DNA of 55,565 nucleotides from Synechococcales cyanobacterium GL140_1_metabat_312. GTDB taxonomy: Bacteria > Cyanobacteriota > Cyanobacteriia > Leptolyngbyales > Leptolyngbyaceae. Both the position numbers and the translations under genes were made by a program. Of this stretch, positions 1 through 55,565 are shown one piece after another. The stretch lies in the NCBI GenBank assembly GCA_025351345.1, contig JANXWB010000064.1, forward strand, positions 1 to 55,565. The letters are read 5' to 3'. Under the pieces are notes generated by a model that had not been told where the DNA came from, did no database searches, and saw only the letters and a list, made by a program, of their open reading frames with translations. Numbering within the stretch: position 1 is the stretch's first letter; the number at the start of each line of letters is the position of its first letter.

Positions 1-72
1 TCGTTGCGAGACATCACCTTTCTCATAAGCATCAACAATTTTCTGACGTAAGTCTAATGAATAAGGCTGCAT
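1..72 (-). CDS. IS630-type transposase, N-terminal edge (partial)
   Basis: The first 24 codons of a gene that leaves the window at base 1. It begins with ATG at 70-72 and reads MQPYSLDLRQKIVDAYEKGD followed by VSQR. This is the typical start of IS630-family transposases of cyanobacteria, the first helix of the helix-turn-helix that binds the element ends. Whether the transposase is intact cannot be seen. No terminal inverted repeat was recognised in the spacer to its right. Confidence 0.7.
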   Translation of the reverse strand, partial: MQPYSLDLRQKIVDAYEKGDVSQR

Positions 73-258
73 TAACTGTTTATAAACTGAAACTATGATT
101 TTGATTAATAGCGTACCTCACTAGACCAGTAATGGCTATAATAGCGATCGATTTAAATTTAATGTTGTAGTGGGTGCGATCGCCCTGCAACTGAATCCCT
201 ATTACTTTACGTGATTAAGTTTAACGATCACCCCTGCCAGCATGAAGTACTAGACTGG

Positions 259-1329
259 CTAGCATCTCCACGATTCGTGCTTTCTAAGAAATTCTTCATA
301 ATGCTTATTAAGTACTTCCTGGCTAGGAACCAAAATTTCAGATTTCGGCACTTTTAATTTCCTCTGAACTAGACCTTGATAGCAAGTTCCATCAAGTTCA
401 GGAGCAATTACTATCTCATAACTATCTGGCTGAATTGAAATGAGATGTAAATCAAATAGGGTATGAATATCCGCTCTTAGCGGCAGACCATTAGCAGGGT
501 GATTCGTTGAAGTTCCCTGATACGGAATAATGTGGGCGGCTTCGATCGCTGGTTCTACATCACAACCTGTTATTGCACATTCTTCACCATACAGTGTAAG
601 CAATTTTCGACGAAACTCAGACTGTCCTTGTCTCTGTACTATGGATCTTGTTACTTTTTGCCTAGCATCTTCAAGATTTGCAGCATCAAAATAGCCTTCT
701 GATTCAATCTTTTGACGCTGAATATTTAAATCAGATCGGTCATATCGATTAACTTTCTTTAGATTTATTTTCTGATAATCTTCTGGGAATAATTGTGAAA
801 GTATCAAGTCTCTATAATCTAAATCAACTATGGCGCGATAAATAGTGGGAGCGTGCCATCTTAAGTGAGATGAGGCTGAACCACGCTTAGCTTCTATCAG
901 AGCAGCTTCTTTCCAAGCTAACGCTTGGGTAGACGTTAATAAGTCTTTAGAATATCTTTGAAACCATAGAAAATATGGAGTTGTATCTTTCGTTTCTGTT
1001 TTAAAGGGATCGAAACGCCAACTTTTAGTATTAGTGGATAACATGTCTGAAATTTCTGGAAAATCATACCGGAAAATGAAGCCTAAACTTGATTGGGATG
1101 GATTTGCTGTAAGTACCCATCGTTGATTAATAGAGATGCTAATCCTATCTTTATTTCGTGGAGAGACCACTAAGCGAGGATCGCCAGATTGAAGCTCCAG
1201 AAATTCAAACAACTCTTTCGCTAAATCCAAATAATCGTTAATCCATTGACTATCCGAAGTTTGCCGCAGGATTTCCAAAGATTTTCTGTCTCGATCTTCT
1301 GAATAGGGCTTGTCTTGTTGAGGGAGCAT
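259..1329 (-). CDS. HNH endonuclease domain protein
   Basis: A 356-residue protein with an HNH nuclease module (HNH_2 type) in its C-terminal third, around residues 235-330. There ECAITGCDVEPAIEAAHIIP supplies the Cys/His metal-binding start and the AAHI motif, followed by N-x2-L-R-x2-I-H-x-L-F-D, the usual end of the beta-beta-alpha metal fold. The N-terminal 200 residues are not recognised and probably set target specificity. HNH proteins of this layout often act in restriction or phage defence, but no methylase or partner is next to it, so the role is open. It stands alone beside a transposase edge, which would fit recent acquisition (inference). Confidence 0.65.
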   Translation of the reverse strand: MLPQQDKPYSEDRDRKSLEILRQTSDSQWINDYLDLAKELFEFLELQSGDPRLVVSPRNKDRISISINQRWVLTANPSQSSLGFIFRYDFPEISDMLSTNTKSWRFDPFKTETKDTTPYFLWFQRYSKDLLTSTQALAWKEAALIEAKRGSASSHLRWHAPTIYRAIVDLDYRDLILSQLFPEDYQKINLKKVNRYDRSDLNIQRQKIESEGYFDAANLEDARQKVTRSIVQRQGQSEFRRKLLTLYGEECAITGCDVEPAIEAAHIIPYQGTSTNHPANGLPLRADIHTLFDLHLISIQPDSYEIVIAPELDGTCYQGLVQRKLKVPKSEILVPSQEVLNKHYEEFLRKHESWRC

Positions 1330-1505
1330 CTAAGTTTTATCATCTTGGACTTAAAAGATACGATAACTTACTGTCTAACCTAGGAACAGAGGCAGCTAAT
1401 AGGCATGTAGGTTGAAATTTCCTGTCTACATGCCTTGATTTGGGATCTGAAACCAAAAAATGCAGTACATCTCATGAGAAAAATGTTCAAATAAAAACCC
1501 AGAAA

Positions 1506-2849
1506 TTAAGACTTCTTCCAGTTTGGCTTCACCACTTGACGGGCACGGGCGATCGCCAAGCAATCATCGGGGAGATGTTCCACGATCGTGGAACCTGCCG
1601 CAGTCGTCACATCATTGCCGATAGTTAAGGGTGCAACTAAGGAGTTGTTGGCCCCAATTTTGGTCCGATCGCCAATAGTAGTGCGATGTTTAGCCTGTCC
1701 GTCATAGTTGACCGTGATGGTTCCAGCGCCGACATTGACCTGAGTACCCAAAGTTGCATCCCCGAGATACGTCAAGTGAGCTGCATTTGTGCCGGATCCG
1801 ATTTGAGAATTTTTCAGTTCTACAAAGTTACCAATCCGACAGTTTTCGCCCACCACCGCTGCCGATCGTAAATGAGCATAAGGTCCAATGGTCGAACCCG
1901 AATTGACCGTACTGTCAGTAATTACAGAAAACAAAATCGTCGTGTTTTCACCGATCGTACTATTTTCAATCAAGCTCCCAGGACCAATGCGACTGCCCAC
2001 TCCGATGGTCGTGATGCCGCGAAGGTGAGTTTGCGGTTCGATGATCACCTGAGGCGCGATCGTTACCGTGTCATCGATCGTCACACTAGAAGGATCCACA
2101 ATGGTTACGCCTTTCAGGAGCCATTCCGTTTTAATTCGGTCTTGCAGCATCGCATAGGCATCGGCCAACTGTTTACGATCGTTAATGCCCATAATTTCCG
2201 CCTCATCTGGCACATCCACCACCATGACAGGACTGAGGAAATTCACCGCATCGGTTAAGTAATATTCTTTCTGGTCATTTTCCGCCGTCAACTTTGGCAA
2301 CACTTGCTCTAGATCGGGCCAACGAAAACAATAAATACCCGCATTGACTCGACGATTTTTCCGTTGTTCTGGCGTGCAGTCGCGGTCTTCAATAATTTCA
2401 GTTAAATAGCCCTTTTCATCACAAAACACACGACCATAGCCTTTGGGATTAGTCAATTGAGCGGTAAGAATGGTGGCGGAATTGCCGTTCTCTTGATGAA
2501 CTTTGAGCAGTTGTTCTAAGGTATTCGGACGGATTAGAGGCGCGTCGCCATTCAGAATAATCAAGTCGCCCGTGAAGCCCGCCAACGCTGGAAGCAACTG
2601 CTGGGCCGCATGTCCCGTCCCAAGCTGCATTGTCTGTTCAACAAATTCAAGGCTACGATCGGCCAGCACCTGACGCACTGTATCCGCCTGATAGCCAACA
2701 ATCACAATTTGTCGCTCGGGTTGCAGCCCCTGAGCAGTATCCAGAACCCGCTCTACCAGTGTCTTTTGCCCTAAGGTATGGACAACCTTTGGAAGCATGG
2801 ATTTCATTCTTGTGCCTTTTCCGGCTGCCAAAATTGCGATCGCGACCAT
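1506..2849 (-). CDS. glmU: bifunctional N-acetylglucosamine-1-phosphate uridyltransferase / glucosamine-1-phosphate acetyltransferase
   Basis: GlmU makes UDP-GlcNAc, the shared precursor of peptidoglycan and lipopolysaccharide, from glucosamine-1-phosphate, acetyl-CoA and UTP in the cytosol. The N-terminal half has the nucleotidyltransferase signature [15 protein letters not shown] and the NGDAPLI motif. The C-terminal half is a run of hexapeptide repeats forming a left-handed beta helix, with the conserved R-S-A-A-V-G-E-N and YLGDATLG stretches of the acetyltransferase site. Length of about 447 residues is normal. The frame opens nine codons earlier at 2876, but [12 protein letters not shown] at 2849 is the family start and is preferred. 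No partner gene is linked; HD-GYP lies upstream on the same strand after a 63-bp gap. Confidence 0.95.
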
Positions 2850-2912
2850 AATCGATTCTTCACCCAATACCATCACGGGCAGTATACCGCGCCGATCGAA
2901 TTGATTCTCCAG

Positions 2913-3983
2913 TTAGCCCCATGACTGAGAGGCTACCCAGTGTTCTGTCCCCTTCATATATCGATCTAACCAACCATCACGGTTCGGTTTGTTAATCTCA
3001 GTACCATAAATAAATTCTATAAAAGACTTCATCAACACTGGATTTCGCCAGTTCCGATCGGCTTCCTGTTGCATGATGTCAAGGGATTCTTGAGGCGTAA
3101 AGCACTTTTTATAGGGCCGTTCACTGGACAGCGCATCATAGATATCAAGGAGCTGGAACAGCTGAGCTAGATAGGGAAAATCGTTGCCTTTTAGTCCATC
3201 AGGATAACCCGATCCATCCCACCGCTCGTGATGATGGCGAATAATTGGCGTAACCCCGCGCATGGTCCGCAAAGGCTGACAAATGGATTCGCCGATCGTC
3301 GCATGGGTTTTCATAACCGCAAATTCTTCAGGCGTAAATTTTCCTGGCTTCAGTAAAATGGAATCTGGAATCCCGATTTTACCAATGTCATGCAAATAGC
3401 CGCCCCACATTAAATCCCGAATATCATTGCGACATAAGCCCAAAAACTCACCAAATGCTTTGCCCTGATTCACCAATCGTTCACAGTGAGCGCCCGTGTT
3501 TGGATCGCGACTTTCCACCGTGCGGGCGATCGAAAATAAGACTTTCTCAGCATGGTCTAGATCTTGATTCAGCCGTTTTTGGCGAACGAGAGATTTGACT
3601 CGAGCCGATAGCTCAAGTTGGTCAAAAGGCTTAATCAAAAAGTCATCACCGCCCGCCTCAATACCCCGAAGTCGAGCTTGTCGATCGTCCAATGCTGTGA
3701 CAAAAACAACTGGAATCAAGCGGGTATGGTCATCGGCCTTGAGACGACGGCAGACTTCATAGCCATCCATTCCCGGCATCATCACATCCAGCAAAATTAA
3801 ATCTGGATCTTCAGCTAAGACGAGATCGATCGCCGCTGCACCATTTTCCGCCTCCAACACTTTATAGCCCTCTAACGCGAGCAGTTCAGATGCAACCATA
3901 CGACTAAAGGTATGGTCGTCCACCACTAATACTTTTGCAGAGTTTAGATCAAAATTATCCACAGTATTATTCACAGTAGCCAA
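2913..3983 (-). CDS. response regulator with HD-GYP phosphodiesterase output
   Basis: Two-domain regulator of 356 residues. The REC domain (about 17-130) has the VVDD acidic pocket, phospho-acceptor D66 in LLDVMMPG and the conserved lysine K118 in KPFD. The HD-GYP domain (about 150-330) shows the metal pair H198-D199 in YLHDIGKIGIPD, paired histidines near 250 and the GYP triad at 259-261 in RWDGSGYPDG. Members of this family hydrolyse cyclic di-GMP, so phosphorylation by a sensor kinase would be expected to change c-di-GMP level. No cognate kinase is adjacent. All metal and REC residues looked for are present, so it should be active. The last 25 residues are a tail outside the domain. Confidence 0.9.
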   Translation of the reverse strand: MATVNNTVDNFDLNSAKVLVVDDHTFSRMVASELLALEGYKVLEAENGAAAIDLVLAEDPDLILLDVMMPGMDGYEVCRRLKADDHTRLIPVVFVTALDDRQARLRGIEAGGDDFLIKPFDQLELSARVKSLVRQKRLNQDLDHAEKVLFSIARTVESRDPNTGAHCERLVNQGKAFGEFLGLCRNDIRDLMWGGYLHDIGKIGIPDSILLKPGKFTPEEFAVMKTHATIGESICQPLRTMRGVTPIIRHHHERWDGSGYPDGLKGNDFPYLAQLFQLLDIYDALSSERPYKKCFTPQESLDIMQQEADRNWRNPVLMKSFIEFIYGTEINKPNRDGWLDRYMKGTEHWVASQSWG

Positions 3984-4160
3984 CGCCTATCCTTGACGGA
4001 TACGATCAGGAAAAATGGAGTAGCAGTCCAGTTCCGTTGTACGAAGTATAGGCAGTTATCGAATGTGATTGCTCAAGTGTTAAACGTAATTCAAATGATT
4101 TTATTGGAAAGTTTAAAAAGGTTTGAATAGTATAAAGCTATATAAGCATTGAATAAGACA

Positions 4161-6890
4161 CTACTCAATGGTCTCATTAATGGGAAAACGATCGATCAAT
4201 TGAACTGCACGAACGGCATTATCCTTCAACGTTCGTGAAGCGTGGGGAATGTAGGGAATTTGTGACAAAATATCCAGCGTCCGACGCATCATTCTGACAA
4301 TATCACCTTCATCCATACTAGTATTGGCCGCCAGCTCCGCCCATTCGGTTTCCAAGGCCCACTGCTCCACAATGCTAACTAGATCTTCTTCGAGCCAGAG
4401 AGGAATCATCACATCTTGACGGCGCTGACGTTGGAAAAGCTGACGGCGCAAAGGGCGCAGAGTTTCAACAGCTTCGATTACGGTCTCAGACAGCGCATAC
4501 CGACTCCAACTATCTGGGCGAGCCGTTTCTGTGACCAAGGCCGCGCAAACAGCCGCTAAGTGGTGCGGATCGAGATCATCCAAGTCACCAGACATCACCG
4601 CCAACCCCAACCATAATTCGTTGTCCCCTCGAATCGCCGCGATCGCTTGCCCAAGTTCTGTCGGCTGCAACCCATCTAGTGCCCCAAATTCTTGCAATAA
4701 CTCCACTAAGGCCAAGAAGTCGTTCCAGTGTCGCTGGCTCTGACGGCCCATTTGAGACGTGACAGCGGTTAAATCTCCTTCAAGCAATTCAATCCGCCGC
4801 TGAGCCTTAATGATTTTGGCCCGATCGCCCCATTTGTGAACCGGATGATTGTCGATTTTGGCCTGAACTCCTTGCATCCGTTGAAGTTGGGCATAGACTT
4901 CAGGCGGCAAAGTTTCAGCAGTGTCGTAATCGAGTTGGGGAATTTGGCTCGCGAGTAATGCAGAAACATCATCGCCTCGACGGGACTGACCAGGGCGCGG
5001 CATCAAGTCATCGGGAATGGGAAGCCGATCTATTGCTTCTAAACGAGGAATATCGGGACGCAGTTGAACAACATCAGCAATGCTAGCAATCCGCCAACGG
5101 TTATCGCGGCTGAGACAGAGCAAATAAGGAAGCTGACCTGGACCGGAAAGTTTGGTGACGAGTACGGCAGAAATGGGAGTCGGAACCTGAACGGTGTTCC
5201 CTTTGAGCAGTAGCGCAGTTCCAGCCAACGCATAGGGCAACATCAGCACGAGTTCCTGCGCATGGGATTCGCCTGCTTGAAGTTGGAGCGTTTTGAGCAG
5301 CCGTTTTTCTTCGCGCTGCCGATCTTGTAGTTTTTCATACTGAGATAACAGCTTCCAATCTACCGAGGCAACCCGTTTCTTCAGGGCAGTAAGTTCGCCT
5401 TCAATCCGATCGACTTCTGCGCGTTGAGGCTTGAGGGCAAAGGAGGCTAGATACTGAGCAAAACTTCGTTCAATCAGTTCTTTAGCTTGCTCTAGAGTAT
5501 GAACCTGCAACAGATTCAGGACCATGCCATAGCTTGGCGTAAACTGGCTCACCAATGGATCCGCTCCGCCTGTTGCCAGCTTAGCTGCTTCCCGTGCCCC
5601 TTCATAGGGAGTCTGAACTGTCAGCACATAACCAACTTTGTCCATTCCACGACGGCCTGCACGACCGGACATTTGTAAAAATTCAGAGCCATTTAACAAT
5701 CGATGTCCCGCATCCGTTCGTTTGCTTAATGTGGAAATGACCGTAGTTCTCGCAGGCATATTGATCCCAGCGGCCAAGGTTTCAGTCGCAAATACAACCT
5801 TAACTAAGCCCTGTTGAAATAGTTCTTCCACAAAGGCTTTCCAAGCTGGAAGCAAGCCTGCATGGTGTGATGCGATGCCTCGAACGATCGCACTGACTTG
5901 ACTTTCACGAGCAATTTCGGGATTACGATCGATGAATGCTTCGACCTCAACTCGAATTTTGTCGGATTCTTCTGGAGTGAGCAAAGTGAGATCTGCAACC
6001 GCATCCATGGCCCGATCGCACCCTCGACGACTGAAAATAAAATAAATCGCAGGCAACATCTGAGCCTGATTAAGCTTTGACACCACAAAAGAAATGGCTG
6101 GGGCTTCGGGTCGTTTTTCGCCCCTAGGATTTGAACCGCGTGGCCGTTGTTTGCCGCCTTTTGGCTTTAACATTGGGCTAATGGCAGTGCCGGAGTCATC
6201 TAATAATGGAAAGATCCCCAACGGATTTGCAAAGGAGAATTGCAGCGGGACAGGCCGAAAATCTGAATAAATTAGTTCTGTTGGTCCATGAATTTGGTTG
6301 ATCCAATCCGTAAGTTGATTGCTGTTTGCCACCGTTGCCGATAAACCAACAAGCTGAATCTCAGGCGGACAGTAAATAATGGACTCTTCCCAGACTGTCC
6401 CGCGCTGACGATCGTTCATGTAATGACACTCGTCCAAAATAACCGATTCCACACCCAACATTGAACCACCCGTTTCACCAATAGCCGTTCCATACAGCAT
6501 ATTTCGGAAGATTTCAGTGGTCATGACGACGATCGGTGCATCGCGATTAATTGACGTATCCCCTGTTAACAGACCAACTTGATCTTGACCAAATTGATTA
6601 CGAAAGTCACGAAACTTCTGATTTGATAACGCTTTCAGTGGAGTGGTATAAAAAACCCGACGATTTCGCTCAAGGGCGCGGTAAATAGCATATTCTCCAA
6701 CTAATGTCTTCCCAGAACCTGTCGGCGCACAGACAATGACAGATTTACCCATATCTAGTGCAACGATTGCATCAAGCTGAAAACTATCTAATTCAAAGGG
6801 AAAGACTTCAGACGGGTCGATGCCAAAGATTTCAGGGGAGTTAGTCACAGGGCACAAATCGAGGGATGACAGTATACAGAAGTTCCTCAA
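4161..6890 (-). CDS. Ski2-like DEAD/DEAH-box RNA helicase
   Basis: A 909-residue superfamily 2 helicase. RecA1 has Walker A APTGSGKT, DECH in motif II and SAT in motif III. RecA2 carries QMSGRAGRRGMDK (motif VI), the signature of the Ski2/Mtr4/Dob1 group. The C-terminal third is helical, as in the DSHCT region of that group, and a long inserted segment lies before it. Cyanobacteria and chloroplasts (ISE2) keep a helicase of this type, thought to act in RNA maturation or turnover. The frame starts with ATG at 6890, but a GTG at 6848 (VTNSPEIFGIDP) better fits where homology should begin, so the first 14 residues are doubtful. It is divergent from dnaA, with about 100 bp shared upstream. Confidence 0.88.
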   Translation of the reverse strand: MRNFCILSSLDLCPVTNSPEIFGIDPSEVFPFELDSFQLDAIVALDMGKSVIVCAPTGSGKTLVGEYAIYRALERNRRVFYTTPLKALSNQKFRDFRNQFGQDQVGLLTGDTSINRDAPIVVMTTEIFRNMLYGTAIGETGGSMLGVESVILDECHYMNDRQRGTVWEESIIYCPPEIQLVGLSATVANSNQLTDWINQIHGPTELIYSDFRPVPLQFSFANPLGIFPLLDDSGTAISPMLKPKGGKQRPRGSNPRGEKRPEAPAISFVVSKLNQAQMLPAIYFIFSRRGCDRAMDAVADLTLLTPEESDKIRVEVEAFIDRNPEIARESQVSAIVRGIASHHAGLLPAWKAFVEELFQQGLVKVVFATETLAAGINMPARTTVISTLSKRTDAGHRLLNGSEFLQMSGRAGRRGMDKVGYVLTVQTPYEGAREAAKLATGGADPLVSQFTPSYGMVLNLLQVHTLEQAKELIERSFAQYLASFALKPQRAEVDRIEGELTALKKRVASVDWKLLSQYEKLQDRQREEKRLLKTLQLQAGESHAQELVLMLPYALAGTALLLKGNTVQVPTPISAVLVTKLSGPGQLPYLLCLSRDNRWRIASIADVVQLRPDIPRLEAIDRLPIPDDLMPRPGQSRRGDDVSALLASQIPQLDYDTAETLPPEVYAQLQRMQGVQAKIDNHPVHKWGDRAKIIKAQRRIELLEGDLTAVTSQMGRQSQRHWNDFLALVELLQEFGALDGLQPTELGQAIAAIRGDNELWLGLAVMSGDLDDLDPHHLAAVCAALVTETARPDSWSRYALSETVIEAVETLRPLRRQLFQRQRRQDVMIPLWLEEDLVSIVEQWALETEWAELAANTSMDEGDIVRMMRRTLDILSQIPYIPHASRTLKDNAVRAVQLIDRFPINETIE

Positions 6891-6990
6891 CTATCTAGTG
6901 TACGCTCACTTTTGACCCATCACCCATTTGCGTGTGATCCAGCAAACTGCTGTAAATTGATCTATAGCCAATCTCGCGGAATCCTGGATC

Positions 6991-8412
6991 ATGCCTCCTG
7001 ATATTGCCGGAACTGATTTATGGGCGCAGACGCTTGAAAAGCTAAAGCTAAAAATGAGTCCGCCAACTTTTGATACTTGGATCGCAAAAACCGTAGTGGA
7101 GAGTTTTGATGCGGACTGTCTGATGATCCGAACTCCTCATCCGTTTGCACAGAAGTGGTTAACGCGATATTACTTACCGACAATTCTTCAAGCTATTCAG
7201 GATGTAGCAGGTCGTCCGATCGATATTAAGCTTGTCAATTCAGTGATTAATCAAGATCCAACAACTGAGTTTGATGATGCGACGTTATCAAAGCCATCCT
7301 CTAAAATAATTGATAATACTAAAAGCGTTAAGCCTTCAGTTCAATTGTGGCAACCACCCTCAGCCCAGGAATTTCGCCGATCGGAACTTAATTCCCGCTA
7401 TGTATTTTCTCGTCTAGTTGTTGGCCCGAATAATCAAATGGCCCATGCTGCATCCTTGGCAGTTGCAGAGTCTCCTGGTCAAGAATTTAATCCATTATTT
7501 CTCTGTGGTGGAGTGGGTTTAGGTAAAACACATTTGATGCAAGCGATCGGCCATTATCGTTTAGAAATAAATCCTGAGGCGCGTATTTATTATGTGTCTA
7601 CTGAGCGATTTACAAATGACCTAGTAACTGCCATTCGTAAAGATAATATGCACGCATTTCGAGAACAATATCGCGAGGTTGATGTATTACTAGTTGATGA
7701 TATTCAGTTTATTGAAGGTAAGGAATACACTCAAGAAGAGTTTTTCCATACGTTTAATACATTGCATGAAACAGGTAAGCAAGTTGTTCTGGCGTCCGAT
7801 CGGCCCCCGAATCAAATTCCTCGATTGCAAGAACGACTATGTTCTAGATTTTCGATGGGTTTAATTGCGGATATTCAGCCACCAGACTTGGAGACTAGAA
7901 TGGCAATTTTGCATCGTAAAGCTGAGTATGAAAACATTCGTTTGTCTCGAACTGTAATTGAATATATTGCTTCGACTTACACATCAAATATTCGTGAGCT
8001 TGAAGGTGCATTAACCAGAGCTTTGACCTATACCTCGATCGCAGGCTTACCGCTTACGGTTGAGAATATTGTTTCAGTTCTGAATCCGCCGATGGAGAAA
8101 ATTGATGTGTCCCCGAATGTTATTTTTGATGTGATTATTGATCACTTTAATGTTCCGTCTGTTGATTTAAGAGGGACATCTAGACGGCGTGAGATTAGTA
8201 TGGCGCGTCAAGTTGGGATGTATTTGATGCGTCATCATACTGGTCTTAGTTTGCCAAAAATTGGGGAAGAGTTTGGCGGAAAAGATCACACGACGGTGAT
8301 GTATAGCTGTGAGAAGATTGAAAAGCTCAAAGAGTCCGATCGGGATTTTGCACAGACGCTACGGTTATTGAACGATCGGGTTCAAGCGACAAATAAAGGC
8401 CGTAATCGGTAG
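6991..8412 (+). CDS. dnaA: chromosomal replication initiator protein DnaA
   Basis: DnaA binds its boxes at the origin and opens the duplex as an ATP-bound filament. The 473-residue protein has the N-terminal interaction domain (about 1-85), a variable linker, and the AAA+ core with Walker A GGVGLGKTH near residue 172 and Walker B VLLVDDIQF. The sensor region is followed by the DNA-binding domain IV, whose signature KDHTTVMYSCEKI is near the C terminus. It lies directly upstream of a spacer containing DnaA boxes and of dnaN, the classic origin layout. Its coding sequence looks more AT-rich and poorer in HIP1 sites than that of dnaN. Translation starts at ATG 6991. Confidence 0.97.
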   Translation: MPPDIAGTDLWAQTLEKLKLKMSPPTFDTWIAKTVVESFDADCLMIRTPHPFAQKWLTRYYLPTILQAIQDVAGRPIDIKLVNSVINQDPTTEFDDATLSKPSSKIIDNTKSVKPSVQLWQPPSAQEFRRSELNSRYVFSRLVVGPNNQMAHAASLAVAESPGQEFNPLFLCGGVGLGKTHLMQAIGHYRLEINPEARIYYVSTERFTNDLVTAIRKDNMHAFREQYREVDVLLVDDIQFIEGKEYTQEEFFHTFNTLHETGKQVVLASDRPPNQIPRLQERLCSRFSMGLIADIQPPDLETRMAILHRKAEYENIRLSRTVIEYIASTYTSNIRELEGALTRALTYTSIAGLPLTVENIVSVLNPPMEKIDVSPNVIFDVIIDHFNVPSVDLRGTSRRREISMARQVGMYLMRHHTGLSLPKIGEEFGGKDHTTVMYSCEKIEKLKESDRDFAQTLRLLNDRVQATNKGRNR

Positions 8413-8774
8413 CGTTGAGTTATTAGTTAAGTTGCGATTACGCTTGAAAATTGATTCGTTTTACTTATGTTTTTAGACAGATAATTATGACACTCTGGAT
8501 AGACGCTATTGAGTTTGTGATTATAAGGTGTGGAAAACAAGCGATCGAAATGTGGAAAACAAGAGTTAAATTCTGATTTTCTGTTGCACGTCATTATACG
8601 GAAGTCTCTCTGGCTTGAGTTTTGGCGGCTTTTCCACAACCGATCGATCGTGTGTGTTGAAATGGATGTCAAGATCACGTTTTCCACAACCAAGATCGCC
8701 CACAATCCTTTACAGTTTAAAGCTGGATTTTGATCCGTTTAACCCCAGTTCAACCTTAGATTCCCCACCTCCCC
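8413..8774. other. putative chromosomal origin (oriC)
   Basis: The 362-bp spacer between dnaA and dnaN has no convincing gene. It holds four exact copies of TTTTCCACA, the cyanobacterial DnaA-box consensus: two in the minus orientation (8529-8537, 8551-8559) and two in the plus orientation (8630-8638, 8680-8688). The two pairs face one another. The left 110 bp (8413-8525) is markedly AT-rich and could serve as the unwinding element. Position, box sequence and box density support origin function. Orientation and strand skew were not computed. Confidence 0.8.
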
Positions 8775-9938
8775 ATGAAACTCGTCTGTACCCAATCTAA
8801 TCTCAGTAGTCATCTATCGTTAGTGAGTCGTGCGGTTTCATCTCGTCCGAGTCATCCGATTTTGGCCAACGTGCTGTTAAATGCAGACCAAGCAACCCAG
8901 CGCGTAAGTTTGTCTGCATTTGATTTGAGTTTAGGAATTCAGACTAGTTTCCCCGCACAAGTGACAACCGGAGGCACGCTGACTATTCCGGCTAAGCTGC
9001 TGGGTGACATTGTGTCGCGGTTGCCCGAGGGTGAGTTGGCGCTAGATGATGGGGCGCACGATCGTTCCGGGAATGAAGATGAGGGCGGTATTTTGGTGAC
9101 GCTGAAGTATGCGTCGGGTAAGTATCAAATGCGCGGCCTTGGTGCAGAAGAGTTTCCAGAGTTGCCAATGATTGTAGATGGAGATTCGGCGCAATTGTCG
9201 GCGGAAGCGATGATTGAAGGGTTGCGCAGTGCGTTGTTTGCAGCGAGCGGGGATGAGACGAAGCAAGTGCTGACGGGTGTTCATTTGAGTGTCCAAGATG
9301 ATGGATTGGAGTTTGCGGCGACGGATGGGCATCGGTTGGCGGTAGTGCAGACGGTGGCTCATCCAGATGATGTGTCTGGGGCATTGCCGAAGTTAGATGT
9401 GACGGTTCCCGCCAAGGCGTTGCAAGAGGTGATTAAGATGCTCGATCGGGGCAGCAGCAGCACGGTGGCGGTGAAGTTTGATCCGGGTCAAATCGTATTT
9501 GAATGGGCCGAGCAGCGTTTGACGAGTCGGCTTTTGGAGGCGCAGTATCCTAACTATCGCCAATTGATTCCCCGTCAGTTTGCGCATAATGTGACGATCG
9601 ATCGAAAAGGATTGTTGAGTGGGTTAGAACGGATTTCCGTGATTGCGGACCAGCATAATAATATTGTCAAAATGAGTATTATGCCCGAGTCACAAAGCAT
9701 TAGTTTGTCCGTGGATGCGCAAGATGTGGGAAGTGGTCAGGAGACAATTGCGGCGCAGATTACGGGTGAGGGAATGGATGTGGCGTTTAATGTCAAATAT
9801 TTGATTGAAGGGTTGAAGGTAATCAATACTACCGAGATTCAAATTCAATTGAATACGCCAACCAGTCCCGCAATTTTGTCGCCACTCGGAAGTTTGAAGA
9901 TGACCTATTTGGTGATGCCCGTACAGGTTCGATCGTAG
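8775..9938 (+). CDS. dnaN: DNA polymerase III beta sliding clamp
   Basis: The ring-shaped processivity clamp that tethers the replicative polymerase and binds many repair proteins. It is 387 residues long, close to the usual 370-390, with three clamp domains. Recognisable parts are the start MKLVCTQSNLSSHLSLVSRA, the central FAATDGHRLA motif and the C-terminal LVMPVQV, which helps form the hydrophobic peptide-binding pocket. ATG at 8775 is the natural start. It lies downstream of the DnaA-box region in the same direction as dnaA and is followed after 54 bp by a toxin-antitoxin-like pair. Confidence 0.96.
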   Translation: MKLVCTQSNLSSHLSLVSRAVSSRPSHPILANVLLNADQATQRVSLSAFDLSLGIQTSFPAQVTTGGTLTIPAKLLGDIVSRLPEGELALDDGAHDRSGNEDEGGILVTLKYASGKYQMRGLGAEEFPELPMIVDGDSAQLSAEAMIEGLRSALFAASGDETKQVLTGVHLSVQDDGLEFAATDGHRLAVVQTVAHPDDVSGALPKLDVTVPAKALQEVIKMLDRGSSSTVAVKFDPGQIVFEWAEQRLTSRLLEAQYPNYRQLIPRQFAHNVTIDRKGLLSGLERISVIADQHNNIVKMSIMPESQSISLSVDAQDVGSGQETIAAQITGEGMDVAFNVKYLIEGLKVINTTEIQIQLNTPTSPAILSPLGSLKMTYLVMPVQVRS

Positions 9939-9992
9939 AAATATTGTCCTAGAGGTGAGATAGAATGGGGCAATCTCTTATTGTCCTACTCT

Positions 9993-10217
9993 ATGAATTA
10001 TCAAGATATCATCACGCTTGAACCGGGTAAGCGAAGCGGTAAACCTTGTATTCGAGGAATGAGAATTACGGTTTATGATATTTTGTCTTATCTGGCCTCA
10101 GGGATGACTCAGGAAGAAATTCTTGAGGATTTTCCCTATTTAACAATGAACGATATTCTAGCCTGCTTGAGTTATGCTGCCGACCGTGAACAAAAAACCC
10201 TAGCTATTTCTGCATGA
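9993..10217 (+). CDS. DUF433 antitoxin-like protein
   Basis: A 74-residue DUF433 protein. GKPCIRGMRITVYDIL and ASGMTQEEILEDFPYLT form the small winged-helix fold of this family, with the pattern G-K-P-x-I-R-G-x-R-I. The frame is open from TTG 9981, but ATG 9993 gives the family start MNYQDIITLEPGKR. DUF433 genes are very frequently paired with a DUF5615 PIN-like gene, as here, where the stop overlaps the next start (ATGA). The pair is regarded as a type II toxin-antitoxin-like module; DUF433 would be the DNA-binding antitoxin. It probably autoregulates, but no operator was identified. Confidence 0.8.
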   Translation: MNYQDIITLEPGKRSGKPCIRGMRITVYDILSYLASGMTQEEILEDFPYLTMNDILACLSYAADREQKTLAISA

Positions 10218-10546
10218 AGCTTCTGTTTGATCATAACTTGTCCCCTCGTCTTGTTCGTCTTCTTGCAGATCTATATCACGACTCCCAACATGTCTTTTTG
10301 TTAAGGATGGATCAGGAAGATGATCGTGTAATTTGGGATTATGCGCTACAGAACAAATATGCGATCGTGACTCGCGATTCAGATTACTCCGATCTCACTT
10401 TGCTTCGGGGGTTTCCACCCAAAGTTATCTGGATTCGCTGTGGCAATTGTTCAACTAAATACATTGAAAATATTTTTCGATTGAAGACGATCGAAATTCA
10501 AGAGTTTTTTCAAGAGCCATCACTCGGTATTTTGATTTTGTCCTAA
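10214..10546 (+). CDS. DUF5615 PIN-like (Mut7-C-like) protein
   Basis: A 110-residue protein with the DUF5615 pattern: MKLLFDHNLSPRLV with the first acidic residue D6, D-x2-I-W-x-Y-A in the middle, ATVTRDSDY-like IVTRDSDYSDL giving further catalytic acids, and PPKVIWIRCGN near the end. These acids match the PIN-type RNase active site, so it is the predicted toxin of the DUF433/DUF5615 pair. It overlaps the preceding gene by 4 bp. Nuclease activity is inferred from the family and not established for most members. Confidence 0.8.
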   Translation: MKLLFDHNLSPRLVRLLADLYHDSQHVFLLRMDQEDDRVIWDYALQNKYAIVTRDSDYSDLTLLRGFPPKVIWIRCGNCSTKYIENIFRLKTIEIQEFFQEPSLGILILS

Positions 10547-10654
10547 GCCCAGCCTTTTATGTCCCGACTATTTAATTTGGACAGTTTTTCTTGATTTTAC
10601 TGATCTAAATGACTCAATCTATTACCTCCAAAACAACTAATACTAAATAGCTAT

Positions 10655-11605
10655 TCATTTCCTGGATATCGATCGTAGGAATTCAAATGCTGATGCTCGA
10701 AATGACTTGGGTAAATGAGACAAGATTAATCCGGCCATTGCTTTACCTTCAGAACTCGATCGGCCTAAATGAACTAATTCCCGACCTCGATCGGTTTCTC
10801 CTTGTTCAATTAAACGTAATCCCAATAGCAATTGAGTTTCAGAAAAACGCGATCGACGAATAAACTCAATATTAATATCTTCAAATCGATAAGCATTCAA
10901 ATAGTTTAATTTATCAGTCAAGTAGGGAATTGCCCGATCGATCCCTTGTTGTTCAGCATGAAAACGGTACGCCATGAGCCGATCGCTTAAGTAGTATGCC
11001 GATCGACCCGACAGGGCAAATCGTACAAATAAATCATTGTCCTCGCAATTCTGCCAATCTTGTCGCATGTAATCTAGATCTTGTAATGCATCCGATCGCC
11101 ATAGCGTTGCGCCAATTTGTAAACTCTGAATCACAAAAACTTGATTTAGTAGATTCGGTAGTATTCCAGAGTTGAGTTTCGATCGGCCCCACTTTTCCGA
11201 ATTCGCCACACTCCACTCATGCTGAATTTTCCCCATCTCATCCATTACCCAGTGATCGCTCCCTACCAAACCCGCACTAGGATTCTCGTCTAACACCCGA
11301 CTCATCTTCGCCAAAAAATCTGGCATCAACCGATCGTCATCATCGAACTTGACAAAATATTTTCCTGTTGCTGCCTTATATCCCGATCGCATATTGTTAC
11401 TTTTTCCAATATTCTGCGGGTGTCGAATGTAGCGAATTCGGGGATCCTGAATTTTTTCCATCACCTCAGAGGTCTCGTCCCTTGACCCATCATCACAAAC
11501 AATCAACTCCCAATCCGATTCTCCCTGAGCTTGCACCGACGCGATCGCTTCCGACAAAAAATGGGCACGATTAAACGTAGGAATGCAAACGCTAATTTTC
11601 GGCAT
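10655..11605 (-). CDS. family 2 glycosyltransferase
   Basis: A GT-A fold sugar transferase of about 316 residues. MPKISVCIPTFNRAHFL begins the nucleotide-sugar-binding fold, IVCDDGSRDET follows, and the DxD metal site is seen as KFDDDDRL. No transmembrane helix is apparent, so it is probably cytosolic or peripheral. The frame begins two codons earlier (11611), but the second methionine fits better. It is divergent from a family 4 glycosyltransferase 57 bp away, suggesting a shared role in surface polysaccharide or glycolipid synthesis. The sugar and acceptor cannot be read from sequence. Confidence 0.85.
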   Translation of the reverse strand: MPKISVCIPTFNRAHFLSEAIASVQAQGESDWELIVCDDGSRDETSEVMEKIQDPRIRYIRHPQNIGKSNNMRSGYKAATGKYFVKFDDDDRLMPDFLAKMSRVLDENPSAGLVGSDHWVMDEMGKIQHEWSVANSEKWGRSKLNSGILPNLLNQVFVIQSLQIGATLWRSDALQDLDYMRQDWQNCEDNDLFVRFALSGRSAYYLSDRLMAYRFHAEQQGIDRAIPYLTDKLNYLNAYRFEDINIEFIRRSRFSETQLLLGLRLIEQGETDRGRELVHLGRSSSEGKAMAGLILSHLPKSFRASAFEFLRSISRK

Positions 11606-11668
11606 CACCAAATCTCCAAATAACTCCCGTTAGCATTCCCTATTCTAAATTCTAAATTCTTATCTCCA

Positions 11669-12874
11669 ATGCGCATTTTAATGTTGTCCGCCACCTTCCC
11701 CTACCCGCCCACCAACGGCGGCACTCAAGTTCGGACCTTTAACTTACTGAAATACTTACACCTGCGTCACGAAGTTACGATCGCAACTCTACGGAATGAT
11801 CACGTTACGCCTGCTGATGTTGCTGCTCTGGAACAATTTGCAACAGAGGTTATTGTTTTCGATCGACCTGCGGTTCCGAATTTAAATCTAATTTCAAAAT
11901 TCCAACGGAGTGCAGATTTTTTAATCACGGGAACTCCGCCCAGTGTACGATCGAGCTATTCTCCAGAACTTCAGAATTGGCTCGATCGAGTAGTAAAAGC
12001 TCAGAAATTTGATGTAATTACTTGCGAACATAGTGTTAATGAAAACTATCTGAATCCTAATTGGAAAAACTCACTGCGAACGGTTGTTAATGTTCATAGT
12101 TCTGTCTATGCAACGTGTAAAAATCAGCTTGAAACTAAAACCGCAGAGAACCCCTTACGCGATCGATTGAACCAACCTCTTTTGAAACGGTATGAACAAC
12201 GCTTTAGTCAGAAATTTAGCACCATTGTCGTAACCACCGATGACGATGCCCAGCAGTTCAAAACCTTCGCCCCTAACACCCCGATCGCCACCATTCCCAA
12301 TGGCGTAGACTTTGGTGACTTTCCCTATCGCAGCATTGATCCAAATAATCACGATTTGATTTTTATTGGCGCAATGGACAACTTAGCCAATATTGATGCA
12401 GCCCGTTTTTTAGCTCAGGAAATTTTCCCGCAGGTCCGATCGCATTATCCCGACTCAAAACTTATGTTAGTTGGATCTCGTCCAGTTTCTGAAGTCTTTG
12501 AACTGAATCAATTGCCCAATGTTGTGGTGACGGGAGCCGTGCCATCAATGGCGGACTATTTACACCGGGCTACTGTTTGCGTGATTCCGATGCGGACTGG
12601 GTTTGGAATCAAAAACAAGACCCTAGAAGCAATGGCCGCAGGTACGCCTGTAGTGGCTAGCGATCGGGGTTTAGAAGGGTTGACGTTGGACCCCGATCGT
12701 CCCTGTGCTTTGCGCGCCAACAATCCGGCTGAATATAGTGCGGCAATTCTGCAACTATTGGATAATATGGCCTTGAGAGAATCAATTTCTCATCATGCTA
12801 GAGCCTACATTGAGCGTGACTTTACTTGGGAACAAGCAGGTCGCCAGTATGAGAGTGCAATTTTGGGTGTTTGA
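11669..12874 (+). CDS. family 4 glycosyltransferase
   Basis: A 401-residue GT-B fold enzyme. The N-terminal acceptor domain starts MRILMLSATFPYPPTNGGTQVRTF, with the glycine-rich loop of the family. The C-terminal donor domain has IPNGVDFGDFPY, LIFIGAMD and GFGIKNKTLEAMAAGTPVVAS, containing the E-x7-E-like motif that binds the nucleotide sugar. It is likely to act on cell-surface glycans. It has its own start right after a short AT-rich spacer shared with the divergent family 2 transferase and may be followed by the next gene at 12932 in one transcript. Confidence 0.88.
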   Translation: MRILMLSATFPYPPTNGGTQVRTFNLLKYLHLRHEVTIATLRNDHVTPADVAALEQFATEVIVFDRPAVPNLNLISKFQRSADFLITGTPPSVRSSYSPELQNWLDRVVKAQKFDVITCEHSVNENYLNPNWKNSLRTVVNVHSSVYATCKNQLETKTAENPLRDRLNQPLLKRYEQRFSQKFSTIVVTTDDDAQQFKTFAPNTPIATIPNGVDFGDFPYRSIDPNNHDLIFIGAMDNLANIDAARFLAQEIFPQVRSHYPDSKLMLVGSRPVSEVFELNQLPNVVVTGAVPSMADYLHRATVCVIPMRTGFGIKNKTLEAMAAGTPVVASDRGLEGLTLDPDRPCALRANNPAEYSAAILQLLDNMALRESISHHARAYIERDFTWEQAGRQYESAILGV

Positions 12875-12886
12875 GTCTTTTTAGGG

Positions 12887-12914
12887 TGTCTAAGTCCGAT
12901 TGTCTAAGTCCGAT
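12887..12914. repeat. 14-bp tandem duplication
   Basis: TGTCTAAGTCCGAT occurs twice head to tail (12887-12900 and 12901-12914) in the 57-bp gap before the next gene. It looks like a simple slippage duplication and lies just upstream of a possible start region, so it also changes the leader spacing. Confidence 0.6.
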
Positions 12915-12931
12915 CGTCCTCCAATTCCACC

Positions 12932-14425
12932 ATGAAACGTTTTCCGCTTGCTGGTCCGGCTGTTAAACAGAGTTTAGTTAAACAAAGTCTAGTTAAACAA
13001 ATTTTAAGTCATGTATTGCCGATCGTTGCCCTATTTGGGGTGGGTGGGTTGGTGGTCGGAACGGGGTCGGTGGGATTGCAGTTTATTTTGGAACCCAAGT
13101 CAGTGGCGTGGCTAAATGACTATTTACCGGAAACACTTCAAATTCCACTAGCGGATTGGGATCGACCTCACACCTTAGAGGAGATTAAACAAAACTTAAC
13201 TAAAGGCGATTTGACCCTAGGTGAATTCATTGATTTGCCCAATGGCGATCGGATTACGACCATTTCCCAGCCGCGCTATAACTGCGTCAACCGCTGCGAT
13301 CGAATCACAGAACTTCGGGTCTATCGCAAGGCCAAAGCTTACGGACCGAAAAAGAACCAAACCCACTATCGGATGGTGGCCCAAGTTGCCGTTCCTAGCG
13401 CGAACGATCGGGTGATTCTGGACTCATTGCAAGCGGGGAATTCCAACAGTGTGGAAGTCGAGGAAGATTTGCCCTTAGAAACGTTCGATCGGTTGGATGC
13501 GCCAAATCCAAAGAGTGGGAGTTGGTTTAATCTCACCGGAAAACGATCTCAAGGCGAAAGCAATGTCACTTACGGTCAGCTTTTTCACTACGATGAATCT
13601 CGAACAAAATTGACAGCGCTGATTCAATGGGCTAGCCCTGCCGAAACTGACCCGATTGTTTGGCGATCGCTTACCAATAATGATTCTCCAAAATTGCTGA
13701 TTAATCAAAGTATTGGTCTTGAACCTCGATTCCTAGCCTACAGCCTGACAAAATCAACGGCGACTCCAGAGTTATCGTTAATTTCGATCGCTCAACCTGC
13801 TCTCAATACAATGGAGTTTGAGCAGGCGATCGATTTGGCTAAAGCTGGATTGTGGTCACTCGCTGCCGATCGCTTAAAGACCTTGAAACCCAAAAATGAA
13901 GAGTGGCCTACTGCGGCTCAGTTGCAATTTAATTTTATTCTGTATCATGCAAAGATGGCCAAGCTTCAAACCCAGGAAAATTGGACTAATGCCACGCAGC
14001 AAGTGTTAGCTCAGGTATTGGATGGTCAATGGAAGGCGGCGATCGATCCCTTTGAAAAAGATCCGACCTCCCGGAATGAAATGCGTGAAGGCATTGCTCT
14101 AGAAGCACCGCGTTTGTGGAAACGAATTACTGCTGCCCTTAAAGATGATCCTAGTAATCCTTACTTGCAAGCTTGGGCGGCCCGCGTCACGGTCGATCGC
14201 GATGGAAAATCAAAGGCGATCGCTTGGGTTAATCAACAAGCGAGTAGCAGCGATCGCACCACGGCCCTGAAGCTCCTCGCACCTGAACTCATCCCCAAAG
14301 CCCCCACAGCAAAGCAAGTCCCTCAAAAAATAGAAGTAGGTGCGATCGAGTCCCTACAATCTCCGACTCGTTTTAATCAGCAACCTGCGCTACCCATTAC
14401 TAGGCCAAATCAAATTCCTAATTGA
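12932..14425 (+). CDS. membrane-anchored protein of unknown function
   Basis: A 497-residue protein I do not recognise. A basic N-terminus precedes one hydrophobic helix (about 25-50, LPIVALFGVGGLVVGTGSVG), so it probably sits in the inner membrane with the bulk outside the cytosol or in the thylakoid lumen side. Before the helix the motif SLVKQ is repeated (QSLVKQSLVKQILS), encoded by near-identical 15-bp units, a small in-frame duplication. The large domain has no catalytic signature that I can see. The C-terminal half is alpha-helical, possibly repeat-like, and the end is proline-rich. It follows the glycosyltransferase on the same strand. Confidence 0.6.
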   Translation: MKRFPLAGPAVKQSLVKQSLVKQILSHVLPIVALFGVGGLVVGTGSVGLQFILEPKSVAWLNDYLPETLQIPLADWDRPHTLEEIKQNLTKGDLTLGEFIDLPNGDRITTISQPRYNCVNRCDRITELRVYRKAKAYGPKKNQTHYRMVAQVAVPSANDRVILDSLQAGNSNSVEVEEDLPLETFDRLDAPNPKSGSWFNLTGKRSQGESNVTYGQLFHYDESRTKLTALIQWASPAETDPIVWRSLTNNDSPKLLINQSIGLEPRFLAYSLTKSTATPELSLISIAQPALNTMEFEQAIDLAKAGLWSLAADRLKTLKPKNEEWPTAAQLQFNFILYHAKMAKLQTQENWTNATQQVLAQVLDGQWKAAIDPFEKDPTSRNEMREGIALEAPRLWKRITAALKDDPSNPYLQAWAARVTVDRDGKSKAIAWVNQQASSSDRTTALKLLAPELIPKAPTAKQVPQKIEVGAIESLQSPTRFNQQPALPITRPNQIPN

Positions 14426-14543
14426 ATTTATTCTCAACAATCTAAGCATTTATTGACCTCTAATCTCATTAATAGTGTACACTAATTTTTGCTCTTATTT
14501 AATTTAAGTGAGAATGAGAGTTATTCTATCTTGTGGTTTGAGG

Positions 14544-16127
14544 ATGTTTTTGATGAATCGCTTCTTGTTGTTGTCTACGATCGGCTTAGCTACTCTTGCG
14601 GCTAGTTTTGCTGTTGCGCCTCGGGTCCAAGCGGAAACGACGGACGAAATGGGGTTTGCAACGCTTGAGTCTTCGCCTGAAATGTCGGCTGTCACTTCTG
14701 TGTCACAACTCAGCGATGTCAAACCGACCGATTGGGCCTTCCAAGCGTTGCAGTCTTTAGTCGAGCGCTATGGTTGTATCGCGGGCTATCCCGACAAGAC
14801 CTATCGTGGCAATCGCGCCATGACTCGCTATGAGTTTGCGGCGGGGTTGAATGCTTGTATGGATCGGGTCAATGATTTGATTGCGGCTTCCACGGCTGAC
14901 ATGGCTAAAAAAGAAGATTTGGCAACTCTGCGTAAGCTTCAAGAGCAATTTTCTGCTGAACTTGCAACGCTTCGGGGTCGTGTTGATGCGCTAGAAACCA
15001 AAACAGCTTTACTTGAAAAGCAACAATTCTCCACAACCAGCAAACTCAACGGTGAAGTTATCATTGGTTTGGCAGGCGTTGCGACAGGCCGAATTTCTGG
15101 TTCTGACATCAGTCGCAATACTGTAATGGGCTATCGTGCCCGTCTGAATATTGACACCAGTTTCACGGGCGAAGATCTCCTACGTACCCGAATCCAAGCG
15201 GGAAATTCTGACTTCACGAATGCAGCGACAGGCATTTCTGAAGGGTCTCTTCGGACGGCGGCGAATAGCAGATCTGGAGCGTCGATCGATGCTCTTCTCT
15301 ATCAATTCCCCTTGGGTAAAACTACAACCATCACCCTCGAAGCCAATGCAGGTGCGATCGATGACTTTACCGATACCCTCAACCCTTACTTAGATGGCGA
15401 TGGCGGCAGTGGTGCATTGTCCCACTTTGGAACCCACAACCCAATCTACTACCTGATCGGTGGCACCGGAATTGGTGTTAAGCATAACTTCGGTGAGAAA
15501 CTCGAACTGAGCGCGGGCTGTTTGGCGGGCAGCAGTACCAATAGTGCCGCTAGTCCAACTGCTGGAAGTGGGTTGTTCAACGGACCCTACGGAATCATAG
15601 GACAAGTGACTTTTAAGCCCAGCTCTCGTCTTAAAGTCGGGGTTACTTATGTCAATTCCTATAATACGGACTTCGCGAGTGCCGGGAGTCCCACCGGAAG
15701 CACCCTGGCCAACCCCTTCACCGCCGGACTCGGCAACACCTCAAGCAACTCCGTCGGACTCGGTGCATCCTTCCAAGTTAGTAATGGTTTGGTTGTCAAT
15801 GTAAATGCGGATTACACTCGCACAAACGTAATCACCGTAGGCGATCTAGATATTTGGAATTGGAGTGTTGGGTTAGCATTGCCTGACTTTGGCAAAAAGG
15901 GCAATATTGCGGGTCTGATTGTGGGTATGGAACCCAAAGTGACGACTGCGACGGGCGGGTTGCTCGCAGATAATGCGACTTCGATTCACCTTGAAGGCTT
16001 TTACCAGTACCGCGTCAATGACAATATTTCCATTACGCCCGGACTCATTTGGTTGACGGCTCCTGACCATAACTCGGCTAATACTGGTGCAATTATCGGC
16101 GCTATCCGAAGTAAGTTCACGTTCTAG
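14544..16127 (+). CDS. SLH-domain OprB-type porin
   Basis: An outer-membrane porin of the cyanobacterial SLH/OprB family (often called iron uptake porin or SomA-like). A signal peptide MNRFLLLSTIGLATLAASFA... ends at about VQA. It is followed by an S-layer homology domain (LSDVKPTDWAFQALQSLVER, then GCIAGYPD and RAMTRYEFAAGL) that binds peptidoglycan-linked polymer, a coiled-coil segment, and a beta-barrel of about 380 residues that ends with phenylalanine, as outer-membrane barrels do. The frame opens at GTG 14508, but ATG 14544 or 14553 places the signal peptide correctly. A hairpin with a T-rich tail lies just downstream. Confidence 0.85.
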   Translation: MFLMNRFLLLSTIGLATLAASFAVAPRVQAETTDEMGFATLESSPEMSAVTSVSQLSDVKPTDWAFQALQSLVERYGCIAGYPDKTYRGNRAMTRYEFAAGLNACMDRVNDLIAASTADMAKKEDLATLRKLQEQFSAELATLRGRVDALETKTALLEKQQFSTTSKLNGEVIIGLAGVATGRISGSDISRNTVMGYRARLNIDTSFTGEDLLRTRIQAGNSDFTNAATGISEGSLRTAANSRSGASIDALLYQFPLGKTTTITLEANAGAIDDFTDTLNPYLDGDGGSGALSHFGTHNPIYYLIGGTGIGVKHNFGEKLELSAGCLAGSSTNSAASPTAGSGLFNGPYGIIGQVTFKPSSRLKVGVTYVNSYNTDFASAGSPTGSTLANPFTAGLGNTSSNSVGLGASFQVSNGLVVNVNADYTRTNVITVGDLDIWNWSVGLALPDFGKKGNIAGLIVGMEPKVTTATGGLLADNATSIHLEGFYQYRVNDNISITPGLIWLTAPDHNSANTGAIIGAIRSKFTF

Positions 16128-16155
16128 TTGCTTAAATGTGAATTAAATGAATTAT

Positions 16156-16205
16156 CGATCGCCTTTAACCCAGTTTTTGATTGGAGTTCAGGGCGATCGT
16201 TTGTT
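16156..16205 (+). terminator. hairpin after porin gene
   Basis: CGATCGCC at 16156-16163 pairs with GGCGATCG at 16192-16199 and is followed by TTTGTTTT. It fits an intrinsic terminator for the porin gene 28 bp upstream. The stem also forms a HIP1-type palindrome, so chance pairing is possible. Confidence 0.5.
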
Positions 16206-16281
16206 TTAAGTACAAATCATAAAGCGAAGACTGCGAGGTGGCTGCTTCAATCGTTTCAGCAATGTGTTTTGAATGGTCCAT
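16165..16281 (-). CDS. small ORF, 38 residues (doubtful)
   Basis: An ATG-initiated reading frame in the porin-gap2 spacer, encoding MDHSKHIAETIEAATSQSSL and 18 further residues. Composition is protein-like with one amphipathic helix, but there is no clear ribosome site, and its 3' end lies inside the porin terminator hairpin on the other strand. It could be the remnant of a larger gene or chance. No family was recognised. Confidence 0.2.
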   Translation of the reverse strand: MDHSKHIAETIEAATSQSSLYDLYLKQTIALNSNQKLG

Positions 16282-16338
16282 AGTCTGTGAATTTCAGGTA
16301 AAAGTTCGAGCAGACGCTCTTTTAAAAGACATTTAAAA

Positions 16339-16366
16339 CGGTAAGAAACCAATTGGCTTCTTACCG
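16339..16366 (-). terminator. terminator of gap2
   Basis: CGGTAAGAA and TTCTTACCG form a 9-bp stem around a short self-complementary loop. On the minus strand it is followed by TTTTAAAT. It lies 37 bp after the gap2 stop and fits a Rho-independent terminator. Confidence 0.7.
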
Positions 16367-16402
16367 CTCTTCTAGAATGTAAATTAAGTAATTTCTAAAA
16401 AA

Positions 16403-17413
16403 CTATTTCCATTTACGAGCAACAATCTCAGCCAAATCTACAACCCGTTGGCTATAGCCCCACTCATTGTCATACCAAGCGACAATCTTAATCATGTCAC
16501 CGCCCATTGCCATGGTTAATGCCGCGTCAATAATAGACGATTCATCGGTTCCAGCATGGTCAGACGAAACCAGGGGTTCTTCGCAGAACTTAATAATGCC
16601 CTTCATTGATCCTTCAGACGCTGCCTTCAGGACACTGTTCACTTCCTCTGCGATCGTCGTTTTTGCCACGTTCGCAACTAAGTCCACAACGGAAACGTTA
16701 GGAGTCGGTACCCGCAATGCGATTCCGTTCAACTTACCCACCATGGGAGGATACACAAGAGCAACCGCCTTAGCCGCACCTGTTGAAGTTGGAACAATAT
16801 TGACCGCAGCAGCACGGGCACGACGTAAATCGCGGTGGCTAGAGTCAAGAATTCGTTGATCACCCGTATAGCTATGAGTGGTGGTCATCATCCCTTTGAC
16901 GATGCCAAAGTGCTGGTCAATCACTTTAACAATAGGAGCCAAACAGTTGGTGGTACAACTAGCATTACTTATAATAAAACAACGATCGGGATCGTAGTCT
17001 TCATCATTCACACCCACCACAAAGGTCCCATCATCTCCCTTACCTGGAGCGGTGATTAGAACGCGTTTAGCACCCGCCTTGATATGCTTCATCGCCCCTT
17101 CTTTGGTGATGAAAATACCTGTCGATTCAATCACTAAGTCAATGTCCCACTCTTTCCAGGGCAAGTTCTCAGGGTTGCGATCGGAGCAGCACTTAATAAC
17201 ATTTCCGTTGATGGTGATGGTGTTATCATCCGCACTCACCTCACCTTGGAAGCGACCCATCGTGGAGTCGTAGCGGAACATGTGTGCGTTACTCCGGGGA
17301 TCGGATGTGACATTGAGTGCCACTACCTTAAAAGCACTGTCCGAGCGCCCAGCCCAACAGCGTAAAAAGCTACGTCCAATACGTCCAAAGCCGTTTATCG
17401 CGACTCTAATCAC
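16403..17413 (-). CDS. gap2: type I glyceraldehyde-3-phosphate dehydrogenase, photosynthetic type
   Basis: A 336-residue GAPDH interconverting glyceraldehyde-3-phosphate and 1,3-bisphosphoglycerate. The Rossmann start is [18 protein letters not shown], the catalytic cysteine is C153 in NASCTTNC, and the C-terminal [11 protein letters not shown] is intact. The residues after the second strand ([13 protein letters not shown]) match the cyanobacterial Gap2 type, which uses NADPH in the Calvin cycle as well as NADH, and not the glycolytic Gap1 type. It is divergent from murC with a 601-bp shared upstream region and has its own terminator. Confidence 0.92.
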
Positions 17414-18014
17414 AGTGTCTTGCCCTCTGTTAGTAATTACCGATTGACGCAGCCATCATATCCTAAAAGGCGACCACATTCGCAAGCTCCGATCTAGGCC
17501 CATCCAATACTCAAGCTTGATCCTTCCAAGCATCAACATGAGACTTAGCTCAAGAGGGAAACCCCGATAAGTTTAAATAATTCCTAGAAATTATTCTATT
17601 TTATTGATATTGAGCGTCTAAACTCGATATCTATGTAGTGTTTTGAACCAAATCTGGATCCGTAGTTAATGTCTGGAAGCTACCTTAAGCAATGCGATTA
17701 AATATCTCTAATTCATCCCCAATCCATAGCTTGTCAAAGCATTCCTGCATAACAGTTTTTCAAGGGTTTCAACCCGATTTTTGAATAGCTCTGATGCCTC
17801 TTGATGCTACTATCCAGATTGTCATCATGTGCTCTATTCATCAACGGTTGCCCTAGTCTAGGTTTAAGGATTTAGTGAGGTAAGGCACCGTTTATCGGCT
17901 TTTTTTAGATTAACTTGAGCCTGCGAGAGATTCGGTGTAAATTAAGTCGCATAAAACCGATCGTTGATTATGATACGCAGAATACGGCTACGACTTTGGT
18001 GTGTGTGAGGATAA
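17414..18014. other. 601-bp divergent spacer between gap2 and murC
   Basis: No gene or RNA family was recognised. The region must hold the promoters of both gap2 and murC. An AT-rich stretch near 17570-17620 and a T-run at 17901-17907 were the only notable features. The length is unusually large for two housekeeping genes, so a long leader or an unrecognised small RNA is possible. Confidence 0.4.
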
Positions 18015-19445
18015 ATGATGCTGAATTCGATCGATTTCAGCGGACGACCATTCCACTTTCTAGGTATTGGCGGCATTGGCATGTCGGCGATCGCTCATAT
18101 TTTGGCGTATCGTAAGTTACCTGTTTCTGGTTCGGATCTGAAGCTAAGTCACATTACGGATCGCTTAACGGCGAAGGGAGTGCATATTTTCTCGTCCCAA
18201 GACGCGGAGAATCTTTCTTATTTTCACGATCGACAACTGCCCCAAGTGGTTTGTTCGACTGCCATTACTACCCAGAATCCTGAATACGCCGCCGCACTCC
18301 AACTCGGATGCCCTATTTTTCATCGGTCCGATGTTCTAGCTGGTTTGATTGCTGAATATAAGGGAATTTCGATCGCTGGAACCCATGGAAAAACTACAAC
18401 CAGCGGACTTGTTGGCTATTTGCTACTCAAAGCAGGTCTCGATCCGACTGTGATTGTCGGGGGGGAGATGTCGGCTTGGCAAGGCAATGCAAGAGCAGGC
18501 AATGGGCCTTATCTAGTGGCAGAAGCTGACGAATCGGATGGATCACTTGTCAAGTTTAATTCTTATATCGGTGTCTTGACTAATATTGAACATGATCACC
18601 CTGATCACTATAAAGATCTGGCTCAAGTGGTTGATGTGTTTCAAAAATTTGTCAGTCGGAGCGAAATCATTATTGGCTGCATTGATTGTCCAGTTATTCG
18701 GGATCAAATTCGTCCAGCTATTAGCTACAGCATCGATAGATCCCTAGGTGCCACCTATAGTGTTGATGAAGTTTCCTACACGGCGAACGGCACCCATGCC
18801 AAACTTTGGGAAAAAAATGAATGCCTCGGCTCGATTCATGTTTCTCTTTTGGGATCGCACAATCTAAGTAATGCACTAGCAGCGATCGCAGTAGCCCGTC
18901 ATTTGGGGGCGAATTTTGCATCAATTCAGGAGGGGCTGTCTAGTTTTGGAGGTGCGAAACGACGTTTTGAAGTGCGCGGGGAAGCGAATGGGATTCGATT
19001 TGTAGATGACTATGCCCATCACCCCAGTGAACTTCAAGTCACCTTGGCTGCCGCTCGACTTCAAGCGGGCGATCGTAGCGCTCCCAATCATCGAATTGTT
19101 GCATTTTTTCAGCCTCATCGATATAGCCGAACGTTGACCTTTTTGCCGGAATTTGCCAAATCATTTGCGAATGCAGATGTAGTTATAATTACCGACATTT
19201 ACAGCGCAGGAGAGGAAAATACAGATAATGTCACAGGGCAGCATCTCGCTGATCTGATTTCCCGATCCCAGGCTAACGTATACTACCGTCCCACATTGGA
19301 TGCGGTAAAGGCGTTCTTGCCTGAAGTCTTGCGTCCTGGTGATATTGCCATTTTTCTCGGTGCTGGCAACTTAAACCAAATTATTCCGGATGCCCTCGCG
19401 TTTTTTCAGGAATATGGATTGAAACAAGTTCTTGCTGAAGCCTAA
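18015..19445 (+). CDS. murC: UDP-N-acetylmuramate--L-alanine ligase
   Basis: MurC adds L-alanine to UDP-MurNAc with ATP hydrolysis, the first peptide step of peptidoglycan synthesis in the cytosol. The 476-residue protein shows the UDP-binding GIGGIGMSAIAHIL at the start, the ATP loop GTHGKTTTSGL, central EADESDGS and NIEHDHPDHY, and the C-terminal DDYAHHPSE. The start is ATG 18015 or the adjacent ATG 18018. murB follows 126 bp later on the same strand, as is common in cyanobacteria. Confidence 0.95.
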   Translation: MMLNSIDFSGRPFHFLGIGGIGMSAIAHILAYRKLPVSGSDLKLSHITDRLTAKGVHIFSSQDAENLSYFHDRQLPQVVCSTAITTQNPEYAAALQLGCPIFHRSDVLAGLIAEYKGISIAGTHGKTTTSGLVGYLLLKAGLDPTVIVGGEMSAWQGNARAGNGPYLVAEADESDGSLVKFNSYIGVLTNIEHDHPDHYKDLAQVVDVFQKFVSRSEIIIGCIDCPVIRDQIRPAISYSIDRSLGATYSVDEVSYTANGTHAKLWEKNECLGSIHVSLLGSHNLSNALAAIAVARHLGANFASIQEGLSSFGGAKRRFEVRGEANGIRFVDDYAHHPSELQVTLAAARLQAGDRSAPNHRIVAFFQPHRYSRTLTFLPEFAKSFANADVVIITDIYSAGEENTDNVTGQHLADLISRSQANVYYRPTLDAVKAFLPEVLRPGDIAIFLGAGNLNQIIPDALAFFQEYGLKQVLAEA

Positions 19446-19610
19446 TTCAGCCCATTTCGAGATGAATGTATTGAATTTAATGAGCGGAGGAGAAAATTGC
19501 AATTGATATTCCTTATTGCTAACCGGAAATATTCGATTTCAACACATTCTTAGTTTTAACTAGTTTCAACCTTGTTTGGAATTCTTCACTGCCCACCCTG
19601 TATTTCTACA

Positions 19611-20705
19611 ATGGCTCTCAACAGATTTTTTACGCCTACTCGATTACGCTGTCCCTTAAATAAATTGACCGCCCATAACCGTAAGATTATGACGCTCTCC
19701 CCAAATATGATGCCCACGACTTACCCACTTGAACTCGTCCCTGAATCTATTCAGGCCCGTCATTCTAACTACCGATTTCCATCGATGCTCCATTCGGCTT
19801 CGGTTCAATTAATGGATAGCGATTGCATTATCAAGCCTGACTATTCCCTCTCGAATTTAACCTCGTTTCAGGTCGGCGGTCCAGCGGAGTGGTTCGTGGC
19901 CCCTCGTACGGTTGATCAACTGAAGGCGGGTGTGATTTGGGCTAAGGAACGATCGTTGCCAGTCACGTTGTTGGGCGCAGGGTCGAATCTTTTGATTAGT
20001 GATCAAGGATTACCGGGCTTAGTAGTGGGGACGCGTCAAATGCGTGGAATGACCTTTAATGAGGAATCTGGGCGCGTGGTGGTGGGTGCGGGTGAGATGA
20101 TGCCGCTGTTAGCCCAACGTTTAGCAAAACGTGGATGGAAAGGATTTGAATGGGCGGTGGGGATTCCTGGAACAGTGGGTGGCTCGGTAGTGATGAATGC
20201 GGGAGCGCATCAGGGCTGTGTGGAGGATATTCTGGTGAGTGTAGATGTGCTGAACCCGGATGGCACTATTGAGACCCTTTCCCCGAATCAATTGGGCTAT
20301 CAATATCGCACCTCGAACTTGCAAAATGGTGGACGCTATGTCGTTCAGGCGACGTTCCAGCTTGCTATGGGGCATAATCCTCGCTTAGTTCAGGAAGAAA
20401 CCAGTTACCATCTCAACCGTCGTCATAGCACTCAGCCTTACGATCGTCCAAGTTGTGGCAGTGTGTTTCGTAATCCACAGACTCATTCAGCGGGCTGGTT
20501 GATTGAGCAAGTTGGTTTGAAGGGGCATCGGATTGGCGGCGCGCAGGTTGCTGAGCGTCATGCGAACTTCATTTTAAATTGTGGTGGGGCGACGGCGAGC
20601 GATATTTTTAACTTAATTCATCTTGTTCAATCTACGGTTCAGCGTAACTGGCAACTTTGCCTAGAGCCGGAAGTTCGCATTTTGGGTCAATTTCAATCTA
20701 CTTAA
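19611..20705 (+). CDS. murB: UDP-N-acetylenolpyruvoylglucosamine reductase
   Basis: MurB is a FAD enzyme that reduces enolpyruvyl-UDP-GlcNAc to UDP-MurNAc with NADPH. The FAD-binding part (TSFQVGGPAEWFVAPR, LLGAGSNLLISDQG, GIPGTVGGSVVMNAGAHQG) and the C-terminal substrate domain (RPSCGSVFRNP with the catalytic serine, GGAQVAERHANFI) are complete. The start is uncertain: the frame opens at TTG 19572, with ATG at 19611, 19689 and 19707. The conserved core begins near residue 85 of the longest form, so an unusually long and unrecognised N-terminal stretch exists unless a late start is used. It follows murC. Confidence 0.92.
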   Translation: MALNRFFTPTRLRCPLNKLTAHNRKIMTLSPNMMPTTYPLELVPESIQARHSNYRFPSMLHSASVQLMDSDCIIKPDYSLSNLTSFQVGGPAEWFVAPRTVDQLKAGVIWAKERSLPVTLLGAGSNLLISDQGLPGLVVGTRQMRGMTFNEESGRVVVGAGEMMPLLAQRLAKRGWKGFEWAVGIPGTVGGSVVMNAGAHQGCVEDILVSVDVLNPDGTIETLSPNQLGYQYRTSNLQNGGRYVVQATFQLAMGHNPRLVQEETSYHLNRRHSTQPYDRPSCGSVFRNPQTHSAGWLIEQVGLKGHRIGGAQVAERHANFILNCGGATASDIFNLIHLVQSTVQRNWQLCLEPEVRILGQFQST

Positions 20706-20783
20706 TTTCTAGCTACGTTAACGCGTGAGTTTGAGATTCGGTGGCATAATGTAAATTGCTTAACTTCTTATACGGAAATAGAT

Positions 20784-21137
20784 ATGGCACAGGGACAGGG
20801 ATTTGGCTTCGGGCTTGGCAAAATGAAAGAGCTGACCGACGCGATTAAGAAAGCACAACAGGTCCAAGAGGGCGCGAAGGATCTCCAAGAGGAATTGGAG
20901 AACATGGAAATTGAGGGGATCGCTCAAGGCGGGTTGGTGAAAGTTGTCATGAGTGGCAACCAAGAGCCAAAGCGGGTTGAAATTGCACCAGAAGCCTTAA
21001 ATGAAGGGGCGGAAATTGTGGCTGATTTGGTGTTTGCGGCGATGAGTGATGCTTATGTCAAATCTACAGATGTCATGCGTGGCAAGATGGAAGCGCTTAC
21101 GGGTGGGTTGAATATTCCTGGCTTTGGTGGAATGTAG
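20784..21137 (+). CDS. YbaB/EbfC family nucleoid-associated protein
   Basis: A 117-residue small DNA-binding protein of the YbaB/EbfC family, which forms a tweezer-like dimer. The coiled N-terminal helix ([26 protein letters not shown]) precedes the beta sheet [24 protein letters not shown] and a C-terminal helix with the G-rich end. Start ATG 20784 is preceded by GGAAATAG. It lies 78 bp after murB. A role in nucleoid organisation or transcription is known for relatives only. Confidence 0.88.
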
Positions 21138-21238
21138 ATTCGGCTTTTGTGAGTTTTAAACGAGGCTTCTGGGTAATACTGGGGGTCTTTTTTATTTTTG
21201 GCTATTTCTAGAATGTTGTCAGAATGCAGAGATAAATT

Positions 21239-21736
21239 ATGGCTTATCGTTTGTTGTTTGTTTGTTTAGGGAATATCTGCCGATCGCCGTCGGGAGAGAA
21301 CATTATGAATCATTTGTTAAAAGCCCGAGGCTTAGAACATCAAGTCATTTGTGATTCGGCGGGAACGTCTGGATATCACATTGATGCAAAACCCGATCGG
21401 CGAATGAATGCGGCAGCGGAGCGTAAATTAGGGCTGACGTTGATGGGCCGATCGCGTCAATTTGAGCCGATCGATTTTGATAATTTTGATCTAATTTTGG
21501 CGATGGATCAAGACAATTTTGAACAGATGTATCATGTTGGTGGGTTGAATCACGATCGGGATAAGCTGCATTTGATGTGTGAATTTTGTACGAGGCATGA
21601 TCTCAAAGAGGTTCCTGATCCCTACTATGGCGGTGAGAAAGGGTTTGATTTTGTGATTGATTTGTTAATGGATGCCTGTGAGGGATTGTTGGATCATTTG
21701 ATTGAGACGGGGAAAATTGATAATGCTAGATACTAA
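21239..21736 (+). CDS. low-molecular-weight protein-tyrosine phosphatase
   Basis: A 165-residue cytosolic phosphatase. The P-loop VCLGNICRSP gives the C-x5-R site with C9 and R15, and the general acid lies in VPDPYYGGEKGF. Length is typical of the family. Bacterial relatives act on tyrosine-phosphorylated proteins, often polysaccharide copolymerase kinases, but no BY-kinase is in the window. A short decayed copy of its 3' end is found at 23742-23798, 2 kb away. Confidence 0.9.
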   Translation: MAYRLLFVCLGNICRSPSGENIMNHLLKARGLEHQVICDSAGTSGYHIDAKPDRRMNAAAERKLGLTLMGRSRQFEPIDFDNFDLILAMDQDNFEQMYHVGGLNHDRDKLHLMCEFCTRHDLKEVPDPYYGGEKGFDFVIDLLMDACEGLLDHLIETGKIDNARY

Positions 21737-21751
21737 AAGATACGTAGGCCC

Positions 21752-21795
21752 AAGATAGACCTACGCATTCGATAAGATAGACCTACGCATTCGAT
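21752..21795. repeat. 22-bp perfect tandem repeat
   Basis: A 22-bp unit beginning AAGATAGACCTACGCATTCG is present twice head to tail (21752-21773, 21774-21795), 15 bp after the phosphatase stop. Just before it, CGTAGG at 21743-21748 can pair with CCTACG in the first copy, giving a weak hairpin. It may serve as a 3' end or be slippage. Confidence 0.7.
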
Positions 21796-21814
21796 TTTAT
21801 GGGAACGATCGGAT

Positions 21815-22051
21815 TTACTTTTTGGGCAATGCTACAACCGTTAATGGCGCACATTCAGTTTCCCAAGCGATGACTTTTTGTGGACCTTCAATAGTCTTGT
21901 TTGCACAATCTTGCGATCGGACTGATTGCCCAGGAAATTCTTTCATTCCACTGACACGGTTCATTGCGATCGGGTATGTTGCACCACATGCCACAATTAA
22001 TCCGACACAGCCGATAATATAGCGCTGCATTTTATGAATGGTTTTGGTCAT
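21815..22051 (-). CDS. small membrane-anchored or exported protein, unknown
   Basis: A 78-residue protein with a basic N-terminus and one hydrophobic helix (about 10-27, YIIGCVGLIVACGATYPIA), then a short soluble part with two cysteines (SQDCANKT and TECAPL) that could form a disulfide outside the membrane. It may be a signal-anchored subunit. It is the last gene of a three-gene minus-strand set, 27 bp after the previous one, so it probably belongs to the same transcript. I do not recognise the family. Confidence 0.5.
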   Translation of the reverse strand: MTKTIHKMQRYIIGCVGLIVACGATYPIAMNRVSGMKEFPGQSVRSQDCANKTIEGPQKVIAWETECAPLTVVALPKK

Positions 22052-22078
22052 GGTTGAATCCTAATAATTGAATGATGA

Positions 22079-22540
22079 CTAAATAAGAGGCATATAGGGA
22101 TATAGCGGATGATAGGCCATTGAAGCGGCGACAGTGTATAGCCCCAACATCCACAGGAAAATAGTTCTAGGGCGTACTTCTTTGTCCTTTAAAACCACAT
22201 GTAAAATGGCCCAACTCACCAGCCAGCCGAGTAACATTGTTGTTTCTTTACCTGCGTAACTTCCAATATTTCCCCACATTGGATCTGGGTTAATTGCGCC
22301 AGGAATCCAGGCTCCAAATGTGAACTTAATCCATTTTTCAAAGTCTGCATTAGTATCGCAAATGTGATGGACAATCATCATTGTCATTGCCCCAACTCCA
22401 CCGCTCAAAAAAGCAGCAGCAGCCCGACCATTTGTTTTTGGAGCCGTTGCTGACCCTTGACTCAATAGGCCCGGAAATTTCTTCAATCCATTCCAAACTT
22501 TGCTATAAATCGGCAATTTAGTGTTTGATGTTTGCGTCAC
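22079..22540 (-). CDS. three-helix membrane protein, unknown
   Basis: A 153-residue protein with about three hydrophobic helices: AAFLSGGVGAMTMMIVHHI, MLLGWLVSWAILHVV and a last segment FLWMLGLYTVAASMA. Histidines lie in or at the end of each (VHH, ILHVV, YHPLYP), a pattern often seen when haem or another metal is bound, though not diagnostic. The middle loop has WGNIGSYAGKETT. The first 40 residues are polar. It is flanked by two other unrecognised membrane genes on the same strand (gaps of 73 and 27 bp). Photosystem or cytochrome subunits were considered and no match was recognised. Confidence 0.55.
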   Translation of the reverse strand: MTQTSNTKLPIYSKVWNGLKKFPGLLSQGSATAPKTNGRAAAAFLSGGVGAMTMMIVHHICDTNADFEKWIKFTFGAWIPGAINPDPMWGNIGSYAGKETTMLLGWLVSWAILHVVLKDKEVRPRTIFLWMLGLYTVAASMAYHPLYPYMPLI

Positions 22541-22613
22541 AATTAGTTCTTTCCAGTTTTAAAATCTAAAATTTTTCATGTTCGCCCCTGATCCAGTGAA
22601 CTAGGGGAATCTC

Positions 22614-23258
22614 TTAAAGTGCATGAACTTTAGCAATCGCTAAACCTGTTGCAAACCCGCCCATAGCAAAGAACATCATCCCCATCATCGCAATACTGGT
22701 CGCAGCAAGTACGGGACGATAGGCTTTCTCAAGAATTCGATCGCCATAGGCCCACAATACATAGGTACATCCGATCGCTAACGGTAATGTAAATAGCACG
22801 GTAAATTCGTGATATTCCATAAAAATGTATTGCGTTAATGGCGAATTCAGCTTCAACCAAGCTCTTGCTCCATCATAAGCAATGTCGGCCCGATAACGCA
22901 TATAGCCAAGGTTTCCGGTGGCGATCGCGAGTGATGTGACAATGGCGCTCCAAAAGGCTAGGGTTCGCATCTGTGGTAATACTTTTGCTGACCCACGTAA
23001 CAATGGAAAGGCTAAATGTCCAGCATAGGCAGTGACGATCGTCGCCAACATTGCACCCATGCCATGAAGCATTCCAATGGATCTTTGCCAAGGACTCGGA
23101 TGCAGCAAGTTGACCAAGGGTAAAAACAAAAAGATCCCAGAAGACAAGATCGCCAACCCATACACACTAACGGTCGCAATATCGAGTGTTTTTGGAAATG
23201 CAGGTTCAGCCGGATTATCTTGTTTGTCTAGAGTGGTCGAATCAGTTAATTTTTGCAT
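22614..23258 (-). CDS. five-helix membrane protein, unknown
   Basis: A 214-residue integral membrane protein with about five helices after a 25-residue polar lead. Histidines recur in membrane segments: LLHPSPWQ, MLHGMGAM, YAGHLAF and MEYHEFTVLF. In the second helix two histidines are 16 apart, close to a spacing that can ligate two haems, so a cytochrome-b-like role is conceivable but unproven. It is the first gene of the three-gene set. The next gene upstream, selO, points away on the other strand. No family name can be supported. Confidence 0.55.
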   Translation of the reverse strand: MQKLTDSTTLDKQDNPAEPAFPKTLDIATVSVYGLAILSSGIFLFLPLVNLLHPSPWQRSIGMLHGMGAMLATIVTAYAGHLAFPLLRGSAKVLPQMRTLAFWSAIVTSLAIATGNLGYMRYRADIAYDGARAWLKLNSPLTQYIFMEYHEFTVLFTLPLAIGCTYVLWAYGDRILEKAYRPVLAATSIAMMGMMFFAMGGFATGLAIAKVHAL

Positions 23259-23846
23259 GATGATAGATAGACGTTGCTGATATTAGTAGCCATGAAATTT
23301 GGCTATGAAATTTAACAATACTTTAATTATAATGAGTTTCGATCGCAGTAGCTCATAAGAGAAGTTAGCCAAACAATCTATTCCATTACTTATGAAGTAA
23401 GTGCAATTACTGTATCAGACTCTGGATATTTAATTGCGATTGAATATCGAAAAGGATTGTTAAGTTTTAAAATCAAGGTAAAGCTATTTAGTGGACCTGA
23501 GCTAAAGCTTTCTTCTAGCGTCTATAGATAGATTGGATAACTTTATACATAATTTAACTGAGAATAATAACCATTAGATTTAAATACAAAGAAGCTATGT
23601 TTCTCTGCATTATATGCTGGGACTAACTACAAATTAGTCTGGCTATGCCTACTTCTTATTGGGTTTGCTACGCAATGTTTTAAATATTGATGTTGTTGTT
23701 GTGTTGTTCTATGTTGGGCTTATGGTTACAAAGATAGTCCTTTGGATTATTTGATTGAGATGGGAGAAATTGGGGTAGGGTATTGTAGTAAGCAGTAATT
23801 CGGGTTTTGTGGAATAATATCTAATGACCCCACATTTGTCATTGCT
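23259..23846. other. 588-bp spacer before selO, mostly empty
   Basis: AT-rich, low in HIP1 sites, with stops in all frames. The only recognisable content is a decayed fragment of a phosphatase gene near its right end (listed separately). The first 80 bp should include the promoter of the three-gene membrane operon. Confidence 0.5.
23742..23798 (+). pseudogene. relic of phosphatase 3' end
   Basis: In one frame this reads LDYLIEMGEIGVGYCSKQ and then TAA. The intact phosphatase ends LLDHLIETGKIDNARY. At DNA level 23742-23772 matches 21689-21719 with only a few differences. It is therefore probably a decayed copy of the last codons of that gene, lying just upstream of selO. The match is short, about 31 bp, so chance is not fully excluded. 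Confidence 0.5.
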
Positions 23847-25274
23847 GTGAATCCTATCCTTGCGCTGAACTACGAACCTTCGATCGAGTATTTGGGTAAT
23901 GATGATTACTATGACGTGGTGGCGGTGGCGGATTTTCCGAGCCATGAATTGCGTTGGCGTAATGATGATGTTTTAGTTCAGTTTGGGCTTGATCCGAAGT
24001 CGGTTAGTGATGCAGATTTCATCGAAGCATTTGGTAAATTTCAGGGCCGTGAACCTTTGATGGCATTGCGTTATCACGGGTATCAATTTGGTCATTACAA
24101 CCCACAGTTGGGCGATGGTCGCGGTTTTTTGTTTGGTCAGGTGCGCGCTCTTGATGGCAAATTGTATGACTTAGGGACCAAAGGAACGGGACCAACCCCC
24201 TATTCTCGTGGAGGTGATGGACGGTTGACGTTGAAAGGGGGAGTGCGGGAAGTGTTGGCGGCGGAAATGTTGCATCGAATGGGGGTGAAAACGTCACGTT
24301 GTTTGAGTTTGGTTGAGACGGGTGAGGGATTGTATCGCGGGGATGAACCGTCGCCGACCCGATCGTCTGTGATGATTCGAGTGCAGGAGTCGCATATTCG
24401 ATTTGGTACGTTTGAGCGGTTGGACTTTTTAGGACGGCGGGATTTGATTGGGCGATTGTTGGATCATGTGATTGAGGTTTACTATCCCCATTTAGCTGGT
24501 GATGCCGATCGGTATGCAATGTTTTATGCGGAATTGGTGCAGCGAGTTGCGACATTGGTAGCGCAGTGGATGGCGGCAGGGTTTTGCCATGCGGTATTGA
24601 ATACGGACAATATGGCAATTACGGGGGAGAGTTTTGATTATGGTCCGTTTGCATTCATTCCGACGTTAGATCCATCATTCACTGCGGCGTATTTTGATAA
24701 TGGTGGACGCTATGCTTACAGTAATCAGGCGACCATGTGCAAATGGAATCTTCAAATGTTGCAATCGCCGCTGAAGCATGTGATTTCGTCTGGTGATTTG
24801 GAGGCTGGGTTAGAGGGGTATGATGAACAGTATGGACGGGTTTACCGGACGTTGATGCTTGCTAAGTTAGGGTTTGACCTAGATTTCGAGGCTGGTGATG
24901 ATGTGTTGGCACGAGAGTTATTGAAGAAGACAATTGAGTTTTTGCATAATTCTCAAGTTGGTTATCATGAATTTTTTGCACAGTTAGCGATCGAATTTAG
25001 ACCTGAGTGGCGATCGGATTTGAGTTTGATTTTAGATAATGTTGAGATAGTGGATGTTGAGATTCGAGTACTGTTTGAACAATGGCGGGATTTGTATTTC
25101 AAAATGTTGAATGCATTACCGGAGTCAGATATGGAATCGGTGGGAAAATGTTTGAACAAATGTAATCCACAAACGGTGATTGTGCGTCCAGTGATTGAAT
25201 CGGTATGGGAACGGATCGATCAGGAGAATGATTGGGGTCCATTCAATGAATTGTTGCAGATGATTCGGGGTTGA
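23847..25274 (+). CDS. selO: SelO/YdiU family protein adenylyltransferase
   Basis: A 475-residue pseudokinase-fold enzyme. SelO proteins transfer AMP to Ser, Thr or Tyr of target proteins and help redox homeostasis. Family parts seen: [20 protein letters not shown], the [14 protein letters not shown] loop, [17 protein letters not shown], and the metal/catalytic segment [16 protein letters not shown] followed by [10 protein letters not shown]. Length matches the short bacterial form without a selenocysteine tail. The start is GTG at 23847, giving [11 protein letters not shown], as there is no upstream ATG in frame. Confidence 0.92.
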
Positions 25275-25278
25275 TTCG

Positions 25279-25411
25279 ATAGATTCGATCCCCCTAAATC
25301 TCCCTTGAAAAGGGGGACTAAGAGTATAGAGAACAGAAGAGAGAAGAGAAACTACAAACTAAATATTCCGGTTCCCCCTTTTCAAGGGGGATTTAGGGGG
25401 ATCGAATCTAT
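25279..25411. repeat. MITE-like long inverted repeat
   Basis: Arms of about 39 bp at 25279-25317 and 25373-25411 are inverted copies with one or two differences; the core is CCCCCTAAAT...CCCTTGAAAAGGGGGA. A 55-bp purine-rich loop separates them. This AAATCCCCCT/AAGGGGGA-type element is widespread in cyanobacterial spacers. Each arm also contains its own small hairpin (CCCTT/AAGGG). It lies between selO and the ABC exporter and could act as a transcription barrier or a processed RNA hairpin. Confidence 0.75.
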
Positions 25412-25450
25412 TGGGAGTAACGAACTAACCATAACTATGGATGCGATTGA

Positions 25451-27052
25451 ATGAAGATTTTACTATTACTATTGAAGGCATCTTGGCAAAGTGTGACGAT
25501 CGCATCCATTATGGGTTCTCTCAGCGGTGTTTGTAGTGCGCTGTTGATTCGAATGGTGAATGAGACTGTGGCGGGGAATTCTGTGAGTTTGTGGGAATTT
25601 GTGGGAGTTACGATCGCGTCTTTAGTCGCAACTATTACGTCCCAATATTTACTCATTCGGTTGGCGCAGGGTGCCATTTATGAATTGCGATTGCGGTTGA
25701 CGCGGGCGATTTTGACAACGCCTTTGACAACGCTAGAGAGATTGGGCGCGGGTAAGCTTTTGGCAACACTGACTGAAGATGTGCAGACCATTGCAAATAC
25801 AATTTTTATCATTCCTTTTATTTGTATTGATTTAGCGGTGATCGCGTCCTGCTGGATCTATTTGGCAATGCAGTCATTGTCTGTATTTTTAGCGATGTTA
25901 TTGTGTGTTGGGTTTGCGATCGTCACGGTTCAGAGTTTGATGGGCAATGCCAGACAATATCTCAAACAAGCGCGGGATGAGGATGATACGTTATTAAAAC
26001 ATTTTGGCAGTTTGACAGCGGGGACAAAGGAGTTGAAACTCAGTCGTCTACGGCGGCGATCGTTTTTTGAAGATGATTTAGAACCGAGTGCGGGACGATC
26101 GAGGCACTATCAGGTACGGGCATTGACTCTGTTCTCAGTGGCGACGGGGTGGGGAAATTTATTATTGTTTTTCATCATTGGCATGATCTTATTTGCATTG
26201 CCAAAATTTATGGTAGTGACTCCCGCAATCTTATCGGCCTATGCCTTGACAATGATCTTTTTGATGATGCCATTTGGCAACTTATTTCAACGTTTGCCAT
26301 TCATTTTGCGAGCAAATGTAGCATTGACGAAAGTGGATGAAATGGGATTGCAGTTGGAGGCACAGGCAGAAAAATCTGGGGGATTTAGTTCGATTCAATC
26401 TCAAGCAAAATCGATCGTGCTTTCTAATGTCGTCCATCAATATCGGGGCGATCGTGAAGATATTCCATTCACATTAACAATTCCATATCTCGAAATTCCG
26501 GCAGGTCAATTAGTATTTATTGTGGGTGGAAATGGTAGCGGAAAATCTACATTAGCAAAGATTTTAATGGGACTGTATCCGCCGGAGACCGGGCGATTGG
26601 CCTGGGATAATCAAACTATTACGGATGAAAATTTATCGGAGTATCGTGAGCATTTTAGTGCGATATTTGCAGACTTTTATTTGTTCGATCGGGTTTTGGA
26701 AACGGAACAGACCCAAAAACAGGCGCAGGTCTATTTAGAAAAACTCCAGATTGCTCATAAGGTTGAAATTCAAGATGGAATACTCTCGACAACGGCACTG
26801 TCAACGGGTCAGCGTAAGCGCTTGGCATTATTGAATGCTTATCTTGAAGATCGATCGGTATATGTGTTTGATGAATGGGCTTCGGATCAAGATCCAGTAT
26901 TTCGCGATTTGTTTTATCACACCATTTTGCAAGAACTTAAACACCGAGGAAAAACGGTAATTGTAATTAGTCATGACGATCGCTATTTTAATGTGGGCGA
27001 TCGTCTAATTAAACTCGACTACGGCACTATTGAAAGCGATCGTCTGACTTGA
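25451..27052 (+). CDS. cyclic-peptide-type ABC exporter
   Basis: A 533-residue half-transporter of the SyrD/PvdE group (cyclic peptide export ABC transporter): six N-terminal membrane helices (1-290) and an ABC domain. The ABC domain has Walker A VGGNGSGKST, the degenerate signature LSTGQRKRLAL and Walker B YVFDEWASDQDP. The FDEWA form with a tryptophan after the catalytic glutamate is typical of this subgroup. It should act as a homodimer moving a peptide or siderophore out of the cytosol. No peptide synthetase or precursor gene is nearby, so the cargo is unknown. The ATG at 25451 follows the MITE-like repeat by 39 bp. Confidence 0.88.
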   Translation: MKILLLLLKASWQSVTIASIMGSLSGVCSALLIRMVNETVAGNSVSLWEFVGVTIASLVATITSQYLLIRLAQGAIYELRLRLTRAILTTPLTTLERLGAGKLLATLTEDVQTIANTIFIIPFICIDLAVIASCWIYLAMQSLSVFLAMLLCVGFAIVTVQSLMGNARQYLKQARDEDDTLLKHFGSLTAGTKELKLSRLRRRSFFEDDLEPSAGRSRHYQVRALTLFSVATGWGNLLLFFIIGMILFALPKFMVVTPAILSAYALTMIFLMMPFGNLFQRLPFILRANVALTKVDEMGLQLEAQAEKSGGFSSIQSQAKSIVLSNVVHQYRGDREDIPFTLTIPYLEIPAGQLVFIVGGNGSGKSTLAKILMGLYPPETGRLAWDNQTITDENLSEYREHFSAIFADFYLFDRVLETEQTQKQAQVYLEKLQIAHKVEIQDGILSTTALSTGQRKRLALLNAYLEDRSVYVFDEWASDQDPVFRDLFYHTILQELKHRGKTVIVISHDDRYFNVGDRLIKLDYGTIESDRLT

Positions 27053-27076
27053 CTTGTTTAATCTTGTTTAAATTGG

Positions 27077-28027
27077 TTAACGCGGCACTGTCACCTGAGT
27101 GAGTAAACCTCTAATCACTTCATCCATGGATAGTCCATCGAGTTGGGCTTCTGGACGGAGCATTAGGCGATGGCGCAACAATGGGACGGCTACTGTTTTA
27201 ATATCGTCTGGAGTGACGAAGGTTCGCTCGTTTAACCAGGCGTTTGCTTTGCTGGCCTGCAACCATGACACCGCCGATCGGGGGGATGCGCCTAGGGATA
27301 GGTCAGGATGTTGCCGGGATTTGTGTACGATCGCAAGTAGATAGTCCATGACATTATCTTGAATGTCGATTTTGCGAATGGCTTTGCGTGCATCTAAAAT
27401 ATTGTTGATGCTGGCGATCGGTTTGAGTCGAGTTAAATCTAATCGTTTGGGGCTGAATCCTGCTTGACTATTCAGAAGCATTTGCTTTTCGGCAGATTTG
27501 TCTGGATACCCAACAATGAGTTTGAATAGGAAACGATCGAGTTGGGCTTCGGGAAGTGGATAGGTGCCTTCAAATTCTAGGGAGTTCTGAGTGGCAATTA
27601 CCCAAAATAAATCCGAAAGTGGCAATGTTTCACCGTCTAACGTGACTTGCTGTTCTTCCATCGCTTCGAGCAGTGCGGCCTGGGTTTTGGGTGGGGTTCG
27701 GTTGACTTCATCGGCCAGTAAGATTTCAGTAAAGACTGGGCCTTGTTTGAGTTTGAATGATTGAGATTGTAAATCAAAAATATTCACGCCCAAAATATCA
27801 GACGGCAACACGTCGGGGGTCAGTTGAATGCGTTTAAAATCGGCTTGAATCAGTTTAGCCAGCACTCGTGCAACTAGAGTTTTGCCTGTACCGGGAACGC
27901 CTTCGAGAATGACATGACCGCCGGACAATAAGGCTATGAGCAATTGTTCAATTAAAATCTCTTGGCCGACGACGACTTTGCTGAGTGTTGTGCGGAGGTT
28001 GTTGAAGGTTTGGGTGAGTTCTGACAT
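27077..28027 (-). CDS. MoxR-family AAA+ ATPase
   Basis: A 316-residue AAA+ protein with Walker A EGVPGTGKT, Walker B LADEVNRTPPKTQ followed by ALLEAMEE, sensor 1 IATQNS and the C-terminal lid. MoxR ATPases act as chaperones that mature or activate a partner complex, usually with a VWA-domain or DUF58 protein. Here the partners are DUF4350 and DUF4129 genes just upstream on the same strand, a known grouping. The gap to DUF4350 is 68 bp. Confidence 0.93.
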   Translation of the reverse strand: MSELTQTFNNLRTTLSKVVVGQEILIEQLLIALLSGGHVILEGVPGTGKTLVARVLAKLIQADFKRIQLTPDVLPSDILGVNIFDLQSQSFKLKQGPVFTEILLADEVNRTPPKTQAALLEAMEEQQVTLDGETLPLSDLFWVIATQNSLEFEGTYPLPEAQLDRFLFKLIVGYPDKSAEKQMLLNSQAGFSPKRLDLTRLKPIASINNILDARKAIRKIDIQDNVMDYLLAIVHKSRQHPDLSLGASPRSAVSWLQASKANAWLNERTFVTPDDIKTVAVPLLRHRLMLRPEAQLDGLSMDEVIRGLLTQVTVPR

Positions 28028-28095
28028 ATTGAATTTAGAATTGTAAATTTAGAATTGTGAGCTGGAGGATTGTTTCAGAGATTGATTTGTGTGGG

Positions 28096-29253
28096 TTACT
28101 TTGGTTTTTGTACGGCGATGTTTTGGAGTTGGGTGAGCCATTTACTTAATTCTGCTTCACTGAGTTTCTGGTGTCTGTTTAAGGCGTTGAAAATTTGTTC
28201 TAATTCTCTCGGCGATCGGCCTGTTTTTTGGGTCCAGAGTTTAATGATGGTGGCAGGGTCTTGGGGTGCGGCGGTGAGACCTAGAGTTCGCTGGAGTTTG
28301 GTGATTTCGGCTTTGCTGAGGGTTTCGATGACAAAATCGGTGCTGTTTGCTTTTTGTAAGATTCCGGCCATGGCTTGAATGTAGGCGAGGCTGTTGTTGA
28401 TGGGCGGTGGTTCGATGGTTTTGACTTGGCCAAAGCGCCAGTTTTTGCCATAAATTAAAACGCTGATTCCAATTAGAAATTGGGTAAATAGAATGATAAT
28501 GGGGGTTTGAGCTAGGAATTCAAATACGCTACCTTTGCCTTCTTCTTTTGCGGCTTCAATGTCGCGGTATCCATGGAGATATTCATCAATCCAAATCCGA
28601 TCGTTTTTGACTAATGTGCTGAGATATTTAAAGTTTCCAGGATTTGATTGATAGGCGTTTGCAGCAATGAATTGAGGAATAATATAAATCAATTCGCCTT
28701 TCCCCAATGTTCTTTTCATGATTAATGCGCCATAATTATCTTGAATTAAAGGTTCTTCTTGACGATCGATTGAGATATCAGTATTTGTGGCAGTCTTGGT
28801 TTTGATAAATCGCCTTGTGGTGTCAATTTTAATGGGTCCGACAATTGTATTGGGTTGACTTGTAAAGCTAGCTTTTGTGGCTTGTGCTTTTTTATTAGTA
28901 CTGCGATCTGCGCCGATGATGATCCAGCGATTGCCTTTTTCAATCCAATTTGTATTAATTGATTGTCCAATAAAACTAGTATTATCTATGGCAATTTGAA
29001 TGAAGGTTGTATTTTTAGTATTTGCATTGAAGAATTCACTATTATTTGGTTTCCGCAATCGATCGATCGTCGCGCCGCTTTTTTCCATATATTCATACCA
29101 AGCGCCATAGCCTTCCGGTGTTTTGCCATAACTCGATCCAGTGCTTTGAGGGCTGCTAGGGGCGTTGATTAAGGTGAGTAGAATCAATGCGATCGCGGTG
29201 AGCGCAACTGTCCACCATTGTCTGGGATTGAGGGCTTGCTTAAGGCTTTGCAT
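28096..29253 (-). CDS. DUF4350 membrane protein
   Basis: A 385-residue protein with an N-terminal membrane helix (about 13-30) and another near 250-268 (PIIILFTQFLIGISVLI). Between them lies the DUF4350 domain, recognised by GAWYEYMEKSGATIDRLRKP and the ERW-like NRWIIIGAD segment. The fold resembles a periplasmic ligand-binding domain. The gene start overlaps the stop of the DUF4129 gene by one base, and MoxR follows. Together these are thought to form a membrane complex served by MoxR. The function is unknown. Confidence 0.82.
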   Translation of the reverse strand: MQSLKQALNPRQWWTVALTAIALILLTLINAPSSPQSTGSSYGKTPEGYGAWYEYMEKSGATIDRLRKPNNSEFFNANTKNTTFIQIAIDNTSFIGQSINTNWIEKGNRWIIIGADRSTNKKAQATKASFTSQPNTIVGPIKIDTTRRFIKTKTATNTDISIDRQEEPLIQDNYGALIMKRTLGKGELIYIIPQFIAANAYQSNPGNFKYLSTLVKNDRIWIDEYLHGYRDIEAAKEEGKGSVFEFLAQTPIIILFTQFLIGISVLIYGKNWRFGQVKTIEPPPINNSLAYIQAMAGILQKANSTDFVIETLSKAEITKLQRTLGLTAAPQDPATIIKLWTQKTGRSPRELEQIFNALNRHQKLSEAELSKWLTQLQNIAVQKPK

Positions 29254-29882
29254 TACGGGGTCTCCTGCTCAATGTCTCGGTAGGCCCGATCGCAGTCTTC
29301 GTACTGTTGGACTAAATTCTGGGAGTTAGTACTATTTGCCTCAGATGTGTAGTTTGTATCGTAATACATAGCCTCGTGGGCATTTACTAATGTTTGGTAG
29401 GCCCGATCGCTCTTCTGACTCTTTTTGCGTTGGCGGAGTTGGATTCTGTATTCGCCATTGGTCATGCTGTCGTCATTGGCGAGAAGTTGGCGATCTTTCA
29501 GTCTGCTGAGAGCTGCGAAATAGATGGCGCGGGTGGCTTTGGTGTAGTCGCCGTTGGCTTTGGCACTCTTTGCTTGATCGAGCCATTGGGTGGTTGTGGG
29601 TTCGGGTGTGGCGATCGGTTTTTGGGGAGTAGGAGTGGTGTGTTGGGTGATTAGGCGGGTGATGAGTGGGTAGAGTTTCCAGAGGGTAAAACTGATTCCT
29701 GAAACTATGATTAGCCAATATAGAGTTTCCCAAGTTTGCGGTGGGACTTCAGGCTTTGGGGTGTTGTTGGGCAGTTGGGGTGGATTCCAGCCAGCGGTGA
29801 GTTGTTCAAACCATTCTCCAATGCGTTGCTGCCCGAGTTTGAGTTCCCAGGAAAGATTGGTTTTTTCAAAGTCTTGGGCCAT
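29253..29882 (-). CDS. DUF4129 membrane protein
   Basis: A 209-residue protein with a transmembrane helix around 53-73 (LYWLIIVSGISFTLWKLYPL) and the C-terminal DUF4129 domain (KATRAIYFAALSRLKDRQLL then TNGEY). DUF4129 domains occur in transglutaminase and MoxR-linked membrane proteins. It is the second gene of the four-gene minus-strand set, 51 bp after the lipoprotein gene and overlapping DUF4350 by one base. Its biochemical role is not known. Confidence 0.8.
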   Translation of the reverse strand: MAQDFEKTNLSWELKLGQQRIGEWFEQLTAGWNPPQLPNNTPKPEVPPQTWETLYWLIIVSGISFTLWKLYPLITRLITQHTTPTPQKPIATPEPTTTQWLDQAKSAKANGDYTKATRAIYFAALSRLKDRQLLANDDSMTNGEYRIQLRQRKKSQKSDRAYQTLVNAHEAMYYDTNYTSEANSTNSQNLVQQYEDCDRAYRDIEQETP

Positions 29883-29933
29883 GACGATCGGGCGAATGAA
29901 TGGTTAAGTTATCTGATTTTACACCATGCCTAA

Positions 29934-30242
29934 TTAAAGTCCGTTCTGGGATTTGCTGATGGCTTGATCATTCAGAAAGACAATCGTAATGGATTTGTTC
30001 CCATCTTTCCAGGTCATGGTGTTGCCTTTTATCCCGATGCCACCCAGGCCAATGCCACTGCTTTGTTGTTCGGTGGGTTCGCCCATGATTTCTTTGACTT
30101 TTTCAATTTTTAGGCCCGTAATACCTGTTTCAATTTTGTCGTAGTTGGCTTGATTGACTTTGCTTCCGATACATCCGATGAGGCTGAAGCTAAGGCTGAT
30201 GGCGGTGAGGAAGGCGATCGTGGTTTGACGGATGTGAGACAT
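29934..30242 (-). CDS. small lipoprotein, DUF3862/SmpA-like
   Basis: A 102-residue exported protein. The signal peptide ends at the lipobox LIGC, so the cysteine near residue 24 would be lipidated. The mature part reads NYDKIETGITGLKIEKVKEI then MGEPTE, the pattern of the SmpA/OmlA and DUF3862 fold, which binds other envelope proteins. It is probably the first gene of the DUF4129-DUF4350-MoxR operon, and so may be an envelope component of the same complex. Confidence 0.7.
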   Translation of the reverse strand: MSHIRQTTIAFLTAISLSFSLIGCIGSKVNQANYDKIETGITGLKIEKVKEIMGEPTEQQSSGIGLGGIGIKGNTMTWKDGNKSITIVFLNDQAISKSQNGL

Positions 30243-30579
30243 GGGGCAGCTTCTCTCTAGAACATTTGGGAATGGCTACAAGTTTAAGTGGCAGAATTCC
30301 GGAATGTATAAATTTGAATACTGGTATTTTGCGGGCGGCTAGGTCGCGATCGTTGAATCCTGGACAGTATCGCGTTGTGATGATGGTTGAGAGGTTGGTG
30401 GCTGAATAGAGCGTTGAGATCGCTTTAGGCGGTACGAGATCGATCGCATTGGGATTCTCAAATCCAGATGAAGGATCGCGATCGCACTTCCCCCAACCGT
30501 CCTAAGCCTTATTGCTACACCCGTGACATGACAGCATTCAGTAATTCTGTTTGTTTAATTTTAGTAGCTTCGATCGAGT
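30243..30579. other. 337-bp spacer at the left edge of the accessory island
   Basis: No gene. Dense in HIP1-type sites. The right 89 bp (30489-30577) is the first copy of direct repeat A. The rest looks non-coding. Confidence 0.4.
30489..30577. repeat. direct repeat A, copy 1 (89 bp)
   Basis: Identical over 89 bp to 31419-31507. On the minus strand it reads SIEATKIKQTELLNAVMSRV plus stop in the frame of the HsdS-like relic. The two copies enclose exactly the MNT/HEPN module. The spacing between copies is 930 bp. Confidence 0.9.
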
Positions 30580-30993
30580 TTAAATCAAGAAGCTTCTGAT
30601 TTCGTCAGATAATAAGGATGTAATGAAATCAAAAATTTCTTCTGCTTTTTCGATCGCTTCTTGAAGTTCTTCTTCTGTCGGTTGTATCATATCACTGGGA
30701 TAACGAAATTCTGTCGCATAGGGCGTTAAGAGTTCTGAGGTTTCTTGATAGTGCTGAAAATCTGGATTGACAACGATCGCGAGTTGAAGGAGTAGACGCA
30801 GATCATGCGTTCTGGGAAAGGTTTGATCCTGTAGTACTAAGATACCTTTGAGTGCTTTCTCCGCACATTGCTGACAGTGATAGATGGCAATGTCTGAATA
30901 GATATCTGAATCACTGCTGAGTTTCTGGGCGGCGAGTAAATCATGTTGTGCTTTGATGATCCAATTTTTTATAAGCTCATCTTTTCTATCCAT
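30580..30993 (-). CDS. HEPN-domain toxin-like protein
   Basis: A 137-residue HEPN protein. The helical core is CQQCAEKALKGILVL followed by FPRTHDLRLLL, the family pattern in which the arginine and histidine contribute to the RNase site. HEPN proteins paired with MNT nucleotidyltransferases form type VII toxin-antitoxin systems in which the MNT enzyme modifies the HEPN RNase. It overlaps the MNT gene by 8 bp and its stop lies 3 bp from repeat A copy 1. The AAEKALKG-type second helix is intact. Confidence 0.85.
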   Translation of the reverse strand: MDRKDELIKNWIIKAQHDLLAAQKLSSDSDIYSDIAIYHCQQCAEKALKGILVLQDQTFPRTHDLRLLLQLAIVVNPDFQHYQETSELLTPYATEFRYPSDMIQPTEEELQEAIEKAEEIFDFITSLLSDEIRSFLI

Positions 30994-31351
30994 ATAAACA
31001 TCTCCCTTTCAATAAGATTTGATGTTCTAAAGATTGTGGGACTTGTGAAAATTTTTCGACTTCTTCGCGAGTCTTAACGAGGATGTCTAACGGATAAGGG
31101 ATATCTCTAAGGCATCGATAGGCAAGGGTCGATCGCTGAGTTGGTGAGATATCGCTGCTGGATAAAATTATGAGTAAGTCTAAATCACTATCTGCGTTTG
31201 GGGTTCCCCATGCATGAGAGCCAAACAAGAATATATTTTCTGGATTAAATTCTTTAACTAAGCGATCGGTTATGTCGAAGATGAGACGATCGCTTAGTGG
31301 GGAGTCCGTGGCTAGTGATTCTGTGGTGATTGGGAGTTGTTGGACGACCAT
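30986..31351 (-). CDS. MNT-type minimal nucleotidyltransferase antitoxin
   Basis: A 121-residue nucleotidyltransferase-fold protein. GSHAWGTPNADSDLD carries the G-S motif (G44-S45) and the paired metal acids D56 and D58; the third acid is D89 in YPLDILV. In MNT/HEPN pairs this enzyme adds AMP units to the HEPN toxin. All three acids are present, so activity is likely. Gene order (MNT first, short overlap, HEPN second) is the standard one. Confidence 0.87.
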   Translation of the reverse strand: MVVQQLPITTESLATDSPLSDRLIFDITDRLVKEFNPENIFLFGSHAWGTPNADSDLDLLIILSSSDISPTQRSTLAYRCLRDIPYPLDILVKTREEVEKFSQVPQSLEHQILLKGRCLYG

Positions 31352-31418
31352 GGTCTGACCACTTTTTCTCTAAGACTCTAATCATTATAGTTTATGAAGT
31401 CCGATCGTTGGCTATGCC

Positions 31419-31507
31419 TCCCCCAACCGTCCTAAGCCTTATTGCTACACCCGTGACATGACAGCATTCAGTAATTCTGTTTGTTTAATTTTAGTAGCTT
31501 CGATCGA
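31419..31507. repeat. direct repeat A, copy 2 (89 bp)
   Basis: Second copy of the exact 89-bp repeat. Unlike copy 1 it continues into an upstream coding-like stretch on the minus strand, so this copy is the one still joined to its original gene (HsdS-like relic). Confidence 0.9.
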
Positions 31508-31660
31508 CGCTTCTAATCGATCGCAAAACTCCATCAGCCGATCGTTTTCTTCGTCATCCCTAGTCGATTTCTCTACAGCCCATGACAAGAAAATCTGCAA
31601 GATTTCATCAAGATTGAACGAACCACCAAACCCCCCAAAGATCGATCGTTACGCTTTTCA
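31432..31660 (-). pseudogene. C-terminal relic, HsdS-like
   Basis: On the minus strand an uninterrupted frame without a start codon reads from about 31650 to a stop at 31452-31454: FNLDEILQIFLSWAVEKSTR, then DDEENDRLMEFCDRLEASIE and ATKIKQTELLNAVMSRV. The LMEFCDRLEA part resembles the coiled-coil end of type I restriction specificity subunits (L-M-x-L-C-D-x-L-E). The upstream part of the gene is missing, so it is a relic; its left end is set approximately. The identification as HsdS rests on that motif alone. Confidence 0.45.
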
Positions 31661-31699
31661 AGAAGACTCAATGCTGCTGGGTTATTCGTTACTGCGTTA
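31634..31699. repeat. direct repeat B, copy 1
   Basis: CCCAAAGATCGATCGT followed by CTTTTCAAGAAGACTCAATG and CTGCTGG. The same block recurs at 32343-32416 and 33055-33122, about 715 bp apart. On the plus strand this copy reads PKIDRYAFQEDSMLLGYSLL plus R and stop, like the end of a gene. It lies immediately before the ParD-like module. Confidence 0.8.
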
Positions 31700-31729
31700 A
31701 ACTGTAGAGGAAATCTTTGGAGCTTTTCT

Positions 31730-32017
31730 ATGGTGATTTCTTTGCCGCCTGAGGTGGAATTGTTGGTGAAACGTCAGGTTGAGAATGGGACGTATGGCTC
31801 GATGACCTATGGTCGGTCGGAGACCATCGAGGATGTCGTGATGGCGGGATTGAGTCATATTTTGGGACAGGATGATCTTGAGGCAGAGATGAGCCACGAT
31901 CAGTTGAAACAGGAAGTTTTGATCGGGCTAGAACAAGCCGATCGAGGAGAACTTCTAGATTTTCACGGTGAAGTAGAAGCGATTCGTCAACGAATTCATC
32001 AGCGCTACAAAGAATAA
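31730..32017 (+). CDS. ParD-like antitoxin
   Basis: A 95-residue protein beginning MVISLPPEVELLVKRQVENG, the ribbon-helix-helix start of ParD antitoxins, followed by an ETIEDVVMAGL helix and a charged C-terminal tail (IRQRIHQRYKE) that normally wraps the toxin. A small extra segment (YGSMTYGR) lies between strand and helix, apparently a local duplication. The stop overlaps the ATG of a broken ParE gene (TAATG). It is intact although its toxin is not. Confidence 0.78.
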   Translation: MVISLPPEVELLVKRQVENGTYGSMTYGRSETIEDVVMAGLSHILGQDDLEAEMSHDQLKQEVLIGLEQADRGELLDFHGEVEAIRQRIHQRYKE

Positions 32018-32321
32018 TGAGATTTAATATCACGCCTGCGGCAAGTCAAGATATGGCTTTGATCGCAGATAATCTTGCCGATCGGGTTGGGTTGGATAGT
32101 AGCGATCGATTTTTACAAGGGGTAACTGCAAAAATCAGTTGGTTGACTTAGTTTCCATCAATGGGTCGGCGACGGGATGATCTAGCGACAGGCATACGAA
32201 TTTGAATTACGAGAAGTATTTGATCTTTTATCGTGTAAACGATGAGGCTGTAGACATTTTACGGATTGTTCAGGGAAGCCGAAATTTAGAACAGATCTTT
32301 CAACCTGGAGATTTGGAATAA
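32017..32321 (+). pseudogene. broken ParE/RelE toxin
   Basis: The frame starts MRFNITPAASQDMALIADNL and runs to LTAKISWLT-like ISWLT, then hits a TAG exactly where ParE proteins have an alanine or glutamine before FPSMGRRRDDL. That frame continues to IRI and stops again. A different frame then gives NYEKYLIFYRVNDEAVDILR, IVQGSRNLEQIF and a natural stop, matching the ParE C-terminal half (YLIFYR ... VHGSRD). So there is one nonsense codon (32148-32150 region) and one frameshift near 32200. The toxin is presumed dead. Confidence 0.8.
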
Positions 32322-32342
32322 ACCGATCGCATTTCCCGACAG

Positions 32343-32416
32343 TTTCGATCGCCCCCAAAGATCGATCGTCACGTCGCTTTTCAAGAAGACTCAATGCTGC
32401 TGGGGATTCTGAGAGG
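32343..32416. repeat. direct repeat B, copy 2
   Basis: Shares with copy 3 the extended block TTCGATCGC...CCAAAGATCGATCGTCAC ... GGGGATTCTGAG. It differs from copy 1 by a 3-bp insertion (TCG). It separates the ParD/ParE module from the HigB/HigA-like module and overlaps the false upstream extension of the latter. Confidence 0.8.
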
Positions 32417-32456
32417 TGCTAAGCTGGATTCATCTCTGAACTATTTCATTGAACAC

Positions 32457-32753
32457 ATGATTGAAGTTCGCCAGACTCCTACATTCTTAACGTGGTTTAA
32501 GAATCTGAAAGATCGAAAAGCAAAAGCTCGTATTCAAGCACGAATCGATCGAATGGAATTGGGTAATTTTGGTGATGTTGCGCCTGTTGGTGAGGGAGTT
32601 AGTGAGCTTCGGATTCATTATGGTCCGGGATACAGAGTTTATTTTGTCCAACTGGATCTAGTGGTTGTTATTCTTCTATCTGGCGGTGATAAAAGTTCTC
32701 AAGATACTGATATTAAAAAAGCTAAAGAATTTGCAAAGCAATTGGAGGATTAA
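32457..32753 (+). CDS. RelE/HigB-like toxin (HI1419 type)
   Basis: A 98-residue toxin-fold protein: MIEVRQTPTFLTWFKNLKDR, then KAKARIQARIDRMELGNFGD, VGEGVSELRIHYGPGYRVYF and a final ILLSGGDKSSQ. This matches the addiction-module killer family of the HI1419 type, RelE superfamily, where the arginine-rich sheet cleaves mRNA on ribosomes. The frame opens at 32394 inside repeat B, but ATG 32457 is the family start. The antitoxin follows 3 bp after the stop, toxin first as usual for this type. Confidence 0.87.
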   Translation: MIEVRQTPTFLTWFKNLKDRKAKARIQARIDRMELGNFGDVAPVGEGVSELRIHYGPGYRVYFVQLDLVVVILLSGGDKSSQDTDIKKAKEFAKQLED

Positions 32754-32756
32754 ATC

Positions 32757-33050
32757 ATGGCTCTTGTAACAACTCGTTGGGATTCGGCAGAGCATCTTAA
32801 AACAGAAGAAGATATTCAATTGTATTTAGAAGCGTGTCTTGAGGAAGCAGATGATGATCCTGCTTTAATGATTCATGCGTTTGGCGTGATTGCGCGGGCT
32901 AGGAATCTGAGTCAACTGGTTCAAGATACGGGTTTAAGTTCGGAGGGCTTGTATGATGCGCTCTCTCCTGGTGGCAATCCGACCTTTGATACTGTGGCAA
33001 AAGTTGCAAAAGCTTTAGGGTTTAAGCTGAGTATTCAACCTATGGGTTAA
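32757..33050 (+). CDS. HigA-like antitoxin (HI1420 type)
   Basis: A 97-residue DNA-binding antitoxin: an N-terminal segment (TTRWDSAEHLKTEEDIQLYL, EACLEEADDDPALM) and a C-terminal helix-turn-helix (GLSSEGLYDALSPGGNPTFD then TVAKVAKALGFKLSI). This is the standard HI1420-type partner of the toxin just upstream and should both neutralise it and repress the operon. Both genes look complete, so this module is probably functional. Confidence 0.87.
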   Translation: MALVTTRWDSAEHLKTEEDIQLYLEACLEEADDDPALMIHAFGVIARARNLSQLVQDTGLSSEGLYDALSPGGNPTFDTVAKVAKALGFKLSIQPMG

Positions 33051-33054
33051 GTAC

Positions 33055-33122
33055 TTCGATCGCACCCAAAGATCGATCGTCACTTTTCACGAAGACTCAA
33101 TAATGCTGGGGATTCTGAGGGT
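33055..33122. repeat. direct repeat B, copy 3
   Basis: Matches copy 2 from TTCGATCGC through GGGGATTCTGAGG, with a few small indels (TAATGCTG for TGCTGCTG). It begins 4 bp after the antitoxin stop and closes the HigB/HigA-like cassette. Confidence 0.8.
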
Positions 33123-33197
33123 TGGGCGATCGGTTGGGCTTACATAGTTGAGTTCAATGAAAATCAGAGTATTCTGAACTCCTATTACAACTAAGGT

Positions 33198-33941
33198 CTA
33201 ACCCTGGCGGATGCTGTTAATCTCTGCAACTGTATAGATTGGTTCGCGCGTATGGGCGATGCGATGACATGTCGGACAAAGTGAGACGAGATCATCCAGA
33301 CTTGTCTCACGAACACCCCAAGAAATGGGATTGGTATGGTGGCACTCGATCACAAAGTGTCCAGAGACTTCCAACTTAAACCCACAAGCTTGGCATGTAT
33401 AACCGTCATGCTGTTTCCGTCGTTTGGCAAGATCAGTATTTCGTGTTGTCACATACAGTTGCTGATCCTTCTTGTAGCCTTCCACTGCGCGCTCATCGTC
33501 AATCGGAAAAAAAGTTGGAACAGGAGATGGTTGCGGTGCTTCATCAATCGGAGAAGTTAGAACAGGAGATGGTTGCGGTGCTTCATCAATTGGAGAAGTT
33601 CGTACGGGAGATAGTGGCGACACTTCGTTAATCCCAAACTTTTCCTTTCCATTGCGATTGCTACCCCAAACTATACTTGCCGCTTGTGAAGGAGAGTTGA
33701 AAGTATGGTCTTTTTGAAAGCGATAACGATCGCCATCTTTAGTAAGCGTTCCGTTTGAAATTAACTCTTGCCTTAGTTCTTTTCGCCCAGCCCGGTCAAA
33801 AGAAGCCTCTAGGTTGTCGTCGCCAACTGCGCCCGATCCCTCTAAAATAATGAACGGTTTACTCCGTACACCGCGTGCTGATGAGTTACTCCATATACCG
33901 CGTGCTTGAACACCGTCTGATTTGCCTTCAAAAACTTCCAT
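33198..33941 (-). CDS. DUF4357 - HNH nuclease fusion
   Basis: A 247-residue protein. Residues about 15-105 are a DUF4357 domain (SARGVRSKPFIILEGSGAVG, FDRAGRKELRQELISNGTL, FNSPSQAASIVWG). A proline-rich linker contains a 14-residue unit (SPIDEAPQPSPVLT) repeated twice and a half, encoded by a 42-bp tandem repeat at about 33521-33610. The C-terminal HNH domain has YTCQACGFKLE, VIECHHTNPIS and LVSLCPTCHRIAH, giving two CxxC zinc pairs and the catalytic histidine. Domains of both kinds occur in restriction and defence proteins. It stands alone in the island, with no clear flanking repeat on its right. Confidence 0.75.
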   Translation of the reverse strand: MEVFEGKSDGVQARGIWSNSSARGVRSKPFIILEGSGAVGDDNLEASFDRAGRKELRQELISNGTLTKDGDRYRFQKDHTFNSPSQAASIVWGSNRNGKEKFGINEVSPLSPVRTSPIDEAPQPSPVLTSPIDEAPQPSPVPTFFPIDDERAVEGYKKDQQLYVTTRNTDLAKRRKQHDGYTCQACGFKLEVSGHFVIECHHTNPISWGVRETSLDDLVSLCPTCHRIAHTREPIYTVAEINSIRQG

Positions 33942-34264
33942 TTTAAATAGTTTCCAGAAATAGTTTCAATGTTTTTATAGTTCCCCTCATCTCTGATAAT
34001 CTATCCTGATTTTATAGAGACCATACAACATATCTTATTAAATTATAAATTCTCATGAGAGATCTGCTCATTCTTCGGAACCATCCCCTAACCCAACGAG
34101 AAAGGGCGATCTCACAGCCAAACTCCATCCTATCCACCTCAGAAGCACGATCGATCGCAAACCCTCCCAAACAAGCATCGCCTAGCCTACAGTGCTAACT
34201 CACGGAAAGACGATCGGACCCCACCGCCCACCTTGAGAGCATCGATGATTGAAGGACGATCGCG
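33942..34264. other. 323-bp spacer with repeat C copy 1
   Basis: No gene. The left part (33942-34060) is AT-rich and should hold the promoter of the HNH gene. The right part (34184-34255) is repeat C copy 1, lying after the retropepsin stop. Confidence 0.45.
34184..34255. repeat. direct repeat C, copy 1
   Basis: AGCCTACAGTGCTAACT, CACGGAAAGACGATCGGACC, CCACCG, then CTTGAGAGCATCGATGA. It is collinear with copy 2 (35032-35108), lacking about 7 bp (TCCTAGC). On the minus strand it reads SIIDALKVGGGVRSSFRELA plus L and stop, again resembling a gene 3' end. It flanks the retropepsin cassette on its downstream side. Confidence 0.75.
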
Positions 34265-34666
34265 TTATGCACCCATTACAATCTGCGATCGCCTGACCTC
34301 GATCGTCGCATCACACAATATCAAAAGATCAATGCCCAACAAACCATCCACACCCGCACTTCGAGGCAAATCCAACGCTACCACATCATAATCAACCTGC
34401 GATCGTCCCAAAGCATTAAACAGCGGAACTTTCAGGCGAGGCACTTGCACCACACCACTTGCTGCCGTAATCGAAATCAACCGAGGCGATCGTGGAATCT
34501 CACAGCCTGAACGGACGAGGATTTGAGTTGATAAAACCGTATAACTCGATCCAGTATCAACCAATAGACGTGCAACCACAGGAGGCGTCACTCCCGTCCC
34601 CACTGAAACCCGCACAAACAACAATCCATTACGACGTTCTAATGAATAAATCACTCGCTGACTCAT
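34265..34666 (-). CDS. retropepsin-like aspartic protease
   Basis: A 133-residue single-lobe aspartic protease. RLLVDTGSSYTVLS holds the catalytic D37-T38-G39-S40, and GVDGLLGIDLL is the downstream flap-end motif I-L-G-x-D. Such proteins must dimerise to build one active site. No signal peptide, so cytosolic. It overlaps the upstream 76-residue gene by 4 bp, which implies translational coupling. Small standalone retropepsin-like genes are frequent in cyanobacteria; their targets are unknown. Confidence 0.82.
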   Translation of the reverse strand: MSQRVIYSLERRNGLLFVRVSVGTGVTPPVVARLLVDTGSSYTVLSTQILVRSGCEIPRSPRLISITAASGVVQVPRLKVPLFNALGRSQVDYDVVALDLPRSAGVDGLLGIDLLILCDATIEVRRSQIVMGA

Positions 34667-34893
34667 AGAATGAACGCCATATCCTCAGGCACTTTCACAA
34701 AACATTCGATCGCAACGCCCCGATCGCCCCGATGTCCGATCGCATCATAAACAACATCCCGATCGATCGAATGCGCAATTACCTCACCTGCGATCGGCTT
34801 CAAATTCTCATCCAATTCCGTGTAGGCAATCAAAACCCACTCCCCATCATACCGTTGCTCAATTTCACCAAAGCTTAAAACTTGCATCGTCAT
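34663..34893 (-). CDS. small partner of retropepsin, unknown
   Basis: A 76-residue soluble acidic protein (QVLSFGEIEQRYDGEWVLIA, YTELDENLKPIAGEVIAHS, then AIECFVKVPEDMAFIL). It has a beta-rich look and no motif I recognise. It is read before the protease with a 4-bp overlap, the same architecture as antitoxin-toxin pairs, so it may be a protease regulator, substrate or antitoxin-like partner. That idea is inference from context only. Confidence 0.6.
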   Translation of the reverse strand: MTMQVLSFGEIEQRYDGEWVLIAYTELDENLKPIAGEVIAHSIDRDVVYDAIGHRGDRGVAIECFVKVPEDMAFIL

Positions 34894-35031
34894 TCTCCGT
34901 ATACGATCGGACGAGCTTGTCCGTCACAGAACTCATAGCGCCCTCATCATCAGAACGGACTCACCCTCTCATCATACTGCAATGACCCAGCGATCGCTCC
35001 CGCACCCGAAACCCGATCGCCCAACCTCAGC

Positions 35032-35108
35032 AGCCTACAGTGCTAACTTACGGAAGGACGATCGCACCCCACCGTCCTAGCCCATCTTGAGAACGTCGTC
35101 GATCGAAG
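35032..35108. repeat. direct repeat C, copy 2
   Basis: Carries both halves: AGCCTACAGTGCTAACTTAC shared with copy 1, and CCCACCGTCCTAGCCCATCT plus TGAGAACG (35068-35095), identical over 28 bp with copy 3. It separates the retropepsin and XisH/XisI cassettes. On the minus strand it reads SIDDVLKMG and stop, then DGGVRSSFRKLAL and stop. Confidence 0.82.
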
Positions 35109-35124
35109 TGCAATCCAAAATCAA

Positions 35125-35472
35125 TTAGGCGATCGCATAGCCTGTGTATTCCCGCACTTGCGGCGGATGGAATGCCAACACAATATGCTCCTTTGTCACA
35201 CCTGCCGCGACGAGTTCAGACGTAATTCCATCCTCGATTCCATCATAATGAATCCAAATCTTCTCATTCCGAATCTCGGCATGAACCACACAGCCATGAA
35301 CCCGACAACCATCTTCCCAACCTTCATTCATCAACATGTAATGATTGAGATCGCCACTCACCACCACATAGGTCGCCACCTCCCCATAACGATAAGGTAA
35401 TGCCGCATAATATTGCAAAATCTTTTCAAGTATTTCCCGCCATTGATCTAACGATTGACTTACGATCGCCAT
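35125..35472 (-). CDS. xisI: XisI family protein
   Basis: A 115-residue protein of the XisI family (first described as an fdxN-element excision controlling factor of Anabaena). Family parts: QWREILEKILQYYAALPY, the DxxxDHYxLM-like GDLNHYMLMNEGWE, RVHGCVVHAEIRNEKIWIHY and the C-terminal IVLAFHPPQVREYTGYAIA. It overlaps xisH by 13 bp. Most XisH/XisI pairs are not linked to an excision element, as here, and behave in genomes like toxin-antitoxin pairs. Biochemical activity is unknown. Confidence 0.88.
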   Translation of the reverse strand: MAIVSQSLDQWREILEKILQYYAALPYRYGEVATYVVVSGDLNHYMLMNEGWEDGCRVHGCVVHAEIRNEKIWIHYDGIEDGITSELVAAGVTKEHIVLAFHPPQVREYTGYAIA

Positions 35473-35909
35473 AGCACAACCTCTTCATTAATTGGATCAA
35501 AAACGACCATCCGAAACCCCGGTTCTTCCAGCAACAATTCCCCCGCCTCCTCTTTAAACAACGTCTCAAAGGTGTTTCGATTCACTGCCAGATAAAGTAA
35601 TCTATCGGGATCTCTTTTTTGAAGTGTTCTGGCGTACATAAAGAATTGTCCCCAAGCATTTTCCAGATCATGAATCGGTGAAGGACTAAGAAAACTCTTG
35701 ATCTCAATAGCAATCTTCTCCGTTCCTCGTTCAGCCGCAATCAGCCTCTCCGCACCCAAATCCACATAAACTGACCGTCCACCAATTTTGAGCGTGAGCG
35801 GATCATCTGTAATCGTCCAGCCATCTTTAATCAAAGCGCTGTAAACGACATTGTGATAAAAATATCTTTGGCGGGCATAAGCTGCATCATATCCAAGCCC
35901 TTCAATCAT
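35460..35909 (-). CDS. xisH: XisH family nuclease-like protein, 5' end frameshifted
   Basis: A 149-residue XisH protein, with GWTITDDPL, D-L-x-AERLIAAERG and KIAIEIKSFLSPS giving the D...ExK pattern of PD-(D/E)xK nucleases. The usual XisH start, M-P-A-K-D-x-F-H-N, is present in another frame: ATG at 35878 reads MPAKDIF, then two extra bases near 35855-35860 shift the frame and the homology resumes at HNVVYSALIKDGW in the annotated frame. The frame shown therefore uses an unnatural start (MIEGLGYDAAYARQ). Either the gene is damaged, or a sequencing error is present, or it is translated from 35909. xisI follows. Confidence 0.75.
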   Translation of the reverse strand: MIEGLGYDAAYARQRYFYHNVVYSALIKDGWTITDDPLTLKIGGRSVYVDLGAERLIAAERGTEKIAIEIKSFLSPSPIHDLENAWGQFFMYARTLQKRDPDRLLYLAVNRNTFETLFKEEAGELLLEEPGFRMVVFDPINEEVVLWRS

Positions 35910-35939
35910 ACCTCAGTCCAAAAGCACCAAGCAATCGAT

Positions 35940-35967
35940 CCCACCGTCCTAGCCCATCTTGAGAACG
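35940..35967. repeat. direct repeat C, copy 3 (28 bp)
   Basis: Exact 28-bp match to 35068-35095 (CCCACCGTCCTAGCCCATCT plus TGAGAACG), 872 bp apart. It lies 31 bp upstream of the xisH frame and closes the XisH/XisI cassette. Confidence 0.85.
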
Positions 35968-36100
35968 GCGATAACCGAGGCTTAATCAAATACCATCAGC
36001 CTTCTCCAGAACTACAGCGATCGGAGTGAATAAAACTAACGATCGGACGGGTTTGTCCCGCATTCACTTGATCTTCACACAATCCAAATTAAATGATGTT

Positions 36101-36273
36101 TTAGAATGTATTTGTAGTACTCATAATTTTGTAATAAATTACAGGTTGTCTTGAGAGAATTGATGGATTTTAAGTCACGTTCAAAGACTTTGCCTTGGCT
36201 CGATAGGTTGTGTTTTCATAGCCAGCGACAAATTCCAGATAACTCGATCGGCAAATGTCAACAGATGAAGCAT
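36101..36273 (-). pseudogene. internally deleted copy of the 43.5-kb lipoprotein gene
   Basis: The 5' end (MLHLLTFADR from ATG at 36271-36273) matches the start MLNPLTFAYR of the gene at 43550-44128. The 3' end (about 36101-36236) reads YRAKAKSLNV, T, stop, NPSILSRQPVIYYKIMSTTN and TF, matching YRVNATSLKVTQDSSVLSEQ and PVTYYKIMSTTNTF without indels. About 430 bp in the middle is missing and one premature stop is present. DNA identity continues some 20 bp upstream of the start (ACGAAATTT). Confidence 0.82.
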
Positions 36274-36445
36274 AACGAAATTTATATTCGGTCGCCAAAA
36301 TTGTATCCTAGGAAACTATCAATTCTTATTATTGCTAATGGATGAATCTCTCCAAATTTGGGCATATTTGAAAGTGAGTGTTCTCTCCCTTTACTGTGGA
36401 GTGTTAGTATGTCACCTTTGTTTTGTCTAAGCCCCCGGTTTTTCC

Positions 36446-39400
36446 ATGAGCATTATTCAAGATTCTGTCCTCACGGGTTATTGTGTTACTGAACGACTTC
36501 ATATCGACGATCGGACGATCGTTTACCGAGGCTTGCGGGAACAGGATCAGCGGCCTGTTATTTTGAAATTGCTGCGTCGTGAGTACCCGACTCCTAGAGA
36601 ATTGTCACAGTTTCGCAACCAATATGACTTAGCCCGATCGCTTCACCTCCCCGGCGTAATTGAGACCTATGACCTAATTATTCATGACCAGGAGCACCGC
36701 TATGTGCTAGTTATGGAAGACTTTGGGGGGATAACGCTCACTCAGGCGTTGCAACAATGGGGACTTGATCGCCTAGGTGAAACAGTAAAAACCCTGCAAG
36801 ATTTTCTGACGATCGCCCTACAAATCGTCAAAGCCCTAGACGGAATTCATCGCCATAAAATTATTCATAAAGATCTCAAACCTTCCAATATTCTCATCCA
36901 TCCTGATACCCAAGAGGTCAAAATTATTGACTTTAGCAGTGCCTCTGGTCTCTCACGGGAGATCCAGGATGCGGTCAATCTCGCTGATCTTAAAGGTACA
37001 TTGGAGTATATTTCACCGGAACAGACTGGGCGGATTAATCGATATATTGATCATCGGACAGACTATTACTCATTGGGAATCACTTTTTTTCAATTGCTCA
37101 CGGGATCGGTTCCTTTTAATGATGATAATCCTATTCACCTTCTTCATAGTCATCTTGCGCAGTCTCCGCCATTAATTCATACCCTTAATCCTAACGTTCC
37201 TCCGATCGTTTCTGAGATCATTGCTAAACTCATGGCAAAAATGCCAGAAAATCGCTACCAGAGTATGATTGGGCTAAGTTATGATTTGCAGAACTGTCTG
37301 GCGCAATTGAATACTTCTGATCATATTCAAGATTTCCCCTTGGGACAGGGCGATCGGAGCGATCGGTTTATAATTTCTGATACCCTTTACGGGCGTGAAG
37401 CCGATATTTCTAAACTGCTGGAGAGCTTTGAGAAGATTGCGATCGGTGGACGGAGTGAACTTCTGCTCGTTACGGGAGACTCAGGCTTAGGTAAAACTGC
37501 CCTCATTCATGAAATTCATAAACCCGTAGCCTTGACCTGCGGCTACTTTGTTCGAGGTAAGTTTGAACAGTTTCAGCAAAATATTCCATTTTCCGGGATT
37601 GTTCAAGCTCTGCAAGCGCTGATCATACAATTGCTGAGCGAAAGCTTAGTGCAGATTACTCAGTGGAAAGAGTTGATTCTAAATGCATTGGGCGACAGTG
37701 CACAGATCATTATTGATCTAATTCCTCAACTTGAAGGCATCCTTGGCGCTCAACCCCCTGTCCCCAGCCTCTCTGGTATCTCTACTCAAAATCGTTTTCA
37801 TCTTTTATTTCAAAAATTCATTCAAGTTTTTGCCACGCCTGAATATCCTTTAGTAATATTTTTAGATGATTTGCAATGGGCAGATACAGCTTCGTTGAAT
37901 CTTATTAGAGTGCTATTGAGTAATGAGCAAAGTCGATCGCTTTTGGTCATTACAACATACCGCGATCGTGAAGTGACGATCGCCCATCCATTGATGACCC
38001 TGCTGGCGAATTTACAGTTGGAATGTCCCAATATTGTGACTGAAATTCATCTTTTACCTTTGTCTTCTGCTGATCTACGGTGCATGGTAAATGACACGCT
38101 TCATCTAGATCCTGTGGAAACAAATGCGTTGGCCGATCGGATATATCAAGTCACTCAAGGTAATCCTTTCTTCAGTAGTCAACTGCTTAAGTCTTTCTAT
38201 AGTGAGGGTTTGATTACGTTTGATTGGACTCTAGGGAAATGGATTATTGATCTTGTTGGCATTCAAGCGCGATCGTTAACGCCGGATGTTGTGGAATTTA
38301 TGGGTGCTCAGGTCTCCAAGTTGCCAATAGAGACTCAAGATGTATTGAAATTGGCGGCCTATATCGGGAGTCAATTTGATTTGGAAACCTTAGCGATCGC
38401 CCTATCTAGTGATGAAGCTAGTTCCTATGAATTCCTGATACAATTTCTGCATCCTGCAATAGAAGAAGGATTGATTTTCGCAAATTCTGATGTTCTCGAA
38501 GGGACATTGGATTGCGCCAACAATAGCTATCAATTTTTGCACGATCGAGTTCAACAGGCAGCCTACCAGCTCATTCCAGAATCACAACGTGCTGTGGTTC
38601 ATTTCAATATTGGTCAGCAACTTTTAACGCATATTTCTCCACCTCGTTTGGACGATCGACTGTTTGAAATTGTCGGTCAATTGAACTATGGGATTGGTCG
38701 GAGCGATTTGGCGGATTCAATAGAGCTTAGTCATCAGTTGCTTCTGCTTAATCAGCGGGCGGGTGCTAAAGCTATGGATGCAACGGCTTACGAGAGTGCG
38801 ATTCAATATTGGAGTCATGCTATTCGTTTGCTGAGCAACTATCCTTGGCAAGATCAATATGACTTGGCGCTAGATCTCCATAATGCTGCGACTACGGCGG
38901 CGGCGCTCAAGGGTGACTTTGAGCAGATGGAAAGGTGGAGTGCGACAGTGCTGCGAGAAGCCCAAAGTCCGATCGATCGCGTCACCGTTTATGAAGTTAA
39001 AATCCAATCCTACACCTCCCAAAATCGATTGGTTGACTCTATTGCGATCGCCCGTGAATCGCTAGCATTGTTCGGCGTATCTTTCCCAACGCCCCCAATC
39101 CCTCAGGATATTCAACAAGCATTGCAAAACACCGAAACATTATTAGAAGATTGTGCGATCGACGATCTAGCAAATTTGCCATTGATGACAAATCCAATCC
39201 AATTGTCCGTCATGCAACTGATATCAAGTGTCGTGCCTGCTGCTTTTCTGAGCGAACCTGCGCTCTTTCCACTTTTGATTTCCAGTCAGGTTGAGTCTTC
39301 AATACAGTATGGAAACTCGCCTCTCTCTTCTTTTAACTATGCTAATTATGGTGTCCTTCTCAATGCCTTTTTACAGGATCCGATCGCTGCGACTAGGTTC

Positions 39401-41872
39401 GGCGATCTAGGATTGAAACTAGCTGAAAAAGAACCATCAAAAGATATTAAATCTAGAGTTTTGTTTGTATTTGCGGCATTTATTCTGCATAGCCAATCTC
39501 ATCTCAAAGAAACATTGCCCATCTTACTTGAAAGCTATCAATATGCATTAGAAGTAGGAAACTGGGAGTATGTTGGATATTGCTTACAACATACTTGTTT
39601 TAACTCCTATTTCCTGGGTCATGAGTTAAATAATTTAGAACAGGAAATACAAACATCATTCCAAACCCTAACCAATTTGCATCAGACGACGAGTTTACAA
39701 TATGTTCAGATTTTCTGGCAAGTCGTTCTGAATTTGAAGGGACAATCTAAAATTCCTCATATCTTGATTGGTTCAGTCTACGATGAAGAGACTATCCTTC
39801 CATCCTTGATCGCGGCTCATGACATTACCGGGCTGCACCTTCTCTATACGAATAAACTCATAATCAGCTATCTCTTCGGAGAGTTTAGTCTTGCGCTAGA
39901 TTGCGGATCTAGAGGTCGTAGTTATTTGGCAGGAGGGACAGGATATGTGGATAGTGTGGTGTTTAATTTTTATGATTCCCTCACTTTACTAGCGGTTTAT
40001 CACGATCGTCCACAGTTGCAAGATCAATTACTTCAAGACGTTGTTGAAAATCAGCTTAGACTCAAACATTCCGCCAATCATGCCCCTATGAATCATCTTC
40101 ATAAGTTTTATCTTGTGGAAGCCGAGCGATATCGAGTTTTGGGCCAAAGAGGGGAAGCGATCGAATATTATGATTTGGCAATTTCTGGAGCAAAGACCTC
40201 TGGATATCTTAATGAAGAAGCACTTGCCTATGAATTGGCGGCTAGGTTTTATTTAGAATGGGAAAAGCCTAAGATCGCTCAGAGTTATCTGATTGATGCC
40301 TACTATCGCTATGAACGATGGGGGGCGATCGCTAAAATGCAACATTTAGAACGGCTCTATCCTCAGTTACTCATGCCGATTTTGCATCAAGAAATGTTGA
40401 ATAGTCATGATGGAGGTTCTTTCGGTCACACTACAAATACTTCCAACTTGCACTTAAATTTAGATCTTGCCACCGTGATGGAAGCTTCTCAACTCCTATC
40501 TGGGGAAATCCAGATGGATAGCCTGCTGGAGTCTTTAATGGATGTGGTGATTACTAGTGCAGGGGCAGAAAAAGCAGTCTTAATCTTGGCCGAGGAAGAG
40601 CATTGGCAGGTGGTTGCAGAAACTCTAGCTCGTCATCAAACTGTTGTTCGATCGATACCTTTAAGTGAATGTAATGCCCTACCTAAGGTGATTGTTAATT
40701 ATGTGATACATACGTCTGAAACATTAGTTCTAGAAGATGCTACCCAGGAAACGAGTTTTATCAATGATCCTTACCTAGGTGCCCACAAACCGAGAAGTAT
40801 CTTGTGTGCGCCCATTCAGTATCAGGGCAAAATGATTGGAATCTTATATCTGGAGAACAATTTAGTAACAGGTTCGTTTACCTCCGATCGTTTAAAAATC
40901 CTTAACATCATTACGACCCAAGCTGCAATTTCCCTACAGAATGCACAACTTTACGATCGCTTAGAACAAAAAGTAGAAGAGCGAACACTGCAAATTCAAC
41001 AGACAAATCAAAGTCTTATGGATACGTTATCTGCATTAAAACAGACCCAAACTCAACTTATTCAAACTGAAAAAATGTCTTCTCTTGGGCAAATGGTGGC
41101 GGGTTTTGCACATGAAATTAATAATCCTGTTAATTTTATCCATGGTAATCTCAAACATGCAGATCACTATTTTCAAGACCTATTAGGATTACTAAGTTGC
41201 TATCAGAAGTATTATCCTCAACCCATCCCAGAAATTATCAGCTATCTTGAAGGAGTTGATATTGATTATGTTCTAGAAGACTTACCCAAACTCTTCGCCT
41301 CTATGCAAATGGGGACAGAACGAATTCGAGAAATTGTCTTGTCTCTGCGGAACTTTTCTCGTCTTGATGAATCAGTGAACAAAGCCGTCAATGTGCATGA
41401 AGGAATAGAAAGTACATTGCTACTGTTGAATCATCGTTTAAAGTCAGGAATTAAAGTTGTAAGACAATATCAAAAGCTTCCACCTATTCATTGCTATCCT
41501 GCACCGCTCAATCAAGTCTTTATGAATTTGTTGAGCAATGCGATCGATGCACTAAATGACTATGATAAAAGTTGTGGCAAAAGTTCTGAATTTGGTGCTG
41601 ACTGGGTTCCGACGATCGACATTGTAACAAAGTTACTAGATTCATCAGTGATAATTCAGATTTTAGATAATGGCGCTGGGATCCCAGAAGAGATTATAAA
41701 GAAAGTCTTTGATCCGTTCTTCACCACCAAGCCTGTAGGTAGCGGCACCGGGTTAGGATTGTCGATTAGCTATCAGATTATCGTGGACAAACATAAAGGA
41801 AAAATCTCCTGTCAATCTAAACCTGGAAAGGGTGCCGAGTTTACGATCGAACTTCCTATCTCAATGATTTGA
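36446..41872 (+). CDS. giant Ser/Thr kinase - AAA - GAF - histidine kinase
   Basis: An 1808-residue soluble signalling protein. Domains: Ser/Thr kinase-like (about 10-280) with [13 protein letters not shown] near 141 and IIDFSSAS where DFG is expected; AAA/STAND ATPase (about 315-620) with YGREADIS and Walker A GDSGLGKT near 342; a long helical TPR-like region (650-1300); GAF (about 1335-1500); coiled coil; HisKA with [16 protein letters not shown] near 1545; HATPase with [21 protein letters not shown] and [19 protein letters not shown]. This multi-kinase layout is known in cyanobacteria. The DFS variant and HKD (for HRD) may reduce kinase activity. No response regulator is linked. A strong terminator follows. 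Confidence 0.92.
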
Positions 41873-41887
41873 TTGCTCACTCTTCAA

Positions 41888-41931
41888 AAAAGACATCACC
41901 AATTTATATGAATAAGTCAGTGATGTCTTTT
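41888..41931. terminator. bidirectional terminator
   Basis: AAAAGACATCAC at 41888-41899 pairs perfectly with GTGATGTCTTTT at 41920-41931, a 12-bp stem ending in A- and T-runs on both strands. It lies between two convergent genes and should stop transcription from both sides. Confidence 0.85.
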
Positions 41932-41966
41932 ACTGTCAAGTCACGGTTAAATGTCACCTACTCAAA

Positions 41967-43019
41967 CTATCTACCAATCAAAATTGGCTCATTATCGATC
42001 GAAGGAGCATTCTCAGAAGGATGCGCTAGAGCCGCTTCTCGTTCTGGCTTAACGATTTTCTCCATCAAATATTCGATCGTCTCAGACTGTACCCAGCCGT
42101 GGGATGAAATGATATCACCCAAGCACTGACCTGTGACTTTTTGCTCTTGTAGTGCGATGTTGAGCTGATCGTATGTCAGCAAACCTGCTTCGATAAGATA
42201 AGTTCCCAGTGGTTTGACTTTACGAACTAGATAAGAACGAAGCTCATAACTGTACATAAAGTTTCCATTGATAGTCTTAGGAACTTTGATGTGAGCGAGA
42301 AGATCACTCATCAAAATTACGAACATATCAAAGGTCTTATCAATAATGCGTAATGCTTCTTGACGTTCCTCTGGAGTGATTGAAAGACTATTTAAGAACT
42401 TTTGGGAATCATCTGTATACATTGTGTGGCTAGAGTCCACGATCGTATGCATATCGCCAAAGTAGCGACAGTCACGGCCATCAATAATTTTTAGCTCTTG
42501 GGCAATAGCTTGAGTTGCTTCTAAGAAAATATCAGCAGTGGACTCGATCGATTCGATTAAAATAACTCGATGTATAGCAGTTGCTGATTCCGCTTCTTGA
42601 AACATCCAACGGACAACTTCACGCTGAATACGTGTTTCGTCACTCCAAAGAAAGCGGAGTGATTCAGTGAACTTAATGGATTCATCGTAGCCTAACTTTT
42701 TCAAGTCTTCCAAGAACCAGATCCAATGATCTTCATCCTCATAGGTATGTTGATTGACTAATGCTTGAATCGGTTCAGTTGTCGGCTCAACGCGAAGAAC
42801 ATGGCGATTCAATTCACTGAAGCTCATCACAAAAAAGGCAAAGCAGGGTGCAAATGCCATGCGATCGCTAGGATTGATTTTGGTATCCCGAAGATATTCA
42901 AAAAAAGGAGCTTTGGCAAACGTTGCCTGCTTCTCTTTAATCAAGGCAAGAAGTTCTTCCACAGATATACACCCTTTCAAACTAATAATTTGATGCCTGA
43001 AGTCTTGCCAAAAAAACAT
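41967..43019 (-). CDS. haem-oxygenase-like metalloprotein with C-terminal MshEN-like domain
   Basis: A 350-residue soluble protein. The helical N-terminal 250 residues carry H91-x2-E94-x3-H98 (QHTYEDEDH) and H191-x3-D195-x2-H198 (DMHTIVDSSH), with glutamates in IESIEST at 156-159. This fits the haem-oxygenase-like diiron fold (HDO/TENA/CADD-like) and would make it a redox enzyme or sensor. Residues 270-323 (PLGTYLIEAGLLTYDQLNIA, LQEQ, then LGDIISSHGW) resemble the T2SSE-N/MshEN domain, a known c-di-GMP binder in MshE. The fusion is inferred by eye. Its upstream region has 22-bp direct repeats. Confidence 0.55.
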   Translation of the reverse strand: MFFWQDFRHQIISLKGCISVEELLALIKEKQATFAKAPFFEYLRDTKINPSDRMAFAPCFAFFVMSFSELNRHVLRVEPTTEPIQALVNQHTYEDEDHWIWFLEDLKKLGYDESIKFTESLRFLWSDETRIQREVVRWMFQEAESATAIHRVILIESIESTADIFLEATQAIAQELKIIDGRDCRYFGDMHTIVDSSHTMYTDDSQKFLNSLSITPEERQEALRIIDKTFDMFVILMSDLLAHIKVPKTINGNFMYSYELRSYLVRKVKPLGTYLIEAGLLTYDQLNIALQEQKVTGQCLGDIISSHGWVQSETIEYLMEKIVKPEREAALAHPSENAPSIDNEPILIGR

Positions 43020-43060
43020 TAACTTACAATAGTTAATGAATTCTTACCACTCACAGGTTC

Positions 43061-43131
43061 TCAGAAAAATTACTGATTGTCATCAGAAAAACTACTGACT
43101 ATCCTCAGAAAAATTACTGACTATCCTCAGA
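43061..43131. promoter_or_regulatory. 22-bp direct repeats upstream of the diiron-like gene
   Basis: Units at 43061-43082, 43083-43104 and 43105-43126, plus a partial fourth (TCAGA), follow the pattern TCAGAAAAATTACTGACTAT plus two bases. The units differ at a few positions. The 22-bp period is two helix turns, which places each copy on the same DNA face. The array starts 42 bp upstream of the ATG of the divergently read gene at 43019, so it is well placed to bind a regulator. Confidence 0.7.
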
Positions 43132-43280
43132 TTTTGAAGCTTTAAAAGGGGAAATTGTAAAGATTCCCATCAAGACAGATATTTAGTCCGTAAACCCACA
43201 AGTATTTGTATCTACCAGATAGATCCAAAATATTTTTCTTTATCAACTAAGCCTCCCAAGATTAAATCTAAATTATTTCT

Positions 43281-43350
43281 AGAAACTAGTTGCGATCGCA
43301 TTCACTGGACAAGTTGGAATACACTGCTCACAGACCACGCAACGCGATCG
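43281..43350 (-). pseudogene. duplicated 3' end of the NIL-ferredoxin gene
   Basis: Seventy bases match 44220-44289 with one difference (GCTCAC for GTTCAC). They encode the last residues of the ferredoxin (RCVVCEQCIPTCPVNAIATS plus F). The matching DNA begins at the stop codon end and stops abruptly at CGATCG. The two copies are 939 bp apart and enclose the lipoprotein gene and the MITE. Confidence 0.9.
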
Positions 43351-43396
43351 TTCTTACCTCAATTAGAAACTACGATCGGTCTTGAAATTCATTTCA

Positions 43397-43500
43397 ATTA
43401 AGGGCGTTGTTAATTTGCGGTATGACGAGATTTCTGTAACTACTGCAAAATCGTTATAAAATCCGAGACTTCATACCTTTTTTCACCAACGCCCCATTAA
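43397..43500. mobile_element. MITE-like element with ATTAA target duplication
   Basis: GGGCGTTGTTAATTTGCGGT plus ATGA at the left (from 43402) is mirrored by TCATACCTTTTTTCACCAAC plus GCCC(C) at the right (to 43495). The two ends share GGGCGTTG-T-A and GGTATGA. Both sides are bordered by ATTAA (43397-43401 and 43496-43500), which fits a 5-bp target-site duplication. There is no coding capacity; a transposase must act in trans. Confidence 0.72.
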
Positions 43501-43549
43501 GCTTTACCAGAATTTGATTCAGAATTCTGTATTATCTAAATCAATTTTT

Positions 43550-44128
43550 TTAGAATGTATTTGTAGTACTCATGATTTTATAATAAGTCACAGGTTGTTC
43601 AGAGAGAACAGATGAATCTTGAGTTACTTTCAAAGACGTTGCATTGACTCGATAGGTTGTGTTTTCATAGCCAGCCACAAAGTTTCCTTCTCCTTGTTCT
43701 CTAGCATTAGGAAAATTTCTACCCTCTGAAGGTGCAGACATTGCCACCTCTCGATAAAACAACTTTTTATCCTGTCCCATACAAATTGAAACCTGAATCG
43801 ACTTCGTTTCAAAATAAGCCACAGGGGTTGCTTTTGGACAACTGACTTCACCCTTAGCAGTTACGTTTGGTTTGGTCCTAGTGTAGGATTCAGGTGTTTT
43901 AGCAATGGTTGCTGTTGGTTTCTTTGTGATTGTTTTTTCAGTTGATGGTGCAGTTGGGGTTTGGGCAGTTTGAGGTGCAGTGCTAGTTTGAGGCTTTTCC
44001 GCGATGGGTGCTGGACTTGTAGCGGTATCAGGGGTCGTACTACTGCAACCATGAGCAAGTAACCCAACGGAAGTTAATAGTGTCAAATTCCAAATAATTC
44101 GATAAGCAAACGTTAATGGATTAAGCAT
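43550..44128 (-). CDS. lipoprotein with Ser/Thr/Pro-rich linker, unknown
   Basis: A 192-residue exported lipoprotein: a signal peptide and lipobox LLAHGC (cysteine about 28), then a low-complexity linker of about 65 residues rich in T, P, S, A and K, then a C-terminal domain (SCPKATPVAYFETKSIQVSI, CMGQDKKLFYREVAMSAP). Two cysteines there may form a disulfide. The family is not recognised. A decayed paralogue lies at 36101-36273. The gene is enclosed between a copied and the intact 3' end of the ferredoxin gene, indicating insertion at that site. Confidence 0.65.
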   Translation of the reverse strand: MLNPLTFAYRIIWNLTLLTSVGLLAHGCSSTTPDTATSPAPIAEKPQTSTAPQTAQTPTAPSTEKTITKKPTATIAKTPESYTRTKPNVTAKGEVSCPKATPVAYFETKSIQVSICMGQDKKLFYREVAMSAPSEGRNFPNAREQGEGNFVAGYENTTYRVNATSLKVTQDSSVLSEQPVTYYKIMSTTNTF

Positions 44129-44217
44129 TACGAAATTTGTATAGGCCAGCCAGAATCTTACTGCATCTATATAAACTTCACAAGAATGTCATAACTTGTA
44201 TCTGTATATTTATCTTA

Positions 44218-44622
44218 TTAGAAACTAGTTGCGATCGCATTCACTGGACAAGTTGGAATACACTGTTCACAGACCACGCAACGCGATCGGGTAAAGGTCA
44301 ACATTGCCGTTTGCGGGTCTAAAGTGAGCGCTTCCGTCGGACAGACTCCTGTGCAAAGACCGCAGTGAACACAGAGATCTTCATCAATAGAAATCTCACG
44401 GCTAGCAAAGGAAACATTAATATCTTGGGTTCGCATCCAGTCGATCGCCGCATCAAGCGCATCAATGTCTCCCGCAAGTTCAACCACCAGTTTACCAATT
44501 TGGTTTGGAGCAACTTGGGCACGAATGATATTCGCTGCAACATTGAAATCTTTCGCCAGCCTATAGGTAACAGGCATTTGGACCGATCGCCGAGGGAACG
44601 TTAGAGTCACACGTTTTTTCAC
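44218..44622 (-). CDS. NIL-domain 4Fe-4S ferredoxin
   Basis: A 134-residue protein with an N-terminal NIL domain (about 1-75, ferredoxin-like fold also found in methionine transporters) and two 4Fe-4S motifs: CVHCGLCTGVCP and CVVCEQCIPTCP, each CxxCxxCxxxCP. It should carry two [4Fe-4S] clusters and pass electrons in the cytosol. The family is widespread in cyanobacteria. Its 3' end has been duplicated at 43281-43350. It is divergent from the Ycf20-like gene. Confidence 0.9.
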   Translation of the reverse strand: MKKRVTLTFPRRSVQMPVTYRLAKDFNVAANIIRAQVAPNQIGKLVVELAGDIDALDAAIDWMRTQDINVSFASREISIDEDLCVHCGLCTGVCPTEALTLDPQTAMLTFTRSRCVVCEQCIPTCPVNAIATSF

Positions 44623-44713
44623 AACTTTCTCGTAAGTTCAATGTGGGTTGAGCTGACTTTTAATTTTGGGCTTTAATATAGTTCTAGTTTAGACCTTCCC
44701 ACATCACACCACT

Positions 44714-45046
44714 ATGCAAGATACTCGTCTCGATCGTATTTTGACAGAATCAGGCTCTCGCATTGAAACCTGGTTCCAAAATCCTTGGCGGCGCTTGGTT
44801 GCGATCGTAATTATGCTGTTGGGTGGGTTTTTCTTAGGGAATATTGTGACGACGACGGCGGGGCAGTCTACTCAATATGATGGTGTCATTGCACTTGTGT
44901 TTGTGGCAATGGTCGAGTCCGTAAGTTGGATTGCTTATCGAGGAAAGGCGTTTGTGGCCCGATCGCTATGGTTGGAAAGTGTCAATATGTTAAAGATTGG
45001 CTTTATCTATGCATTGTTTTTGGAGGCGTTTAAATTAGGCAGTTAA
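44714..45046 (+). CDS. Ycf20-like (DUF565) membrane protein
   Basis: A 110-residue protein with two to three hydrophobic segments: RRLVAIVIMLLGGFFLGNIV, VIALVFVAMVESVSWIAYRG and MLKIGFIYALFLEAFKLGS. The E-S-V-S-W-I-A-Y-R-G and NML-K-I-G-F pattern is that of DUF565/Ycf20. Plant members influence non-photochemical quenching; the molecular role in cyanobacteria is not settled. It is monocistronic by position. Confidence 0.85.
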   Translation: MQDTRLDRILTESGSRIETWFQNPWRRLVAIVIMLLGGFFLGNIVTTTAGQSTQYDGVIALVFVAMVESVSWIAYRGKAFVARSLWLESVNMLKIGFIYALFLEAFKLGS

Positions 45047-45094
45047 ATCAATGTCATGAGAATAAAACTTTAATTAAAATTGATTCATTCATAG

Positions 45095-45859
45095 TTAGGG
45101 CGTTACTTCCCACCCTAGGCGTGTTGGTTGACTATAAACCCGCTGCAATGTTCGCAAATCTCGCGATGAAATTAATGGGGCTTTGCTTACCTGTGAAAAA
45201 TACATAATGTCATTAGGATTTGGACTATGGCCCCATAGCCCGATCGCATGACCCATTTCATGGCGCGCTACCGATAACATCACATCATCCGCTTGGCCTG
45301 GAGCCAGATCTATGGTCATTCGGTGGCTCAAGCGCTGTCGAATTTCCCCATCCGAACGGTCACTAGTCTTACTCACGAAAATATCGTAATGAGTTTCTGC
45401 CGATCGGAACCTCGGGAGCTTTCCAGTTTTCGGATCTGGTTTCAAAGCAAGGCGTTTTGCTTGTATGTGAATGTCTGCCGTTTCGGGAGTCGAGACAATT
45501 TTCAATGGAAAATATCGCTGCCATTCTTCCACTGCTGCGGTGATCTGTGCTTTCCACCGATCGCTCCCCAACGCATCGATCGCCACCGTTACAGGAAACT
45601 GCGACCAAACCAAATAGCCCACACCCTTTCGCTCTATGGCATCAAAATAATCCCCCGGTTCAACGTCCGGATTCAACCGCTGCACCGCCTGAGTCAATAT
45701 CGTCGGAATAGGATGGACCTGCTCAGGTGGCAACGACTGCGCCCAGCCCGTTTGTGCCCAGTCCGTTTGTAAGGTTAAGACCAATGCGCAAATAAAAGCG
45801 ATCGTCATTCCTAACAATCGTCCGATTAATCGGCGGACTTGAATGGTCGATCGAGCCAT
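45095..45859 (-). CDS. matrixin-type zinc metalloprotease
   Basis: An exported protease of about 254 residues. A signal-type helix (MTIAFICALVLTLQTDWAQ) precedes the mature part. The zinc site HEMGHAIGLWGHSPNPNDIM is the full HExxHxxGxxH motif with the downstream Met-turn, as in matrixins (M10A). It would act in the periplasm or outside. The frame opens at 45940, overlapping secG by 61 bp, but ATG 45859 (MARSTIQVRR) or 45871 removes most of that and suits the signal peptide. The local WAQTGWAQ repeat is a small duplication. Confidence 0.82.
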   Translation of the reverse strand: MARSTIQVRRLIGRLLGMTIAFICALVLTLQTDWAQTGWAQSLPPEQVHPIPTILTQAVQRLNPDVEPGDYFDAIERKGVGYLVWSQFPVTVAIDALGSDRWKAQITAAVEEWQRYFPLKIVSTPETADIHIQAKRLALKPDPKTGKLPRFRSAETHYDIFVSKTSDRSDGEIRQRLSHRMTIDLAPGQADDVMLSVARHEMGHAIGLWGHSPNPNDIMYFSQVSKAPLISSRDLRTLQRVYSQPTRLGWEVTP

Positions 45860-45879
45860 ACCACTTCCCATCAAATTGG

Positions 45880-46131
45880 TCACTTTGCCATTTTGCTCAG
45901 CACGATCGTCAGCCCCATAAATATCGCAAATAATGTCCAAGTCACTCGATTCAGCGTTACTTCAGCACTCTTTGCACTAGTGAACAACTGAGTCTGGCCG
46001 CCCAAACCGAGTCCATCACCCTTCGGACTATGCAACAGAACCAATATCGTCAACCCGCCGGCTGCAATCATCCAAATCGCCTTTAAGACTGACGTAATAT
46101 CCACAACCCATGCTCCAAAATTATTTTCCAA
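45880..46131 (-). CDS. secG: preprotein translocase subunit SecG
   Basis: An 83-residue inner-membrane protein with two helices, IWMIAAGGLTILVLLHSPKG and LNRVTWTLFAIFMGLTIVLS, joined by the conserved DGLGLGGQTQLFTS loop. SecG assists SecYE in protein export. The first nine residues (MENNFGAWV) may be extra, since homologous proteins start near VDITSVLKAIW. It lies 90 bp after gpmI on the same strand, a pairing common in cyanobacteria. Confidence 0.9.
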   Translation of the reverse strand: MENNFGAWVVDITSVLKAIWMIAAGGLTILVLLHSPKGDGLGLGGQTQLFTSAKSAEVTLNRVTWTLFAIFMGLTIVLSKMAK

Positions 46132-46221
46132 ATTTGCATTCTAAGACTATAGCCGATCGCCCGATCGGTAGCACGTCAGCATACTACCGTCGCCTCTGTC
46201 AGCCCCATCAAGCCAGCCCCA

Positions 46222-47820
46222 TCAAGCCCCCAATTGCACCGGACTTCGATTCACCTGCACATCAAAATCAGCGGTCTGAATCATACTGCGTCCTGTCATC
46301 TCTTCAGGCTGTGGAATATTCAGAATATCCAAAATAGTTGGTGCAATATCTGACAATCGACCGTCATCCCGCAATGTAATGTCAGTGCCGTGACCCGGAA
46401 TCTTTACCCCTTCGCCTTCCATCAAAATAAAAGGGACAGGGTTAGTCGTATGGGCTGTCCAAGGATTGCCCGTCTCATCCCACATTTGCTCGGCATTGCC
46501 ATGGTCTGCGGTAATTAACGCCGTCCCACCCGATCGCCCGATCGCATCCACCAGCCGTCCGAGACAACCATCAACCACCTCCAGCGCCTGAATTGTTGGA
46601 TCCATAAATCCGGTGTGGCCCAACATATCAGGGTTCGCATAATTGACCACGATCAACGAGTATTTTCCCGTCCGAATTGCCTTGATTACCCCATCAGTAA
46701 CGGCCTTAGCCGACATCGCAGGTTCAAGGTCGTAGGTCATCACCATGGGGCTATTGACCATCTCACGATCTTCGCCGGGATAGGGTGTTTCTAGGCCGCC
46801 ATTAAAGAAATACGTCACATGCGCATACTTTTCGGTTTCCGCTGTCCGGAATTGTTTCAGCCCTTGTTTTGAAATCACTTCACCCAGAATATTGTCCATG
46901 CTGATGGGTTCATACGCGATCAACACATTCAGTCTGGGATCGTATTGGGTCAATGTGGCAAAGGTTAACGGTGTAATGAATGTCCGAGCGAACCCTGTAA
47001 AGTCGGGATCTACAAAGGCTTGAGTCAATTGACGAGCGCGATCGGGTCTAAAATTAAAGAAAATAACACCATCGCCCGCCTCGATAGAACCGGATTCCAA
47101 TCGGGTTGGCGGAATGAACTCGTCGTGCTTACCGTCAGCATAAAAAGCTTGCAACGTACTGACGGCGCTCTGACCTGTTCCCGCTGTTCCATCCGTCATA
47201 ACATCGTAGGCCAACTTGACCCGATCCCAGCGGTTATCCCGGTCCATAGCAAAATAGCGCCCACTCACCGTCACAATCCGGCCTATGCTCATGCGATCGA
47301 TCGTCGCTTGCAGTTTAGTCAACGCATCAATTCCTTCAGAGGGGAAGGTGTCTCTTCCATCGGTAATAGCGTGAATGCAAACATCCTCAAGCCCTTGCTC
47401 TTTAGCCAGTTTCAGCAATCCAGAGATGTGGCTGAGATGGGAATGAACGCCGCCTTCCGAACATAGACCGATTAGATGCAATTTACCGCCATTAGCCTTT
47501 GTGTTTTGACAGGTTTTCACCAATGCCGCATTTCGCCCGATCGCCCCAGTTTCGACCGCATCCGTGATCCGGACTAATTCCTGAGGCACCACCCGCCCCG
47601 CGCCAAGATTTAAATGTCCCACTTCTGAATTTCCCATCTGCCCGTCCGGCAGACCAACATCTTTTCCAGAGGTGCGAATTAGGGTGTGTGGATACGCGGC
47701 CCACAGACTATCCATGATTGGGGTTTTGGCTGCCGAGACTGCATTACCATCGCTCGAGTCCCGGTAGCCCCATCCATCTAGAATAACCAACACCACAGGG
47801 GAAACAGACACCTGCGTCAT
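46222..47820 (-). CDS. gpmI: 2,3-bisphosphoglycerate-independent phosphoglycerate mutase
   Basis: A 532-residue metalloenzyme of the alkaline-phosphatase superfamily interconverting 3- and 2-phosphoglycerate in glycolysis. The start VVLVILDGWGYRDSSDGNAV, the catalytic-serine motif QMGNSEVGHLNLGAG, ITDGRDTFPS, DRDNRWDR, FFNFRPDRARQ and TADHGNAEQMWD are all present. Length is normal. It heads the gpmI-secG set on the minus strand. Confidence 0.95.
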   Translation of the reverse strand: MTQVSVSPVVLVILDGWGYRDSSDGNAVSAAKTPIMDSLWAAYPHTLIRTSGKDVGLPDGQMGNSEVGHLNLGAGRVVPQELVRITDAVETGAIGRNAALVKTCQNTKANGGKLHLIGLCSEGGVHSHLSHISGLLKLAKEQGLEDVCIHAITDGRDTFPSEGIDALTKLQATIDRMSIGRIVTVSGRYFAMDRDNRWDRVKLAYDVMTDGTAGTGQSAVSTLQAFYADGKHDEFIPPTRLESGSIEAGDGVIFFNFRPDRARQLTQAFVDPDFTGFARTFITPLTFATLTQYDPRLNVLIAYEPISMDNILGEVISKQGLKQFRTAETEKYAHVTYFFNGGLETPYPGEDREMVNSPMVMTYDLEPAMSAKAVTDGVIKAIRTGKYSLIVVNYANPDMLGHTGFMDPTIQALEVVDGCLGRLVDAIGRSGGTALITADHGNAEQMWDETGNPWTAHTTNPVPFILMEGEGVKIPGHGTDITLRDDGRLSDIAPTILDILNIPQPEEMTGRSMIQTADFDVQVNRSPVQLGA

Positions 47821-48078
47821 ACGCTAAAGCCTTTACTTACAGTACTATTCGGAGAAATCATAGCATCTGCCTATCCCTACTACCGCCGTGTCACATTAGA
47901 AATCGCTCCTCATTCTTAATAAAACTTAATAAATCCTTGATTCGATGCCTATAACGTTCTGGTAAAAACAGTCTGATACATCATTAATTGTGATGAGAAT
48001 CTATCTCAAATCTTATGAATTCCAATCTCGTACTACTTTCTCGTACTATTTTAAAGAACGGTTAACGGTTATCCACGA

Positions 48079-49479
48079 ATGACGGTTTCAAGGACAGTTT
48101 GTGTAGGATTTTTGGCGGTGATTTTGGTGGGCGCTGTCGGGCTGACTCTGCCGATTTCGATCGCAGCCGGAACGGAATACGATTTGCCACGGCTGTTCCA
48201 CATTGCCTTATTTAGCTCCACGTCTGCGGTTTGCGTGACGGGGTTATCTGTGGTGGATGTGGGAAAGCATTTCACGGTGTTTGGGCAGGTGATTCTGGCG
48301 CTCTTGGCCCAAATCGGTGGACTTGGGTATATGACAGCGACGACAGTGTTGCTGTTGGTCTTGAGAAAGCGACTAAACCTGCGCGATAAGATTGCCATTC
48401 AGCAGTCCTTGGATGCGACGGGGTTGTCGGGGTTGCCAGCATTGGTTAAGTCTATTATTGCGACGACGTTAGTATTTGAGGTGTTGGGGGCGTTGTTGAT
48501 GTTTCCAACTTTTGCGGATGCGTCGATGTTGCCGAAGGACGCTAGTTTGCTGCCAACGTTCATTCAGCAGGGTCCATATACGCCGTTAAAAGCATTGTGG
48601 CTTTCAATTTTTTATAGTGTGAGTGCATTCAATAATGCTGGGTTTGGATTGTTTTCTGACAATGTGATGAGTTATGTGAAGAGTACGCCTATTAGTTTGA
48701 CGATCGCATTCTTGATCATAATAGGTGGCATTGGCTACCAGTTTATTATGGAAGCATTTTTAGCCTTCCGATCGCGTATTGGAGGGAGTCAACACCGCCG
48801 AATGTTTTCGCTGAATTTCAAACTAGTTCTCAGTACAACATTGCTTTTATTGGTTGCTGGAACGATCGGGTTTTTGATGACCGAATCTGGCAATTCAGCA
48901 ACCCTCGGACCACTCGGACCAGGCGATCGGGTATTGGCGGCTTTCTTTCAGGCGGTGACACCCCGTACAGCGGGATTTAATACGATTGATATTGGTAAAA
49001 TGAGTTTGACAGGATTGGTGATTACGATCGCGTTAATGTTCATCGGTGCAAGTCCTGGTGGAACAGGGGGCGGCATTAAGACGACTACGTTTAGTGTATT
49101 GGCAAGCTGTACGGCGACGGTGTTGCGTGGAAAGGAAGATGTCTTGTGTTTTCAACGGCAAATTCCGATCGCATTGATTTTAAAGGCGGTGGCGGTGGTA
49201 GTAGGATCGGCGATCGTGGTGATTGTTTCGACTATTTGTTTGACGCTGACGGATCCTTCACAAAACTTCTTGGGGTTGCTATATGAGGCAGTTTCAGCGT
49301 TTGCGACGGTTGGGCTATCGGCGATTGGTACGGCAAATCTTAGTTTGCCCGGACAAATGGTTTTGATTCCGACTATGTACATTGGCCGGGTGGGTGTGTT
49401 GTTGTTGATGGGTGCATTACTCGGCGATCCGAATCCCACATTTGTGAAATATCCAGAGGAGAACTTGTTAGTAGGCTAA
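48079..49479 (+). CDS. ktrB: KtrB-type potassium uptake channel subunit
   Basis: A 466-residue membrane protein of the TrkH/KtrB family with four M-P-M repeats. P-loop motifs such as STSAVCVTGLSVVDVG, FNNAGFGLFSDN, TPRTAGFNTID and SAFATVGLS place the selectivity-filter glycines. It mediates Na+-dependent K+ uptake across the plasma membrane. The regulatory subunit gene ktrA follows 76 bp downstream. In Synechocystis the Ktr system contributes to salt and osmotic stress tolerance. Confidence 0.92.
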   Translation: MTVSRTVCVGFLAVILVGAVGLTLPISIAAGTEYDLPRLFHIALFSSTSAVCVTGLSVVDVGKHFTVFGQVILALLAQIGGLGYMTATTVLLLVLRKRLNLRDKIAIQQSLDATGLSGLPALVKSIIATTLVFEVLGALLMFPTFADASMLPKDASLLPTFIQQGPYTPLKALWLSIFYSVSAFNNAGFGLFSDNVMSYVKSTPISLTIAFLIIIGGIGYQFIMEAFLAFRSRIGGSQHRRMFSLNFKLVLSTTLLLLVAGTIGFLMTESGNSATLGPLGPGDRVLAAFFQAVTPRTAGFNTIDIGKMSLTGLVITIALMFIGASPGGTGGGIKTTTFSVLASCTATVLRGKEDVLCFQRQIPIALILKAVAVVVGSAIVVIVSTICLTLTDPSQNFLGLLYEAVSAFATVGLSAIGTANLSLPGQMVLIPTMYIGRVGVLLLMGALLGDPNPTFVKYPEENLLVG

Positions 49480-49544
49480 GAGATTGAGAATGGTTTTGAA
49501 TTCGGGAATTGTTGTTTAGGAATTGTTGCTTAGAAAATTTAGTT

Positions 49545-49550
49545 AGGAGG
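49545..49550 (+). promoter_or_regulatory. strong ribosome-binding site of ktrA
   Basis: AGGAGG five bases before ATG 49556. Full-consensus sites are not common in this window, so this one is notable and confirms the ktrA start. Confidence 0.75.
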
Positions 49551-49555
49551 TTGTC

Positions 49556-50257
49556 ATGGATTTATCATCATTTAGTTTTTTTTCATCGTTACGATCGAAT
49601 CGCAGTCGTCACGGCTTCGCGGTGATTGGTTTGGGACGGTTTGGGCGAGCGGTTTGTTCAGCTTTGACTAAACAAGGGTATGACGTGTTGGCGGTGGATT
49701 CTGATGAGTCTAAGGTATCGCAGGCATTGCTCGATCGGCTGGTGGCTCATGCAATCGTAGTGGATTCGACTCAAGTTGCGGCCTTGAAGGAGGCGGGAAT
49801 TTTAGAACAAGAAACGGTGATTGTTGCCATTGGGAACTTCATTCAAGCGAGCATTATTACTACCTTGAATGTCAAAGAAGGTGGTGTGCGTAATGTGGTG
49901 GCGAAGGCATCGTCGGAGATTCATGAGACATTGCTGCGTAAGGTGGGCGCGGATCATGTTGTATTTCCCGAACATGAGGCGGGTTGTAATTTGGCGTTGT
50001 CGTTAACTAAACCGGGGATCTTAGATCGATTAGATCTTGATGTAAATCATAGTATTGTTGAAATTGTGGTGCCGGAGAAGTTTCATGGAAAAACTATTGC
50101 TGAATTGCAATTACGATCGCGCTACGGTTTAAATATGTTGGCTTATAGTCAAGATGGTAAGTTTAATGTTAATCCTGACCCTAATACTTCGCTAATGAAA
50201 GGCAATGCGATCGTGGTGATTGGAACTAATAAAGACATCGATCGACTGCCAATTTAA
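49556..50257 (+). CDS. ktrA: KtrA-type regulatory subunit (RCK domain)
   Basis: A 233-residue cytosolic protein. The N-terminal RCK/TrkA-N Rossmann domain (HGFAVIGLGRFGRAVCSALT with GxGxxG, then VLAVDSDE) binds NAD(H) or ATP/ADP. The C-terminal TrkA-C domain is at about 145-230. It gates KtrB as an octameric ring. Spacing and strand indicate an operon with ktrB and the following glycosyltransferase (29-bp gap). Confidence 0.92.
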   Translation: MDLSSFSFFSSLRSNRSRHGFAVIGLGRFGRAVCSALTKQGYDVLAVDSDESKVSQALLDRLVAHAIVVDSTQVAALKEAGILEQETVIVAIGNFIQASIITTLNVKEGGVRNVVAKASSEIHETLLRKVGADHVVFPEHEAGCNLALSLTKPGILDRLDLDVNHSIVEIVVPEKFHGKTIAELQLRSRYGLNMLAYSQDGKFNVNPDPNTSLMKGNAIVVIGTNKDIDRLPI

Positions 50258-50286
50258 AGAACGATTAGTTTGGATCTTTACCTGCT

Positions 50287-51339
50287 TTGATTCCCATGCA
50301 AATCTGTCAACCGCAAATCGCTGAACAACGATCGTTGCTTTTTCTCGTTCCTGGCACCACGGGGCAATTTTTTTGTGGAGGGTTGTTTGCTGAATTAAAG
50401 GCGATGAAGTTGGCACAGCAAGCGACTCAAGCGGAGGTTGTGACCTATCGACAGCGGGAAGAGAACACATTGTTTTTGCCAGATTTATTACGTCAGGGAA
50501 TACGGCACGATCGGATTTTTGTGGTGAGTTGGGGGTTTGATGTTCCGAAGTTGATTAAGCAATTGAAGGGACATCATGTGGTTTATCATGCGCACAGTGC
50601 GGGATATGGATTTCGGTTGCCGCCTACTGTCCCGATTTTGACGGTTAGCCGAAATACTATGGGATATTGGGGGCAATATGCACCTCATTCTCTGATTTAC
50701 TATTTGCCGAATCAGATTTCAGATGAATTTTCAAGTCGTAATTTACCTCGTGATATTGATGTCTTAGTGCAAGCTCGAAAAAGCTCAGATTATGTGTTGC
50801 GATCTCTGGTTCCTGCCTTAAAAAAACAATGCAATGTAGAATTGATTTCTGGGTTTGTCTCAGATTTGGGTGAATTGTTTAACCGATCGCGAGTTTACCT
50901 TTATGATTCCGCTGAATATTGGGCACAACACCGCATCAGTGAAGGCTTTGGGTTACCGCCTATGGAAGCAATGGCCTCCGGATGTCATGTGTTTTCTAGT
51001 GTTAATCATGCACTGTCGGACTATTTAGATCCGGGATTTAATGCTCATAAAATTGCCAATTACAGCATTGGTTATGATGCTCAGCGGATTATGGCTGTGG
51101 TGAATTCCGCCATTCCTTTTGAACTATCTAATGATTTCCTAGAAGAATACCGATCGGACAATATTGTGATGCGGTGGACTTTAATTTTGAAAGAATTGAA
51201 TGAGTTTTTTAATTATGCGGAAAAAAATGTAGGAGATTTAGCTGGAATTAGTGAATTTAGATTAAATCAATTACGTGTACGATCGGTTTTACGGAAGATT
51301 AGTCAAAAAGTCAGCCAAAAGATCAAACCAAAAAATTAA
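50287..51339 (+). CDS. dgdA: glycosyltransferase, likely digalactosyldiacylglycerol synthase DgdA (KtrE)
   Basis: A 350-residue GT-B-like glycosyltransferase: LLFLVPGTTGQFFCGGLFAE at the start, HHVVYHAHSAGYGF, and the donor-site motif EGFGLPPMEAMASGCHVF. In Synechocystis the gene beside ktrB (slr1508, first named ktrE) was shown to encode the DGDG synthase DgdA. The same location and fold here support that call. It would add galactose to MGDG on thylakoid or plasma membrane. The start is ATG 50296 or 50287 (TTG/ATT-type codon); ATG 50296 is more natural. Confidence 0.7.
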   Translation: MIPMQICQPQIAEQRSLLFLVPGTTGQFFCGGLFAELKAMKLAQQATQAEVVTYRQREENTLFLPDLLRQGIRHDRIFVVSWGFDVPKLIKQLKGHHVVYHAHSAGYGFRLPPTVPILTVSRNTMGYWGQYAPHSLIYYLPNQISDEFSSRNLPRDIDVLVQARKSSDYVLRSLVPALKKQCNVELISGFVSDLGELFNRSRVYLYDSAEYWAQHRISEGFGLPPMEAMASGCHVFSSVNHALSDYLDPGFNAHKIANYSIGYDAQRIMAVVNSAIPFELSNDFLEEYRSDNIVMRWTLILKELNEFFNYAEKNVGDLAGISEFRLNQLRVRSVLRKISQKVSQKIKPKN

Positions 51340-51385
51340 ACAGTAAAATTCTTTGGTTGAACGATCGGACTTTAATAGTTACTCT

Positions 51386-52450
51386 TTAACGATCGGACAA
51401 ATGTTCAGACAAATAATCGGCTGTCGATTCCACCAAAGCAATTGTGCTTTCGTAATCCATTCGCGTTGGACCCAAAATGCTGACGCTGCCGACTGGAACG
51501 GAATCGCGGCTGTAATTCGATGAAATTAAGGTGCAGGCTTGAATGGGTTCTAAGGGATTTTCAGTCCCAATCCGCACCGTTACACGCCGATCGCCCTGTT
51601 CAAAAATTAAAGGAATTAACTGCTGTTGATCTTCTTCTAGTAAATGTAAAATAGTCTGTAAATGCTGTAATTCGCCGAACTCCGGTTGACGCAGCACATC
51701 AGCCACGCCACTCATCATCATTTGAGTCGGCATTACCGATTGGGTAAACCGTCGATCGAGTTCTTGAAACATCGACTGAACTAATTGACCGTAGGATTCA
51801 AATTCTAGTCCCAATTCACCCCAATCCAATTGCTGAAGCTCCGACAACGATCGGTTTTTCAATTGGGCATTCAGAAAATTCGATACAATCTGCAATTCAC
51901 GTTCTAATAAATCCACATCCACATTTTCATTGCTTTTCAAGGGAACCATCACTGATTCAGTTTCATAACTCGCCATCACCACGACCATCATGATCCGCGT
52001 GTGATCTACTCGCACTAATTGTAAATGTTTGATTTCGGTGATGCGATTCAATGGCAATGTAATCAGCGTGATGTAGCCGCTTAAGGTCGCTAAGATCTGA
52101 GCCGCACCTTTAAATACCGCTTCCATACTCCAATTGTGACCCTGAAGCCGATCGTTTAAAATCTGATCCACGGATTTGGGATGGGACGGCAGGGGCTGAA
52201 GCAAGCGATCGACATAGATGCGATAGCCGGAATCTGAGGGTATGCGTCCCGCTGAGATATGGGGCTGGTAAAGTAAGCCCGCTTTTTCTAGAAACCCCAT
52301 GGCATTCCGCACCGTTGCAGAACTCGCCTGCAAAGAATACTCCTTAACCAAGACTTCAGAACCAACAGGTTCGGCGGTGGCGACATAGTGGCGAACTGTG
52401 GCCCACAGCACTTTTTGCTGACGTGCATTGAGGGAAATAGGGTTCGTCAT
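51386..52450 (-). CDS. hrcA: heat-inducible transcription repressor HrcA
   Basis: HrcA represses chaperone operons (groESL) by binding CIRCE. The protein of about 354 residues has the winged-helix N-terminus (LNARQQKVLWATVRHYVATA, EPVGSEVL, SSATVRNAMGFLEKAGLLYQ then PHISAGRIPS) and the GAF-like dimer domain ending in LGPTRMDYESTIALVE. The frame opens 30 codons earlier at 52540, but MTNPISLNARQQ at 52450 matches the family start. No CIRCE element was seen in its own upstream region. Confidence 0.92.
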   Translation of the reverse strand: MTNPISLNARQQKVLWATVRHYVATAEPVGSEVLVKEYSLQASSATVRNAMGFLEKAGLLYQPHISAGRIPSDSGYRIYVDRLLQPLPSHPKSVDQILNDRLQGHNWSMEAVFKGAAQILATLSGYITLITLPLNRITEIKHLQLVRVDHTRIMMVVVMASYETESVMVPLKSNENVDVDLLERELQIVSNFLNAQLKNRSLSELQQLDWGELGLEFESYGQLVQSMFQELDRRFTQSVMPTQMMMSGVADVLRQPEFGELQHLQTILHLLEEDQQQLIPLIFEQGDRRVTVRIGTENPLEPIQACTLISSNYSRDSVPVGSVSILGPTRMDYESTIALVESTADYLSEHLSDR

Positions 52451-52819
52451 TCGGGTTAAGGTTTGGCTAAATCCTAGCTTTTCTAATACGATAACAGATC
52501 CTAACCAGTGAACGATCGCTTGACCATACATTGCTCTCAAAATGTGTCTGTAAATATGTCTGTACGATCGATAAATTTGGGCGTCATAAGGCTGTAATGG
52601 AGACGGTGAATGGTCAAGGACACACTATGGTAGTTCTCACGGTGCTTATGATAGTGCGGGTGATAGGCTATAATCTAGGGCCAAAATCATCAGGGAAATC
52701 CTACTAATATCGCGATTTAATTTCTACAATATTCCAGAGAGAACTACTATGAAATTGGAACGACTTTTGTTCCTAAAGATTCGTATTCTAGTCCATAGTT
52801 ATGCAGCTTGTCTTTAAAT
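52451..52819. other. spacer upstream of hrcA
   Basis: No gene recognised. The stretch 52541-52680 is HIP1-poor; TATAAT at 52669-52674, within GGCTATAATCTAGG, could be a -10 element for the rightward gene at 52820. No CIRCE inverted repeat is present. Confidence 0.35.
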
Positions 52820-53320
52820 ATGAATCCAAATTCTGTTCAAGGCATCATTAAACTATCCGATGCTCAATTTGAATCTATTTTAGGAGCGGAAGTAAGTATA
52901 CGCTCACTAATTACCCAAGAAACATCTGTTCCATTACTCAAGTGTTGCAGTAAGCGCTTTAGTTCTCATGAGATTTCTTCTCGTTATTTAGAATTTATCT
53001 TGAGTCCAATATTGGAGATATATCCTAATGATTTATCTGTGTTGATAGCTCTTGCTTGGCAACTTTGGTATTATGGAGAAGATGAAGAAGGTCGGAAAAA
53101 TTTAGCAAAAGCCCAACAAATTAATCCTAATCACAAGTGGGTTTTGCACTTAGAAATTGCTTTATCGTCTAATATCCAAGACAAAATAGCTATTTTTGAG
53201 AGTTTAAATACGCAATATCCCGATGACACGCAAGTTTCTCACAATTTAGATGCTTTAAAGTCTAGTAAGGTTGATATGGTGTTGGCGTTTGATCCAGATG
53301 AATGTATGAATAACTGGTAA
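52820..53320 (+). CDS. TPR-like helical protein, unknown
   Basis: A 166-residue soluble protein (from ATG 52820; the frame opens at TTG 52808). LSVLIALAWQLWYYGEDEEG followed by RKNLAKAQQINPNHKWVLHL looks like a tetratricopeptide-type helix pair. Codon use is AT-rich and the gene has no HIP1 site, unlike its neighbours, which suggests recent acquisition. No function can be assigned. Confidence 0.55.
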   Translation: MNPNSVQGIIKLSDAQFESILGAEVSIRSLITQETSVPLLKCCSKRFSSHEISSRYLEFILSPILEIYPNDLSVLIALAWQLWYYGEDEEGRKNLAKAQQINPNHKWVLHLEIALSSNIQDKIAIFESLNTQYPDDTQVSHNLDALKSSKVDMVLAFDPDECMNNW

Positions 53321-53367
53321 TCTATTGGCCTATAACGGAGGCACTCCGATCGTACTTTTCATTACGT

Positions 53368-54240
53368 CTACTCCATTTCGGATTGAAGTTGTTGGATTCG
53401 GACGATCGTTAAGCCAGTGAACCGAGCAACTTGTTCCACGGAAAGATTATCTTTCAGCATGTTTAGGGCAATATTGCGAGCCTTCTCGTCTGCTGCCATG
53501 CGTTCGATCGTTGTGACGTACTTCATTTGTTTTGCCTCTTCAAAAGCTTTTAACTCGTTCTGAAACTCCCTTTCCAACTCCTCAGGGAGTCTCATCATCC
53601 AATCTAAAAAGGCGTGTAATTCAATTATATCCTGTTCTTTATATCCTTGGTCATAGAGCATTGTTGTTAACTGATATCGCCATGCTTTACGTTCTTGGGG
53701 TTTATTGTGAGTCTCTTTCGTTTTAAGTTAAGCCATCACCACGACCGCAAAGGGATTCCGACTCGCCTCTAACGCCGCCCAGTTTTCTTGATAATCTAAT
53801 AGCTTGACGATCGGGAACTTGAAATCCGTCGAACAGCCCCATAATTCGTCTTGGAATCCGCTCGGTCGCCACGTTTTGCTGTCATCGGTCAGGATAGCTA
53901 AACTCACGATTGGGCAATTGTAACGATCGCGCAGCCGATAATTGTAGTTGTACATTTTGGCTCCAAAATCAGGCTCGCCCTCGTTTTGGACTTCGACATG
54001 ACAAATAACGATCGCCTTTTCACCGCTCAATCGATAGACTTCGACCAATTTATCGGCATAGCGCCTGGGAATTTCGGCATCTCGCACCACTTTTTGCAGC
54101 TCTTTATCTAAAAAACGAATCGGTTTTGACCAATCAATGTCGGCTGTGATTACTGGGAAAAAGAACGTCATAAAATCGTGAAAATACAGTTCTATAAACG
54201 TTTTCCACGGGACATCGTAGTCTATATTTTGCTGACTCAT
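53368..54240 (-). pseudogene. Rpn-family nuclease split by one stop codon
   Basis: Two frames in the same phase, 53728-54240 (MSQQNIDYDVPWKTFIELYF ... FAVVVMA) and 53368-53661 (LYDQGYKEQDIIELHAFLDW ...), are joined by 22 sense codons (LKTKETHNKPQERKAWRYQL, TT) after a single TAA at 53728-53730. Read through, they give a normal Rpn-type protein of about 290 residues (PD-(D/E)xK recombination-promoting nuclease, putative transposase). Visible parts are AIVICHVEVQNEGEPDFGAK and the helical C-terminus with a terminal HTH-like segment. A CAA to TAA change would explain the break. Either half may still be translated. Confidence 0.82.
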
Positions 54241-54277
54241 GACGGATTAAGAAAGTAGTTTAAAGATGAGGTTAAGA

Positions 54278-54616
54278 TTAGTATTGTGGAATACGACCAT
54301 CAACTTGAATGGAGTAGGCATCAATTCCACCGGAGATGTTTTGGACATTTGTAAAGCCTTGCCCTATTAACCACTGACACATTTGGGCCGATCGTATTCC
54401 ATGATGACACAGCACTAGTGTTTCCAGTTCTGGGTCTAGATGACTATGAATATTGGTTGACCAAGACTCGGATGCGCTCAGGGGTAGATGTTTAAATCCT
54501 GGAAGCGCCGCGATCGAGAGTTCTTCTAGTTCTCGTACATCCACCAGTTGAATAGATTCACCCAATGCCATTTTTTCGGTGAGTTGCTGAACGGTAATCT
54601 GCGGTAGGCTATGCAT
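54278..54616 (-). CDS. single-domain rhodanese
   Basis: A sulfurtransferase of about 112 residues. IQLVDVRELEELSIAALPGF begins the fold, and the active-site loop is VLCHHGIRS with the catalytic cysteine. QGFTNVQNISGGIDAYS is the family ending. It should move sulfur to cyanide or a thiol acceptor in the cytosol. The frame opens five codons upstream (54631), but MHSLPQITVQQL is the better start. In some cyanobacteria a rhodanese of this type sits close to hrcA; here three other genes or relics lie between. Confidence 0.85.
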   Translation of the reverse strand: MHSLPQITVQQLTEKMALGESIQLVDVRELEELSIAALPGFKHLPLSASESWSTNIHSHLDPELETLVLCHHGIRSAQMCQWLIGQGFTNVQNISGGIDAYSIQVDGRIPQY

Positions 54617-54698
54617 AATTCTAAATTTCAATTAATAAATCTGACCCCAATTTAGCCTAACATTGAACGATCGGTTATCTTCAGAATTGGGTCCAAAA

Positions 54699-55318
54699 TT
54701 AGGCCGTTGTAAAAATTTTCCAAGTCTGGGCCAGCGCCCGATCGCGCCCTAATGCGTAAGCCCGTCGTACGGCTGCCTCTGCATTCACTAATCCCGCATC
54801 ATAGTAATCATCTCGTCCCACAACTCCCACATCCATAGCTGTTTCCGTTAGAATATTATTGTTGGGTGTGGCGGCCATGATACTAATGGAACGTTGACCA
54901 TGACTACTATCATTATAGTTATCATCATCTTTGGTTGGATCAAAAACTAGCCTCGTCCGATCGAGATCCTGCGAATCTGTAATTAATTCATTTGCTGTCA
55001 CAATTCCCGTATCCAACGAGACTAGAAGAACTTGACGAGTTTGGGTGCTATTAAATCGCCAAGCTCCCTCTACATCCGTGGCTCGTAGATTCCATTGTTC
55101 ACCGTATCCCGGATCATTTGGGGTTGGGGTCAATAGGATTGAACGATCGGCAAAATTCAATCGTTCAATTCCTTGAAAATAAATCTCGCGTCTATCGCTA
55201 AGGTTGAGAAAATCAAAACTAGTTCCGCCAAAGATGGCTTGATTTGTAATGCGATCGGGACGATAAGTACTTAAGGCGGCCCCATTTAAAGATAAGACAT
55301 TAAAGGAAATAGTGAGTA
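54699..55318 (-). pseudogene. internally deleted subtilase relic
   Basis: The frame is open from about 55318 (no start codon) to a stop at 54699-54701. It has an N-terminal segment (ITNQAIFGGTSFDFLNLSDR), then DPGYGEQWNLRATDVEGAWR, catalytic-Asp motif VSLDTGI and catalytic-His region SSHGQRSISIMAATPNN. Next comes a jump to GRDDYYDAGLVNAEAAVRRA, the usual end of subtilases. The stretch with the catalytic serine (GTSMAxP) is missing. It is a S8 protease with both a lost 5' end and an internal deletion. Confidence 0.75.
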
Positions 55319-55474
55319 CTAGCTATTTCGATAAAAAAGGGATAACCCAAACAGACTACCTGTTAAGCCCCCTAAACTACTAATGGTTGCAAATAGAAAA
55401 TTTAATCGATATTCCAAGGCGGCGGCGATCGTGGTACTCCAAAACAATTTGATAAGTTTAAAGTGACGTTTCAT
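55319..55474 (-). pseudogene. N-terminal stub of an ABC-2 family permease
   Basis: From ATG 55472-55474 the frame reads MKRHFKLIKLFWSTTIAAAL, EYRLNFLFATISSLGGLTGS, LFGLSLFYRNS and stops. This matches the start of cyanobacterial ABC-2 type permeases of about 260 residues (E-Y-R-x-N-F ... G-L-x-G-S-L-F-x-L-x-L-F-Y-R). It is cut after 51 residues and runs straight into the subtilase relic in another frame, so a deletion fused the two genes. Confidence 0.72.
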
Positions 55475-55565
55475 TATAAGTCTGGTGAGGTATTTACTAT
55501 TTTAACGGTTTTGACTCGGACGATACGCGGGTTTGACAATGCTAATATAAATAACTACTAAAATT

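Follow-up and report, generated by a model that had tools for sequence, protein, structure and literature searches.

A Duplicated Ferredoxin Gene End in a Cyanobacterial Draft Genome Is Most Likely a Recombination Scar and Not a Cassette Boundary

A 71-bp direct repeat pairs the 3′ end of a ferredoxin-like gene with a displaced copy. Most likely the repeat is a known kind of recombination scar and not the boundary of a cassette. The lipoprotein-like gene located between the two copies is probably the usual neighbor of the ferredoxin gene rather than a new insertion, as judged by alignment with a related genome in which the same two genes adjoin. A tempting cassette reading of the locus is thereby corrected, and the locus becomes a clear small example of how short gene-end copies can mark the junctions of recombination, a help in reconstructing how gene order has changed in cyanobacteria. 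If the pattern proves to recur genome-wide, such copies would offer a means to date and orient changes of gene neighborhood.

The DNA analyzed here (the window, 55,565 nucleotides) is one contig (C94) of G000, the 3.85-Mb draft genome of Synechococcales cyanobacterium GL140_1_metabat_312 (Leptolyngbyaceae), which consists of 100 contigs. The genus is represented in the search set by four genomes (G000, own genome included, and G001, G002, and G003), and the family by 42.

Structure of the Ferredoxin Locus

On the minus strand, the order of elements is the ferredoxin gene (fdx), lipoprotein gene A, a MITE-like element, a small fdx-end fragment, the displaced tail copy, a c-di-GMP gene, (a kinase gene on the plus strand), lipoprotein copy B, and tract X. 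The features are as follows (basis in parentheses).

44218–44622, minus strand: intact ferredoxin-like gene (fdx), 134 amino acids, with a NIL domain and 4Fe-4S (Fer4) domains (ORF list, domain search)
44219–44289, minus strand: repeat copy inside fdx, being the 3′ end of the gene (self-comparison of the window)
43550–44128, minus strand: lipoprotein-like gene A, 192 amino acids, found at the equivalent place in G002 (ORF list, G002 comparison)
43402–43495, no strand assigned: MITE-like element, 94 bp, flanked on both sides by ATTAA (read from sequence)
43362–43378, minus strand: possible third, shorter fdx-end fragment, CGATCG plus 11 exact bases across the stop codon (shuffles, random draws)
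43280–43350, minus strand: displaced copy of the ferredoxin 3′ end, 70/71 (self-comparison of the window)
41967–43019, minus strand: gene with an MshE-related c-di-GMP-binding motif, 350 amino acids (NF053729)
36446–41872, plus strand: 1808-amino-acid protein with Pkinase, AAA_16, GAF, and HATPase_c (Pfam domains)
36099–36287, minus strand: lipoprotein copy B, decayed, with about 402 bp of its middle missing in G002 coordinates (DNA search, alignment)
35940–36125, minus strand: tract matching the end of the G002 lipoprotein gene and its downstream sequence at 183/186 positions (alignment to G002)

The two repeat copies (43280–43350 and 44219–44289) are 71 bp long, identical at 70/71 positions, and separated by 939 bp from start to start (self-BLAST E = 5.7e-29), in good agreement with a first-pass annotation of this DNA, which had described a 70-bp copy of the ferredoxin end with one mismatch at a distance of 939 bp. 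The right copy comprises 71 of the final 72 bases of the minus-strand ferredoxin ORF. In the displaced tail, the match ends at the second base of the stop codon and is followed by the G of TAG and then by foreign sequence, and thus an in-frame stop is kept (TAG vs TAA in fdx). Searched at the DNA level with the repeat region, the own genome yielded no third copy at E ≤ 0.001, and the final 23 bases of fdx, used as a pattern with up to three mismatches, found both copies and one three-mismatch match on contig C28. An exact 11-bp piece of the ferredoxin end, preceded by CGATCG, adjoins the tail copy at 43362–43372; its score was reached in 5/2000 dinucleotide shuffles and in 55/20000 random draws of window 50-mers (those near the fdx locus were skipped). 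This fragment and the decayed lipoprotein copy at 36099–36287 are additions to the first-pass annotation.

Lipoprotein gene A lies on the same strand as fdx between both repeat copies. Its product has an N-terminal hydrophobic stretch ending in cysteine, on which its lipoprotein-like character was judged by eye, and matches no family in Pfam and NCBIfam. ORFs of at least 50 amino acids wholly between the two repeat copies are gene A and two shorter same-strand ORFs overlapping it, and no recombinase ORF was seen between the copies in the ORF list or in the Pfam and NCBIfam searches with lipoprotein A. The MITE-like element (ends GGGCGTTG/CAACGCCC) has terminal inverted repeats and a target duplication, as read from sequence. 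It occurs once in the own genome, where multiple copies would be expected of a MITE, and has one diverged match each in G003 (76%) and G002 (73%) and none in G001 (E ≤ 0.01). The 192-amino-acid ORF and the 94-bp element correspond to the lipoprotein gene and the MITE that the first-pass annotation placed between the copies.

Neither tRNA nor tmRNA was found across the window, and a tRNA-type target was rejected on this basis. A structured RNA was likewise rejected, as an Rfam search of 35800–36450 gave no match at E ≤ 1 and that of 42900–44750 gave one sub-threshold match (E 0.39; 22.3 bits vs a gathering score of 37). Promoter and terminator sites were counted no more often than in shuffles.

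The Ferredoxin Neighborhood in Related Genomes

In G002, a lipoprotein gene whose product is 84% identical to lipoprotein A is located directly downstream of the ferredoxin gene on the same strand (order fdx–lipoprotein–X), and no tail copy was found at this locus. The first-pass annotation had proposed an insertion of the lipoprotein gene at the 3′ end of ferredoxin, and had named as evidence to the contrary a tail copy in relatives that lack the lipoprotein. What was found is the converse, a lipoprotein gene that has no tail copy beside it. This likewise uncouples the two and leaves the inserted-cassette reading unsupported. An integrase island would further be expected to have an empty site in relatives, with the cargo absent; G002 has the lipoprotein gene at the equivalent place.

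In G001, the ferredoxin gene is followed by sequence that we take from its ORF to be transposase-like; the lipoprotein gene is not beside fdx, and the lipoprotein query has no match in that genome. In G003, which is 69% complete, the contig stops inside the ferredoxin tail, and the final 23 bases of that tail were not found with up to three mismatches. Across the family, the ferredoxin query matches 39 of the 42 genomes and the lipoprotein query matches two, the own genome and G002. Thirty fdx loci were read (those of nine matching genomes lie outside this set), one of them being cut at the tail; among the other 29, with 703–1500 bp available downstream, the tail copy is present only in the own genome.

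Ages of the Two Duplications and the Region Beyond the Tail Copy

Lipoprotein copies A and B differ at 29/193 sites and the fdx tails at 1/71 (Fisher p = 0.0008), which indicates that the tail copy is younger than the lipoprotein duplication and that the two were made separately, barring gene conversion. In comparison with G002, lipoprotein A has 16/193 differences and the fdx tail 6/71 (p = 1.0); this equal divergence is expected of a jointly inherited unit. Site patterns are A=B at 7, B=G002 at 6, A=G002 at 20, and all different at 3 sites. The separation of A and B may have occurred near or before the G002 split, or B may have decayed faster.

Copy B is located 7.4 kb away from the fdx/lipoprotein A locus. 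The adjoining X (35940–36098) is the equivalent of the sequence that follows the G002 lipoprotein gene and is 156/159 identical to it, G002 having about 50 bp extra within X. The identity extends through the 27 bp of B adjoining X (27/27) and drops to 88/107 in the adjoining part of B, so that a 186-bp, mostly intergenic tract (35940–36125) with 98.4% identity to G002 borders on sequence that has diverged much more. Over the stretch that runs from lipoprotein A to the genes past fdx, 200-bp blocks have 62–94% identity to G002. This sharp step at the B/X border suggests that the tract was exchanged between lineages; alternatively, X could have been conserved by selection. An identity profile over fdx and its upstream region against G002 and G003 showed no clear mosaic.

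The c-di-GMP gene is the next gene past the tail copy, 260 bp on, and is convergent with the kinase gene, the pair being located between the tail copy and copy B. The same pair is present in G001 on a contig without fdx (69% DNA identity over 6.6 kb) and was not found in G002. The c-di-GMP protein query matches 14 of the 42 family genomes at E ≤ 1e-20, own included, and has no match in G002 and G003 at this threshold. Of the 13 positive genomes other than the own, some with short contigs, 11 also have an fdx match (E ≤ 1e-40), and in these the two matches are on separate contigs or more than 500 kb apart. Matches to the G001 flank next to the kinase gene are spread over five different G000 contigs, so that polarity for the ancestral place of the pair was not obtained.

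Gene-End Copies Elsewhere in the Genome

The first-pass annotation compared the ferredoxin locus with an MNT/HEPN gene pair in the same window and saw in the two a general process. The shared geometry is real, that repeat being 89 bp long, identical, and spaced by 930 bp. The features of this case and of a further one are as follows.

31419–31507, minus strand: 3′ end of an hsdS remnant with its 3′ flank (repeat comparison)
30489–30577, minus strand: identical displaced copy of the hsdS-remnant end (repeat comparison)
30580–31351, minus strand: HEPN (30580–30993) and MNT (30986–31351) pair between the hsdS-end copies (domain search)
L141 8283–8485, 5893–5971, and 10480–10693 (G000 C77): narB-like 3′-end sequences, two of them displaced copies

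The repeated end in the window is presumably that of a short hsdS remnant, and the downstream genes carry HEPN (PF05168) and Polbeta/NTP_transf_2 domains. G002 carries an intact hsdS (PF01420), immediately downstream of which lie an MNT gene and a HepT-like gene (PF01934); the latter is of a different subfamily from the window HEPN. On G000 C77, a similar hsdS remnant precedes a gene that we take to be MNT-like (both this label and that of the window remnant being assigned from motifs in the translations), and G001 C159 has two hsdS-type ends about 0.9 kb apart. More broadly, three genomes of the genus have hsdS 3′ ends or fragments next to small genes, of the MNT/HEPN type or others (L054 1501–1608; L055 1501–1604; L060 1501–1545 and 2332–2451; window 31441–31548).

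Two other repeats were observed in the window. A 50–70 bp repeat occurs in three copies about 0.7 kb apart (31632–31681, 32344–32413, and 33055–33119), with a small gene pair, presumably toxin–antitoxin-like, between copies, and is not matched again in the 776 kb sampled beyond the window. An inverted-repeat element with 39-bp arms (25279–25411) has partial relatives in 15/39 sampled stretches of the own genome.

Recurrence was assessed in 832 kb of the own genome, comprising the window and 776 kb outside it (20% of the genome). Direct-repeat pairs of at least 30 bp with at least 88% identity, 150–3000 bp apart, number five within the window and 27 outside. For 14 of these 27, ORFs at both copies were listed; the other 13 were judged by place and sequence (nine of the 12 pairs at the repeat-rich start of C90, two further pieces from paralogues in tandem on C10, and two of the four pairs in a repeat cluster on C77). 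Two cases stand out, the gene names of which are assumed from motifs in the translations. On C10, the 5′ end and upstream region of a presumably Roco-like GTPase gene are copied 0.8 kb upstream around two small genes (L078 16247–16352 and 17054–17159). On C77, the 3′ end and flank of a presumably narB-like gene are copied 2.2 kb downstream, past a 219-amino-acid gene and a putative rnc (158/202 aligned bases, including two of the C77 repeat pieces), and a second 3′-end copy is located past a putative thrS (71/78), such that the gene and its two copies are set apart by rnc with the 219-amino-acid gene and by thrS. Since narB-like and thrS sequences are on different contigs in other genomes, the C77 order may also be rearranged.

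A scan of 674 ORFs of at least 100 amino acids (those below 330 bases being unused) for copies of their 3′ ends, 5′ ends, and middles within 6 kb (E ≤ 1e-5) gave the following matches outside ORFs: 3′ copies downstream on the same strand, three, and upstream, two; 5′ copies upstream, three, downstream on the same strand, three, and on the opposite strand, one; and middles, four. Ten more matches are inside ORFs (five 3′ ends, two 5′ ends, and three middles). Several matches derive from one repetitive C90 stretch and dubious C77 ORFs; without these, five out-of-ORF cases, selected by eye, are left, of which fdx, one narB-like copy, the Roco-like 5′ end, and a weak C10 match (48 bp, 81%) are on the side predicted by displacement and a 38-bp C11 match is on the other.

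Partial gene-end copies past a gene thus recur, but they are few, and they are not confined to 3′ ends, to spacings of 0.6–1 kb, or to one kind of cargo. The general process proposed earlier is partly supported: it gains the two narB-like 3′ copies and the Roco-like 5′ end within the 776 kb and loses from the count over 674 ORFs, in which there is no clear excess on the predicted sides. The process may recur in this genome, and a new mechanism is not needed; no dedicated machinery was found. A bolder reading, which we consider unlikely, is that new downstream neighbors have been repeatedly spliced in at resident gene ends in this genus, each leaving a displaced end as a dated scar (fdx, hsdS, narB-like twice, and the Roco-like 5′ end), so that gene-order change would be readable as a stratigraphy of gene-end fossils, with breaks possibly favored at CGATCG.

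Origin of the Displaced Ferredoxin End

The explanation that we tentatively favor, at somewhat less than an even chance, is that two alternative downstream haplotypes of fdx were put in tandem by one-sided, homology-anchored recombination. Haplotype 1 would be the fdx–lipoprotein arrangement seen in G002, and the predicted haplotype 2 would have fdx followed directly by the c-di-GMP/kinase pair, decayed lipoprotein B, and the X flank. A single recombination event would have used homology as an anchor on one side only, the other side being joined without it, and the end of the second ferredoxin gene would have stayed as the displaced 71-bp copy. Import could have come from either side, as both directions would leave an identical structure; we infer the second haplotype, the import direction, and the joining mechanism.

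Homology-facilitated illegitimate recombination is expected to leave part of the anchor gene as a displaced copy at the junction, and such a copy is present. The G002 order fdx–lipoprotein–X without a tail copy, and the equal divergence of lipoprotein A and fdx from G002, speak for this explanation. Because the match runs two bases into the stop codon and the displaced tail is still closed in frame, it may once have been a complete gene end with other downstream DNA. The position of the c-di-GMP gene immediately past the tail copy together with the absence of a detectable pair in G002 also counts for the joining of two haplotypes, as do the partial copies past the same gene end at the narB-like and Roco-like genes; the identity step at X is consistent with exchange between lineages. 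Against it, the predicted donor arrangement (fdx, then the kinase pair) was not found in the 11 other genomes with both matches. If A and B separated near the G002 split, about 6/71 tail differences would be expected and one is seen, which argues against joining unless the haplotypes came from one species. The lack of a clear excess in the gene-end count, the lack of a clear fdx mosaic, and the possible conservation of X by selection also weigh against it.

The main rival is local copying, in which 71 bp of the fdx end (and the smaller piece) would have been used as filler in a break about 0.9 kb downstream during repair or replication, unrelated to the lipoprotein gene; we regard it as a possible, if rather doubtful, origin. 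The 11-bp fragment beside the tail copy fits local copying better than haplotype joining, in that two pieces of one gene end lie side by side, and the youth of the tail copy relative to the lipoprotein duplication is also in its favor. Moreover, the end of the fdx copy and that of the hsdS copy each coincide with CGATCG or lie 1 bp away, a proximity shared by 1.6% of window positions; this coincidence was noticed post hoc, and the narB-like copies do not show it clearly. Chance may account for the small fragment, as the shuffles and draws above indicate, and local copying leaves unexplained why the copy ends at the stop codon. A single tandem duplication of the fdx tail and lipoprotein, after which the kinase pair entered the second copy and lipoprotein B decayed, would give the observed order from fdx and lipoprotein A through the tail copy to lipoprotein B and X. 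This scenario is very unlikely: it is largely refuted by the unequal ages of the two duplications, unless gene conversion evened the tails, and the fdx–lipoprotein intergenic sequence was not found between the tail copy and B (blastn word 9, E ≤ 1e-3).

The insertion of a lipoprotein cassette at the fdx 3′ end by a general cassette process, with formation of the 70-bp duplication, draws on the resemblance to the MNT/HEPN geometry and on the differing partners after hsdS ends, where G002 has MNT with a HepT-like gene of another subfamily and G000 C77 a similar MNT with a truncated partner. It was rejected on the G002 arrangement, in which the lipoprotein is at the equivalent place without the duplication, and is highly improbable also in that no recombinase is seen between the copies and that similar geometries elsewhere have different cargo and spacing, one of them involving a 5′ end. 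An assembly error at the short repeat is conceivable in a draft of 100 contigs, the more so as the G003 contig stops inside the same ferredoxin tail; we consider it the most improbable origin, as the copies differ by one base, their flanks are unlike, and the fdx–lipoprotein adjacency is independently present in G002.

Comparison With Known Systems

A literature search on gene-end cassettes and on a ferredoxin–lipoprotein island returned nothing useful. Genomic islands integrate at gene 3′ ends by means of tyrosine recombinases, and, as in such islands, a duplicated gene 3′ end flanks the segment studied here. Unlike genomic islands, the fdx unit has no recombinase ORF that was seen and the window no tRNA or tmRNA, the segment is shorter than 1 kb, and its gene adjoins fdx in G002 too.

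Recombination associated with HIP1 (CGATCG) has been described in cyanobacteria (PMC4390886), and the bordering of two displaced ends in the window on CGATCG resembles it. The likeness is qualified by the high frequency of CGATCG here (about 5 per kb), and the link was drawn post hoc, other loci not showing it clearly.

The two-haplotype explanation calls on a described process, one-sided homologous (homology-facilitated illegitimate) recombination (PMC3240628). This process has been proposed for the displaced ends of type VI secretion system (T6SS) effector genes and orphan immunity arrays in Vibrio cholerae (PMC5361080). Unlike the T6SS effectors as portrayed there, the ferredoxin is conserved and has no variable 3′ part; unlike those arrays, the donor arrangement here is a predicted one, and the lipoprotein has no established partnership with ferredoxin. 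The structure itself is alike in both, with an intact gene, a partner, and then the displaced 3′ end of that gene together with an alternative downstream set (PMC5361080).
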